Shown: in pieces, positions 1-50,558 of the stretch
How the letters are laid out: every line of letters begins with the position of its first letter
Position numbering within the stretch: position 1 is the stretch's first letter
From: Desulfovibrionales bacterium
GTDB lineage: Bacteria > Desulfobacterota > Desulfovibrionia > Desulfovibrionales > Desulfomicrobiaceae
Direction: 5' to 3'
DNA length: 50,558 bases
Assembly: GCA_012729655.1 (NCBI GenBank)
Contig: JAAYCS010000082.1
Span: 1-50,558 of the forward strand
Translations under genes and position numbers: made by a program
The notes under the pieces: model-generated
What the model saw: only the letters and a program-made list of their open reading frames with translations
The model's database searches: none
Told to the model about the DNA's origin: nothing

Positions 1-26
1 TATTCACCATTTTCCCCGGAGTTCCC

Positions 27-746
27 ATGCCTGACGTCATCGCCATCATTCCGGCCAGATATGAAAGCTCGCGATTTCCAGGCAAACCCCTGGCCCTGAT
101 CCACGGCAAGCCCATGTTCTGGCACGTCATGCACCGCGCCTCCCTCTGCCCCCAGGTCCAGTCCGTGGTCCTGGCCACGGATGACGAACGCATCCTGAAC
201 GCTGCCCAGGAACTGGCCATGCCCGCGCTGATGACGAGCCCATACCACGCCAGCGGCACGGACCGGGTGCTGGAAGCCGCGCGCAAGTTGCAGGCCGGTC
301 CGGACAGTGTCATCCTCAATGTGCAGGGTGACGAACCGGCCCTCAATCCCGAAATGCTTTCCGAACTGATCCTCCCCTTCAGGGACCCGGCCACGCAGGT
401 CACCACGCTGGGATACCCCATTTCAGCCGAGGAAGCATTGCGCCCGGACCGGGTCAAGATCGTCCGCGCGGCCAGCGGCTTGGCCCTCTATTTTTCCCGT
501 GCCCCCGTACCCTATGGACGTGACGACCAGCCCAATTTTCTGGGGCACATCGGCATCTACGGACTACGCATGCGCGTTCTTGAAAAATTCAACGCTTTGG
601 GAGAAAGTCCCCTTGAGCGGTTGGAAAAACTGGAGCAGTTGCGCCTGCTGGAAGCCGGAGTGCCCGTCCACGTGGTCACCACCCGGCACAAGAGCCACGG
701 CGTGGACCGCCCTGAAGACCTGGAAACAGTCATCGCATTGATGTGA
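27..746 (+). CDS. kdsB: 3-deoxy-manno-octulosonate cytidylyltransferase
   Basis: Transfers CMP from CTP to Kdo in the cytoplasm, activating Kdo for attachment to lipid A in the LPS inner core. The 239-residue product has the normal family length. The N-terminal nucleotide-binding signature [12 protein letters not shown] lies at residues 11-22, followed by SGTDRV near residue 77 and NVQGDEP near residue 98, all typical of KdsB. The ATG at 27 follows a GGAG ribosome-binding site. carA starts 14 bp downstream on the same strand, so the two are probably co-transcribed. The promoter must lie upstream of the window. It implies a Gram-negative outer membrane. Confidence 0.96.
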
Positions 747-760
747 GGAGATCAGCATAT

Positions 761-1894
761 ATGAAAGCAATTCTGGCCCTCGAGGACGGCACCTGGTTCA
801 CGGGGCAGTCCTTCACCGGCCATGGCGAGGCAGGCGGAGAAGTCATTTTCAACACCGGCATGTCCGGCTACCAGGAGATTCTGACCGACCCTTCCTATTA
901 TGGCCAGATGGTCTGCATGACGTACCCCCTCATCGGCAATTACGGCGTCAATCTGGAGGATGTTGAATCGTCGCGCATCCATTGTCCGGCCCTCATCGTC
1001 AAGGAGTGCTGCAAGAAGCCCTCGAACTGGCGGGCCAAGGAAAGCCTGCCTGACTATCTGACCAGACATGGCGTCATGGGACTGGAAGGGATCGACACCC
1101 GCGCCCTGACCCGGCACCTGCGCATCCATGGGGCCATGCGCGGGATCATTTCGACAACCGCGGTGCCTCCTGGGGACCTGGTGGCCAAGGCCAGGGCCCT
1201 GCCCTCCATGGAAGGGGCCAATCTGATCGACTTCGTGGCCCCCACGGAGCCGTACTATTGGACCGCAGCAGGCCCGGCCCCGGCGCACATGGACGGCGAC
1301 ATGCCGCTCTGGCCCGCGGGTGGCGGAGATTTCAGGGTCATTGTCTATGACTATGGCATCAAGTGGAACATCCTGCGCTTGCTGAAAGCCCAGAATCTGG
1401 CCATCCTGGTCGTCCCCCCGAACTTTGCGGTGGAGGCTGTCAAAAAGCTGTCGCCGCACGGTATTTTCCTGTCCAACGGGCCCGGCGACCCGGCCACACT
1501 GACCGAGGCCGTCGCCATCATCAAGGAAATCTGCGAACTCTATCCCGTGGCTGGGATCTGCCTCGGTCATCAACTCCTGGGCATTGCCCTGGGCGGATCA
1601 AGCTTCAAACTCAAGTTCGGGCACCATGGCATCAACCATCCCGTCCGCGACGACATAACCGGAAAAATAGAGATTTCTTCACAAAACCATGGGTTCTGCG
1701 TCGACATTTCCCGCCTCGCCTTCCTGGAGCAAACCCACCTCAACCTGAACGACCAGACCCTGGAAGGTTTCCGGCACCGGACAAAGCCCATTTTCAGTGT
1801 CCAGCACCATCCCGAGGCCGGGCCAGGCCCCCATGACAGCCAGTATTTCTTCGGCAGATTCCGACGCATGCTGGAGACGGGCCAGGTCCAGTAA
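761..1894 (+). CDS. carA: carbamoyl-phosphate synthase small subunit (glutamine amidotransferase)
   Basis: Hydrolyses glutamine and passes ammonia to CarB, which makes carbamoyl phosphate for pyrimidine and arginine synthesis. The 377-residue protein has the CarA N-terminal domain ([11 protein letters not shown] near residues 46-56) and a class I glutamine amidotransferase domain. The nucleophile is Cys267 in AGICLGHQ, and His350/Glu352 lie in [11 protein letters not shown], matching the family triad. The start at 761 is preferred because GAGGAG sits at 745-750; an in-frame GTG at 743 would add six residues and overlap kdsB. carB is not in the window. Confidence 0.96.
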
Positions 1895-1921
1895 CAACCG
1901 CGATCCAGGCAGGGAGCGTCC

Positions 1922-2725
1922 ATGTCCGCAGATATTCTCAAGGCCAAAAAGCAGCTTGGGGAAATCAGCATGCTGCTCAAACAGGGGAAGCTCCTTGCCG
2001 CCGTGGCCACGCTGCACGAGGCCGTGAACTTCATCCTGACCGCGGCCCTCATGAAACATGAACTGCAGTCCTTCACCGAAGCCTTGGACAAGGCCGCGTA
2101 TCTGCTGGTCAACGATCGCGGACTCAAGAAGATCTATCCCCTGCAGCTCCTCTACAAGCCCGGCCAGGAGAGGGAATTCTTCACCGCTCTGACCGACCTC
2201 TATGCCTTCCTGCAGGAAAATCTTGCCGATGAGGCCAATGCCCACCTGGCCGCCCTGGCCGAGTACCGGCGCAGACAATTGGAAACGGGCAGGAACTTCC
2301 TGCAAGGTGAGGAGACGGACAAGGCCCGCCAGATTTTCAGGCATCTCGTCGATGGGGCCCGCACCGATGCGGACCTGAAAGTCGCCATCGCCGATCTTTT
2401 CCTGCAATACGGGAAATACGACGACGCCCTGGAATATCTGATGTCGGCCCATGCGGACAACCCAGAATCAGCCCATGTCTTCAACAAGCTGGGTATGCTC
2501 CTGCGCAAATCCGGACGACTCCAGGAGGCTGAAAAGTTCTATATCCAGGCCCTGGAGCGCCAGACAGGGGATGAGTATATCCATTTCAATCTGGGTCGGG
2601 TCTACGTGGACATGAAGCGCTGGAAAAATGCCGTCGCCTCCGCTGACCGGGCCCTGGCCATCAACCCCGACTTTGTCGAGGCAAGGAAAATGAAACTGTT
2701 CGCCACAAAGCAGATGGGGGAATAG
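1922..2725 (+). CDS. TPR-repeat protein of unknown function
   Basis: A 267-residue, mostly helical protein with no signal peptide or membrane segment, so presumably cytoplasmic. Residues about 120-260 read as tetratricopeptide repeats, clearest in the last two units, with the small/large residue spacing NKLGMLLRKSGRLQEAEKFY and then FNLGRVYVDMKRWKNAV. The first 110 residues are helical without a recognisable domain. It begins 27 bp after carA with GGGAG upstream, so it is likely the last gene of a kdsB-carA operon. TPRs normally hold protein partners; the partner here is unknown. Confidence 0.8.
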   Translation: MSADILKAKKQLGEISMLLKQGKLLAAVATLHEAVNFILTAALMKHELQSFTEALDKAAYLLVNDRGLKKIYPLQLLYKPGQEREFFTALTDLYAFLQENLADEANAHLAALAEYRRRQLETGRNFLQGEETDKARQIFRHLVDGARTDADLKVAIADLFLQYGKYDDALEYLMSAHADNPESAHVFNKLGMLLRKSGRLQEAEKFYIQALERQTGDEYIHFNLGRVYVDMKRWKNAVASADRALAINPDFVEARKMKLFATKQMGE

Positions 2726-3143
2726 CGGAAAAATTTCCTATCATTTCAGTTCTATATATTCCGATAGCAACGCGCCACCAGCCCATTGCCGGGCGTCATG
2801 GCCTGTGATGAAACATCGATTTCAGGCAGGCCGTCTCCGCATATCCAACAATCCCCGCCTTTTCCTCTTCTCTTGGCACGCTAGCTGCTTTGCTTTGGAC
2901 GCCGGCAAAAAACGGACTCAGCGTGGCTCCATGGTTTTGCCTGCAGGGGGAAAATGGACGTGAAAACACGTGAACGGGACTGGAGCAGATCCCGCTATCC
3001 CAGATGCAGTCCTGTTGCGAAGTCATCCTTCCTCCATCATCATCCATTCTCATTCCATATTGTGCATCTCTCAGCATAGTACACTTTCATTGTAGATTCT
3101 CGCATAGAATAACGTGAATTGAAATCATTCAAGAGAATACACC
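2726..3143. other. intergenic region, regulatory
   Basis: 418 bp without a convincing gene; open frames here have no ribosome-binding site or family resemblance. It becomes markedly AT-rich towards 3144. It contains a sigma-54 promoter candidate (2873-2889) and two small palindromes upstream of it, 2727-2738 (GGAAAAATTTCC) and 2809-2824 (TGAAA-N6-TTTCA), either of which could bind an activator. No U-tract terminator is visible after the TPR gene. Confidence 0.5.
2873..2889 (+). promoter_or_regulatory. sigma-54 (-24/-12) promoter candidate
   Basis: TTGGCACG at 2873-2880, then CTAG, then CTGC at 2885-2888. GG and GC are separated by exactly 10 bp as sigma-54 requires; the -24 element is a perfect consensus and the -12 element differs at one position (CTGC for TTGC). 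Transcription would start near 2900 on the + strand, giving a leader of about 245 nt before the methyltransferase at 3144. Confidence 0.55.
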
Positions 3144-3878
3144 ATGAACAGCATTGAAAATAGATGTTACGTTTGCGGAAATAATGATAATTTCCATACG
3201 CAAAATGGGTTCAGCTTGAGAGAGGCATGCTGTCTTGCTTGCGGAGCGAGTAGACGAACCAGCGATCTTGCCCGATGCATCATTCATGAATTCGGTGAAC
3301 ATGACTGCCTTTCACTTCGCCAATACATTCCATCCATACCCGAATTGAAAATCTATGAGGCCCAGGCAGATGGTGCTTTGCACAAGGTACTCATGGATCT
3401 TCCAGGGTATGTGTGCTCTGAATTCCTCGTCGGAGTAGCTCCTGGCGCCTTGTCCAAAGACGGTGTGCGATGCGAAAACCTCGAGGCGTTGACCTTCCCC
3501 GACAATTCCTTTGATCTTGTTGTCACACAGGATGTTTTTGAGCACATCGCCGAGCCGATTGTAGGGTTTCGGGAAATTGCCCGGGTGTTGCGGCCCGGCG
3601 GCAAGCATATCTTCACCGTGCCCGTTCACGAGGGACGCAAAACCGTTGTCCGGGTCGACACACAATCCGGAAAACCTGTCTTTTGTCTCCCCAAGGTGTA
3701 TCACGGTGACCCCCTGCGCCCTTCAGGTTGTTTGGTCTACACGGATTTCGGGGACGACATCCCACAGATTCTTGGACCGTTGGGATATGTTACGAAATCT
3801 GTCTCCTACGAAAGATTCTACACACCATCTGAAATTCCATCCGTCATGGACGAAGCATCCTGGAAACGTTATGAATAA
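3144..3878 (+). CDS. class I SAM-dependent methyltransferase with N-terminal zinc-ribbon-like cysteines
   Basis: A 244-residue protein of the methyltransferase type 11 group. Cysteines at about residues 8, 11, 30 and 33 (CYVC and CLAC) form a probable zinc site. The methyltransferase part shows FPDNSFDLVVTQDVFEH, then REIARVLRPGG, then FTVPVHEG. The usual glycine-rich motif I is not visible, so SAM binding may be atypical or activity reduced. Base composition is more AT-rich than upstream genes. The ribosome-binding site is weak (AAGAGA). The large glycosyltransferase gene follows almost immediately, so a role in glycan modification is inferred; the acceptor is unknown. Confidence 0.8.
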   Translation: MNSIENRCYVCGNNDNFHTQNGFSLREACCLACGASRRTSDLARCIIHEFGEHDCLSLRQYIPSIPELKIYEAQADGALHKVLMDLPGYVCSEFLVGVAPGALSKDGVRCENLEALTFPDNSFDLVVTQDVFEHIAEPIVGFREIARVLRPGGKHIFTVPVHEGRKTVVRVDTQSGKPVFCLPKVYHGDPLRPSGCLVYTDFGDDIPQILGPLGYVTKSVSYERFYTPSEIPSVMDEASWKRYE

Positions 3879-3911
3879 TTGAGAAATAACGGGGAACAAC
3901 GCAAATTTTTT

Positions 3912-6900
3912 ATGTACAACTCTGTCGTTTTTGTATCAAAAATTGAAAAGAATAAACTTCATTTTTCAGATTTTCGCATTGAATTCACGCATCATACGGA
4001 TAAATATCAAATTTTAGGCACTGATGAAATTCAAAATATTGCAAAAATGCAATGGGATATTCAATTACTACGCGGAGAAGGGATCCGCCTGCATGGCAAA
4101 CAGACATTGGCAGTAGACGCCACGCTATCGTGTCATGGCAGAACAGTTGGCGTCATCATGATGACGGAAGTCCAGGCCGGCAATGAAGTCGTGTTCCGCT
4201 TTCCGACCCTTGTTGCTCAAGCCGGCGACAGCTTTGCCTTGGCTCTGGCAGGAGCCATGGCGGAAGCCCTCGGTCGATCATGCACGAACAGCGCTCTCCC
4301 TCCCCGTTTTTTGATTGATGCCGCTGGAGTCTCGCTTTCATCCGACGGACCCGCTGAGAGGGTTCTGCCTGGCCAGTCTCCATGGGGAACTTTGCTCGCG
4401 CACATCCGGCGTTATCAGTTTGCCGAAACCATGGCTCGTGGCGTGGAGCGGGGACTCGATCTTGGCTGCGGAGTTGGCTACGGCCTGGGGCTGATGTCAT
4501 GCCTGCACGGGACGGGAGTGGACGTTTCCCCTGAAGCGCTGGCCTGGGCCAGAGGTGTGTACCAGTCGGACAATCGGAATTTTGTTCATGCCCCCATCGA
4601 GGCGGCCGCTGATGCGGATGGCTTGACCGGGCGCTATGGTGTAGTAACGGCCTTTGAGATCTTGGAGCATCTTCAGGACCATGCGCCACTCATGGACCTT
4701 GCCAGGGAACGAATGACCGATGACGGCGTGTTCATCGTGTCAGTGCCCTGTCCAGAGTTGCACGGCAAAGAGCTCAACCCGTACCACAAACGCAACTTCA
4801 CCCCGGATCATTTCAAGCTCATCCTGCGCGATGCCTTCCAACAGGTCGAATTTTACCATCAAGGCCGGGACATCCACGGCGACGTGGTAGATCGCTACCA
4901 CGTCCATGAAGGCCTGCCGGCTGAAGCGGAGTTTTGGCTGGCCGTGTGCCGCCGACCCAGGCCACGGCGCAGGCAGCCAAAAGTGAGCATCGTCATCCCC
5001 CTCTTCAACAGGTTCGACTATACCCTGCAGGCGTTGATCGCCATCGCGAAGAACACGCCGGAAGAGGCCGACTACGAAGTCGTGCTGGTTGACAACGCCA
5101 GCTCCGATGAGACGCCCAGGGCCCTCCGGAAATTGAGCGGAGATGTCGTTCTCCATCGAAACAGTGAAAACCTGGGCTTCGCAAAGGCCTCGAACCAGGG
5201 GGCGCTGCTTGCCAGGGGCGAGTACGTGGTCTTTCTGAACAACGATACCGAGGTGCGCCCAGGATGGCTGCAGGCGCTTGTCGAAGAACTGGACTCGAAT
5301 CCAGCCGCGGGTATAGTCGGCGGCCGCCTCCTGTACCCTGATGGGACAGTACAGCACGCCGGAGTCGCCATCGGCAGAGACATGGTGCCAATCCACGTGC
5401 ACCGGGGACTTCCCGCGGATCACGAACTTGTCATGGAGCGACGGACCTACCCCATTGTGACTGCAGCCTGCGCCGCAGTCCGGCGACAGGAATTCTATGC
5501 ACTGGGCATGTTTGATGAAGAATTTATCAACGGACACGAGGACATTGACCTCTGCCTCCGATACCGCGCGCAAGGCAAAGAGGTCGTGTACCGTCCCGAT
5601 TGCATGGTCATCCATCACGAAAGTGTGAGTGAAGGGCGGATGGCCTCCCGGCCGCACAACCTGGCCCGGACCATGCGAAAATGGCGTTACAGCCTCCTCC
5701 AGGATGACTTCCTGTTCTGTTGCACCGCCGCCTCGCGGGGCAACCCTGCAAAAGCATTACGGTTCGCCATAAAAATCGGACCTCCGGACAGGTCGCAAAC
5801 CAATTGGGGTGATACCTACTTTGCCGAGAGCCTGGCCCGGGCCATGATCCGCCGGGGGCATGCATGCCGGATTGACTATCTCAACGAGTGGGGCCGCGAG
5901 GATCTCGATATCGATGTCGTCATCCATTTGAAGGGCCTCTCCGAATACCATCCCAAGCCGTACAACATGAACATCCTGTGGATGCTCAACCATCCGTCGC
6001 GGCATACGGCAGAAGAACTCTCCCGCTACGACGCAGTCCTGGTTGCGTCCACCACCCATGCCGATAGGCTCAAGGACGAACTGCCCGTTCCCGTGTATGC
6101 ATTTCTGCAGGCCACTGATGACGAGCATTTCCGTCCCCTCCCTGAAAAGAAGTGTTTCGATCTTGTTTTTGTCGGCAACAACAGGGGAGTCGGCAGGCTG
6201 AAAATGCGCCAAATAATCGCCGACCTCCTGCCCACCACCTATTCCTTGGCCGTCTGGGGGGATGGGTGGGCAGGCCTGCTCCCGGAAGGTGTCTGGCAAG
6301 GCAAATTTGTCCCCTGGGAGGAACTCCCGCGTGTTTATGCCCAGGGACGAGTGGTGCTCAATGATCATCAGCCGGAGATGCGCGAGTCCGGGTTCATCAA
6401 TAACCGCACCTATGACGCCATTGCCTCCGGGGCCCTCGTGCTTTCCGACTACGTCCAGGGCATGGAGGATGTGCTCCCCGTCCGCTTTTATACCAACCCA
6501 GCAGACCTCCGCCGCGCGCTGAAAGAGCTGCTCAAAAACAGAAACAAAACGGAGAAGGCAGCTTCTGCGCTGCGGGAGAAGGTCCTCGCCTCATTCACTT
6601 TCGACCACCGGGTTGCAGAGCTTCTGGACATTGTCGAATCGAACCGGACCGAACCGGTTGTTCAGAGAATCAAATCCTCAAAACGGCGCGCCCTGGATCC
6701 TCCGTCAGCCGAACAGCCCTTGGTGTCTGTGCTCATGAGCACCCACAACCGCCGCGAATTTCTTCCTGCCGCCATTGCATCCGTTCAGGCCCAAACCTAT
6801 CAAAACTGGGAACTCGTCCTTGTCCGCGATGGCGGCGCCCCGGTGAGTGACATTGTGCACCGGGCCAATGATGCGCGCATACGACTGATCGACATGGCAG

Positions 6901-7892
6901 ATCGGCGAGGCAAAGGGCACGCCATCAACCGCGCCTTCCGGGAGTCCAGAGGCCAGTTCATCGCCTATCTCGATGACGACGACATCTTCCATCCCATTCA
7001 TCTGGAAAAACTCCTGTTTTTTCTGAAAAATGTGCCCTCTGTCCGGATGGTGGTTTCGAACACCGAGAAAGTGACCCTTGAGGAAAACGAGCGCGGTGAA
7101 TTCCGCGAGGTCAAGCGGGAGCTTATCTATCACCGGCAAATCAATCTGGGCGACCTGCTTGAAAGGAACCAGATCACCTGGCTGTCCGTCATGCACGATC
7201 GCGGACTCTTTGCCCAGGCAGGAGGGCTGGACGAAACCCTTTCCGCACTTCTGGATTTCGACCTGTGGCGCAGGATGGTATCCCTGACGTACCCCTACCA
7301 TGTCTCCTCGACGACGGCTGAATACTACCTGCGCAAATGTCCCGCTATCTCGGGGAGGGGACAGATCACCCGCATGGCGGAATCCGACCCGCCCAGATAT
7401 CTGGCAAATCGGCTTCGAGTCCTGAGCAAGCGGCTTCCAATCCCGCACGATTCACCCATATGGCCCACGTGGGAACGACTCAGAAATGAAGCGCGGCACG
7501 AGTTTCTGCTTGCCCGTGGCAGGAAGTTCAAAGCCGAGGGGAATCTTGCCCGGTGCAGAAGCGCGTATACGTTGGCCGCACGCCTGAAGGGCAATCCCCC
7601 AGTGGCCTGGAGGGAGCTGGGGCTGGCAGAGTTGGAGGCAGGGAACCATCTCAAGGCCGCGACCGCCTTCATGCACTGCCTGAATGCCCCAACCGGCCGG
7701 GATGTATCTGATTATCTCTATGCGGCATTGGCCTGCCTTGAGCTGGGCAGGGGCGGCGATGCCCTGATCTGCCTGGCCCGATTGGAGGGGGAATATCGTA
7801 TTAATGAAAAGGTGGGCAAGATCGTGGCTGAATACCGCAAACGTGCCGCAGGCGTGCTCAATCCCGCTATGCAACTCCGAAGAACAGCCTGA
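3912..7892 (+). CDS. multidomain methyltransferase / GT2 / CgeB-like / GT2 / TPR glycan synthesis protein
   Basis: A protein of about 1326 residues with several catalytic modules. Residues about 165-330 are a SAM methyltransferase (motif I DLGCGVGYG). Residues about 355-600 are a GT2 domain (VSIVIPLFNR, FLNNDTEV, GHEDIDLCLRY). Residues about 620-910 resemble the CgeB/Glyco_trans_1_2 family (FVGNNRG, ESGFINNRTYDAIASG). Residues about 936-1150 are a second GT2 domain (VSVLMSTHNRR, AYLDDDDIFHP). The C-terminus carries TPR-like helices. It probably builds and methylates a short glycan on a surface protein or polysaccharide. The start is uncertain: ATG at 3912 and an in-frame TTG at 3879, abutting the upstream stop, both lack a good ribosome-binding site. 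The first 55 residues are strikingly AT-rich. Confidence 0.88.
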   Translation: MYNSVVFVSKIEKNKLHFSDFRIEFTHHTDKYQILGTDEIQNIAKMQWDIQLLRGEGIRLHGKQTLAVDATLSCHGRTVGVIMMTEVQAGNEVVFRFPTLVAQAGDSFALALAGAMAEALGRSCTNSALPPRFLIDAAGVSLSSDGPAERVLPGQSPWGTLLAHIRRYQFAETMARGVERGLDLGCGVGYGLGLMSCLHGTGVDVSPEALAWARGVYQSDNRNFVHAPIEAAADADGLTGRYGVVTAFEILEHLQDHAPLMDLARERMTDDGVFIVSVPCPELHGKELNPYHKRNFTPDHFKLILRDAFQQVEFYHQGRDIHGDVVDRYHVHEGLPAEAEFWLAVCRRPRPRRRQPKVSIVIPLFNRFDYTLQALIAIAKNTPEEADYEVVLVDNASSDETPRALRKLSGDVVLHRNSENLGFAKASNQGALLARGEYVVFLNNDTEVRPGWLQALVEELDSNPAAGIVGGRLLYPDGTVQHAGVAIGRDMVPIHVHRGLPADHELVMERRTYPIVTAACAAVRRQEFYALGMFDEEFINGHEDIDLCLRYRAQGKEVVYRPDCMVIHHESVSEGRMASRPHNLARTMRKWRYSLLQDDFLFCCTAASRGNPAKALRFAIKIGPPDRSQTNWGDTYFAESLARAMIRRGHACRIDYLNEWGREDLDIDVVIHLKGLSEYHPKPYNMNILWMLNHPSRHTAEELSRYDAVLVASTTHADRLKDELPVPVYAFLQATDDEHFRPLPEKKCFDLVFVGNNRGVGRLKMRQIIADLLPTTYSLAVWGDGWAGLLPEGVWQGKFVPWEELPRVYAQGRVVLNDHQPEMRESGFINNRTYDAIASGALVLSDYVQGMEDVLPVRFYTNPADLRRALKELLKNRNKTEKAASALREKVLASFTFDHRVAELLDIVESNRTEPVVQRIKSSKRRALDPPSAEQPLVSVLMSTHNRREFLPAAIASVQAQTYQNWELVLVRDGGAPVSDIVHRANDARIRLIDMADRRGKGHAINRAFRESRGQFIAYLDDDDIFHPIHLEKLLFFLKNVPSVRMVVSNTEKVTLEENERGEFREVKRELIYHRQINLGDLLERNQITWLSVMHDRGLFAQAGGLDETLSALLDFDLWRRMVSLTYPYHVSSTTAEYYLRKCPAISGRGQITRMAESDPPRYLANRLRVLSKRLPIPHDSPIWPTWERLRNEARHEFLLARGRKFKAEGNLARCRSAYTLAARLKGNPPVAWRELGLAELEAGNHLKAATAFMHCLNAPTGRDVSDYLYAALACLELGRGGDALICLARLEGEYRINEKVGKIVAEYRKRAAGVLNPAMQLRRTA

Positions 7893-7940
7893 TCCAGGAC
7901 GTCCGGAAGGGTGCGCGGTCCGACGCTGCCCCCACGCCGC

Positions 7941-9143
7941 TCACTCGTGGCGCAAGGCGTCGATGGGGTTCAGCCCTGCGGCCCGGCGGGCCGGAAAATA
8001 GCCGAAGATGACGCCGATGGCCGCGGAAAAGAGAAAGGAAAGCAGGTTGATACCCAGATCGAAGAGATAGGGGATGTCCATCAGGCCGGCCAGGGAAATG
8101 GAGGCCGCGGTGGCCAGGGCGATGCCGACCAGACCTCCGAGACTGGAGAGGACAACGGCTTCGATCAGGAACTGCAGCAGCACTTCCCGTTCCAGGGCGC
8201 CAATGGCCAGTCGGATGCCGATTTCGCGGGTCCGCTCGGTGACCGAAACCAGCATGATGTTCATGATGCCGATGCCGCCCACGAGCAGACTGACCGCGGC
8301 CACGGCGCCGAGGAGCATGGTCAGGATTTTGGTCGTGCTGGTCAAGGCCTCGGCGATCTGTCTGGTGTCCATGACGCGGAAATCGTCGTCTTCGTTGTCA
8401 CCAATGTTGCGCCGTTCCCGCAGCAGCCGGGACAACTGGTCCTTGACCGTGTCGATGGAGGCTCCCTCCTTCACAGAAATCGTCATCCGGCCAATGTCCT
8501 GGTTCCCGGCAATGCGGCGCTGCACCGTACGCAGCGGCATGACCACCGTGTCGTCCTGGTCCTGTCCCATGGACGCCTGGCCTTTGGCTCTCAGCAGGCC
8601 GATGACCTCGCAGGAGAACTGCTTGATGCGGATCTGGCTGCCCACCGGATTCTGACGGCCGAAAAGCTTCTCCCGCACCGTCTCGCCGATGACGCAAACG
8701 GCCTTCCCTGAACGTTCCTCGACTTCGGTAAAGTTGCGGCCCGAGGCGATTTCCCAATTGCCAGCCTCGAAATACTCGTTCGAACTGCCGGTTACAGCCG
8801 TGGCCCAGTTGTTGGCCTGGTACACGGCAGTCGCGGACTTGCTCACAACCGGCGCCACAGCTCTCGCGGCAGTGATCTGGTGGCGCACAGCATCGACATC
8901 GGCGATCCTGAAGGGCGCCCCCGGCACAGCCCCCGGGCCGAAGCGTTGGCCCGGCAAAACCATCAGCAGGTTGCTGCCCATGCTGGAAATCTGATCGGCC
9001 ACGGACTTTGTGGCGCCGTTGCCCAGGGTGACCATGGTGATAACGGCGGCCACACCGATGACAATGCCGAGGATGGTCAGACAGGATCGCATCAGGTTGC
9101 GCCGAATGGAACGCAGGGCAAGCAGCAAAGTGTTCCAGAGCAT
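7941..9143 (-). CDS. MacB-type ABC transporter permease
   Basis: A 400-residue inner-membrane permease of the MacB/FtsX family: an N-terminal membrane helix (ILGIVIGVAAVITMVTLG), a MacB_PCD periplasmic domain to about residue 260, and three C-terminal helices ending in FPARRAAGLNPIDALRHE, a typical FtsX end. Unlike E. coli MacB it has no fused ATPase; that is encoded separately just upstream. Start and stop overlap by one base (TGATG) with the ATPase gene, implying coupled translation. With the fusion protein and outer-membrane factor of the same operon it should form a tripartite efflux pump; the substrate cannot be told. Confidence 0.93.
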   Translation of the reverse strand: MLWNTLLLALRSIRRNLMRSCLTILGIVIGVAAVITMVTLGNGATKSVADQISSMGSNLLMVLPGQRFGPGAVPGAPFRIADVDAVRHQITAARAVAPVVSKSATAVYQANNWATAVTGSSNEYFEAGNWEIASGRNFTEVEERSGKAVCVIGETVREKLFGRQNPVGSQIRIKQFSCEVIGLLRAKGQASMGQDQDDTVVMPLRTVQRRIAGNQDIGRMTISVKEGASIDTVKDQLSRLLRERRNIGDNEDDDFRVMDTRQIAEALTSTTKILTMLLGAVAAVSLLVGGIGIMNIMLVSVTERTREIGIRLAIGALEREVLLQFLIEAVVLSSLGGLVGIALATAASISLAGLMDIPYLFDLGINLLSFLFSAAIGVIFGYFPARRAAGLNPIDALRHE

Positions 9144-9850
9144 CAGACTCCCTCTCCATCGTTGCGGCGGTCGCTCTCCACGCGGCCGTCGACAAAGCGG
9201 ATGACCCTCCTGGCATATTCAGCCATATCGGGTTCGTGGGTGACCATGAGCACGGTGATGCCCAGCTCATGGTTGAGGGTCTGAATCAAGTCCATGATGT
9301 CCTGACTGGAACGCGTGTCGAGATTTCCCGTGGGTTCGTCCGCGAGCAGCACATGGGGTCGGGTGACAATGGCGCGGGCAATGGCCACCCGCTGCTGCTG
9401 ACCTCCGGACAACTCGCCCGGGGTGTGGTGCTCCCAATCTTCCAGGCCGACCTGCCTGAGCGCCGCGCGTGCCGCGGCATGGCGATGGGCTGTGGGCTGG
9501 CCACGATAAATCAGCGGCAATTCAACGTTTTCCAGCGCTGTGGTGCGCGCCAGAAGGTTGAACCCCTGGAACACGAAACCGAGATAGTTGCGCCTGAGCA
9601 GCGCCCGCCCATTGCGTGTCAACTGCTCGACCCGGATGCCCTCGAATTCGTAGCTCCCGCTGGTAGGCGTATCCAGGCAGCCAAGGATGTTCATGACTGT
9701 GGACTTGCCCGAGCCGCTGGGTCCCATGATGGCCACAAAATCACCCGCCTCGATGGCGAGGTCGATGCCCCTCAATGCCTGGAAGGCGACATTTCCGCTG
9801 CCGTAGGTCTTGGTGATACCCGACATCCGGATGAGGGCCGCATCGCTCAT
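9143..9850 (-). CDS. MacB/LolD-type ABC transporter ATP-binding protein
   Basis: A 235-residue ATPase with Walker A GPSGSGKST near residue 43, Q-loop FVFQGFNLLARTTALENVELP, signature LSGGQQQRVAIARA, Walker B VLLADEPTGNLD and H-loop MVTHEPDMAEYARR. These match the MacB/LolD branch that pairs with FtsX-fold permeases. It overlaps the fusion-protein gene by 4 nt (ATGA) and the permease gene by one. It should power the adjacent permease on the cytoplasmic face. Confidence 0.95.
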   Translation of the reverse strand: MSDAALIRMSGITKTYGSGNVAFQALRGIDLAIEAGDFVAIMGPSGSGKSTVMNILGCLDTPTSGSYEFEGIRVEQLTRNGRALLRRNYLGFVFQGFNLLARTTALENVELPLIYRGQPTAHRHAAARAALRQVGLEDWEHHTPGELSGGQQQRVAIARAIVTRPHVLLADEPTGNLDTRSSQDIMDLIQTLNHELGITVLMVTHEPDMAEYARRVIRFVDGRVESDRRNDGEGV

Positions 9851-11142
9851 GGCTGGGCTCTCAGGGCCTCGGTGATGACCTGCATGCCGGCCTTGAGCTC
9901 CCCGTCCGTGATCTCAGTCATGCGGCCGTTGGTGGCCCCTGTCCGCACATCGATGGCGACGGGCTGGCTTTCCTGCAGCACCCATACGCGCGAAGCGACG
10001 CTGTTTCCGGTCACTCGGACCTTCTTTTCCTGTCTCGGCATGCGGGGCAACAGGGTGCCGACGACACTGGTGCCTGGTTTTTTTTCACCCTCATCGCCCA
10101 GGGCCGGAGTGAAACGCAGTGCAGCATTGGGGACCAGAAGGGCATCCTCCCGCGTCAGGGTGGTGATCTCGGCGGTGCCGGTCATGCCTGGACGAAGACT
10201 GAGATCAGTGTTGTCCACATCAAGCACCGTGCGGTAGGAAATCACCCCGCCCGATTCCTGGGATCCGAAGCCAACCCGGGTGATGACGGCGGTGTACTCG
10301 CGGCCGGGCCAGGCATCCACGGTGAATGTAGCGTTCTGACCCTCCTTCACCTGCCCGACATCGGCCTCGTCCACGTCAACCTGCAGTTCCATCTTGGTCA
10401 GATCTTCGGCCAGCTTGAACAGCACCGGTGCCTGGAAGGAAGCTGCCACGGTCTGGCCCGGATCCACCTCGCGCGACAGCACCACGCCATTGATGGGGGA
10501 ACGGATGCTGGCTTTGTACAGATTGGTCTCGTCGGACTGCAGCGCGGCTTTTGCCTGAATAACGCTTGCATGCGCGCTTGCCTCATTGGCCTTGGCCCGC
10601 TTCAGGTTGGCCTCTGCCGTGTCCATCTCAGCCTTGGACGGGACCTTGCCTCCGGAAAGCTGGGAAACGTGGCGGTAACGAGCCAGCACGGCATGCACTT
10701 CGGACACGGTGGCCTGGGACTGCAACACCTGCGCCTCGGCCGCCGCAAGCAGGGCGCGCGACTTTGCCACCGTGTCCTGAAGCTTGGACAGATCCAGCCG
10801 CGCCAGCACCTGGCCCTTTGTGACTTGGTCGTTGTCATCCACAAAGACCTTGTCGACGATTCCGGACAGTTCACTGCCAACATCCACTGTATTGGTCGGC
10901 TGCAGATTGCCGGTGGCCGAGACCCTGACCACCAGAGTGCCGCGTGCGGCGGCTTCGGTCGTGTAGCGTGGGGCCGATTTCTCGTTGCCGGAACGCAGCC
11001 ACAACCAAACCGAGACCCCCACCACCATCAGCGCTCCGGCTAGCCAGACCCATAGCCATGGGAATCGTTTGGCGGATTGGGTTTCCAGGAGGTCCTTGAG
11101 TTGCATGTCCTGCTTGGCCCGGGAAAAGTTGGCGTCATTCAT
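9847..11142 (-). CDS. MacA-like periplasmic membrane fusion protein
   Basis: A 431-residue periplasmic adaptor: a cytoplasmic start, one membrane anchor at about residues 29-51, a barrel-sandwich half-motif (TNTVDVGSELSGIVDKVFV), an alpha-helical hairpin at about 110-220, then beta-barrel domains. The later segment GQTVAASFQAPVLFKLAEDL is characteristic of MacA relatives. It links the inner-membrane ABC pump to the NodT-type channel. The start overlaps the nodT-like stop by 8 nt and has an AAGGA site. No regulatory gene is attached. Confidence 0.92.
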   Translation of the reverse strand: MNDANFSRAKQDMQLKDLLETQSAKRFPWLWVWLAGALMVVGVSVWLWLRSGNEKSAPRYTTEAAARGTLVVRVSATGNLQPTNTVDVGSELSGIVDKVFVDDNDQVTKGQVLARLDLSKLQDTVAKSRALLAAAEAQVLQSQATVSEVHAVLARYRHVSQLSGGKVPSKAEMDTAEANLKRAKANEASAHASVIQAKAALQSDETNLYKASIRSPINGVVLSREVDPGQTVAASFQAPVLFKLAEDLTKMELQVDVDEADVGQVKEGQNATFTVDAWPGREYTAVITRVGFGSQESGGVISYRTVLDVDNTDLSLRPGMTGTAEITTLTREDALLVPNAALRFTPALGDEGEKKPGTSVVGTLLPRMPRQEKKVRVTGNSVASRVWVLQESQPVAIDVRTGATNGRMTEITDGELKAGMQVITEALRAQP

Positions 11143-12589
11143 GGGATGTCCTTTCCGGCCGGGCGGCTTCGGTCTGCCACGACCATCCCCCGCCCAGCGC
11201 CTTGTACAAGCTGATGAGCGTCAGCACCCCGTCGGCACGGGCGGTGGCGAGGTTGTCCTCCACGGACAACACACTGCGCTCGGTGTCGAGCACCGATTGG
11301 AAATCAATCAATCCGCTGCTGTAGCGTTGCCGCGCCATTTCTGCGGCATTGCGCTCAGCCTCGACGGCATTGGCCAGCGCCCTCACCCGTTCCCGGTTGC
11401 GCGCCAGGGCAACAAGGGCGTTCTCCACCTCCTCCAGTGCCTCCAGGACGACCTGTTCGTAAGCCACCAGTGCCTGCTCCCGCACAGCGTTCTGGATTTC
11501 GACCTGACCTCGCAGGCGGCCGGCGTCAAAGATGGGCGCCGAGATGCCGGCAAGAAGCGACGACGTGCCTGTCCCGCTGCTTCCGAGAGCGCCCAGGGAC
11601 AGCGCTTCGAATCCGATGGTTCCGGAAAGATTGAAAGCTGGATAGCGCGCTGCCTCGGCAGCGCCGATCCTGGCGGTTTCCGCTGCCAATGTGCGCTCAG
11701 CCGCACGCACGTCGGGCCGCTGGCGCAGGATGTCCGCCGGAATGCCAACCGCGATCCCCTCGGGCACGGCCGGGAGATCCCCTGACGGAGTGAGCCGGGC
11801 CTGCAGCGTCCCGGGAGTCTGCCCTAAAAGGACATCCAGCCGATGTCCCGCCTCGGCCAGGCTGGTTTCCAGGTTGGGTATCTGCGCCCTGGTCTGCTCC
11901 AGGTTGCCGCGGGCCTGCTCAACGTCCTGACTGCTGACTAAGCCGGCCTGGGCGCGCCATTCGGTGAGCTGAAGCGTCTCCGACTGGGTGGCAAGATTTT
12001 CCCGGGCAATGCGCAGGCGAAGCTGCACGGTGCGGAAGTCCATGTAGTTCCGGCCCACTTCGGCTGTCAGGGTAACCTGCGCGTCGTGCAAACGGGCTAT
12101 GGACGATTCGAAGGAGGCCCCGGCAGCCTCGACGCTGCGCCGTACCCCGCCGAAGAGATCAAGCTCCCAGGCTGCATCGAATCCCGCGTTGAACAGCTCA
12201 CGCGTGGTTCCACTGCCAACTTCCTTGCTCGACTGGCTGCGCCTGGCATTGCCGGATGCGGCCAGGTTGGGAAAGAATTCAGACACAGCCACTCCCCGGC
12301 GGGCCCTGGCTTCCCATAACTTGGCCTGTGCGCTGCGCACATCCGGGCTGTTCAGCAAGGCCTCCTCCACCAATGCGATGAGCAGGGGATCGTCCAGGTT
12401 TTCCCACCACTGGCTGATGTCTGCCACCGGATCAGGATGCGTCACAGGACGGGCAGACGTATCGAGGTTGGTCCACCCTGCTGGTGGGGCCATTGCCGGA
12501 GGAGTGTAGTCAGGACCCACTGCAGCGCAAGACGCAAGGATGACGAGGCAAAGCAGGAAGAACGCACGAGAGAGAATGATCACATGCAT
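11135..12589 (-). CDS. NodT-family outer-membrane efflux lipoprotein (TolC-like)
   Basis: A 484-residue outer-membrane factor. The N-terminal signal ends in the lipobox LASC near residue 21, followed by AAVGPDYTPP, the usual start of NodT/OprM mature proteins. Two OEP repeats follow, with characteristic phrases WWENLDDPLL, AAWELDLFGGVRRSVEAA and PAVPEGI...LRQRPDVRAAERTLAAET. It forms the exit channel of the pump encoded by the three genes downstream and is first in this operon. The ribosome-binding site is poor, so the start is moderately uncertain. Many OEP homologues are paired with RND pumps; this one is with an ABC pump. Confidence 0.93.
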   Translation of the reverse strand: MHVIILSRAFFLLCLVILASCAAVGPDYTPPAMAPPAGWTNLDTSARPVTHPDPVADISQWWENLDDPLLIALVEEALLNSPDVRSAQAKLWEARARRGVAVSEFFPNLAASGNARRSQSSKEVGSGTTRELFNAGFDAAWELDLFGGVRRSVEAAGASFESSIARLHDAQVTLTAEVGRNYMDFRTVQLRLRIARENLATQSETLQLTEWRAQAGLVSSQDVEQARGNLEQTRAQIPNLETSLAEAGHRLDVLLGQTPGTLQARLTPSGDLPAVPEGIAVGIPADILRQRPDVRAAERTLAAETARIGAAEAARYPAFNLSGTIGFEALSLGALGSSGTGTSSLLAGISAPIFDAGRLRGQVEIQNAVREQALVAYEQVVLEALEEVENALVALARNRERVRALANAVEAERNAAEMARQRYSSGLIDFQSVLDTERSVLSVEDNLATARADGVLTLISLYKALGGGWSWQTEAARPERTSHE

Positions 12590-12706
12590 GTCGATTCGCC
12601 CCCGCGTGTCTTGCGGTCCTGGCAGGACGCTCCAGAATCATATGAAATACACTGCTTCACATTCTCCTCAAATGCCACAAGACTTGCCACGATGGGGATT
12701 CCCAGA

Positions 12707-12731
12707 CGTTGTGCCCTTGTGCGCGACAACG
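12707..12731. promoter_or_regulatory. candidate operator, 25-bp inverted repeat
   Basis: Arms CGTTGT (12707-12712) and ACAACG (12726-12731) around a 13-nt spacer, about 120 bp upstream of the efflux operon start codon. The size fits a dimeric repressor site such as a TetR or MarR protein might use, but six-base arms can arise by chance. Confidence 0.25.
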
Positions 12732-12839
12732 CCGCAGTCTGCCTGCCCAGCCGTTGCGCAGGGAGGCTGCCGGTCTTTCCTCTTCAATGCATGAAAGAGG
12801 CCGCGTGTTCCGAAGTGCATCACCTGGCGAATTCCCGGA

Positions 12840-12866
12840 CAAAAAAAGGCATCCCGAAGGATGCCA
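12840..12866 (-). terminator. rho-independent terminator of the PilZ gene
   Basis: Stem GGCATCC/GGATGCC (12848-12854 and 12859-12865) with tetraloop CGAA. On the minus strand it is followed by seven or more U. It sits about 60 bp after the PilZ stop and separates that gene from the efflux operon. Confidence 0.85.
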
Positions 12867-12926
12867 CCATTGACCAAGAACAAAATACACGGGCATGATT
12901 GTCTGATTGCGCAGTGAAATGCGAAA

Positions 12927-13229
12927 TCAATTCACAAATTCCACACCCACTCCGTAAAACCCGGAGCAGCTGCCTTCCTGGGCAGAACACCACCGCACGA
13001 TCCCATCGTAGCACGCCTTGTCGAGGCCTGAATCCCCTTTTTTTTCCGCATCAAATTTGATGGTTACAGGGGACCATTCCAGCAGCAGGTAGTCCGATTC
13101 AAGCATCACCCCGCCCGTGCTGTAGTTGAGAACCCTCGAACCGAACGTGAATTCCTCCAGAAAAAAAATCTCCACGTTGCATGGCTCAAAGCTTGCTTTC
13201 CGGGGGTATCTTCGTTTTTCCATTTCCAT
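12927..13229 (-). CDS. PilZ-domain protein (putative c-di-GMP receptor)
   Basis: A 100-residue single-domain protein. The N-terminal KRRYPRK fits the RxxxR half of the c-di-GMP motif, and NYSTGGVML near residue 36 fits the (D/N)xSxxG half; GVGVEFVN is a common PilZ C-terminus. It is probably a cytoplasmic effector that binds c-di-GMP and a partner protein; the partner cannot be predicted because it stands alone with its own terminator. An alternative ATG two codons in (13223) would serve equally well. Confidence 0.85.
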   Translation of the reverse strand: MEMEKRRYPRKASFEPCNVEIFFLEEFTFGSRVLNYSTGGVMLESDYLLLEWSPVTIKFDAEKKGDSGLDKACYDGIVRWCSAQEGSCSGFYGVGVEFVN

Positions 13230-13535
13230 ATTCCCAGGACATCACAAATCGAATGGATTGATGGGACAATCCTGAATCATTGAAAAATCCTATTCGCAAA
13301 CCCAGACATCTCACTGCACCGGGCAGCGCCTATCTCTCGTTCCTGTACGATATAATATTTCCCATACTCTTCTCGGGCGTCCCGGGCAACCCAATATTGG
13401 CGGAACTGCCAATATTTTGTGCGCAACGGCGCGGAAGGCAGCCCTTCGTCAGCCGGGCCACCCCTCCTCCTTTTGGGGCGACACAATGCCTTGTCATCCT
13501 TGTCATCCCCGGCTGCCTGCCGTAACCACAGAGCC
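13230..13535. other. intergenic region between PilZ and PHP genes
   Basis: 306 bp with no supportable gene, between divergently transcribed genes. It holds a TATAAT at 13351-13356 without a good -35 partner and the hairpin at 13393-13416. Confidence 0.4.
13393..13416. repeat. perfect 9-bp inverted repeat / hairpin
   Basis: AATATTGGC, six-nt loop, GCCAATATT. The arms are perfect and their AT-rich core contrasts with the surrounding GC-rich DNA. On the + strand it is followed by TTG rather than a long U tract, so an operator is as likely as a terminator. Confidence 0.45.
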
Positions 13536-14408
13536 ATGCCGGAAATCGATTTGCACACCCACTCCACGGCCTCCGATGGGACCCTCAGCCCGACAGCCCT
13601 TGTGGCTGCAGCTGCGGCCATGAAACTCAGGGCCATCGCACTGACGGATCATGACACCATCCAGGGCCTCCCCGAAGCCTGTGCAGCTGGGCAGGAACTC
13701 GCCCTGGAGGTCATCAGCGGATGTGAACTGAGCGTCAACTTCCCCAAAGGGAGCATGCACATCCTCGGGCTGTGGATTCCCCTGCATCCGGCCCGGCTGC
13801 AGTCCACCCTGGACAGGTTGTCCTCCCTGCGCAGGTCCCGCAACGAAACCATCCTCCGGAATCTGAACCATTACGGGGTTGAGGCCACGTACGACGAGCT
13901 GGAACGGATAGCGGACGGGGGGATCATTGGCCGGCCCCATATCGCCCAGCTTCTGGTCAGCAAGGGGGTCGCCCTGAACCTGCAGGATGCGTTCATCAAC
14001 TGGCTGCGGCCCGGGACCAAGGGCTACGCGCCGAAAGAAAAGCTGGACCCACGGGAAGGCATTGATCTGTTGAAGGAGGAGGGAGCGACTGTCATCCTGG
14101 CCCACCCCTGCACCCTGCACCTGGAAGGGCCCGAACTGGAAGGTCTTCTCCACGAACTCAAGGACTGGGGGCTCGACGGGGTGGAGGTCATCTACTCCAT
14201 GCACACCCAGGCTCAGACCGATACCTATGCCCGCTTATGCCGCAAGCTCGACCTGCTCCAGAGCGCAGGCTCGGACTTCCATGGTGCCAACAAGCCGAAC
14301 ATCTCCCTGGGGCGGGGCAAGGGAGGGTTGAGACCAACATACCGCCTGGTGGAGCGGATGAAGGAACGACGCGCCGCCCAAGGTCTCTCAATCCCTTCCT
14401 GCAGCTGA
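13536..14408 (+). CDS. PHP-domain phosphoesterase (RNase AM / nucleotide phosphatase-like)
   Basis: A 290-residue PHP-family metallohydrolase. Metal ligands are visible in DLHTHSTASDG (residues 5-15), LTDHDT (about 36-41), the AHP motif and SDFHG near residue 246. Length and order match the stand-alone PHP proteins related to E. coli RnmA/YciV, which act on nucleotides or 5' ends of short RNAs; the substrate here is inferred. The start at 13536 is chosen because the PHP domain begins at once; the frame is open 39 codons further upstream, but those residues are low-complexity and proline-rich. The ribosome-binding site is weak. The U32 gene follows after 19 bp. Confidence 0.88.
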   Translation: MPEIDLHTHSTASDGTLSPTALVAAAAAMKLRAIALTDHDTIQGLPEACAAGQELALEVISGCELSVNFPKGSMHILGLWIPLHPARLQSTLDRLSSLRRSRNETILRNLNHYGVEATYDELERIADGGIIGRPHIAQLLVSKGVALNLQDAFINWLRPGTKGYAPKEKLDPREGIDLLKEEGATVILAHPCTLHLEGPELEGLLHELKDWGLDGVEVIYSMHTQAQTDTYARLCRKLDLLQSAGSDFHGANKPNISLGRGKGGLRPTYRLVERMKERRAAQGLSIPSCS

Positions 14409-14427
14409 TTTCCACGGAACACAGACT

Positions 14428-15651
14428 ATGCTCCCTTTGCCTGAACTTCTCGTTCCAGCCGCCGACCCGGATAAACTCGACACGGCCCTGACCTACGGGG
14501 CCGACGCCGTGTATGTGGGAGGAAAGGAGCTGAACCTGCGGGCCAAGTCCGGGGGATTCTCCTTTGCAGAGCTGACCCAGGCCGTGACCCAGGCCCACGC
14601 CCGCCAGTGCGCGGTCTATTTCACCCTCAACCTCCTGGCCTGGGAGGAGCATCTTCCGGCCGTGGCCCGCTATCTGGACGAACTGGCAGCCTCCGGCGTC
14701 GACGGGATCATCATCGCCGACCCTGGCGTCCTGGCCATGGCCGCCAAACGCGTCCCGCACATCCCCATCCATCTTTCGACCCAGGCCAACACCTCCAATT
14801 CGGCCTCCGCGGCCTTCTGGAGGGATCAGGGCGCCACTCGCGTCAATCTGGCCCGGGAGCTGGGAGCCCGGCGGATCCGGACCCTGGTTGAAAATGTGAG
14901 TGGCCTTGAATTGGAAGTTTTCGTGCACGGCGCCATGTGCATGGCCATCTCAGGCCGCTGCCTGCTCTCGGCCCATGTCAACGAGCGCTCGGCCAATCTG
15001 GGGCAGTGCACCCATCCCTGCCGCTTTGACTACAGGGTCACGGGACTGCGCCTGGAGGAAAAACTGCGTCCAGGCCGGGATATGTGGGAACTGGTGGAGG
15101 GCGGGGAATATGCCCAGATCATGAGCGCCGAGGATCTTTGCCTGGTCAAGTATCTGCCCTGGTTCCAGCGCACTGGCGTGCACAGCCTGAAGATAGAGGG
15201 ACGCATGAAGACGTCTTCCTACCTGGCCCAGGTCACGGACGTGTACCGCACGGCCCTCGACGACGTGGCGCAGCGGACGTGTCGGCCGGCCCTGTATTTG
15301 GACGAACTCCGCCAGACAGCCACCCGGCCCCTGTCCACAGGTTTTTTCACGCCCGTACGCCGCACACTGGCTTTGCCCCTGCCCCGGGACCAACGCAAGA
15401 ACATTGTCGCCCGGGTACGCGAAGAAATCCGGCCCGGCCTGTGGGCCATGGATGTCAAACACCGCTTCCTGGCTGGCGACCCCCTTGAAATCCTTGTCCC
15501 TGGCCTGCGACGTCCGGTCATGGATTCCGGAACGTATGGGGTGGAGAGGCAGGACGGCAGCCTTGTCCGGGAGGTGCACAGCGGCCTGCGCCTTGTGCTG
15601 CGCAGCGATCACCCAGATCTCAGGACTGGGCTCTTTCTGCGGTCCAGGTGA
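14428..15651 (+). CDS. peptidase U32 family protein (TrhP/RlhA-like)
   Basis: A 407-residue U32 protein. The start LLVPAADPDKLDTALTYG and the segment DAVYVGGKELNLRAKSGGFS are typical, and the signature region near residues 165-200 carries clustered cysteines (GAMCMAISGRCLLS, LGQCTHPC) that in characterised members ligate an iron-sulfur cluster. Bacterial relatives TrhP and RlhA hydroxylate tRNA wobble uridine or 23S rRNA using prephenate; whether this one modifies tRNA, rRNA or another target cannot be decided. It is in tandem with the PHP gene and convergent with larC. Confidence 0.88.
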   Translation: MLPLPELLVPAADPDKLDTALTYGADAVYVGGKELNLRAKSGGFSFAELTQAVTQAHARQCAVYFTLNLLAWEEHLPAVARYLDELAASGVDGIIIADPGVLAMAAKRVPHIPIHLSTQANTSNSASAAFWRDQGATRVNLARELGARRIRTLVENVSGLELEVFVHGAMCMAISGRCLLSAHVNERSANLGQCTHPCRFDYRVTGLRLEEKLRPGRDMWELVEGGEYAQIMSAEDLCLVKYLPWFQRTGVHSLKIEGRMKTSSYLAQVTDVYRTALDDVAQRTCRPALYLDELRQTATRPLSTGFFTPVRRTLALPLPRDQRKNIVARVREEIRPGLWAMDVKHRFLAGDPLEILVPGLRRPVMDSGTYGVERQDGSLVREVHSGLRLVLRSDHPDLRTGLFLRSR

Positions 15652-15688
15652 TCGGCGCACGGATAGACGCGGCACCCCTGGCCGGACC

Positions 15689-16834
15689 CTACTCCCTTTC
15701 TCCGAGCAGATACCGCAGCTGGGCCACGCTCTTACCCGTCTTCGCGGCCAGGTCCTTCAGGGCCTCAAACTCCGGCCGGCTGTAGCGCCGCCCGTCCAGA
15801 ACCATGTCCTTGACCCGGAGTTGCCCCCAGGGCGAGGCCTGCGTTGCTGCTTCACGCGGCACCACTGCCCTCAGGGTCTCAGTGATACGCAAACCAAGGG
15901 TCATGGTCTGGGCAAAAACCAGGTCGCGGATGCGGGACAGGTCTCCGGGCCGGCAGAGCACCTGCAGCAGCCCGCCCGGCCGGTTCTTCTTCATCACCCC
16001 GGGCAGAAAAAGAACATCCAGGGCCCCCTGCGACAAAAGCACCGAAAAGACATCGCCCAACTCCTCCCCGGTCAGGTGATCGACATTGGTCTCCAGCACC
16101 ATGACCCGCTCTGTGCCCGGCTCCCTGCCGGAAAAAAGCATCGCCCGCAGCCCATTTACCGTCCCCAGGTCCATGGTCCCGAGCCCGAGGCCCGTACGTT
16201 CGATCCGCCCAACGGGGCCGGATGCGAACTCGTCCACAAGCTGGTCGACCAGGAGGGCGCCTGTGGGCGTGATGACTTCCTGCACATACTCCGACGCGTA
16301 CACAGGTTTCCCGCGCAAAAGTTCCAGGGTAGCTGGGGCAGGGAGGGGCATGAGGCCATGGGCGCAGCGCACGGTTCCGGAAAACCAGGGCAGCTTCGAA
16401 CACGTCACGCGGGTCACGCCGAGACACTCCACGGCCCAGAAAGCCCCGACTACATCGACGAGGGTGTCCACGGCCCCTATTTCGTGGAAATGGATCTGCT
16501 CCAGCTCCACATCATGCACTTTTGCCTCCACCTGACCCAGGCGTTCCAACGCGGCCTGGGACCGGGACCGGACCTGTTCAGAAACAGGCAATTTCCCGAT
16601 AATACCGGTCAGATCATGAAGATGGCGCAAAGGTTGCTTTGCCGGCCCTTCGATGTGCAGGCGCGTCCCGGCAATGCCCTGGCTGCGCGCCTGCACGGCC
16701 GCAACATCAACCTGCAACCCGGCGTGGCGGAACGTGGCGCCCAGAACGGCAAGATCCACTCCCAGATCCGCCATGGCCGCCAAAAACATGTCCCCGGCAA
16801 TCCCGGCTGGACAATCAAGATACAACTCGGGCAT
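15689..16834 (-). CDS. larC: LarC, nickel-pincer cofactor nickel chelatase
   Basis: Inserts nickel into the pyridinium bis-thiocarboxylate pincer cofactor of lactate racemase and related enzymes. The 381-residue protein begins LYLDCPAGIAGDMFLAAM, the family hallmark, has HFHEIGAVDTLVDVVGA near residue 110, and ends with the C-terminal LarC domain (TNVDHLTGEELG, VMKKNRPGGLLQVLC). The ATG at 16834 follows GAGGAAG; the frame is open far upstream but that part is antisense to the hydrolase gene. LarB and LarE genes are not in the window, so partners must be elsewhere, or LarC serves another enzyme. Confidence 0.93.
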   Translation of the reverse strand: MPELYLDCPAGIAGDMFLAAMADLGVDLAVLGATFRHAGLQVDVAAVQARSQGIAGTRLHIEGPAKQPLRHLHDLTGIIGKLPVSEQVRSRSQAALERLGQVEAKVHDVELEQIHFHEIGAVDTLVDVVGAFWAVECLGVTRVTCSKLPWFSGTVRCAHGLMPLPAPATLELLRGKPVYASEYVQEVITPTGALLVDQLVDEFASGPVGRIERTGLGLGTMDLGTVNGLRAMLFSGREPGTERVMVLETNVDHLTGEELGDVFSVLLSQGALDVLFLPGVMKKNRPGGLLQVLCRPGDLSRIRDLVFAQTMTLGLRITETLRAVVPREAATQASPWGQLRVKDMVLDGRRYSRPEFEALKDLAAKTGKSVAQLRYLLGERE

Positions 16835-16873
16835 TTTCTTCCTCACCGTCAATTTTTTACACGCAGGCACCAC

Positions 16874-17686
16874 ATGCGCATCGCAGCCGTTCAGGTCTCC
16901 GGAATTCCCGGAGATGTCCAGGGCAATCTGGAAAAAATCCGGATCCACACCCAAAAAGGGGCCGCAGCTGGATGCCGACTCCTCCTGTTCCCGGAACTGA
17001 CCGACCTGGGTTACGACCTGCGCGCTGTGCCCCGTCACGGACCCGCAACCTGGAAAACCTCCCAGGGCGTCCTGGCCGGCTTGGCCAGGGAGTTCTCCCT
17101 CTGCCTCGTCTGTGGCGTCTGCCTGGCCGACGGCCACAACCATGCCAACGCCCTGGTGGCCTGGGGACCGGACGGGGAGATCCTGGTCATCTACCGCAAG
17201 ACCCATCTCTTCCGGGCCGGAGACATCGACGAGACCCAGGTTTTCCGGGCCGGAGACGCGGCAACCTGCTTCGAGCTGGATGGGATCAGATTCGGTCTGT
17301 CCATCTGCTATGATCTGCGCTTTCCGGAGCTGTTCCGCACCCTGGCCCTGGGAGGATGTCACGTCCTGCTGCTGGCCGCGGCCTGGCCCAGGGCAAGGAT
17401 CCATGTCTGGAAGCCTCTTTGCATTGCCAGGGCCGTGGAGAACCAATGCTACCTTGTGGGGGCCAACCTCGTCGGTGATCAGGGGATGTATCCCTGTGGA
17501 GGAGCCTCCCTTTTTGTCACACCCGCAGGTCAGACGACAGAGGCAGACCCCCGGCAGGAATGTCTCGTCCACGGCTCGGTCTGCACGGAAGAGCTGCGCG
17601 AGATCCGGAATGCCGTTCCCGCCCTAGCGCACCGCCGTCCGGATCTGTACGCGCGAGGCTTGTCCTATTGCCCATCCTCTCTTTGA
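16874..17686 (+). CDS. carbon-nitrogen hydrolase (nitrilase superfamily)
   Basis: A 270-residue nitrilase-fold amidohydrolase. The catalytic triad is visible: Glu in LLLFPELTDLGYD (near residue 42), Lys in YRKTHLF (near 111) and Cys in GLSICYDLRFPELFR (near 145). Length and motifs suit omega-amidase/deaminated-glutathione amidase-like members, but the substrate is not deducible. The ATG at 16874 is the first at the correct domain start. It is transcribed divergently from larC, with only 39 bp between start codons, so promoters must overlap or lie inside coding DNA. Confidence 0.9.
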   Translation: MRIAAVQVSGIPGDVQGNLEKIRIHTQKGAAAGCRLLLFPELTDLGYDLRAVPRHGPATWKTSQGVLAGLAREFSLCLVCGVCLADGHNHANALVAWGPDGEILVIYRKTHLFRAGDIDETQVFRAGDAATCFELDGIRFGLSICYDLRFPELFRTLALGGCHVLLLAAAWPRARIHVWKPLCIARAVENQCYLVGANLVGDQGMYPCGGASLFVTPAGQTTEADPRQECLVHGSVCTEELREIRNAVPALAHRRPDLYARGLSYCPSSL

Positions 17687-17728
17687 CGGACCAAAGAAAA
17701 GATATTAGTAGTCTGGCAACTTACGCGC

Positions 17729-17758
17729 TTGCATGGTGTGATAAACGCAGTGTATCTC
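17729..17758 (+). promoter_or_regulatory. weak sigma-70 promoter candidate for CBS-ACT gene
   Basis: TTGCAT at 17729-17734 and TATCTC at 17753-17758 with an 18-bp spacer, in the 107-bp gap before the CBS-ACT gene. Both boxes are imperfect. Confidence 0.25.
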
Positions 17759-17793
17759 ACAATGGGCATGCCGCCCCTCCAAGGAGAACTGAC

Positions 17794-18468
17794 ATGATTA
17801 TCAAGGATTGGATGACAAAGGACGTGATCACGGTGGACCCCGAAGCCTCCATGATGCGTGCGGCCAAGCTGATGAAGGAAAAAGGCATTCGCCGGTTGCC
17901 CGTCGTCGACGACAAGGGCAAGGTGGTTGGCATGCTCAGCGACCGTGATGTGAAGGAAGCGTCCCCCTCCAAGGCCACGACTTTGGACGTGCACGAGCTC
18001 TACTATCTTCTGTCCGAAATCAAGGTCAAAAACATCATGACCCCCAATCCCATGACCATCAGAGACTCGGACACGGTGCTCAAATGTGCTGCCATCATGC
18101 ATGACAAGAAGGTCTCCGGCTTGCCCGTCCTGGACGACAACGACCGACTGGTCGGCATCATGACCCAGAACGAGGTGTACCGGGTTCTCCTGAGCATCAC
18201 CGGCGTCTACCACGGCGGCGTGCACATCGGACTTAAGCTTCCGGACGAAAAAGGCAGCCTGAAGGACGCCCTTGACTGCCTGCGCAGTTACAAAACCCGG
18301 GTCATTTCCATCCTGACGTCCTACGACAAGGTCGAGGAGGGATTCCGCGAGGTTTTCATCCGCATCAAGGACGTGGACAAGGCCACCCTCAACGACCTCA
18401 AGCAGGAATTGACCGACAAGCATGGCCTCACCTTCCTGGTGCGGGACAGCATCAATCCCATCAACTAG
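17794..18468 (+). CDS. CBS-CBS-ACT regulatory protein (AcuB-like)
   Basis: A 224-residue cytoplasmic sensor: CBS domain 1 at about residues 1-60 (DWMTKDVITVDPE, GIRRLPVVDDKGKVVGMLSDRD), CBS domain 2 at about 75-135 (IMTPNPMTI, VSGLPVLDDNDRLVGIMTQNEV) and a C-terminal ACT domain from about 140. The order matches AcuB proteins. CBS pairs bind adenine nucleotides and ACT domains bind small ligands, so it probably reports energy or amino-acid state; the target is unknown. AAGGAG at 17781 sets the start. A stem-loop and a 46-residue membrane protein gene follow. Confidence 0.88.
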   Translation: MIIKDWMTKDVITVDPEASMMRAAKLMKEKGIRRLPVVDDKGKVVGMLSDRDVKEASPSKATTLDVHELYYLLSEIKVKNIMTPNPMTIRDSDTVLKCAAIMHDKKVSGLPVLDDNDRLVGIMTQNEVYRVLLSITGVYHGGVHIGLKLPDEKGSLKDALDCLRSYKTRVISILTSYDKVEEGFREVFIRIKDVDKATLNDLKQELTDKHGLTFLVRDSINPIN

Positions 18469-18483
18469 ACGACGCTGCGCCAT

Positions 18484-18516
18484 GCAAAGCCCGCAGGCAT
18501 GACCAGCGGGCTTTGC
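18484..18516 (+). repeat. 11-bp perfect stem-loop between CBS-ACT gene and small ORF
   Basis: GCAAAGCCCGC at 18484-18494 and GCGGGCTTTGC at 18506-18516, with an 11-nt loop. No U-tract follows, so it is more likely an mRNA-stability or processing hairpin than a full terminator. It lies directly ahead of the ribosome-binding site of the 46-residue ORF. Confidence 0.6.
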
Positions 18517-18534
18517 CGTACTGAAGGAGCACCG

Positions 18535-18675
18535 ATGCAAGACAGCTATCCCATCAAGGACACGTTCAACGAGATCGTCAACACCCTGCAGGCCGCTCTG
18601 GACACGGATTACGTCATTGGCCTGCTGGTGGCCACGGCGCTTCTGTCCTTCATCATTGGTCGCATGAGCAAATAG
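18535..18675 (+). CDS. small single-pass membrane protein, 46 residues
   Basis: Start MQDSYPIKDTFNEIVNTLQ, then a hydrophobic helix at about residues 26-41 (YVIGLLVATALLSFIIG) and the basic end RMSK. AAGGAG lies 6 nt before the ATG, and a strong terminator follows the stop within 25 bp, so it looks like a real gene bounded by its own signals. Only one helix is present, with a short amphipathic N-terminal segment; it could sit beside a larger membrane protein. No family was recognised. Co-transcription with the CBS-ACT gene is likely, with levels possibly modulated by the intervening hairpin. Confidence 0.7.
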   Translation: MQDSYPIKDTFNEIVNTLQAALDTDYVIGLLVATALLSFIIGRMSK

Positions 18676-18696
18676 GTTCCAACCGCCCGTTTTCAC

Positions 18697-18736
18697 GAAC
18701 CGGATTCCCGCCCTGGACGGGAATCCGGTTCTTTTT
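18697..18736 (+). terminator. strong rho-independent terminator
   Basis: Perfect 14-bp stem (18697-18710 with 18718-18731), 7-nt loop and TTTTT. It ends the CBS-ACT/small protein transcript and lies just before the convergent TrmN6-like gene. Confidence 0.93.
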
Positions 18737-18759
18737 GTCCGGGCCATGAGCGGTCCGGC

Positions 18760-19560
18760 TCAAGTCTGCACTGCGTTGCAGGCCAGATGCGGGCAGAAAT
18801 CCAGAATTCCTGCCGTGAGGCGGGAGGCCTCTCCCTGTCCCTCGTGCAGGACCAGACCTGGGGCCACACGGAGTCCGGATCCGCCGTTCTTCACTCCCCG
18901 GACCAGCACCATGCGGGCCGCATCTTCGGCCCGGGGATGCACAAAGCAGAGCACCTTGGGCCGCAGGCGGCTTTCCCGCAGCAGGACGAGCAGGTCGTCG
19001 GCCCGCTCGGCCAGATGGATAAAAGCGTAGGGTTTTTTGTTGCCCAGGAAGAAGGCGGTGGCGCGGATAAAGTCGGCCAGACCTGCACCAGTCTCGAAGC
19101 GGGCCGCGTTCTTCACAGCATCGGGGCAGGCCCGGCCCGTTCTTGGATCTCGGTAGGGGGGATTGCACACGACCAGGTCCATGCTCCCGGGCCTCAGTCC
19201 GCCAGGGTTGGCCACATCGCCCTGCAGCACCGCAAAGCGCTTTTCGAGCCCAAGGCGGCGGGCGTTTTCCCGGGCATGGTTGAGCATGACCGGACTTGCG
19301 TCCAGGCCGACCACAACGGAATCGGGATGGCCCAGGGCCACGGCAAGCCCCACCACACCGCATCCTGTTCCCAAATCAAGGACCCTGCCCCGCACCTCCC
19401 ACTGCCCGGCAAAGGCGGCCAGCAGCAGGGCGTCCAGGGAAAAGCGGAATCCCTGCCGGGGCTGTGAAAGGCCACGCGGAAACATGTCCCGGGCCCGCGC
19501 CTGGTCCGGATCAGACATCCCGGCCCGGTCTGCGCTCACGGCTTGTGTCTCTTGCATCAT
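18760..19560 (-). CDS. TrmN6-like N6-adenine methyltransferase
   Basis: A 266-residue SAM methyltransferase. Motif I is LDLGTGCGVVGLAVA near residue 60, and the N6-adenine catalytic motif NPPY occurs in DLVVCNPPYRDP near residue 132. The DAVKNAARFE segment after NPPY matches the E. coli TrmN6/YfiC family, which methylates A37 of tRNA1(Val). RNA rather than DNA is the expected target by family. The start is uncertain: 19560 has no good ribosome-binding site and an internal ATG at 19518 would give 252 residues. It follows dapL by 30 bp on the same strand. Confidence 0.85.
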   Translation of the reverse strand: MMQETQAVSADRAGMSDPDQARARDMFPRGLSQPRQGFRFSLDALLLAAFAGQWEVRGRVLDLGTGCGVVGLAVALGHPDSVVVGLDASPVMLNHARENARRLGLEKRFAVLQGDVANPGGLRPGSMDLVVCNPPYRDPRTGRACPDAVKNAARFETGAGLADFIRATAFFLGNKKPYAFIHLAERADDLLVLLRESRLRPKVLCFVHPRAEDAARMVLVRGVKNGGSGLRVAPGLVLHEGQGEASRLTAGILDFCPHLACNAVQT

Positions 19561-19590
19561 GAGTGGGCTGGAGATGAACGTGAACCGGGG

Positions 19591-20814
19591 CTATTTCAGC
19601 ACGGACCGCAGACGATCCATGGCTTCCTGCACATTGGCCGAACTGTTGAAGGCCGAAATGCGGATGAAGCCCTCGCCGCAGGCCCCGAAGCCCGCCCCTG
19701 GGGTGCACACGACGGCAGCCTTGTTCAGAAGCATGTCGAAGAACTCCCAGGACCCCATCTTGCCGTCGATCCACACATAGGGCGAATTCTCGCCGCCCAC
19801 GCAATCGAAGCCCAGGGCCGTCATCTCCGCGCGAATGATGGCCGCGTTGGCCAGATAATGGTCCACCAGGGCCTTGGACTGGATCTTGCCGGCCGGCGTG
19901 TACACCGCCGCTGCGGCCTTCTGCACCGGATAGCACACCCCGTTGAACTTGGTGGTGTGGCGGCGGTTCCACATGGCGTGCAGGCTGTGCGGATTGCCGT
20001 GGGCATCAAAGGCCATGCAGTCCTTGGGCACCACGGTGAAGGCCAGGCGGGTGCCGGTGAACCCGGCGGTCTTGGACAGGGAACGGAACTCGATGGCCAC
20101 TTCCCGCGCACCCTCGATCTCGTAGATGGACCTGGGCAGTTGTGGATCCCGGATAAAGGCCTCGTAGGCGGCGTCGAAAAGGATGAGTGCCTTGTTGGCC
20201 CTGGCAAAATCCACCCATGTCTTCAACTGGTCCCTGGTGATGGTCGCGCCGGTGGGGTTGTTGGGGTAGCAGAGGTAGATCAGATCCACCGACTCCGTCG
20301 GCAGGGCCGGGATGAAGCCGTTGGCCTTGGTCCCCTCCAGGTACACCAGACCCTCGTAGCGGCCGCCGACATTCTGTCCGGTGCGCCCGGCCATGACATT
20401 GGTGTCCACATAGACGGGATAGACCGGGTCCGGGACGGCGATGCGGATGTCTCCGGCAAAAAGCTCCTGGATATTGCCGGTGTCGCATTTTGCCCCGTCG
20501 CTGATGAAAACTTCATCCGCGGAGATGTCTGCGCCCCGGGACTGGAAATCCTCCCTGGCGATGAGTTCGCGCAGGAAGTCATAGCCCTGCTCCGGGCCGT
20601 AACCGCGGAAGGTCCCGGCCACCGCCATCTCATCCACGCCTGCATGGAAGGCCGCTATGACGGATTCGGGCAGGGGTTCGGTCACGTCCCCGATACCCAG
20701 CCGGATGATCTTCCTGTCCGGGTTGGCGGATTGGTAGGCCGCAACACGGCGGGCAATATCGGCAAAAAGATAGGATGCTTTGAGTTTCAGGTAATGTTCG
20801 TTGATGCGGATCAT
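19591..20814 (-). CDS. dapL: LL-diaminopimelate aminotransferase
   Basis: Converts tetrahydrodipicolinate directly to LL-diaminopimelate with glutamate as amino donor, bypassing DapC/D/E for lysine and peptidoglycan synthesis. It is a PLP fold-type I enzyme of 407 residues: [23 protein letters not shown] start, CYPNNPTGA, and the PLP lysine in [12 protein letters not shown]. The ATG at 20814 is chosen over 20820 because GAGGA then sits 6 nt upstream. It follows murJ, which flips lipid II, suggesting a cell-wall cluster. Confidence 0.95.
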
Positions 20815-20884
20815 CGGCATTCCTCATGGGTTGGTTGCGTTGTGTAGAAACGTGGCCGTACCGTCAAAGGACGCACAGCTCAAG

Positions 20885-22420
20885 TCAGGATCGGCTGCGC
20901 CTCACGCGTCGGCCCAGGGCCTCGGCGAAAAGCCGGGCCTGGGAAATATTCAGCACGAGGGCGAGCCCCATGTAGAGAGCCGCCCAGACCGGAATGAGCA
21001 ACAGGCTGGCCTGACCCAGTCCTGTGCTCAGCCAGCATCCGGCCAGCATGCCGAGGCTCAGCATGAAGGACAGCGCATGATCGCGGTTGATCCGAAACCA
21101 GACCCCGCAGTGGCGGCGCAGAAAAAAACCCAGCAGCAACACATTGACCCAGGCCGACACGGACGAGGCCACGGCCAGTCCCACATGGCCCAGGACGTGC
21201 AAGCTGCTGAAGCCGACGACCACGTAGATGAACAGACAGAAGAGGGCCACCCGCACCGGGGTTTTGGTGTCGCCCAGGGCGTAGTAGGCCGAGGCCAGGG
21301 AGCGCACACCGGAAAAAGCGGGCAGGCCCACGACATAGCCCAGCAGGGCCATGGCCGTGCCGTGCACTGCGGCCTCGGAGAACTCCCCGCGACCGAAGAG
21401 CAGGCCCACCAACGGCAGGGACAATCCGGCCAGACCGGCGGCGGCTGGCAGATTGATGAAAAGGGTCAGGCCCAGGGATGTGGCCAGGGTGTCCTTGAAC
21501 TCGGGGCGCCGCTCCGGGGCGGTCAGAAGCGAGAGCGACGGCAGGGTGGCCACGCCCACGGCCACGCCGAAAACGCCGAGAGGAAACTGAAAGAGCCGGT
21601 CCGCGTAATACAGGTACGACACGGAACCCTCGGGCAGAAAGGAGGCCATGCCCGTGCCGATGAGGATATTGATCTGGTACACGGCCGAACCGAGAACCGT
21701 CGGCAGCATGAGCGTGCCGATGCGGCGCACGGCCGGCCCCGTCGGCTCCAGCGGACCGATCCAGGAAAACCCCTTGGAGCGCAACACCGGCTGCTGCAGG
21801 AGCCACTGCCCGATCCCGGCCACGAGCACGCCCCAGGCCAGGTACACGGCCACGTTCCCGCCGACGTTGATGGCCAGGAGGCTCGCGCCTATAAGCACGA
21901 TGTTGAGGATGCACGGTGCCAGGGCGGGCAGGAGAAAATGGCCCATGCTGTTCAGGATGCCCATGCACAGGGCCACGCCGGAGATGAACAGGATGTAGGG
22001 GAAGCAGATCTGGATCAGGCTCGCGGTCAGCTCAAACAGCTCGGGCCGCTTGGCCGCGAAGCCGGAGGCGATGAGCAGGGTCACGGCCTTGGGAAAGAGC
22101 AGAACCAGAATCGTCAAAAGACCCAGGATGAGCAGCAGCCAGAACTGGATGGAGCGGGCCAGGGCAAAGGCGGCCCTGTCGCCCTGCTGCTGCCGGATTT
22201 TGACGAAGGTGGGCACGAAGGCCATGGTCAGGGAGCCCTCAGCGAAAAGACTGCGGAGCAGGTTGGGCACCCGGAAGGCCACAAAGAAGGCGTCGGCCAG
22301 CACGGATGCCCCCAGAGTGTAGGCCATGATCAGGTCACGGACCAGTCCCAGCCCCCGACTGAGGAGGGTTGCGCCGGAGACGATGGAGGCGTTGCGAACA
22401 ATGGTCTTCTGGGTGGACAC
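20885..22420 (-). CDS. murJ: lipid II flippase MurJ (MviN)
   Basis: Flips undecaprenyl-linked lipid II across the inner membrane for peptidoglycan synthesis. The 511-residue product has about 14 hydrophobic helices and the MOP-superfamily signature near the start (SGATLLSRGLGLVRDLIMAY), then DAFFVAFRVPNLLRSLFAEG and SVSYLYYADRLFQFPLGVFG, all typical of MurJ. I place the start at GTG 22420 because AAGGA lies 8 nt upstream and the helix begins at once; a longer frame reaches 22531 but its extra residues look non-native. dapL follows after about 70 bp. Confidence 0.94.
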   Translation of the reverse strand: MSTQKTIVRNASIVSGATLLSRGLGLVRDLIMAYTLGASVLADAFFVAFRVPNLLRSLFAEGSLTMAFVPTFVKIRQQQGDRAAFALARSIQFWLLLILGLLTILVLLFPKAVTLLIASGFAAKRPELFELTASLIQICFPYILFISGVALCMGILNSMGHFLLPALAPCILNIVLIGASLLAINVGGNVAVYLAWGVLVAGIGQWLLQQPVLRSKGFSWIGPLEPTGPAVRRIGTLMLPTVLGSAVYQINILIGTGMASFLPEGSVSYLYYADRLFQFPLGVFGVAVGVATLPSLSLLTAPERRPEFKDTLATSLGLTLFINLPAAAGLAGLSLPLVGLLFGRGEFSEAAVHGTAMALLGYVVGLPAFSGVRSLASAYYALGDTKTPVRVALFCLFIYVVVGFSSLHVLGHVGLAVASSVSAWVNVLLLGFFLRRHCGVWFRINRDHALSFMLSLGMLAGCWLSTGLGQASLLLIPVWAALYMGLALVLNISQARLFAEALGRRVRRSRS

Positions 22421-22598
22421 GCAGAACGTCCTTGGGGATGAAATCAAATCTGGAGGCGCCAAATCGCGCCAGGGCCGGAAACCTTCGTATCCGGCCCTGG
22501 CGCGTCCGTCCACCGTCATGTGAGCGTTCACCCATCCATCAACGCAGAACCGGCATCACGGCTGGACATTGAGGTTGGTTGATCCATATACACAAACA

Positions 22599-24701
22599 AT
22601 GCAAACCCTGGCGCCCTTGAAATTCCTGCTGCTGATCCCCCTGGCCCTGACCCTCTGGGCCTGTGGAGTCCGTCATCCTGTCCCGGACCCCATTGTCCCG
22701 CCAGCCATCCCAGACAGGGCCAATCCCAATGCTGCTGCCCTGCGCGACTTTGCCCAGGGGTACGCCCCTGGCTCAGAGGAAGCCCGTGCAGCCAGTTTCC
22801 TGGTCGAAAACCTGCCCCTGGCCGACGCCCTTTCCCTGACCGCTGCAGACTTGCGCGAAAATCTGGACCATGCCTTCCTGGCCCGCCAGCTCATGCCCTG
22901 GGGAAAAACGGTTCCATGGGACGTCTTCCTGCACTACGTGCTGCCCCACCGTGCCAGCCAGGAGCCTTTCCAGCCTCACAGGGCCTTTCTCTTCGCGGAA
23001 CTGGCCCCCCTCTGCGCCACGGCGTTGAGCATGGAAGAGGCCTTGTCTCGGGTCGGCGGCTGGTGCGCGGCAAGGGCCGAATACAGACCCACCTCCCGCC
23101 GGGACCTGGGAGTGCAAGCCATCCTGGACGGGGGCTATGGCCGCTGCGAGGAGACCAACATCCTCTTCCTGGCTGCGGCCCGGGCCGTGGGTCTGCCCGT
23201 ACGCCAGGCCATGGTGCCCTGGTGGCAGCACGCAGATGGCAACCATGCCTGGATCGAGGCCTGGACGGAAAAAGGGTGGCGGTTCCTGGAGAGCGGAACG
23301 GAATTTTCGGCCCTGAACCGGACCTGGTTTGCGGCCCAGGCCCCGCGCATGCCCAAAGTCGTGGCCCACGTTCTCGGGCATCCCCAGGACCCCCAAGTGT
23401 ACCGCACCGGACCGGGCTTTGCCCTGGTGGACAGTACGGCCGCCTATGCCCCGGCCACCGACGTTGAGGTTCGGGTGGTCAGCACGGAACCCGTCAACAA
23501 CGGTGACGTGTACTTTTCCGTCTTCTCCCTGGGCGGCCTGCGGCCCGTGACCAGATCCGGAATGGACCCGGAAGGCCAGGCCCGGACGACACTGGGTCCA
23601 GGGGTCTTTTTCGTGTCCACCCGGGCCGAAGAAGGATTGGCCTGGGCCCTGATCAACACCCACGGGCAGGACAGGGTCAGCCTCTCCCTCGATGCCCGCA
23701 CTGCCATGCCCCTGCCGGAATCGATGGAATTTTCCTGGCCAGAGACAGCGAGGGACGGCTTCGACGCCACCCCGCGACCCGAACTCGTCCGCCTGAGGCA
23801 GGAGCGGTCCACCCGATGGGCTCCCCTCCTGGGAGACCTGCCCCAGGCCCTGCTAAACCGTCTGCTCCTGGCCGGAACGCGCACTCCCGGATGGCTGCAA
23901 GCCCTGCATGGGGCGTCCTCCGATCTGCGTTCCTGGCTTGAGGCCTGCATCCTGAACCTGGATGACAAGGACATGCTCGAAGCAGACCCGGCCGGGCTGG
24001 CCAGGGAGGTCGGCATGGCCCTGCAGGCCAGGGAACAGGCCGCCGCCACTGGACTTGTCTATCCCGACGCCCTCTTCACGGAATATGTCCTGGCTCCACG
24101 CATTTTCCTGGAACCCTGGTCCCCCTGGAGGGCCCAGCTCCGGTCCTGGCTTGGACAGGGCTTTGGACTCGACCTGGAAAAGAAGCTGGCCCTGCTGCAC
24201 AACAGGCTGAATGAATTGGGCTCGCTTCGCCCGGCACTTTTCGGCCCTCCCCTGACTCCTGGCCAGACCCACGCCGGTGGCTACTGCGGCCTGAAACAGG
24301 ACAAAATAGTCCTGGCCACGGCCGCCCTGCGCGTTCTGGGCATTGCGGCCCGCTGCCAGCCCGATTTTGGCGGGGTTGAGTACCATGACGGCCGGACCTG
24401 GAAATTCTGGGAATTCGATGCCAGACCCCAGGCCAGCGGAAGTGTGCGCATCCTGTCCCCCGAACCTCTGAACCCGCTCAAGGATTTCGGTATGGCCAGA
24501 ATCCAGGACGGATATCTGCGCACCCTGGACGATCTGCCCTGGGAAGAGACTGCAGACGGTCTGCACTGCGCCCTGCAACCAGGGCCGTACGTCCTCCTCA
24601 CCGCCATGCGAACGGGAAACCGGGCCAGGGTGAACCTAGCGTCCTTCAGCGTCGAAGCCGGATCTGAAACCCGACTGCATGCCGGTTCGACGACACCGTG
24701 A
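22599..24701 (+). CDS. lipoprotein with two transglutaminase-like regions
   Basis: About 700 residues. A signal peptide ends near LTLWAC (Cys about residue 21), suggesting lipid anchoring. The first transglutaminase core has Cys183 in GRCEE, His216 in NHAWIE and an acidic partner just after, so it looks catalytically complete. A second, more divergent core appears near the C-terminus: Cys563 in GGYCG, then EYHDG (His596) and FWEFD. Such periplasmic cysteine-protease or amidase-like proteins act on peptides or cell-wall material; the adjacent divergent murJ is suggestive only. No good ribosome-binding site is seen before the ATG; a TTG at 22569 is in frame. Confidence 0.8.
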   Translation: MQTLAPLKFLLLIPLALTLWACGVRHPVPDPIVPPAIPDRANPNAAALRDFAQGYAPGSEEARAASFLVENLPLADALSLTAADLRENLDHAFLARQLMPWGKTVPWDVFLHYVLPHRASQEPFQPHRAFLFAELAPLCATALSMEEALSRVGGWCAARAEYRPTSRRDLGVQAILDGGYGRCEETNILFLAAARAVGLPVRQAMVPWWQHADGNHAWIEAWTEKGWRFLESGTEFSALNRTWFAAQAPRMPKVVAHVLGHPQDPQVYRTGPGFALVDSTAAYAPATDVEVRVVSTEPVNNGDVYFSVFSLGGLRPVTRSGMDPEGQARTTLGPGVFFVSTRAEEGLAWALINTHGQDRVSLSLDARTAMPLPESMEFSWPETARDGFDATPRPELVRLRQERSTRWAPLLGDLPQALLNRLLLAGTRTPGWLQALHGASSDLRSWLEACILNLDDKDMLEADPAGLAREVGMALQAREQAAATGLVYPDALFTEYVLAPRIFLEPWSPWRAQLRSWLGQGFGLDLEKKLALLHNRLNELGSLRPALFGPPLTPGQTHAGGYCGLKQDKIVLATAALRVLGIAARCQPDFGGVEYHDGRTWKFWEFDARPQASGSVRILSPEPLNPLKDFGMARIQDGYLRTLDDLPWEETADGLHCALQPGPYVLLTAMRTGNRARVNLASFSVEAGSETRLHAGSTTP

Positions 24702-24802
24702 ACCACGGGATGAAGCCTGATACGTGAAACGTTGCCAGGACAGTCCCTTTGATCTACATTTACCCACGAACACCAAAAAATTGAATCCCGTGAGGAGCAG
24801 AC

Positions 24803-25669
24803 ATGGACAAGCACATCCTGATGACCATCAGCGACGACTACAGCGCTCTGCAGGCCGTACGCTTCGCCGCCGGCTTCTTCGGCAACACCCAGTCCCTGCA
24901 CCTGACCCTGCTCTATGTGGCATCCAATCCCAAGGCCGGGCTTTCGGAATCAGAGATCATCCAGAATTACGGAAATTTGAACCGCAGGGAAGCCCAGACC
25001 AAGGAGCAGGCCCAATCCGCCCTGGACAAGGCCGAAGAGTTGCTGATCCTGAAAAAATTTCCGCATAACAACATCCACAAAAAAATCACCTTCAAGCAGC
25101 TCGGCACAGCCCACGACATCATCCAGGAGGGCCTGACCGGGATGTATGACGCCATCGCCCTGGGCCGACGCGGCCTTTCCCGCCTGGAAGAGCTTATCCA
25201 CGACAGCGTCAGCAATCAGATTTTTAACACGCCCATGGACATCCCCTTGTGGATCTGCCGCAACCAGGCCAAACCTGCGCCCCATGTCCTCCTGTGCACC
25301 GACGGCTCTCCGGCCAGCCTGCGCTGTGCCGACCACGTGGGCTTCATGCTGAAGGACGACCCCCTGCATGAGATCACCATCCTCCACATCGTCACCGGCA
25401 TGTCTTCGGTCACGCCTGCGGAGGCCATCGCCAGCGCCAGGAACATGCTGAACGAGAACGGTATTCCGGCCAACCGGATCAAAGAAAAAACCGTGCAGGG
25501 CAGAAACTCCGCAGAGGCAATCGTCAAGCTGGCCCAGGAAGGCGGATACGGAGTGGTGGCCATGGGCCGCACAGGCCGGGGAGAAACCAGGTCCCTGCAC
25601 CTGTTGGGCTCGGTCAGCATGAACATGCTCAAAAACCTGGATTTCGCCACGTTGTGGATCAGCCACTGA
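24803..25669 (+). CDS. tandem-domain universal stress protein
   Basis: A 288-residue protein with two Usp folds. Domain 1 is about residues 1-145 (HILMTISDDYSALQAVRFA, then AIALGRRGLSRLEELIHDS). Domain 2 is about 150-288 (HVLLCTDGSPASLRCADH, then VVAMGRTGRGETRSL ending in LGSVS). Domain 2 keeps the glycine pattern of ATP-binding Usp proteins; domain 1 is less canonical. The GAGGAG site fixes the start. It has no operon partner; a long imperfect stem-loop lies in the convergent gap with the aspartokinase gene. A cytoplasmic stress role is by family only. Confidence 0.88.
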   Translation: MDKHILMTISDDYSALQAVRFAAGFFGNTQSLHLTLLYVASNPKAGLSESEIIQNYGNLNRREAQTKEQAQSALDKAEELLILKKFPHNNIHKKITFKQLGTAHDIIQEGLTGMYDAIALGRRGLSRLEELIHDSVSNQIFNTPMDIPLWICRNQAKPAPHVLLCTDGSPASLRCADHVGFMLKDDPLHEITILHIVTGMSSVTPAEAIASARNMLNENGIPANRIKEKTVQGRNSAEAIVKLAQEGGYGVVAMGRTGRGETRSLHLLGSVSMNMLKNLDFATLWISH

Positions 25670-25671
25670 GA

Positions 25672-25733
25672 CCATGGCGGCTCCACAGTCACGAAGGTCG
25701 GGATACGGGGACCTTCAGCGCTGACGGCCATGG
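25672..25733. repeat. nested inverted repeats in convergent gap
   Basis: Outer arms CCATGGC (25672-25678) and GCCATGG (25727-25733) enclose inner arms GAAGGTC (25693-25699) and GACCTTC (25710-25716). The structure spans most of the gap between the converging usp and aspartokinase genes. It could act as a bidirectional barrier but lacks U tracts. Confidence 0.35.
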
Positions 25734-25799
25734 ATGCAAAGGCAGGGCGGAAGTGCCCTCCACTTCGCATCCGGATGTTCCCAGCCGTCCCGGCGAGCC

Positions 25800-26909
25800 T
25801 CACGTTGCATCGGCGCCGAAAAGAACGTCGTGAATGGCTGCGACCAGGGGCTGCGGGAGGGGGTCTTCCAGAAAGATCTCATACTTGAGGACCGTGCTGC
25901 TGATGGCCAGAACGCGGTTTCCGGCCCGCTCCAGCATGTCAAGGACCGTATCCACCCGCTCTTTCTGGGCCGCCACCCGCGACCCGATGAGGGACAGACT
26001 GCAGCAGGGCACTCCTTCCATTCCTCCGGCATACTTGGCGTCAACCACCACAACAGTGCGTCCATCAATGGACTGGCACAGTCGGCAATCCGCCGGCAGG
26101 GGCACACCCGCGTCATAGGCGACCCACCGCAGCCTTTCGTAGTAGACCATGGCCTGTAGGGTGTCGCGGTTCAGGCATTCATTGCAGACAATGGTCCCGA
26201 TCTGTCCGGAACCGCTGGACCCTGCAGCTATGCGCACGCCCAGTCGACGGGCGTATTCCACGGCGTCGTCCTTCAGGACTTTGGCGCCGGCCGCGGACAT
26301 TTCCAGCATGGTATCGTAGTCCACGGTGTCCAGGCGACGGGCTGCCGGGGCCAGCTGCGGGTCCGATGTATACACCCCGTCCACGTCGGAATAAATCTCG
26401 CACACATCCGCGCCCAGGGCCGCGGCCACAGCCACTGCCGTGGTGTCCGAACCGCCCCGGCCGAGGGTGGTGATTTCACGGGTCGTGGAAACGCCTTGGA
26501 ATCCCGCCACAACCGGGATTTTCCCCTGGTCCAGGGTCTGCCGCAGACGGTCCCCCCTGACCTCCAGCACCCGGGCGTCTCCGTGATTGCAATCGGTGAT
26601 GAGACCGATCTGGGAACCGGTGAAGGACACGGCCAGACCTGGACGGATGCCGTTGATGGCGATGCTCATCATGGCGATGGAAATGCGTTCCCCCGTGGAG
26701 ACGAGCATGTCCATTTCCCTGGGGTCGGGATGTTCAGCCAATGTCCGCGCCTGGGCCACCAGGGAGTCCGTGGTCTTGCCCATGGCTGAAACCACGGTTA
26801 CGATCTGATTCCCCTGGTCATGCCGGGCCACGATGCGCCGGGCCAGGGCCCGGATTTGCTCCGGCGTGGCCACACTGCTCCCGCCGTATTTCTGGACGAC
26901 AAGCGCCAT
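25800..26909 (-). CDS. aspartate kinase with divergent C-terminal regulatory region
   Basis: Phosphorylates aspartate at the head of the lysine/threonine/methionine pathway. The kinase domain is intact: VVQKYGGSS at residues 4-12, SAMGKTTD, STGERIS, GRGGSDTTAVAVAAAL and YSDVDGVYTSDPQ. At 369 residues it is shorter than the usual 400 or more. The region after about residue 250 lacks the expected VTxxGVPDRPG motif of ACT domain 1; only a loose ACT-like end (VLAISSTVLKYEIF) remains. Feedback control by lysine or threonine may be altered or lost. It is 11 bp downstream of rtcB. AAGGAG precedes the start. Confidence 0.85.
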   Translation of the reverse strand: MALVVQKYGGSSVATPEQIRALARRIVARHDQGNQIVTVVSAMGKTTDSLVAQARTLAEHPDPREMDMLVSTGERISIAMMSIAINGIRPGLAVSFTGSQIGLITDCNHGDARVLEVRGDRLRQTLDQGKIPVVAGFQGVSTTREITTLGRGGSDTTAVAVAAALGADVCEIYSDVDGVYTSDPQLAPAARRLDTVDYDTMLEMSAAGAKVLKDDAVEYARRLGVRIAAGSSGSGQIGTIVCNECLNRDTLQAMVYYERLRWVAYDAGVPLPADCRLCQSIDGRTVVVVDAKYAGGMEGVPCCSLSLIGSRVAAQKERVDTVLDMLERAGNRVLAISSTVLKYEIFLEDPLPQPLVAAIHDVLFGADAT

Positions 26910-26920
26910 GATTTCTCCTT

Positions 26921-28333
26921 TCAGTTCGCCATTTTCACAATGCGCGGGATGAACGTGGCCACAATGCGGACCAGATCACTTTGGGCGGCCATGACCGTAC
27001 GGATATCCTTGTAGGCCATGGGCACCTCGTCCAGCCCGGCTGAAAGCAGGCGCACCCCGTGTCTGTCCAGGACCTCATCGAGATCGGATCGGCGGTACCT
27101 GCTGGACGCCTCCTGCCGGCTCATGGCCCGACCAGCGCCGTGGGCCGCGGAGCACAGCGCGAGGGGATTCCCCAGACCCTCGACCACATAGGCGGGGTGG
27201 ACCATGGTCCCCGGAATCACGCCGAAAACCCCGGCCCCGGCCGGGGTCGCGCCCTTGCGGTGGACGATGACCTGCCTTCCTCCGTGGATCTCCCTCCAGG
27301 CGAAATTATGGTGGTTCTCCACGCCCCAAACAGGACTCAACCCCAGATGTCCGCCCACGGCTGCGTGGATCAAGGCGTGGTTTGCCGCGCTGTAGCGGCC
27401 CATGAGTTCCATGGCGGCCCAATATTCCCGCCCCGCGTCCGTGTCCAGGGCCAGCCAGGCCAGATGCCCGAGACTCCGCGGCAGTTCCGGATGCAGGCGG
27501 CGGGCCAGGGCCGAATAGTATTTGGCCACCTCCCCTCCCGTGCCCCGGCTGCCGCTGTGGGACAGAAAAGCCAGATACGTCCCGGCGGCCAAGCCCGGCA
27601 GGCCCAGAGGCACGTCCAGCACTCCCCATTCCACGAAATGGTTCCCCGCCCCGCTCGTGCCAAGCTGCTCCCGGGCCGTCTCTTTCATCCGGGCTATGAC
27701 GGACGAGAATTTCCAATCCTCATGCATGACCGGATGGTCCTTGGGGATCCGGAACCTGGCCCCCACACCGAAACTCGTCTCCTGCTCGATGGCCCGGATC
27801 AGGTCCCTCTGGTGCGTGTCCACCAGATCCGGCGTGACCGCGAACACGCTCATTTTCACTCGGCAGGCGATATCCATGCCCACGCCATAGGGGATGACCG
27901 CCTCATCCACGGCCAGAACCCCACCGATGGGCAGACCGTAACCCACGTGAGCATCGGGCATGAGCGCCCCGCTGACGGCCACGGGCAGGGAGCACCCGTC
28001 GTTCATCTGCTCCACGGCCTTGGGATCGAGGTCCTCGCCCCAGACCCTCCACGGTGCGTGAGGCTTGAACTGAGCCCGCGGCAAGGGCACAGGAGTGTCC
28101 TGCGAAACAGCTCCCCGCAGCATGGCCGCCAAGGTCCCGAGAACAGGATGCTCCAGAAAAGAGGCCGGATTTTCGGCCAATCCCCTGAAAAGCCGCCGCA
28201 GGGCCTTTCCCCGCACGCCGTCCTGTTCCAGCTCGCGCACACAGGCCAGGACGGCGTCCTGCAGGGCCTCGGGCATCCCCAGCGCAGACAGGCGAAAAGG
28301 CATTCTCAGATTGGTTTTTCGTTTTGAGGGCAT
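26921..28333 (-). CDS. rtcB: RtcB-family RNA ligase
   Basis: Joins RNA 2',3'-cyclic phosphate or 3'-phosphate ends to 5'-OH ends using GTP and Mn2+. The 470-residue protein keeps the metal and guanylylation motifs: GVGMDIACRV (Cys), GAGNHFVEWG, HSGSRGTG, NHHNFA, HRKGATPAGAG and the nucleophile His in AAHGAGRAMSR. DIACRV differs from the common DI(G/N)CG version, placing it in a divergent branch. AAGGA is 6 nt from the ATG. The aspartokinase gene follows in the same transcription unit. No archease or RtcA gene is adjacent. Confidence 0.93.
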   Translation of the reverse strand: MPSKRKTNLRMPFRLSALGMPEALQDAVLACVRELEQDGVRGKALRRLFRGLAENPASFLEHPVLGTLAAMLRGAVSQDTPVPLPRAQFKPHAPWRVWGEDLDPKAVEQMNDGCSLPVAVSGALMPDAHVGYGLPIGGVLAVDEAVIPYGVGMDIACRVKMSVFAVTPDLVDTHQRDLIRAIEQETSFGVGARFRIPKDHPVMHEDWKFSSVIARMKETAREQLGTSGAGNHFVEWGVLDVPLGLPGLAAGTYLAFLSHSGSRGTGGEVAKYYSALARRLHPELPRSLGHLAWLALDTDAGREYWAAMELMGRYSAANHALIHAAVGGHLGLSPVWGVENHHNFAWREIHGGRQVIVHRKGATPAGAGVFGVIPGTMVHPAYVVEGLGNPLALCSAAHGAGRAMSRQEASSRYRRSDLDEVLDRHGVRLLSAGLDEVPMAYKDIRTVMAAQSDLVRIVATFIPRIVKMAN

Positions 28334-28457
28334 AGGTGATCCTTGGCGGGCCTCAGGCAGCTCCAGCGGATGGCTGCCCCGAGCGGGGCTGGGGTCCCGG
28401 GATCAGCCCGAGGCTTGCAGCCCTGGGGAACCAGACAGCGCAGCCTGCCCAATCCCT

Positions 28458-29072
28458 TCAGCGGGCCGCAATGGCCCGCAGTATGAAACGCCTCGCTTCG
28501 GCGAACAGTCCGGGGTCTCCGAACGGAGTCAGGAAAACGGTCCGCACCGCCCCTACGATGGCGGCATAGATCATGAAGGCAGTGTCCCGAACCGGGAGAA
28601 GGGCTATGGTCCCGTCCCTCATACCCCTCTCCAGGCCTTTTTCGATCTCCGCGATCAGCTCTTCGAATTTGGCCCCGATCTTCTGGCGATCCAGATGGGG
28701 ATTGTCATCGCTGAAGGGCGAACAGCGGATCAAGGTGGGAAAGGTTGTCCGGTTTGCCTGGGTAAAGGCGAAATAGGAGCCGACAAAGATGTCCACGGCC
28801 TCCAGTCCGTTGCGTGCACTTTCGGCATCCCTGCGGATGGCGGCCAGCATGGCATCTATCATCTCGTACCCGGCGACCAGGAACAGGTTCTCCTTGTTCC
28901 CGAAGTAGTGGGAGACCAGCCCGAACGCCACGCCTGCCCTTTCCGCGATGATGCGCATGGTTGTGCCCGCATAGCCGTAATCGGCAAAAAGCTCCTGTGC
29001 TGCCGCCAAAATCCGGTCCCTTTTGCTCACGTCCGCTCCGTCCCTGTCCGCTGTCGCGTCCCTTTTTCTCAT
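28458..29072 (-). CDS. TetR-family transcriptional regulator
   Basis: A 204-residue regulator with a basic start (MRKRDATAD) and an HTH at about residues 20-65 (RILAAAQELFADYGYAGTTM, then RAGVAFGLVSHYFGNKENLF). The C-terminal ligand domain is alpha-helical and resembles AcrR-type regulators. The ATG overlaps the stop of xth (ATGA), so it is translated as the third gene of an MPE-xth-tetR unit. An open frame extends 54 codons further upstream but lies inside xth. The regulated genes are unknown. Confidence 0.9.
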   Translation of the reverse strand: MRKRDATADRDGADVSKRDRILAAAQELFADYGYAGTTMRIIAERAGVAFGLVSHYFGNKENLFLVAGYEMIDAMLAAIRRDAESARNGLEAVDIFVGSYFAFTQANRTTFPTLIRCSPFSDDNPHLDRQKIGAKFEELIAEIEKGLERGMRDGTIALLPVRDTAFMIYAAIVGAVRTVFLTPFGDPGLFAEARRFILRAIAAR

Positions 29073-29842
29073 GGCAATTCCAGTTCCAGGCCCACGGGAC
29101 AATGGTCCGATCCAAGCACGTCCGCCTCGATCCAGGCATCCCTGACTGCGCCGCGCAGCTCCTCGGAGACAAAAAAATAATCGATCCGCCACCCCGCATT
29201 GCGGGATCTGGCTCCAAACCGGTATGTCCACCACGAATAGGCATTCTCCACGTCACCGTGCATGTGCCTGAAGGTGTCCACATAGCCGGCGGCGATGAAG
29301 CGGTCGATCCAGGCCCGCTCCACGGGCAGGAACCCGGAGGTGTTCTCGCTGGCCTTGGGGTTCTTGAGGTCGATTTCGCGGTGGGCCGTGTTGAAATCCC
29401 CGCAGACCACGATCGGTTTTTCCTTGCGCAACGCTTGGGCATGGTCGAGGAACGCCTCGTAGAAGCCCATCTTGAAGTCCAGCCGGTCCTGGCTCATCTG
29501 ACCGTTGGGGAAGTACACGTTGAAATAATGAAAATGTTCGAATTCCAGGCGGATGACCCGCCCTTCACCCTGAAAGCGGGCATCGGTCAGGCCGAAATGC
29601 ACGGAAAGGGGTTCCTGAAGCGCATAGCAGGCCGTGCCGGAATATCCCTTTTTGGCCTTGGCCGCGTTCCAGTAACACCGGTAGCCGTCGAAGAAGCGCT
29701 CATCCCCGAGCTGTTCCTCCGAGGCCTTGACCTCCTGCAGGCCCAGCACATCGGGCCTGGTCCCCTCGAACCAGTCCCGGAACCCCTTGCCCAGCACGGC
29801 GCGGAACCCGTTCACATTCCAGGAATACAGGCGAATTCTCAT
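29069..29842 (-). CDS. xth: exodeoxyribonuclease III
   Basis: Apurinic/apyrimidinic endonuclease and 3'-exonuclease of base-excision repair. The 257-residue protein carries the EEP-family residues: Asn in SWNVNGFRA (near residue 7), Glu in LGLQEVKA (near 37), Asp/Asn in CGDFNTAHREIDL (near 150) and Asp-His in GSDHCPVGLEL at the C-terminus. It is linked by ATGA overlaps to the phosphoesterase gene upstream and tetR downstream. Confidence 0.95.
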   Translation of the reverse strand: MRIRLYSWNVNGFRAVLGKGFRDWFEGTRPDVLGLQEVKASEEQLGDERFFDGYRCYWNAAKAKKGYSGTACYALQEPLSVHFGLTDARFQGEGRVIRLEFEHFHYFNVYFPNGQMSQDRLDFKMGFYEAFLDHAQALRKEKPIVVCGDFNTAHREIDLKNPKASENTSGFLPVERAWIDRFIAAGYVDTFRHMHGDVENAYSWWTYRFGARSRNAGWRIDYFFVSEELRGAVRDAWIEADVLGSDHCPVGLELELP

Positions 29843-30507
29843 GACGTTCCCCGCAGACTGGCCACCAGCCCCTCAGACGCCTCCTCGATGCGCACATATC
29901 CCCCCTGGGCAAAACTCCCGGGGTTGAGGACATGAGAGCGACCGATGCGCTCCTGGCCCCGTCCTTCATGGATGTGTCCGGTTACCACGATGGCGGGCTG
30001 ATATTTCTCTATCAGGGCCCGCACCCCGGGGCTGCCCACGTGCGCGCCCGAAGGCACCCTGTCGACCACCTTACCCCGCGGCGGGGTATGCACCATCAGA
30101 ATGACCTGCTTGAAGGTTGCGGCCGATTCCAGCACATCGCGGACCCACTGGCTGATCTGCTCCTCGCTGGCCTCGGAAGGGGTCTTGAAGGGGGTGGGGG
30201 TGGAGAGCCCCACCGCGGCCAGGCCCACGCCCTGGCCCAGGTCCACGACCCGGCCATGCACGTTGCATCCTTTTTCGGTCAGGGCCAGATCCACGGCCCG
30301 GGTATCCATGTTGCCAATCTGGGCAAAAATACGGGGGTTGAACCCCTCGACGACAGCCAGGATGCGTTCAGCCCGTTCCCTGCCCCCGACATTGGTCAGA
30401 TCCCCGGAAAGGAGCACCCCGCTGGCCTGATCGAGATCCTCAATGGCGGTCACGGCCTCGATCCTCTCGTGAATATCCCCGAAAGCTATCCAGAACCTGT
30501 TTCGCAT
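29839..30507 (-). CDS. metallophosphoesterase (calcineurin-like)
   Basis: A 222-residue phosphoesterase with all five metal motifs: FGDIHER, LSGDLTNVGG, GNMD, VHTPPR and GHIHEGRG. This layout fits the YfcE/MPP superfamily; the substrate could be a cyclic nucleotide, nucleotide or phosphoprotein. GGAGG precedes the ATG at 30507, though the frame stays open much further, antisense to the folate gene. First gene of the MPE-xth-tetR unit and divergent from the 5-formyl-THF cyclo-ligase gene over 66 bp. Confidence 0.9.
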   Translation of the reverse strand: MRNRFWIAFGDIHERIEAVTAIEDLDQASGVLLSGDLTNVGGRERAERILAVVEGFNPRIFAQIGNMDTRAVDLALTEKGCNVHGRVVDLGQGVGLAAVGLSTPTPFKTPSEASEEQISQWVRDVLESAATFKQVILMVHTPPRGKVVDRVPSGAHVGSPGVRALIEKYQPAIVVTGHIHEGRGQERIGRSHVLNPGSFAQGGYVRIEEASEGLVASLRGTS

Positions 30508-30573
30508 TTGCCTCCAGCCCTCAATTCGATTACGTGTCGCAGGCGATTTCATGGTAAAGGAGCATCCACGGTC

Positions 30574-31164
30574 ATGCAAGAGCGATCCAAGAGCGCCCTG
30601 CGGACTGCCTTCCGCCAACTCCGCCAGCACCTTGATCCAGGTCAGGCAGCAACGGACAGCTCCATGGTCCGCGAGCGCTTGCTGAACCTTGACCGGTTCC
30701 GGCAGGCCAGGTCCGTGCTGCTGTATCTGCCCACCAGCGGGGAGGTCGATACCTGGCCTCTCCTGGACCATTTCTGGAAAATGGGCAACCAGGTCCTTCT
30801 GCCCCGCTGTCGTCCCCATGAACCCGGGATCATGGACGCGTACGCCGTGACTTCGCGACACGACCTGGCCCAAGGGAGTTTTGGCCTGACCGAACCGCGC
30901 CCGGACCTGGCCCGGCTGATCCCGCAGCCAGATCCGGAGGTTGTCCTGATCCCGGCCTTGGCCTTTGACCGGCGCGGCTATCGCCTGGGCTTTGGGGGGG
31001 GCTACTACGACCGCTTTTTGCCCACCCTGTCCGCCCTGACCCTGCTCATCGGGCCTGCCTATGATTTTCAGGTTCTGGACCTCCTGCCTGTTGATCCGTG
31101 GGACATCCCGGTCCACCTGATCGCCACCCCGAAGGCAGCCATCACACCTCAGCCGGAGTCATAA
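30574..31164 (+). CDS. 5-formyltetrahydrofolate cyclo-ligase
   Basis: Converts 5-formyl-THF to 5,10-methenyl-THF with ATP, returning stored folate to one-carbon metabolism. The 196-residue protein has the family motif RGYRLGFGGGYYDRFL near residue 137 and the early VLLYLPTSGEVDTWPL. The start is set by AAGGAG at 30557-30562. The pgeF-like gene begins directly at the stop (zero gap), so translation is likely coupled. Confidence 0.93.
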   Translation: MQERSKSALRTAFRQLRQHLDPGQAATDSSMVRERLLNLDRFRQARSVLLYLPTSGEVDTWPLLDHFWKMGNQVLLPRCRPHEPGIMDAYAVTSRHDLAQGSFGLTEPRPDLARLIPQPDPEVVLIPALAFDRRGYRLGFGGGYYDRFLPTLSALTLLIGPAYDFQVLDLLPVDPWDIPVHLIATPKAAITPQPES

Positions 31165-31902
31165 ATGTCTGTGGATTATCTTGATTTTCACTTCCCCGGA
31201 CTCAGCAACGTGCGCTGCGTTTTCACCACCCGCCATGGAGGACACAGCACAGGTGATTTTTCCCAGGCCAACATGTCCCTCGAAGTGGGCGATGCGCTGG
31301 AGGCGGTGCGGGCTAACCGGGCCGGACTGCGTCGGGAACTCGGCATCCGGGTCTGGCAGGAGCTGAGGCAGGTGCACGAACAGTCCGTGTTCATGGACCT
31401 GGAGGAGGACTTCTTTTCCGGAGCCACCCTGGAAGGCGACGGGTTGTGCACATGCAGAACAAGCCACGCCCTGGTCGTCAAGACCGCGGACTGCCAGGCT
31501 CTTCTGCTAGCGGACATGGCCGGCCGCCATGTGGCGGCCCTGCACTGCGGATGGAGAGGAAACGCCGGGAATTTTCCGGCCGCCGGAGTGCGCAAATTCT
31601 GCGCCCATTACGGAGTGGATCCGACCGAGGTCCTGGTGGTGCGGGGACCGAGCCTCGGACCGGGCAAAAGCGAATTCGTCAATTTCAACACCGAGTGGAA
31701 CCCCATGTTCCGATCCTACTTCAATCCCCTGACCCGCAGCGTGGACTTGTGGACCCTGACCCGCAACCAGCTCATGGGGGCAGGCATCCCGGCCAGGAAC
31801 ATCTACTCCCTGGATCTGTGCACGGCCTCATCCTCCCAGTTTTTCTCCTACCGCCGGGACAAGGTCACTGGCCGTCAGCTCGGCATCATCTGGATGGAAT
31901 AG
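31165..31902 (+). CDS. PgeF/YfiH-family peptidoglycan editing protein (Cu-oxidase_4)
   Basis: A 245-residue member of the multicopper polyphenol oxidoreductase laccase family. Metal-site motifs are ADCQALLLAD near residue 109 and ALHCGWRGNAGNF near residue 128, with a C-terminal segment SLDLCTASSSQFFSYRR typical of the family. Relatives have been described as peptidoglycan editing factors that prevent misincorporation of amino acids into wall precursors, and as purine-nucleoside enzymes; I cannot choose between them. The ATG directly follows the upstream stop codon. Confidence 0.88.
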   Translation: MSVDYLDFHFPGLSNVRCVFTTRHGGHSTGDFSQANMSLEVGDALEAVRANRAGLRRELGIRVWQELRQVHEQSVFMDLEEDFFSGATLEGDGLCTCRTSHALVVKTADCQALLLADMAGRHVAALHCGWRGNAGNFPAAGVRKFCAHYGVDPTEVLVVRGPSLGPGKSEFVNFNTEWNPMFRSYFNPLTRSVDLWTLTRNQLMGAGIPARNIYSLDLCTASSSQFFSYRRDKVTGRQLGIIWME

Positions 31903-31926
31903 TCCCCCTGATGGGACCCTCCCGGC

Positions 31927-32280
31927 TCAACCCCTGCGGCTCATGATCCGCCGGCTGGACAGAGGGGTGATGAGGGCCCCGTTCCGGTAGCCGCCCATGC
32001 GTCGGTTCTCGGACCTGAGCTTGAGCAGCTCTTCCTTCAAGGACTGGTGCAGGGCCCTGACCTCCCGCTGCAGTTGGCCGTTCATGGCCGAAATCCTTGC
32101 CAGTTTGTCCAGAAATTCCTCATCCCTGCGGGCTGCGTCGCTGGCCAGGAAGCGTTGGATGGCCGATTCCCTGGCCAAGAGCACGCCGGAAAGCCTCTCC
32201 GTGTCGCGGGCGGCAACAAGGCCCATCTCCTCCTGTCCCAGGCCCATGATCCCCTCGAATCCACCACTCCCTTCAGTCAT
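31927..32280 (-). CDS. small helical protein, possibly FlgN/FliT-like chaperone
   Basis: A 117-residue, mostly alpha-helical, charged protein (RDTERLSGVLLARESAIQRF and later coiled coil LQREVRALHQSLKEELLKLR) with a basic, disordered end. Shape and size recall flagellar secretion chaperones, but I see no diagnostic motif. The start overlaps the preceding gene by 8 nt. As last of a GT9-containing unit, it may serve flagellar assembly or glycosylation; that is inference. Confidence 0.55.
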   Translation of the reverse strand: MTEGSGGFEGIMGLGQEEMGLVAARDTERLSGVLLARESAIQRFLASDAARRDEEFLDKLARISAMNGQLQREVRALHQSLKEELLKLRSENRRMGGYRNGALITPLSSRRIMSRRG

Positions 32281-32890
32281 GGCTGTCCTTCCTGGCCGAT
32301 TCCTCGACGCTGTTGTGCAACTGGACGATGAGGGCCTTGGTTCTGTCCACCATTGGCAGGTATTCGAATTCCAGCAGGTCCGCGAGCAGGATCCAGTCCT
32401 GGTTCTCCTGAATCTCAATCAGTTCGGTGAACAACACGGACAGACCCTCCAGGGACGATGCGAACTCCGCCGGCGCGCTGACGCCGAATTCATTCCTGAG
32501 CACGCCGACCATGGCCAGAAAATCCCGGTGCACGTCCAGCAGGTCTGAGTAGAGTTCCAGGGCCTGGGCGTCGTCGGCCTGGCGGAAGAAATCGGCCACC
32601 TGCTGACCCGCCGCGGCCATCAGAGAGACGACCTTATGCAATTCGGCGACAATGTTCCGGGCCATTTCCACGGCGGGCACGGACACGATTTCCACTCGGT
32701 TTATGTCGTGCGCTTCCACATCCTGGGCCTGATGGGGATACACCTCCGAAAACGCCTCGTCGTTGACGAAGACGTCGGTCACGATCCGGCTGCGCATGCG
32801 CTCGCCATCCAGGACTTCCTCAATGATCTGCTCTAGGTTTTGGAAATGTACGACTTCCAGGGGACTGGGTTGACCGTCGACAATGATCAT
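32273..32890 (-). CDS. hypothetical protein of a GT9 operon
   Basis: A 205-residue protein with no signal peptide and no recognised family. It starts with a short beta-rich stretch (MIIVDGQPSPLEVVHFQNLE), then long helical segments from about residue 80. GGAGG lies 8 nt before the ATG at 32890; an upstream in-frame ATG at 32929 has none. It sits between a GT9 glycosyltransferase gene and a small helical protein gene, with which it overlaps by 8 nt, so the three probably act together. Confidence 0.7.
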   Translation of the reverse strand: MIIVDGQPSPLEVVHFQNLEQIIEEVLDGERMRSRIVTDVFVNDEAFSEVYPHQAQDVEAHDINRVEIVSVPAVEMARNIVAELHKVVSLMAAAGQQVADFFRQADDAQALELYSDLLDVHRDFLAMVGVLRNEFGVSAPAEFASSLEGLSVLFTELIEIQENQDWILLADLLEFEYLPMVDRTKALIVQLHNSVEESARKDSHD

Positions 32891-32945
32891 ATTTTCGCCC
32901 TCCGCATGGGGATGAATTTGCCGTAGCACTCGGGATTATCAACAA

Positions 32946-34484
32946 TCATGCCAAGCCAAGACACTGCTGAAAAACACGCAGCAGCTCGCTGTACCGTCCA
33001 CACAAGCCCAGGAACATGGCCATGTCTCTGCCGTGATCCTGGGCTTGATGATTCCACATGGGCCCCAGCGCCCCAAGGGCCGGACTGCCCGCAAAAAAAT
33101 CCTGCACGTTCTGACAGTTGGCCAGGAATTTTTTTCGTACCGGTGCGCCCGGGTTCATGGTCAACAGGCGGCCCTGCTCCTGCACCAGGGCCAGCAGGAG
33201 CAGACCGCGCTGCAGGTCCTGCTTCAGCCGGCGTTTGAACTGGCCGCACGGCCATGACTGCCCCACCATTTCCCCCACAGGCTTCTGGTCAAGGAATTGG
33301 CGGTAGACATCCCTCTGCACGCTCACCCATCGACTGCGATCCTCGGTTTCGTGTCCGGAAAGGGAGACGAGGCCCATGAACCCGTAGCCGTCTCGGCGAC
33401 CCTGCCACACCCTCGCACCGAGTCCGGGGGGAACGGTCCAGTCTCCAGAACGCAGGAAGCCTTCCACAAACAGGCCCACCGCTTCGGGGTCCATGCGTCT
33501 CTGGCAGGCCATGCCGTTGGGGCAGACCTGCCCGAAGGAGCAGGGGTGACAGGCCATATCCGGCTCCAGGCTGATGCTCCCCTCCAGGTAGGGCCCCGTG
33601 TCGAAGGGCTGGGCAGTAGCCAGAAAGACAGCCGCCACGGGTACGCCAAGTCCTGCAGCAAGGTGCATGGTGCCTGTGTCGTTGGTCAGCAGGAGCCGGG
33701 CGCGGAGGAGAACCGCTGCCAGGGTGGGAACGTCTGTTCGGCCGATCAGATCCCTGAACGGATACTGGGCCAGCCTGGCGAATTCCAGGCCCAGGTGGGC
33801 CTCCCCGGCACTGCCCACCAGAACCGGCGTGCACCCTGTTTTTTCCCACACAACCCCGCCGGCCCGGGCAAAGGCCGCCACTGGCCAGCGCCGGGCGCCC
33901 TGACTGGCTCCCAATTGAAGCGCGACCAGCCCTGGGCCGTGCAAGCCTTCAAGCAAAGACCCGGCGCAGATTTGCGCTTCCCGATCCGGGGCTTTCAAGG
34001 CAAAAGGACCGGGGTCGAGACCGGCCACGCGCTGGAACACATCGACCAGATTGAACGGGCTGCAGCCCCGGTAGGCCGAAGCGGCCTGCAGAAAGACGGC
34101 CCAGGGGGAGGAATGCTGCCCGAAACCGAAGGCATCCAGTCCAAAACCGCCGTCCCCGTTCTGGCCCAGGACCCGCCCCAGAAGACGGGCGGGCAAGGTC
34201 GGGGTCAGGTTGAGGACCCGCGCTGGCATGGGATCCTGTGCCTGGACAGTCCAGGATGCGAAATCCGCCACGGCTGAGGGCCAGTGGGCATCCAGTCCGG
34301 CCAGAAAACGGGCCCCTGGCAGGGGAAAAATCCGGTCCACGTCACTGAGCAGGGATGCCGCGCCCTGGAATGCGTCCAGACAGACCAGATCCACCCGGGA
34401 TCCACGGGCCCGGAGGCCGCTCAATGCGGGCTGGGTCTGCAGCAAATCGCCGAATCGAGTCAGATTGATGACTACGGTGCGCAT
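32946..34484 (-). CDS. GT9 glycosyltransferase (heptosyltransferase-like) with C-terminal extension
   Basis: A 512-residue glycosyltransferase. The start RTVVINLTRFGDLLQTQPAL and the later LLTNDTGTMHLAAGLGVPVAAVF are typical of the heptosyltransferase (GT9) family. Cysteines in ACHPCSFGQVCPNGMACQ near residue 318 match a CxxC cluster seen in some GT9 proteins. The last 130 residues form an additional helical region beyond the GT-B fold, unlike WaaC or WaaF. It could add heptose or another sugar to LPS or to flagellin; the neighbouring small helical proteins make the second worth considering. No strong ribosome-binding site is visible. Confidence 0.88.
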   Translation of the reverse strand: MRTVVINLTRFGDLLQTQPALSGLRARGSRVDLVCLDAFQGAASLLSDVDRIFPLPGARFLAGLDAHWPSAVADFASWTVQAQDPMPARVLNLTPTLPARLLGRVLGQNGDGGFGLDAFGFGQHSSPWAVFLQAASAYRGCSPFNLVDVFQRVAGLDPGPFALKAPDREAQICAGSLLEGLHGPGLVALQLGASQGARRWPVAAFARAGGVVWEKTGCTPVLVGSAGEAHLGLEFARLAQYPFRDLIGRTDVPTLAAVLLRARLLLTNDTGTMHLAAGLGVPVAAVFLATAQPFDTGPYLEGSISLEPDMACHPCSFGQVCPNGMACQRRMDPEAVGLFVEGFLRSGDWTVPPGLGARVWQGRRDGYGFMGLVSLSGHETEDRSRWVSVQRDVYRQFLDQKPVGEMVGQSWPCGQFKRRLKQDLQRGLLLLALVQEQGRLLTMNPGAPVRKKFLANCQNVQDFFAGSPALGALGPMWNHQAQDHGRDMAMFLGLCGRYSELLRVFQQCLGLA

Positions 34485-34586
34485 GCCGTGGCGCTAACAA
34501 AAGCCGTGCCAGGACGCAGTCATGCCCAATGCATCTGGGGGACGTCGCCTCGGGCCCGCACATCCGTGACCCGGGAAAACGCCTCC

Positions 34587-34615
34587 TTGACGGGGTGGGA
34601 GGCATCTCCTAGTCA
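34587..34615 (+). promoter_or_regulatory. sigma-70 promoter candidate for nadCAB
   Basis: TTGACG at 34587-34592, 17-bp spacer, TAGTCA at 34610-34615. The -35 box is good and the -10 poor. It lies 40 bp upstream of the nadC start. Confidence 0.3.
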
Positions 34616-34654
34616 CACTCCCAGGGAGAACAAACACCATACAAGGAATCGTTC

Positions 34655-35522
34655 ATGTTTGCAGATTTTTTCCGTCCTGACCGGCTGGCCCTGGTGCACC
34701 GGCTTGTGGACCTGGCCCTGGACGAGGATGGCCGGGACCTGACCTCTGAGGCCCTCTTCGAGAGGACATCCATTCTGCACGCGTCCATCGTGGCCAAGGA
34801 GGACTCCCTGGTCGTCGGACTGCCCCTGATCGCCATCATCCTGGAACGCATGCACTGCTCCGAACACCGCATAACCCTGCTGGCCGCCGACGGGCAGGAT
34901 GTCGTGCGCGGTCAGGAGGTGGCCCGCATCAGCGGCCCGGCCCCGGTCCTGCTCAAGGCCGAGCGGGTGGTCATGAATTTCATCTGTCGCCTGTCAGGCG
35001 TGTCCAACGCCACCAGACGCTTCGTCCAGGCCGTGCAGGGAACGTCGGTGCGTGTGCTGGACACCCGCAAGACTACCCCGGGGCACCGCTACCTGGAGAA
35101 ATACGCCGTGCGCATGGGCGGTGGGCACAACCACCGCGCCAACTTGGAAGAAATGCTCATGCTCAAGGACAACCATATCGATCAGGCCGGCTCCATCACC
35201 GCGGCCGTACAACGCCTTGGCCAAGCCTATGCCGTCTGCCCGCCCCTGGAAATCGAATGCCGGACGTTGGATCATGTCCGTGAAGCCGTGGGTCTCAATC
35301 CCCAGCGCATCATGCTCGACAACATGCCCCCCCAGCTTGCGGCCGAGGCCCTGCGGCTCATCCCCGGGCACATCGAGTCCGAGATCAGCGGCAACGTGAC
35401 CCTGGCCACAATCCGCGGCCTGGCCGAACTCAGGCCGACCTTCATTTCTTCAGGCGCCATCACCCATTCCGCCATTGTCGCGGATTTCTCCATGCGCCTG
35501 GCCCCGGCACAAGGGAGGGAGC

Positions 35523-35530
<8 letters not shown>
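34655..35530 (+). CDS. nadC: nicotinate-nucleotide pyrophosphorylase (quinolinate phosphoribosyltransferase)
   Basis: Third step of de novo NAD synthesis: quinolinate plus PRPP to nicotinate mononucleotide. The 291-residue protein has the NadC motifs ERVVMNFICRLSGVSNATR, LDTRKTTPGHR, GGGHNHRANLEEMLMLKDNHI and, near the end, ISSGAITHSAIVADFSM. AAGGA precedes the ATG. It leads nadC-nadA-nadB, unusual only in gene order; nadA overlaps it by 8 nt. Confidence 0.96.
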
Positions 35531-36536
<1,006 letters not shown>

Positions 36537-36545
36537 GAGAATCAC

Positions 36546-38129
36546 ATGACCGCCACACGCATCAAAACCGAAATCCTGATCATCGGCTCCGGCATTGCCG
36601 GCTGCACCGCGGCTCTCGGCCTGGCAGACAAGGGGCACGAGGTGACCCTGCTCTCCTCGGGCATGACCCTGGACAACGGGAACACCGCCTTGGCCCAGGG
36701 GGGGATCATCTACAAAGGCACGGACGACAGTCCGGAGCAGCTCGCCCGGGACATCTTCACCGCGGGATGGAACTACAACTACGAATCGGCCGTGCGCCAC
36801 CTCTGCGAAGAGGGTCCAAAGGCCGTGGAGGAAATCCTCTTCGAGCGCGTGCATGTGCCCTTCGACCATACAGAGCATGGGGAACTGTACCGGACCAAGG
36901 AGGGCGGCCACGGCCTGCACCGGATTCTGACCTGCGCAGACTACACGGGCCGGGCCATCCAGGACTGCCTGACCAAGGCCGTGGAGTCCCATCCCAATAT
37001 CCGCATCCTGCGCAGCTGCACGGCCATCGATCTCCTGGCCACACGCCATCATTCCACCCAGATCGAATTCCGGTACCAGCTCGTGAACCAGTGCGTCGGG
37101 GCCTACGTGTTCAACGCGGAAACGGATGAACCCAACACGATTTTGGCCGATTACACGGTGCTTTGCACCGGCGGGCTGGGGCAGATATTCCTGCACACCA
37201 CCAACTCCTCGTCCTCCATTGGGTCAGGAATGGCCATGGCCTACCGCGCCGGCGTGACCTTGATGAATCTGGAGTACATCCAGTTCCATCCCACTGCCCT
37301 TTTCCACCGCTCGGACCGCAAATTCCTCATTTCCGAGGCCGTACGCGGCGAGGGCGCCCGCCTGTTCAACATCAAGGGCGAACGCTTCATGGCCCGCTAC
37401 GATGAGCGCATGGAACTCGCGCCCCGGGATATCGTGGCCCGGGCCATTGTCGATGAAATGCTGAAGACCGGCGAGGACTGCGTCTTTCTGGACGCGGCCA
37501 ACTACGTGGACAAGAACCTGCGCAAGAGATTCCCGACCATCTACAAGAAGTGCAAAGAGAACGGGGTGGACATAACCAGGGAGCCCATTCCGGTCGTTCC
37601 GGCCGCCCACTATTTTTGCGGCGGAGTCCTGGTCGACAACCGCGGAAGGACGACCATGGACAGGCTCTACGCGGCCGGGGAGATTGCCTGCACCGGACTG
37701 CATGGGGCCAACCGGCTGGCCTCGTCCTCCCTGCTGGAAGGACTGCTCTGGGGCATGGGCACGGCCAAGGACATCCACCAATGCTACGACGAAGGGCAAC
37801 GCCTGGACCAGCGTCTGCAGGACTCCATCCCCGACTGGGTCACCTCCGGCAAGACCGAAATGGAGGACCCCGCCCTCATCAACCAGGACTGGGCCACCAT
37901 CCGCAGCACCATGTGGAACTACATGGGTATCGTGCGCACCACGTCTCGTCTGGAACGGGCCTTCGAGGACCTGCGCAACCTGAACAAACGGCTGCACTCC
38001 TTCTACAAGTCAATCCGCATCTGCAAGGAATCCGTGGACCTCTTTCATGGATGTCAGACCGCCTATATTGTGACCACGGCGGCCCTGCGCAACAAGAACA
38101 GCCGCGGCTGCCATTTCCGGAAGGACTAG
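36546..38129 (+). CDS. nadB: L-aspartate oxidase
   Basis: Oxidises L-aspartate to iminoaspartate with FAD, the first step of NAD synthesis. A 527-residue flavoprotein: dinucleotide-binding GSGIAGCTAALGLADKG near residue 16, substrate motifs QGGIIYKGTDDS, HPTALFHRSDRKFLISEAVRGEGA and the C-terminal GLHGANRLASSSLLEGL. The GGAG site partly overlaps the nadA stop. The stop codon shares CTAG with the convergent gene's stop. Confidence 0.96.
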   Translation: MTATRIKTEILIIGSGIAGCTAALGLADKGHEVTLLSSGMTLDNGNTALAQGGIIYKGTDDSPEQLARDIFTAGWNYNYESAVRHLCEEGPKAVEEILFERVHVPFDHTEHGELYRTKEGGHGLHRILTCADYTGRAIQDCLTKAVESHPNIRILRSCTAIDLLATRHHSTQIEFRYQLVNQCVGAYVFNAETDEPNTILADYTVLCTGGLGQIFLHTTNSSSSIGSGMAMAYRAGVTLMNLEYIQFHPTALFHRSDRKFLISEAVRGEGARLFNIKGERFMARYDERMELAPRDIVARAIVDEMLKTGEDCVFLDAANYVDKNLRKRFPTIYKKCKENGVDITREPIPVVPAAHYFCGGVLVDNRGRTTMDRLYAAGEIACTGLHGANRLASSSLLEGLLWGMGTAKDIHQCYDEGQRLDQRLQDSIPDWVTSGKTEMEDPALINQDWATIRSTMWNYMGIVRTTSRLERAFEDLRNLNKRLHSFYKSIRICKESVDLFHGCQTAYIVTTAALRNKNSRGCHFRKD

Positions 38130-39826
38130 GCTGGGCTGGACAGGGAGCTGGTCAACAGGTTCCTGAACCGGGCCAGCCCCTGCTCCGCCCTGAACGTTCC
38201 CAGAACCTCCACGCCCGTGGTCTGGATCCAGGCCACCAGGACGCCCAGGCTGACCAGGTTGCGCTGCAGCAAAACATCCTTCTCCCCCACCCGCAACGCC
38301 TCCAGGTAATCCCCGCACGAAGACACTGCGAAGCCCTCTCCCTCCAGCACGAGGCGCATGATCTCGAGCCGGCGCGCCCGCGCGGCCTTGTCCCCATTCC
38401 CGCCCTTGAAGCGGAAGTGGACGTATTTTTCGACCCCATCCTCGCACCGGCACTCGGCCACATAGAGGTTCTGGCCCAGGCGCAGGGTGCAGTGCATGAA
38501 AAACTGGGACAGCACGGCATAACTGCTGGAATGGGGCATGTCCCCTTCTTCGTCCCGCCTGGCCCCTGCCCAGAGGATGTCCGGGCAGGTCAGCCCCAGC
38601 AGCAGGGACCAGGCCGGAATGGAACGCACATCCTCCACGGTGATGACACTGCGCTCCGCTGCCGAGGGGAAGAGCCCGCCCCCGAGGTTGAAGGTGTTGA
38701 TGACCACGGGGATCTCCAGACGCATCTGCTTGATCCCGGCCAGACCCCGGGCCGGAAGGCCGGCAAAGGCGAAAATCTGGGACAGGCCCCGTTCCAGGCA
38801 CAGACACACAAGGTCGTGCAGGGAACGGCAGTGCTTCTGACTCAGGATCAGCCCCTGGGCCTGGAAGACGTGCAGCTGGGTCACCCGGGGCAGGACCTGC
38901 TCCAGGCGCCGTACAAGGGCCGTGGCATCGGGGATGCACGGCAACGGCGAGGCCGGCAGCGGCTCCACCTGCCCTGCGGGGGTGGCCACCACGGCGAACA
39001 GCTCTTCGCCGTCGGCCATGCCCAGGGACAGTCGACCGCACAGAGCCGGGATGGAGAATTTGCAGGCGGCCGCTTTCTTCCAGGCGTCGACAACCCCCAG
39101 GGGCCGGACCGCTTGCTGCTGGCCGATGAGGCGCCAGGTGCTCCCGGAACCCGTGAATGCCCACAGGTCCAGGAGCCCTCCCTTGGGGGCCAGTTCCACG
39201 GCCGCGATCTCCAGCTCGTCCTCCAGGAGCTGCGGCAGCCGGCCGGCCTGGATCAATTCCCCGGCCTGCCGGACTGGGCCTTTGGCATCGGGGCATAACC
39301 CCAGATCCAGCTCGCGCAGCACGGCATCGAGCTGCGGACGCAGGTCATTGGCCTCCACGAAATACGCGTAGAGCGCAGGCATGACGGCCAGGGCCGGAGA
39401 GCGTCCCCCGGGAGCCACCAGATGGTCCGGCACCCACTTCAATGCCGCAGGCCCCTTCAGCAGGGAGAAGGGCACCAGATACGGGGGGGCGGCCGGAACA
39501 TCCGTCTGGTCCGTGGCCAGGCGGGCATAAAACCCGAGCTTGGCGGACCATTCGTGCACGTCCATGAACTCCACCGGGTTCATGATCCGGAGTTGCTCCA
39601 CGAGGTTGGCAATGACCCCGATCAGCCTGGCCACCAGGTCTGTGACCCGGCACCAGTCCACCACCGAGCGGCCACCGGCCAGTTCCTCCACCTGGGCGAG
39701 CAGTTCGAGGCTCTGGCCCGTCTGGCGCTGCATGGCACTGAAGGCGTTGTATTTCCGGCGCGGGATGGATCCAGGCGCGAACGACTCGAAGGTCCAGTGG
39801 GAAAAAAGCTCGAATTCGCGCATCAT
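38126..39826 (-). CDS. protein related to PEP/pyruvate-binding proteins, ATP-grasp part not recognised
   Basis: A 566-residue cytoplasmic protein. Its helical start (RRKYNAFSAMQRQ, LELLAQVEELAGG) and C-terminal module (VHFRFKGGNGD near residue 467) resemble the outer modules of deltaproteobacterial PEP/pyruvate-binding-domain proteins. The middle does not show the ATP-grasp motifs expected of a PEP synthase, so it may be a degenerate or regulatory paralogue. That relationship is my inference from remembered sequence patterns. GAGGGG precedes the first of two adjacent ATGs. It lies 94 bp after a membrane protein gene on the same strand and ends tail-to-tail with nadB. Confidence 0.65.
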   Translation of the reverse strand: MMREFELFSHWTFESFAPGSIPRRKYNAFSAMQRQTGQSLELLAQVEELAGGRSVVDWCRVTDLVARLIGVIANLVEQLRIMNPVEFMDVHEWSAKLGFYARLATDQTDVPAAPPYLVPFSLLKGPAALKWVPDHLVAPGGRSPALAVMPALYAYFVEANDLRPQLDAVLRELDLGLCPDAKGPVRQAGELIQAGRLPQLLEDELEIAAVELAPKGGLLDLWAFTGSGSTWRLIGQQQAVRPLGVVDAWKKAAACKFSIPALCGRLSLGMADGEELFAVVATPAGQVEPLPASPLPCIPDATALVRRLEQVLPRVTQLHVFQAQGLILSQKHCRSLHDLVCLCLERGLSQIFAFAGLPARGLAGIKQMRLEIPVVINTFNLGGGLFPSAAERSVITVEDVRSIPAWSLLLGLTCPDILWAGARRDEEGDMPHSSSYAVLSQFFMHCTLRLGQNLYVAECRCEDGVEKYVHFRFKGGNGDKAARARRLEIMRLVLEGEGFAVSSCGDYLEALRVGEKDVLLQRNLVSLGVLVAWIQTTGVEVLGTFRAEQGLARFRNLLTSSLSSPA

Positions 39827-39920
39827 GGCATGCCCCCCTCCGAAGCCGGCCCAAACCTGCGCGGGGGCGATATTTTCGGGTTTTCCCCGGCTGTCGTGGC
39901 CCGACGCCGACGCGATACCG

Positions 39921-40580
39921 TCATGGCTGGCCCTTGTCTTCGGTGGTGTCCGGGGGCGGAGCATCCTGTGTCGACTCTGACGCATCCTGGTCCGGCGAAG
40001 GTTTGAGCAGGTCCACGAAGGGGACCATTTCCGTGCCGTCGCCATGTCTGGTCCAGGCCAGGATGCGCTGGTAGAACGGGAAGCAGCGCATGGCCTTGCC
40101 GTAGAGAATACGCGCGGCGATATATACGGGAATGAAAAAGAACGGATACGCCACACTCTGGCCCACGCCGGGGAGCGAGAACGGAAGGGCCAGGGGGATT
40201 CCCCCGAAACGCAGCTCCATCCAGGCCATGGCGAAGGGCACGGGCCAGATGGACAGGGTGAACGCCCCGGCCTGGCTGAAAAAATACTTCCCGAAGGCCT
40301 CGTGGGCCTGCTTGTTGACCGCCTTGTACGCCTCCTTGTCGGCGTGGCGCAGGGCCCGCACCGAAAGGTTGTGGTGGCGGACCATCTCGTCGCGATACCG
40401 GCCGTAGAGATTGCGGTTCAGCCTGCGGGCCAGCTGCGAGGTGACATCACCCATGATCACGCAGATCAGATTGAGGACAGAGATCCCGAGGAAAAAGCCG
40501 ACCCACGGGTCGTCCACCAGGCGGAAGGCCCAGATGATGAAGGGATCCAGGGCCAGGATGAAATTGCGGAGGATATCCAT
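39921..40580 (-). CDS. membrane protein with N-terminal helix, coiled segment and two further helices
   Basis: A 219-residue protein. Hydrophobic segments lie at about residues 8-20 and 24-44, then a charged, helical loop (about 50-90, RRLNRNLYGRYRDEMVRHHN) and further hydrophobic segments at about 105-125 and 140-165, with a charged, acidic tail. Spacing of helices and the cytoplasmic coil recalls Oxa1/DUF106-type membrane proteins, but I cannot establish homology. AAGGA lies 11 nt from the ATG at 40580; the frame extends upstream without a better start. Probably in one unit with the PEP/pyruvate-binding-like gene. Confidence 0.7.
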   Translation of the reverse strand: MDILRNFILALDPFIIWAFRLVDDPWVGFFLGISVLNLICVIMGDVTSQLARRLNRNLYGRYRDEMVRHHNLSVRALRHADKEAYKAVNKQAHEAFGKYFFSQAGAFTLSIWPVPFAMAWMELRFGGIPLALPFSLPGVGQSVAYPFFFIPVYIAARILYGKAMRCFPFYQRILAWTRHGDGTEMVPFVDLLKPSPDQDASESTQDAPPPDTTEDKGQP

Positions 40581-40769
40581 ACCGTTATAAATCCTTGCAG
40601 AAGATCTGCCGCGGGGCGTTACGCGGCCCACGGAACAGGCCGGCTCAGACCGTTTTCGAGGCACTTTGGGTTCGGGGACTGTGCCCGGTAGTGCGTGCCC
40701 ACCGGTCGTCCATGGCCTCTCCCGTCCCCCTATCCCAGTCTGCCGGTCTTGAGCAATTCCGGAGAGGGC

Positions 40770-40801
40770 AAAAAAAAGGCCCCGGCGCGAACCGGGGCCT
40801 T
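40770..40801 (-). terminator. rho-independent terminator after the TauE gene
   Basis: Stem AGGCCCCGG/CCGGGGCCT (40777-40785 and 40792-40800) with a 6-nt loop. On the minus strand it is followed by eight U. It insulates the exporter gene from the membrane protein gene downstream. Confidence 0.92.
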
Positions 40802-40829
40802 GTCCAGAACCCTCTGCCAGCCAGTGCGG

Positions 40830-42296
40830 CTAGCCGAACATGCGGATATCGAAGAAGCCCCGCAGGACGTAATCGATGCCCACGTAGAAGGCCAGTACGA
40901 TGAAGAGGCGCTTCAGCCAGGTATCCGAGAAGTACTTGGACGTGTATGGGCCGACGATGGAGCCGATGGCCACACCGACCATCTCCGTGCCGATCAGGGC
41001 CCAGTCTATGGTCGTGCCCTTGGTCATCAGGGTCAGGATGCTGGTGATCATGCTGATCAGAACGGCCAGGGCGGAGGTGCCGGCAGCCAGGTACATGGGC
41101 AGCTGCGAAATGGCGGTCAGGAAGGGGACCAGCAGGAAGCCGCCGCCGACGCCCAGGAAGGCGGCCACAGCGGAGATGACCACGCCGCCGATGATGGGCA
41201 GCAGGGGGTTGAAGCTGAACTGGACTCCGCAGAAGGTGAAGTCAACCTTGCCGAGGCTCATGCCAAGGATCTTCACGCCTGTCGGGGCCGGAGCTCCGCC
41301 GGTCTTCTGGGCCTTGACCGCAGCCTCGAATGCCTTGGCAGCTTCCTTGGCCTTGCTTTTCTTGGCCTGGCCCGCCGCCGAGGTGTCCCAGAACAGGAAG
41401 CAGCCCAATCCCAGGACGAAAAGTCCGAACCAGCCCTGGTACTGGGAGAAGGACACCTTGCCGGCCGTCAGAGTGGCCGAACCCCAGGCGCCCAGCAGGG
41501 AGCCCAGACCCAGGGCCAGGGCCAGGGGTAATACCAGGCGGCCCATCTTGCCGTAGTTGATGGAGGTGATCAATGCGGACAGACCGACCAGGAACTGGTT
41601 GGAGGCGCGGATGGAGTCCGTCACGTTCTTGTTCAGCTCAGGGGCGGTGGTCTTGAAGGTCTTGGCATACGCACCCAGGCCGAAAACCGTCATGTGGCCG
41701 ACACCAGCCATGACGCCGCCGAAAGCGCCGACAGTGGAGAAAATCCAGCCTACCCAGATGGCCCAGATCAGGGCCAGGATGATGTTGACCTGCGGTGCTC
41801 CAGCAATGCCGAGAAAGCCCGCGGGCTTGGAGGGATCGATCTGGCCCTTTTCCGTGCCCACCGGGGCCTTGGCAATGGCCTGCTGCAGTTTGCTGCCGGT
41901 AGCCGCTGCCTTGGGGGCCTGGGCGGCAGGGGCAACGGCGTCAGAAGCCTTCTGGGCCGCTGCGGAGGCTGCTTCGGACGCCTTTTCCGCCGCAGGCTTG
42001 ACCGCCTCGGTGGTCTTTTCCACGGCAGTGGAGGCTGCCTCGGAAGCCTTTTCCGCCGCAGGCTTGACCGCCTCGGTGGTCTTTTCCACGGCAGTGGACA
42101 CCGCCTCGGAAGCCTTTTCCACCGCAGGCTTGACCGCCTCGGTGGTCTTTTCCACGGCAGTGGACACCGCCTCGGAAGCCTTTTCCACCGCAGCGGCGGC
42201 GGGTGCGGAAGCGTTGTCCTGGGCCCACACGGGCATCACTGCGCTGGCCAGCAGAAGAAGAATTGTTGCAACGGCAAGGTGCAAACGTTTTGACAT
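40830..42296 (-). CDS. TauE/SafE family sulfite exporter-like permease with periplasmic hendecad-repeat domain
   Basis: A 488-residue inner-membrane protein. A signal peptide (residues 1-25, cut after VWA) is followed by eight consecutive 11-residue repeats (residues 38-125, alternating EKASEAVSTAV and EKTTEAVKPAV types) that should lie in the periplasm as an amphipathic helix. The TauE/SafE permease follows with about 8-9 helices, including GVGGGFLLVPFLTAISQLPM. An inserted, alanine/lysine-rich cytoplasmic segment lies near residues 305-335. Family members export sulfite, sulfoacetate or related anions, which fits a sulfate reducer. GGGAGGG precedes the start and a terminator follows the stop. 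Confidence 0.88.
   Translation of the reverse strand: MSKRLHLAVATILLLLASAVMPVWAQDNASAPAAAAVEKASEAVSTAVEKTTEAVKPAVEKASEAVSTAVEKTTEAVKPAAEKASEAASTAVEKTTEAVKPAAEKASEAASAAAQKASDAVAPAAQAPKAAATGSKLQQAIAKAPVGTEKGQIDPSKPAGFLGIAGAPQVNIILALIWAIWVGWIFSTVGAFGGVMAGVGHMTVFGLGAYAKTFKTTAPELNKNVTDSIRASNQFLVGLSALITSINYGKMGRLVLPLALALGLGSLLGAWGSATLTAGKVSFSQYQGWFGLFVLGLGCFLFWDTSAAGQAKKSKAKEAAKAFEAAVKAQKTGGAPAPTGVKILGMSLGKVDFTFCGVQFSFNPLLPIIGGVVISAVAAFLGVGGGFLLVPFLTAISQLPMYLAAGTSALAVLISMITSILTLMTKGTTIDWALIGTEMVGVAIGSIVGPYTSKYFSDTWLKRLFIVLAFYVGIDYVLRGFFDIRMFG
41922..42185 (-). repeat. 66-bp tandem repeats coding for eight hendecads
   Basis: About four copies of a 66-bp unit within the TauE coding region. A shared segment starting AGGCTTGACCGCCTCGG recurs at 41994, 42060 and 42126, a period of exactly 66. 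Each unit encodes two 11-residue repeats; the first three are nearly identical in DNA, the copy nearest the membrane domain has diverged. Confidence 0.9.
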
Positions 42297-42580
42297 AAAC
42301 CCTCCCTTTCGTACCCGGTTGAAAATAAACATTTTTTTAAATTCAGGTCATGTATCCCCGGGCGGATCCGGCCTGTTGCGCCCGGAGGAATGGCGGCTGA
42401 TAGCATTTTTCAGAACAAAAAGGCAAACCATGAATGAGGGAGCGGTGGTTTGATCTTTTCGTCACGTTTTTCACCAGGCAAACCCCAGTTTCCGGCGTGA
42501 GGGGGAAGGAATTGCGTTCAAAATTTCACAAGAGAGGCCGTGGACATGCCCGCCAGGGCCGGAACACAGGAAGGTCCTGA

Positions 42581-43762
42581 TCAGCAGGCCCGGTCCGGAT
42601 CGGCGCCTCCGCACAGGGCCAGGGCGGTCAGGGCGGCAACGCCGTAGGGGAAACACCCCTCGTCAGGGTTGAAGCAGGCGTTGTGCAGACCGCCCGAACC
42701 GTCCGGCCCCTGCAGGCCACAGCCCAGGAAGAAGAAACAGCCGGGTCTGAACTGCAGATAGTAGGAAAAGTCCTCCCCGGCCATGGTTGGGAGAATGTGG
42801 CTGTCTATCTCCATGCCCGCCCCGCGCACGGCCTGCACCAGGCTCTGCACGCTTCCGGCATGGTTCACCAAAACCGGGAACCCCTGCACATACTCCAGGC
42901 TGGCCGCTGTCCCTGTTGAACTGCTCACCGCATCGGTCAGACGCGCCATTTCTCCGCGCACCAGCGCGCCCACGTCGTCCGCAAGGGTGCGGACCGTGCC
43001 CTGCAGGAAAACCGTCTCCGGAATGATATTGTAGGCCGTGCCGGCGTGGAACCTGGTCACACTGAGCACCGCCGGTTCCAGGGGCGAAACGCGACGCGAA
43101 ACGATGGACTGCAGCTCACAGACCAGGCGGCTCGCCGCAAGGACGGGATCCACGCAGAGGTGCGGAGCCGAGGCGTGCCCACCCTTGCCGGTCAGGATGA
43201 TGGTGAAGACGTCCGGCCGGGCCATGAGCGCCCCGGTGCGGGTCCCGATCCAACCCACCGGCTTTCCCGGCCAAAGATGCAGGCCGAAAATTTCATCCAC
43301 CCTGTCGAGGCAGCCAGCCTCTATCATGGCCTGCGCTCCACCGGGGTGGTTTTCCTCGTTGGGCTGGAACAGGAAACGCACATCCCCCCGCAGCCGGCTT
43401 TTCCGGGCGGCCAGCAGGCGGGCCGCACCGAGAAGCATGGCCACATGGGCGTCGTGACCGCACATGTGGCCATGGCCGGGGATCTCGGAGGCAAAATCGA
43501 GCCCGGTTTCCTCCTGCATGGGCAGGGCGTCCATGTCTGCCCGCAGGGCGATGCGGGCCCCCCGCCCCCCCCTCAGATCGGCCACGATGCCGCCGCCCAC
43601 GTCCTCGCGAACCAGCAGCGGCAGGTTCCGCAGTTCCCGCAGGATCAGTGCCCTGGTCCGGGGCAGGTCTGTCCCGGTTTCCGGGAACCGGTGCAGCTCC
43701 CTGCGGATGGCCCGCACGTATTCCAGATCCGCCTGGCATTGGGCCAGCAGTCCCGTGGTCAT
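42581..43762 (-). CDS. M20-family amidohydrolase (N-acyl amino acid / hippurate hydrolase-like)
   Basis: A 393-residue zinc aminoacylase. Metal and catalytic residues are visible in HRFPETG, LRADMDALPMQEETG, GHMCGHDAHVAMLLGAA, NEENHPGGAQAMIEAG (catalytic Glu) and IFGLHLWP, with TMAGEDFSYYLQ at the C-terminal metal site. It should remove N-acyl groups from amino acids or related amides in the cytoplasm; the substrate is unknown. The start at 43762 has a G-rich upstream element (AGGGGG). It is divergent from pgk over 195 bp. Confidence 0.92.
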   Translation of the reverse strand: MTTGLLAQCQADLEYVRAIRRELHRFPETGTDLPRTRALILRELRNLPLLVREDVGGGIVADLRGGRGARIALRADMDALPMQEETGLDFASEIPGHGHMCGHDAHVAMLLGAARLLAARKSRLRGDVRFLFQPNEENHPGGAQAMIEAGCLDRVDEIFGLHLWPGKPVGWIGTRTGALMARPDVFTIILTGKGGHASAPHLCVDPVLAASRLVCELQSIVSRRVSPLEPAVLSVTRFHAGTAYNIIPETVFLQGTVRTLADDVGALVRGEMARLTDAVSSSTGTAASLEYVQGFPVLVNHAGSVQSLVQAVRGAGMEIDSHILPTMAGEDFSYYLQFRPGCFFFLGCGLQGPDGSGGLHNACFNPDEGCFPYGVAALTALALCGGADPDRAC

Positions 43763-43873
43763 TGAGCCCCCTGTCCTGGAAAGTATGGCGACCGCCCGGT
43801 CTCGCGAGCAGTGGGCACACACTGAACGCTTTGCAAATGTAAATCAAGGACCGGCGCGGCGCAGTGGGCGGCA

Positions 43874-43902
43874 TTGTCATTCCTTTCGTATTCTAGTAAA
43901 AA
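43874..43902 (+). promoter_or_regulatory. sigma-70 promoter candidate for pgk-tpiA-secG
   Basis: TTGTCA at 43874-43879, a 17-bp spacer and TAAAAA at 43897-43902, in an AT-rich patch 56 bp before the pgk start. Confidence 0.45.
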
Positions 43903-43957
43903 TTATCTGTTTTGCGCATGTCAACATAACCATCACACGCCAGCGCAAGGAGATACC

Positions 43958-45139
43958 ATGCGATTTCTCGACGAAATGACCGTGAGCGGCAAAAGGGTCC
44001 TCATCCGCGTGGACTATAACGTGCCCCTGAAGGGCGATGTCATAGTGGACGACAACCGCATCAAGCAGAGCCTTCCGACCTTGAACCTGGCCCTGGACCG
44101 CGGGGCCTCCCTGGTCATCTGCTCCCACCTGGGCCGTCCCAAAGGGGCACCCGACCCGGCATTCTCCCTCAAACCGGTGGCCGCCCGACTGTCCGAGCTG
44201 CTGGGCCGGCAGGTCGTCATGGCCCCGGACTGCATCGGCCCCCAGGTCCAGGCCATGGCCCAAAGCCTTGCCCCAGGCCAGGTCCTGCTCCTGGAAAACC
44301 TGCGCTTCCACCCCGGAGAAACCAAGAACGACCCGGATTTCAGCCGCGAACTGGCGGGACTGGGCCAGGTCTATGTCAACGATGCCTTTGGCGCCTCGCA
44401 CCGGGCCCATGCCTCTGTGGTGGGCGTGACCGAATTCATCGACGACTGCTGCGGCGGGTTGCTGCTCAAAAAGGAATGGCAATACCTCGGCGAGGCCCTC
44501 AAAGACCCGCAACGGCCTTTTGCCGCCATCATCGGGGGGGCCAAGGTCTCCTCCAAACTCGGCATCCTGAAGGCCCTCATGGACAAGGTCGATTCCATGA
44601 TCGTGGGCGGGGCCATGGCCAACACGTTCCGCAAGGCCCAGGGCTTCGAAGTGGGCAAATCCCTGGTGGAGGATGAGCTCCTCGAGGACGCCATGGCCAT
44701 CATGGTCGAGGCCCGGGAAAAAGGCGTCAAGTTCTATCTGCCAGTGGACTTCATCCTCGGCACGGATCCCAAGGGCGGAATCGCCTCGGGCGTGCGCACC
44801 TACCAGGACATCCCGGCCGGCGAGATGATCCTCGACACCGGCCCGGCCTCGCACACCCTCTTTGCCGAAGTGATCAAGAACGCCAAGACCGTGATCTGGA
44901 ACGGCCCCATGGGCGCCTTCGAAAACCCGGCCTTTGCCCAGGGCTCCATCAACCTCTGCCGCGTTGTGGCCGCCCTTGACGCCATGACCATTCTGGGCGG
45001 GGGCGACACCAACGTCATTGTGGAACAAACCGGCCTGACGGACAAATTCTCCTTCATTTCCACTGGCGGCGGGTCCTTCCTGGAATTTCTGGAGGGCAAG
45101 GAAATGCCGGCCTTCACCGCCCTGGAGAAGAAGTCATGA
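43958..45139 (+). CDS. pgk: phosphoglycerate kinase
   Basis: Interconverts 1,3-bisphosphoglycerate and 3-phosphoglycerate with ADP/ATP in glycolysis and gluconeogenesis. The 393-residue protein has the PGK signature KRVLIRVDYNVPLKGD near residue 11, CSHLGRPKG, FGASHRAHASVVG, and the ATP-site NGPMGAFENPAFAQG and GGGDTNVIVEQ near the end. AAGGAG sets the start. The stop overlaps the tpiA start (ATGA). Confidence 0.97.
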   Translation: MRFLDEMTVSGKRVLIRVDYNVPLKGDVIVDDNRIKQSLPTLNLALDRGASLVICSHLGRPKGAPDPAFSLKPVAARLSELLGRQVVMAPDCIGPQVQAMAQSLAPGQVLLLENLRFHPGETKNDPDFSRELAGLGQVYVNDAFGASHRAHASVVGVTEFIDDCCGGLLLKKEWQYLGEALKDPQRPFAAIIGGAKVSSKLGILKALMDKVDSMIVGGAMANTFRKAQGFEVGKSLVEDELLEDAMAIMVEAREKGVKFYLPVDFILGTDPKGGIASGVRTYQDIPAGEMILDTGPASHTLFAEVIKNAKTVIWNGPMGAFENPAFAQGSINLCRVVAALDAMTILGGGDTNVIVEQTGLTDKFSFISTGGGSFLEFLEGKEMPAFTALEKKS

Positions 45140-45891
45140 AGAAGCTCATGGCCGCCAATTGGAAGATGTACAAGACCGTGGACCAGGGCGTGGCCACGGC
45201 CCAGGAGCTGGTGCGCCTGCTGGCCGGCCGGCTGCCCAGCGACAGGGAGGTGCTCCTCTGCCCCCCGTTCACCATGCTCGAGGGCGTGTCCCGCGTCCTG
45301 GCGGACGCCCCAGGCTGCTCCACCGGAGCCCAGAACTTCTACCCTGCGGCCCAGGGCGCCTTCACCGGCGAGATCGCGCCAGACCAGCTTCTGGCCCTGG
45401 GCTGCACCTTTGCCCTGGCCGGACATTCCGAGCGGCGGCACATCATGGGCGAAAGCGATGAATTCGTGGGCCAGAAGGTGGCCTTTGGCCTCGCGGCCGG
45501 CCTCAAGATGATCCTGTGCATCGGAGAGACCATTGCCCAGCGCAGGGCCGGCCAGGTGGAAGACGTCCTGGAGCGCCAGCTGGAGGCGGGGCTGTCCGGC
45601 GGCCTGGGCGCCGCCACGGCCGAGAACCTGGCCGTGGCCTATGAGCCGGTGTGGGCCATCGGCACGGGCGAGGTGGCCGGCCCTGCGGAAATCCTGTCCG
45701 CCCATGCCTGCGTGCGGGACAAACTCAAGGCCATGCTCCCAGCCCAGGCAGACCAGGTGCGGATCCTGTACGGAGGATCGGTCAAGCCCGACAACGCCGC
45801 CACCATCATCCGCCTTGACAACGTGGACGGTGTGTTGGTAGGCGGCGCAAGTCTCAAAGCAGACAGCTTCAGCCAGATCGTGCTGGCCTAA
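45136..45891 (+). CDS. tpiA: triosephosphate isomerase
   Basis: Interconverts dihydroxyacetone phosphate and glyceraldehyde 3-phosphate. The 251-residue protein has catalytic Lys in ANWKMYK (near residue 9), His in AGHSERR (near 95), Glu in YEPVWAIGTGEVA (near 170) and the phosphate-binding LYGGSVKPDNA. It overlaps pgk by 4 nt and precedes secG by 18 bp. Confidence 0.97.
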   Translation: MKKLMAANWKMYKTVDQGVATAQELVRLLAGRLPSDREVLLCPPFTMLEGVSRVLADAPGCSTGAQNFYPAAQGAFTGEIAPDQLLALGCTFALAGHSERRHIMGESDEFVGQKVAFGLAAGLKMILCIGETIAQRRAGQVEDVLERQLEAGLSGGLGAATAENLAVAYEPVWAIGTGEVAGPAEILSAHACVRDKLKAMLPAQADQVRILYGGSVKPDNAATIIRLDNVDGVLVGGASLKADSFSQIVLA

Positions 45892-45909
45892 TTCCCAGGA
45901 GGTACTTCC

Positions 45910-46260
45910 TTGAATTCTTTAATCATTACCATACACGTCATTGCCTGTGTCACCCTTGTGGTCCTTGTCCTGCTCCAGTCCGGCAAGGAAGGCATGGGGG
46001 TCATTTTCGGCGGTGGCGGCGGGTCCCTGTTCGGATCCTCCGGCGCCGGAAGCCTGCTCAGCAAACTGACGGCAGGTGCGGCGACCGTGTTTTTCCTTAC
46101 CTCCATGGTCTTCACCTACATCAGCACTCAGAAGCACACCGCCCCCAGGGAATCCATCGTCCTGGACATGCCTGTGAACCAGGCCCCGGCAGGGCCGGCA
46201 ACCGCCCCGGCGCAGGAGCAGAACGCCCAGCAGCCCGCAGGCCAGGAAAAATCACAGTAA
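45910..46260 (+). CDS. secG: protein-export membrane subunit SecG
   Basis: Accessory subunit of the SecYEG translocon. A 116-residue protein with two membrane helices (about residues 3-22 and 52-72) joined by the conserved loop VLLQSGKEGMGVIFGGGG, followed by an alanine/glutamine-rich tail longer than in E. coli. It begins with TTG, supported by AGGAGG 8 nt upstream; no ATG occurs in a suitable position. The position after tpiA is common in bacteria. Confidence 0.93.
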   Translation: MNSLIITIHVIACVTLVVLVLLQSGKEGMGVIFGGGGGSLFGSSGAGSLLSKLTAGAATVFFLTSMVFTYISTQKHTAPRESIVLDMPVNQAPAGPATAPAQEQNAQQPAGQEKSQ

Positions 46261-46354
46261 GAAACACTGGACAAACATGGTGGGCATGGCTAAACACTGC
46301 ATCTCCGGTCGGGGGTGCGGTTTGCGCCGGGAAGATACGGAAAATTCGAGAGTT

Positions 46355-46439
46355 GTCGAAGTGGTGGAATTGGTAGACACGCTATCTTGAGGGGGTAGTG
46401 GGGTATCCCGTGGGGGTTCGAGTCCCCCCTTCGACACCA
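46355..46439 (+). tRNA. tRNA-Leu (anticodon GAG)
   Basis: 85-nt class II tRNA with encoded CCA. Acceptor arms GTCGAAG and CTTCGAC pair perfectly. The D-loop contains AATTGGTAGA, the anticodon stem is CTATC/GGTAG with loop TTGAGGG (anticodon GAG at 46389-46391), the long variable arm forms GGG/CCC, and the T arm is GGGGG-TTCGAGT-CCCCC. Reads CUC and CUU leucine codons. A terminator follows at once, and beyond it the sequence changes character, as is common at island insertion sites. Confidence 0.97.
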
Positions 46440-46448
46440 GACAAATTC

Positions 46449-46483
46449 GGGCCTTACAGTCAACAACCTGTAAGGCCCTTTTA
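46449..46483 (+). terminator. rho-independent terminator after tRNA-Leu
   Basis: Perfect 11-bp stem GGGCCTTACAG/CTGTAAGGCCC, 8-nt loop and TTTT. Begins 10 bp after the tRNA CCA end. Confidence 0.92.
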
Positions 46484-46631
46484 TTGGGCTCATCCGGTTT
46501 GAGCGAACGCGCACAGATGGGTTATTACAGCAATACTTCGAATTTTCGACAGAATGCACCGGTGTGAACATGACGTTTGATTCGTCATCGAGAGGCGTCT
46601 TCGCCGTGGCGATCCATTATGATTTGTCCGA
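46478..46631. other. gene-free region with decayed inverted copy of the small ORF end
   Basis: No gene. The + strand frame 46487-46567 reads GSSGLSERAQMG and ends NAPV-stop, resembling the minus-strand small ORF (GSSGLSVRGSMG ending DAPV-stop). The middle, 46570-46588, can form the hairpin ATGACG/CGTCAT. Confidence 0.45.
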
Positions 46632-46778
46632 TTAAACCGGTGCGTCTTCATTCACCGAAAATCTGGATTGCTTCGTCGCTGACTCCTCGCTATGATAAAA
46701 TTCAAATGCTGGTGCCCCGTCTTTTGCAAGTGCAGAGAGACCGAGACCCATAGACCCGCGGACGCTCAAACCGGATGA
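46490..46778. repeat. imperfect inverted duplication with 16-bp perfect core
   Basis: TCATCCGGTTTGAGCG at 46490-46505 is present in perfect inverted form at 46763-46778. Beyond the core, CGCG and ATGGGT recur at matching offsets, and GCACCGGT marks both inner ends. Two homologous pieces in opposite orientation are implied, the + strand one shorter. Confidence 0.75.
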
Positions 46779-46820
46779 ACCGAGAAAAAAGACGTTTCCA
46801 CCATTGCGATAGCAGGTCAT
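46632..46820 (-). CDS. small ORF translationally coupled to sigma-54 activator
   Basis: 62 codons beginning [20 protein letters not shown]. The ATG overlaps the activator's stop as ATGA, a classic coupling arrangement. No membrane helix longer than a short hydrophobic stretch (FFLGSSGL) is seen and no family is recognised. The end matches a decayed inverted copy next to the tRNA, so the ORF could also be a repeat remnant rather than a gene. Confidence 0.35.
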   Translation of the reverse strand: MTCYRNGGNVFFLGSSGLSVRGSMGLGLSALAKDGAPAFEFYHSEESATKQSRFSVNEDAPV

Positions 46821-49800
46821 GGTAAACTCTTTTTGAGACCAAACTTGCGTAATTTCGCGTAGAGCGTAGAGCGTTTGACGCCAAGGATCTGTTCCGCGCC
46901 GCCAGGACCGATCACCTTGCCCTGGGTTACCTCCAGCACATGCTTCATATATCGGATCGTCAGTTCCTCCACTGTGGGGAAATCCGCATAGAACGTCTTG
47001 AACTCGTTGCTCTCCTCAGGCTGGGACTCCTGTCTGCGCTGCCCCAACAGCAGAAGATCCAAAGGGCCTCCAGTATTCAGAATAACTGAACGTTCCACCA
47101 CGTTTTTCATCTCCCGGATATTGCCATGCCAAGGGTAATGCTTGCATTTTTCGACTACTGTTTGATCCAATGGGGCAAAATGGCGTCCATATCGCGTGCT
47201 GAACTGTTCAATAAACAACTTCAGCAGCCCTGGAATGTCATCTTTGCGCTCACGCAACGGCGGTATCGTGATGGGGATGACGGAAACACGATAGTAAAGA
47301 TCTTCTCTAAAACGTCCTTCCTGAACCTCATCCCACAAATTTTTGTTCGTTGCGGCGATCAGGCGGAAATCCGACTCGATATTTCGCGTCCCTCCCACCC
47401 GCATGAAAGTATGCTCCTGCAGGACGCGTAGCAACTTTACTTGAAATGACAAAGGGATTTCCGCCAGTTCATCGATGAAGAAAGTCCCATTGTTCGCCAG
47501 TTCGAACAGGCCAGGCTTCTGCCTGTCAGCTCCGGTAAAAGCGCCTTTTTCATGGCCGAAAAACTCGCTTTCAAATAGATTTTCCGGGGTGCTGGCAGGG
47601 TGGACGGGAATGAAAGCACCTGTTCTGCCACTGAACTCATGAATCCGTCTGGCCAAGACCTCCTTCCCCACGCCGGTTTCACCAAGAATCAGTATGGTTG
47701 CATCGGACGCAGCAGCATGACGGGCCTGTTCCAGCGTTCTACGAAATCCGACCCCATCGTAATACTTCATGGCGGAATCATATGGCATGGAGAATTCGAT
47801 ATCGCCCATTTGCTGCAGATTACGCGTGCGAACCATGTTCATCCGGGACAGAATCTTCAGTTCGCGCTCCATCGCTCGATGAAGACGCTTTTGCGCCTCT
47901 GCATCCATGGACACGAACGCGCCGGCAATATGGCTACTCTCCATGAAGAAACCATGCGTGCCTTCTCCGCAATTGGAAATCCTTAGACGGAGAGAAACCT
48001 TTTCCTGCGTGCAGGACAGCAGGCAATCCGGAGTACCGGGATACGCCAACTCCTGAAGCCGTGAAGCATACGTCTGGGAGTCAAATTCCTGAGCCTGGAC
48101 ATTGCAGCCAAGTACATACCCCGCCTTGCCGTCCGGAAGTAGCCTACACAGGACAGCGCGCTCAGCCCCCATTTCGCGCTGTACGGCATTGAGCAATGCA
48201 CCTATCTGCGCCTCAACAGGCAGTGCGGGCCCAATATTTCCAATGAGGTTGAAGCAGCTTTCCAGACAGTCCGCCACCGAAGCCGGAAAAACATGTCCCT
48301 GCCATGGCATAAGATGCACAAAAGCATTGGCGGGTTGCAGCGTTGTTGATGCAAAATCCGCCTGCGCCGACACCTCCAGCTTTTCGGCCTCTGCAACCCG
48401 GCCGCACCGTTTCAGCAGCGGCACAAGAAGCAGGGCGCTTCGGGCGGCCTCGCGCCTATCTCCACAACTGCGAAACGCCTCATGACTACTACGGAGCAGG
48501 CTTATCCCGTTCTCGACATCATCCCCGGCAAGCCGAAGCGCCTTCAGCCTAAAGGCCATGCCGTGGAGATGCCTGTTCTGTCTGCCAAGCACATTTTCTA
48601 TTTCTTCATCTAGTCGATAGCCGGGGATGGGGGGCAAGCCCTTCGCCTCATAACTCGCCAGAAGCTCCAGCACCCATGTCGCCGTGTAGGCAAACCGCCC
48701 TATTCCATGTCGAAAACGCGAACGCATGCACTCCATCATGATGCGGTGCGAAACTTCAAGCTTGTCGGATTGGGCATGATGGAGTGCCAGAGCACGCCAA
48801 GCCCAAAGAAAGAGTTTGGGAGAGGATTCGGTATCCACGCAATCAATCACGGCGGACAGATACTCCAACCCCTGTTCTGTAATTCCCATCTGCAGAAAAT
48901 GTACAGCTAGCAAGATCTTCATCCACAGAATTTTATGCCTGTCTCCGCGTGCCTGCGCTTCGTGCAGGGCACTTTCGCAAATTCCTATACTTTGAGCATA
49001 CTGGCAAAGTCGGCTTGCTGCCGGAGCCATGTACAACGGATACATTTCATTGAAATACATACAGTTGAGCATCTGCGGACAATTATGCGCGAGATCGAAG
49101 GCAGAGTAGCACGCACGAAAATCTCCCCGCGCGTAGTAAAGAAAGGACAAAAAGTAGCTGACCTGTCCCTCCATGTCGGCATCATCGAGCACTTTGATGG
49201 CGTTGAGCCCCTGTTCAAGCAAACTGTTCAGGCTTGTTGGATCTTCCACTCCGGAGAGAATTTCCAGGCAGCCTCCCACAAGATTGATCAGAGCCTGGGC
49301 CCGCTGATCCCCCAGCATCTTGGCTACGCAGTGCGCCCGTTCCGAGAGCGCATGCGCCGCAGTCATACACACTCCCAGCGAAAAAGCGTCGCTCTGAGCC
49401 ATAAGGATTACACTGACATAGTGACGTTTCTCAAGATCGCTCATGCTTCCATACGGACAGTCTTGCAGGCGGTGCACCAGCAGTTCAAGACAGATTGCCG
49501 CCCCGCTAAGATGCGAAGCAACTATCAACCGTTGCAAAAGCGTCTGCAACAGGACGCAGGCTTCGAAAACACGCGAGTCGGCAAGCAGGACAAGGGTGCG
49601 TCCCGGAAGATCATCCTCGCGCGGGAAATATTTCTTGAATCCGCCGACCAGTTCCTGATTGGACGAGGATGCCGCCAGAAGCCAGTGCGTTTGTTCCTCG
49701 TCACGTTCAGCAATTCCGAATTCAACCATGTCGTGGAGCAGACTGTTCTGCGTTTCGAGTGACAAGCCAAGAAACTGGCTAAGAGAGGCCGTAGTTAGTC

Positions 49801-49858
49801 CATTCGGAAATTCTCTAAGAAGCAATAGGGTTCGGAACGCGTCGTAGTTAAATGACAT
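46817..49858 (-). CDS. sigma-54-dependent activator with MalT-like TPR and GAF sensor region
   Basis: A 1013-residue enhancer-binding protein. Residues about 18-62 look like a winged helix, about 90-520 form helical TPR-like repeats as in MalT-type regulators (without an NTPase domain of that class), and about 545-690 look GAF-like. The AAA+ domain has Walker A GETGVGKE near residue 722, the sigma-54 contact loop GAFTGA near 771, Walker [11 protein letters not shown] and the arginine-finger region. A Fis-type HTH ends the protein ([23 protein letters not shown]). AAGGAG lies 7 nt before the ATG. It is divergent from tctC, whose upstream region has a matching -24/-12 promoter. Confidence 0.92.
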
Positions 49859-49871
49859 GACATGGCTCCTT

Positions 49872-49890
49872 CAGTTTTTTCTAAAAACTG
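49872..49890. promoter_or_regulatory. candidate activator-binding palindrome
   Basis: CAGTTTTT-TCT-AAAAACTG, a perfect 8-bp inverted repeat. It lies about 110 bp upstream of the -24/-12 promoter, a normal distance for an enhancer site. It also abuts the activator gene's own ribosome-binding site, so binding could repress the activator gene. Confidence 0.55.
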
Positions 49891-49990
49891 GAATTTTGCC
49901 AAATTAAGAAAAATTTCTAAATTAAGGAAACATTTTTTTCAATTTTTTTATAATATACTATATTTAAAAGATATAATTATTTATTTTCTC

Positions 49991-50007
49991 TTGGAACATT
50001 TTTTGCT
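49991..50007 (+). promoter_or_regulatory. sigma-54 (-24/-12) promoter candidate for tctC
   Basis: TTGGAACATTTTTTGCT: GG at 49993-49994 and GC at 50005-50006 with 10 bp between. The only important mismatch is A for C after GG. Transcription should start near 50018, leaving a leader of about 177 nt. The divergent gene encodes a sigma-54 activator, which strengthens the call. Confidence 0.75.
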
Positions 50008-50194
50008 GATTCGAAGGAAAGACCGCGCACGATGTGGCGAGGCCTGAAACAGGGCATGCGGTCTCCGAGACATTCGGCTTCTCGGAAAACTGTGACACGA
50101 GATGGCGCCGGGCGAGTCGGCATCACTCGAAACGCAGGTGATAATGGCTGAAAAATGCTCACCGTCATCCTCAACCCTCAAGGAGTAATGTATT

Positions 50195-50558
50195 ATGCGC
50201 CGCATACTGCTGAGTCTCATGGCTTTTTGCATTGCGTTTGTATTCGTTTCTGCTCCGGCACAGGCCGAGTATCCGGAACGCCCTGTCACCGTCGTTCTCG
50301 GCTTCGCCGCCGGTGGAGCCACGGATATTATGGCACGCGCCTTGGCTGATCTCCTGTCCAAGGAACTGGGAGACACCTTCATCGTCAAAAACGTCACTGG
50401 CGCCGGCGGCACCATGGGCGCAGCCGAACTCGCCAAAGCCAATCCGGATGGCTACACTCTAGGCTATTTTCCGGTTGGTACCATGGCCATCCAACCCAAT
50501 CTTCGTAAGTTGCCTTACAATTGGGATGAGTTCACACCGATTAGCATGGTTTCTGTCA
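50195..50558 (+). CDS. tripartite tricarboxylate transporter solute-binding protein TctC (partial)
   Basis: First 121 codons of a Bug/TctC-type periplasmic binding protein; it runs off the window. The signal peptide (residues 1-24, MRRILLSLMAFCIAF, cut after AQA) leads into YPERPVTVVLGFAAGGATD, the hallmark of the family, then VKNVTGAGGTMGAAELAKA. The family captures carboxylates for TctA/TctB uptake. AAGGAG lies 9 nt before the ATG at 50195; the nearer ATG at 50188 is out of frame. Genes for TctB and TctA are expected just beyond the window. Confidence 0.93.
   Translation, partial: MRRILLSLMAFCIAFVFVSAPAQAEYPERPVTVVLGFAAGGATDIMARALADLLSKELGDTFIVKNVTGAGGTMGAAELAKANPDGYTLGYFPVGTMAIQPNLRKLPYNWDEFTPISMVSV

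Follow-up and report, generated by a model that had tools for sequence, protein, structure and literature searches.

The window analysed is the entire contig C62, 50,558 nt of a genome of the order Desulfovibrionales, and its 3' end falls within tctC. The gene layout at this end can be read directly: a minus-strand open reading frame encodes a sigma-54 enhancer-binding activator of 1013 aa (P0001, hereafter the regulator), and divergent from it lies tctC, whose product matches Pfam TctC (PF03401, 4.1e-13) and has a hydrophobic, signal-peptide-like N-terminus. Open reading frames and Pfam matches thereby bear out the preliminary description, which had placed a sigma-54 activator divergent from an uptake gene of the tripartite tricarboxylate transporters, and its 177-nt leader agrees with a transcription start near 50018, as placed from the -12 element (Table 1). 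The divergent -24/-12 promoter described there is real: none of 400 dinucleotide shuffles reached its score, and on both strands of the whole 50.5 kb just one other site scores at least 14.5. A non-random promoter of this type adjoins the regulator, for which action on the promoter is a candidate role.

Table 1. Coordinates of the features at the regulator-tctC locus, with the evidence for each.
Feature	Coordinates	Strand	Evidence
Sigma-54 enhancer-binding activator P0001	46817..49858	-	Pfam matches; full-length homologues sharing the order of regions
C-terminal Fis-type HTH	46832..46966	-	PF02954 below cut-off; the Mailhella relative has the identical recognition helix
Sigma-54 AAA+ domain and lid, residues 705-951, GAFTGA intact	47006..47746	-	PF00158, PF25601
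GAF-like domain, residues about 526-682	47813..48283	-	Second AlphaFold2 model, Foldseek
TPR-like alpha superhelix, residues about 84-505	48344..49609	-	AlphaFold2, Foldseek, TPR_12 in relatives
N-terminal winged-helix-like region, residues about 1-61	49676..49858	-	AlphaFold2, weak profile matches
19-bp palindrome of the preliminary description CAGTTTTTTCTAAAAACTG	49872..49890	.	Overlaps operator candidate 1, centre offset 5 bp
Operator candidate 1 TTCTAAAAACTGGAA	49879..49893	.	Centre 107 bp from the -24 GG
Operator candidate 2 TTCTAAATTAAGGAA	49915..49929	.	Centre 71 bp from the -24 GG
Sigma-54 -24/-12 promoter TTGGAACATTTTTTGCT	49991..50007	+	Shuffle test; same sequence type in the Mailhella relative
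Predicted untranslated leader	50018..50194	+	AAGGAG at 50180-50185, read from the sequence; start placed from the -12 element
tctC, tripartite tricarboxylate transporter binding protein, truncated by the contig end	50195..50558	+	PF03401

The regulator is ordered as winged helix, TPR, GAF, sigma-54 AAA+ and Fis HTH, the first three by fold prediction. Its AAA+ part is matched by Sigma54_activat (PF00158, residues 705-863, E 2.2e-61) and the AAA lid (PF25601, residues 869-951, 3.4e-18), and GAFTGA and Walker A (GETGVGKE) are legible in the translation, so that it has the AAA+ domain with GAFTGA and Walker motifs that defines a bEBP. The Fis HTH profile (PF02954) reaches 14.5 bits at residues 991-1006, under its cut-off of 22; NtrC-type profiles and chains align with the regulator through residue about 1006-1011, and conservation of this region extends over the family alignment; together these identify the C-terminal HTH as Fis-type. 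Winged helix, TPR and GAF gave no Pfam match in the regulator at E <= 1. For the N-terminus AlphaFold2 predicts helices at residues 5-16, 23-30 and 34-46 and strands at 50-52 and 59-61 (pLDDT 69-88 by block), and weak profile matches point to winged-helix regulators (best E 0.0045). Foldseek aligned the TPR-like part with LGN, NprR, Rap and a STAND TPR protein at low TM-scores, and TPR_12 was found in 14 of 23 family members scanned. A second AlphaFold2 model (pLDDT 66.5) contains the GAF-like domain, with the GAF of NLH1 as top Foldseek match (E 9.4e-5, TM 0.52) and that of NifA at E 6.4e-4; Pfam GAF matched neither the regulator nor the 23 scanned members, and a GAF before the AAA+ domain, as in group 3 bEBPs, is present by fold only. 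Structure prediction thus favours the unusual winged-helix/TPR/GAF front end that had been proposed for this sigma-54 activator.

MalT and other STAND regulators have a winged helix beside a TPR superhelix, for which inducer sensing has been proposed. The predicted fold of the regulator shares this adjoining pair, and to that extent the earlier label "MalT-like" is apt, but TPR_MalT was found in only 3 of 23 family members (E <= 0.01, one score shown being below the curated cut-off) and did not match the regulator, in which the TPR fold is predicted. Membership of the MalT group is rejected, since the Pfam search found neither a STAND NTPase (AAA_16 and nSTAND3 reach no better than E 0.093 and 0.13, and lie on the sigma-54 AAA+ domain) nor a LuxR-type HTH, the C-terminus being Fis-like. 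Closer in its core are the group 3 GAF bEBPs (NifA, NorR, FhlA), which, as described in PMC7175178, likewise have GAF directly before a GAFTGA AAA+ domain, a Fis-type HTH and a one-component layout; in the regulator these are preceded by a winged-helix-like region at the N-terminus and by some 420 residues of TPR-like helices. The R domains in the bEBP table of that paper are RR/PRD, PAS/V4R/ACT, GAF or none, and the term "TPR" is absent from its text (PMC7175178). According to Kazakov 2015 (PMC4641369), DVU0151 of Desulfovibrio vulgaris is a single-component sigma-54 activator transcribed divergently from a sigma-54-dependent transport operon; its N-terminal region is long, conserved and of unassigned sensing type, and some orthologues have a winged-helix match. 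By this description it resembles the regulator in its long N-terminal region and its place beside a divergent transport operon, and differs in having the motif GAFSEA and no annotated Fis HTH, whereas the regulator has GAFTGA and a Fis-type HTH. A search of titles and abstract openings in the open-licence literature found no TPR-bearing sigma-54 activator.

The locus had been called self-contained; this does not hold, because the operon very probably continues on a second contig, C88, with tctA, a short-chain dehydrogenase (SDR), an aldehyde dehydrogenase, a TPP enzyme and dctP. The genome has two TctC and two TctA matches, namely a pair on contig C43 and a pair split between the end of C62 and the start of C88. 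The two contigs are not joined in the assembly; comparison suggests that about 1.2 kb is missing, and TctB would fall in this gap. The nearest relative, Mailhella sp. RGIG2144 (L035/L077), has a regulator 54% identical to ours, with the same recognition helix, divergent from an SDR-ALDH-TPP-DctP operon to which the corresponding C88 products are 80, 88, 79 and 82% identical (enzymes 79-88%, versus 54% for the regulator). The Mailhella operon differs in having no tctCBA between promoter and SDR and in having a second sigma-54 promoter inside it. The TctC of the window is closest (66%, among 297 genomes) to a TctC beside another family regulator. The aldehyde dehydrogenase is of the CoA-acylating methylmalonate-semialdehyde type, and the TPP enzyme has its closest matches among acetolactate-synthase-like enzymes and carboligases related to them, at scores under the NCBIfam cut-offs shown. 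Two further genomes have, between them, four TPP loci homologous to this one; these contained neither a match to the regulator N-terminus nor a sigma-54 site scoring at least 14.5, and at two of the four a different sigma-54 activator lies close by; therefore, not every such operon is run in this way.

We consider it probable (about 0.8) that the regulator is a one-component sigma-54 activator of an operon for uptake and degradation of a hydroxy- or oxo-acid, acting via two tandem sites. It would bind these sites upstream of the divergent -24/-12 promoter; a small-molecule inducer would switch its TPR/GAF front end, and the switched protein would open the promoter by means of its AAA+ ring. 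Transcription would then cover tctC and very probably also tctB, tctA, the two dehydrogenases, the TPP enzyme and dctP, whose products may take up a hydroxy- or oxo-carboxylate and degrade it oxidatively. That the front end senses a protein partner instead, for example a cognate enzyme or a transporter subunit, as in protein-bound bEBPs, is fairly unlikely: its Foldseek matches are mainly peptide- or protein-binding TPR proteins (LGN, NprR, Rap), but a GAF-like domain is also predicted, and a one-component layout beside operons as widely different in their catabolism as those adjoining the family's regulators suits substrate sensing. Direct contact with loaded TctC, which had been suggested for the TPR region, is judged unlikely because TctC begins with a strongly hydrophobic, export-type segment; the most hydrophobic 19 residues of the regulator itself (mean 1.7, from residue 111) overlap predicted TPR helices.

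As for the sites bound, comparison points to tandem TTCY-N7-GGAA sites as better-supported operator candidates than the palindrome previously taken for the enhancer. The latter lies exactly where it was described and has perfect 8-bp arms at a suitable distance from the promoter, although that distance is 100 bp and not 110 bp. Palindromes equally good occur in 55 of 400 shuffles of the whole gap and in 376 of 1000 shuffles of its AT-rich part, and the two promoter regions of the Mailhella relative, whose recognition helix is identical, contain nothing closer to it than 6 mismatches of 16, yet do contain TTCC-N7-GGAA sites. As enhancer the palindrome is thus at chance level and not conserved in the nearest relative, and we reject it; it is quite improbable that it is the true element and the TTCY-N7-GGAA sites its by-products. 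The TTCY-N7-GGAA pattern was composed after viewing the window sites, so that shuffles scored for TTCC-N7-GGAA with one mismatch are the fairer test: two sites in the window come within one mismatch, and 9 of 5000 shuffles hold two, while the whole window has 39 sites with at most one mismatch to this pattern. The candidates are centred at distances from the -24 GG that compare with 106, 91 and 72 bp at the second Mailhella promoter.

Across the family, among all 4-mer dyads with spacers of 0-14, TCCA-N5-TGGA ranked first, with 8 of 30 upstream regions against 0.13 expected, in a set chosen for having promoters. Nine loci were left out: near-identical copies (L052, L055, L063), loci with no good promoter (L036, L042, L046, L060, L066) and one with no upstream DNA (L074); L035 has its site beyond the stretch analysed and does not count towards the 8. 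In the window, both sites depart from the conserved bases at one position, and neither is a perfect TCCA-N5-TGGA. The perfect form occurs at 9 of 38 family loci versus 3 of 203 control regions, and in 2 of 15 previously unused members; of these two, L057 shares 89% identity with a training member (L058). It accompanies the recognition helix RSTLY (10 of 16, versus 1 of 17 with other helices; Fisher 8e-4, uncorrected for paralogue kinship). This count excludes copies (L052, L055, L063, L067, L119), promoter scores under 13 and unreadable HTHs. L111, which has an RSTLY helix, a promoter p of 0.16 and no site, was removed by hand; with it the first figure becomes 10 of 17.

The regulator family is present in 37 of 348 genomes of the order (E <= 1e-20), with broader relatives in 43 of 375 genomes sampled from the phylum (E <= 1e-15), and full-length homologues keep the same order of regions. 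Most family loci examined have a divergent promoter: 28 of 38 at p <= 0.02, the window included, and 10 without. A score of at least 14 is reached at 27 of the 38 versus 11 of 204 control upstream regions from the same loci (Fisher 1.7e-18), the control comparisons resting on the 38 loci with enough DNA and being uncorrected for paralogue kinship. Fifteen previously unused regulators (14 newly fetched and L057; L118 and L119 share 91% identity) divide into 9 with a divergent promoter at p <= 0.03 and 6 without. Genes of the loci were called by codon usage. Within the first five divergent genes a transporter is found at 23 of the 34 relatives' loci with called divergent genes; most of the homologues counted thus have transport genes nearby, and the refuting case named in the preliminary description, unrelated neighbours in most homologues, does not apply. 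The remaining 11 have none of the checked transporter clusters, L041 being placed among them although its neighbours in that count rest on a wrong ORF; throughout, the Pfam/NCBIfam result of one representative was extended to its BLAST cluster. A survey of neighbour families covered 88 genes of 28 loci, 9 loci being left out; 25 of its 71 matched families are listed, with overlap among related families. A reading in which the regulator acts on remote targets alone, the divergent promoter answering to some other activator, is very improbable, for all that the genome has 28 matches to the sigma-54 AAA+ domain and some family loci have no divergent promoter, since such promoters are far commoner at family loci than in controls and the class of operator goes with the recognition helix.

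The regulator may represent a new sensory class of sigma-54 activators, a reading to which we give slightly less than even odds. Here a winged helix and TPR superhelix, resembling the sensing half of MalT-type STAND proteins, would join or replace receiver, PAS or V4R input, and would have been multiplied in Desulfovibrionales into substrate switches, typically head-to-head with their own catabolic operons, a short Fis recognition helix determining their operator specificity. TPR superhelices would thereby join the known inputs of sigma-54 activators, and the relation between recognition helix and operator would be a code that can be checked across paralogues. Poorly described uptake and catabolic operons of the order are assigned a probable inducer-sensing regulator, a promoter and an operator.

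The regulator, its promoter and tctC, probably the start of an operon, are real and well anchored at the right end of the window, which is contig C62 in full, from a draft genome of 226 contigs (2.84 Mb, 88.6% complete). The tRNA gene listed below sits between an ORF at 45910-46260, secG-like by eye, and the 3' end of the regulator gene.

Features of the regulator-tctC region and of the nearest relative's operon
Feature	Position	Strand	Remarks
tRNA gene	46355-46436	+	no other Rfam match in the window reaches the gathering score
Regulator gene	46817-49858	-	1013 residues, right end of window, divergent from tctC
Operator candidate TTCTAAAAACTGGAA	49879-49893		107 bp from -24 GG
Operator candidate TTCTAAATTAAGGAA	49915-49929		71 bp from -24 GG
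-24/-12 promoter TTGGAACATTTTTTGCT	49991-50007		score 14.5
tctC	from 50195	+	interrupted by contig end
Mailhella second promoter and three operator-like sites	L035:10920-11050		within operon

Promoters were scored on a simple -24/-12 scale based on the consensus. The score of TTGGAACATTTTTTGCT was not reached in any of 400 dinucleotide shuffles of the regulator-tctC gap, and only one other site in 50.5 kb, both strands, scores at least 14.5. That site, TTGGCACGCTAGCTGCT at 2873-2889 (+), lies upstream of ORFs at 3144 and 3879 which by eye look like a methyltransferase and a glycosyltransferase. Across the regulator's family, the window included, a divergent promoter was found at p<=0.02 by the shuffle test in 28 of 38 loci. 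Real DNA provided the stronger control: divergent promoters scoring at least 14 are present at 27 of 38 family loci, including the window, compared with 11 of 204 control regions that lie upstream of other genes from the same loci (Fisher 1.7e-18). For 15 previously unused regulators, a divergent promoter at p<=0.03 was detected in nine and not in the other six.

The operon, of which tctC is the first gene, very probably continues on contig C88 of the same genome. TctC and TctA each have two matches in the genome. C43 holds one of each; the others are both incomplete, TctC at the end of C62 and TctA at the very start of C88. The gene order on C88 (6850 bp) is tctA, SDR, aldehyde dehydrogenase, TPP enzyme and dctP. 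Compared with the operon divergent from the nearest relative of the regulator, that of Mailhella sp. RGIG2144 (same order, Desulfovibrionales, different family), identity is 80% for the SDR, 88% for the aldehyde dehydrogenase, 79% for the TPP enzyme and 82% for DctP; the Mailhella aldehyde dehydrogenase scores above the threshold for the CoA-acylating methylmalonate-semialdehyde subfamily. We infer the joint between C62 and C88; judging from relatives, about 1.2 kb is missing there. A third locus (L036/L078, uncultured Desulfovibrio), with a regulator 44% identical over residues 221-1009, encodes the regulator, a partial aldehyde dehydrogenase, a TPP enzyme, TctC, a 3-hydroxyacyl-CoA dehydrogenase-like protein, TctB, TctA and an SDR, and its TctC is the closest to that of the window among 297 genomes (66%).

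Several further observations concern these loci. At L036:8444-9000 the regulator's first ~220 residues and the upstream gap are absent, and an opposite-strand aldehyde dehydrogenase tail runs directly into the remaining regulator gene; this joint is either a deletion or an assembly chimera. On C88, the DNA between the TPP gene and dctP (L166:5593-5854) resembles, by eye, a C-terminal scrap of an IS3-type transposase. C43 holds the second tripartite tricarboxylate transporter locus of the genome; a different sigma-54 AAA+ activator lies immediately upstream of it. Between the window's genome and the Mailhella genome, from two families of the order, the operon enzymes share 79-88% identity whereas the regulators share 54%, which may reflect fast regulator change or operon transfer.

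The preliminary description proposed a 19-bp palindrome as enhancer. Its sequence, CAGTTTTTTCTAAAAACTG, is present at precisely 49872-49890, but shuffling the full gap yields an equally good palindrome in 55 of 400 cases, and shuffling the AT-rich part of the gap does so in 376 of 1000. The best match to CAGTTTTTTCTAAAAACTG in the nearest relative's two promoter regions still has 6 mismatches of 16; alone, the palindrome is no evidence for an enhancer. All 4-mer dyads with spacers of 0-14 were then scanned in 30 upstream regions, nine loci having been dropped beforehand, and the top dyad, TCCA-N5-TGGA, occurred in 8 of the 30 (0.13 expected). Perfect sites are found at 9 of 38 loci versus 3 of 203 control regions, and multiple sites, perfect or with one mismatch, are spaced about 18-39 bp (e.g. 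loci L039, L041 and L058). Perfect sites accompany 10 of 16 members with an RSTLY recognition helix versus 1 of 17 with other helices, a count uncorrected for relatedness and from which one RSTLY member lacking a site had been excluded by hand. Support for this putative operator from previously unused members is moderate, because perfect tandem sites occur in 2 of 15, one 89% identical to a training member.

The 11-residue recognition helix is common to the window regulator and its Mailhella relative. Operator-like TTCCATATTTTGGAA lies 62 bp before the first Mailhella promoter. The Mailhella operon also contains an internal second sigma-54 promoter, with TTCCCTATTTTGGAA, TTCTTTATTTGGGAA and ATCCCTATTTTGGAA at 106, 91 and 72 bp from it; the matching gap on C88 has none. 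Shuffling the window region 5000 times gave two sites at most one mismatch from TTCC-N7-GGAA, as in the window itself, in 9 cases. TTCTAAAAACTGGAA overlaps the palindrome, their centres being 5 bp apart, and the tandem TTCC-N7-GGAA-like sites appear to be the better operator candidates.

In the regulator, Pfam matched the sigma-54 AAA+ domain with its lid and, weakly, a Fis HTH; there were no matches to GAF, TPR or winged-helix models. Residues 1-690, modelled with AlphaFold2 from three sequences (mean pLDDT 59.5, pTM 0.41), show a winged-helix-like start, ~20 helices at 84-505 and then a low-confidence alpha/beta region. With the helices, Foldseek retrieved TPR proteins including LGN, NprR, Rap and one STAND TPR protein, with low query TM-scores (<=0.26) and rmsd >10 among the matches listed. 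Residues 515-690, modelled separately (pLDDT 66.5), had the Aquifex NLH1 GAF domain as top match and also matched the NifA GAF. Pfam found TPR_12 in 14 and TPR_MalT in 3 of 23 family members, none of which matched GAF models. In the domain order winged helix, TPR, GAF, AAA+, Fis HTH the second half is well supported; the first three are predicted from folds and family profiles.

A single-sequence search with the first 690 residues (E<=1e-6) found relatives in 28 of 297 genomes of the order. A profile search (E<=1e-20) found them in 37 of 348; it scored at most three candidates per genome, so that paralogues are undercounted. A phylum sample gave matches in 43 of 375 genomes (E<=1e-15), and the regulator's own genus in 1 of 15 other genomes. 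A second family member in the source genome, on contig C200, lacks its N-terminus at the contig end. Transporters, called via BLAST clusters with representatives checked by Pfam or NCBIfam, are among the first five divergent genes at 23 of the 34 relatives' loci for which divergent genes were called, and at none of the other 11. A census of 88 divergent genes at 28 loci, with overlapping families and 25 of 71 families listed, gave among the matches listed CitMHS (10), Na_sulph_symp (7), MFS (6), SSF (3) and DctM, DctP, TctC and Glt_symporter (2 each), as well as amidohydrolases (9), FAD_binding_2 flavoproteins (5), arylsulfotransferases (3) and glycyl-radical enzymes (2).

The layout, the promoter, the AAA+ domain and the HTH are the only parts of a mechanism that can be read directly from the DNA. 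An inducer, most likely the substrate or a pathway product, would act on the TPR region, the GAF region or both, thereby freeing the AAA+ domain; the Fis HTH would hold the regulator on the tandem sites, DNA looping would bring it to the -24/-12 promoter, and the regulator would then open it. The loaded binding protein, earlier considered as the signal, is unlikely to be so, because the start of TctC is strongly hydrophobic and looks exported (19-residue hydropathy 2.4, export-type), whereas the maximum for the regulator is 1.7 and falls in predicted TPR helices.

As regulatory domains, a bEBP review gives receiver/PRD, PAS/V4R/ACT, GAF, or none (PMC7175178). A D. vulgaris study describes two one-component activators whose long N-terminal regions are of unknown sensing type; for one of them, DVU0151, some orthologues show a winged-helix match (PMC4641369). 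By that description, DVU0151 resembles the window regulator in being divergent from a sigma-54 transport operon, and differs from it in GAFSEA and in having no annotated Fis HTH (PMC4641369). In the open-licence literature we found no paper on sigma-54 activators of this regulator's type. The outline, a one-component activator adjoining its own operon, is ordinary and the sensor is unusual; to this are added here the family-level promoter result, a corrected candidate operator and the probable remaining genes of the operon.
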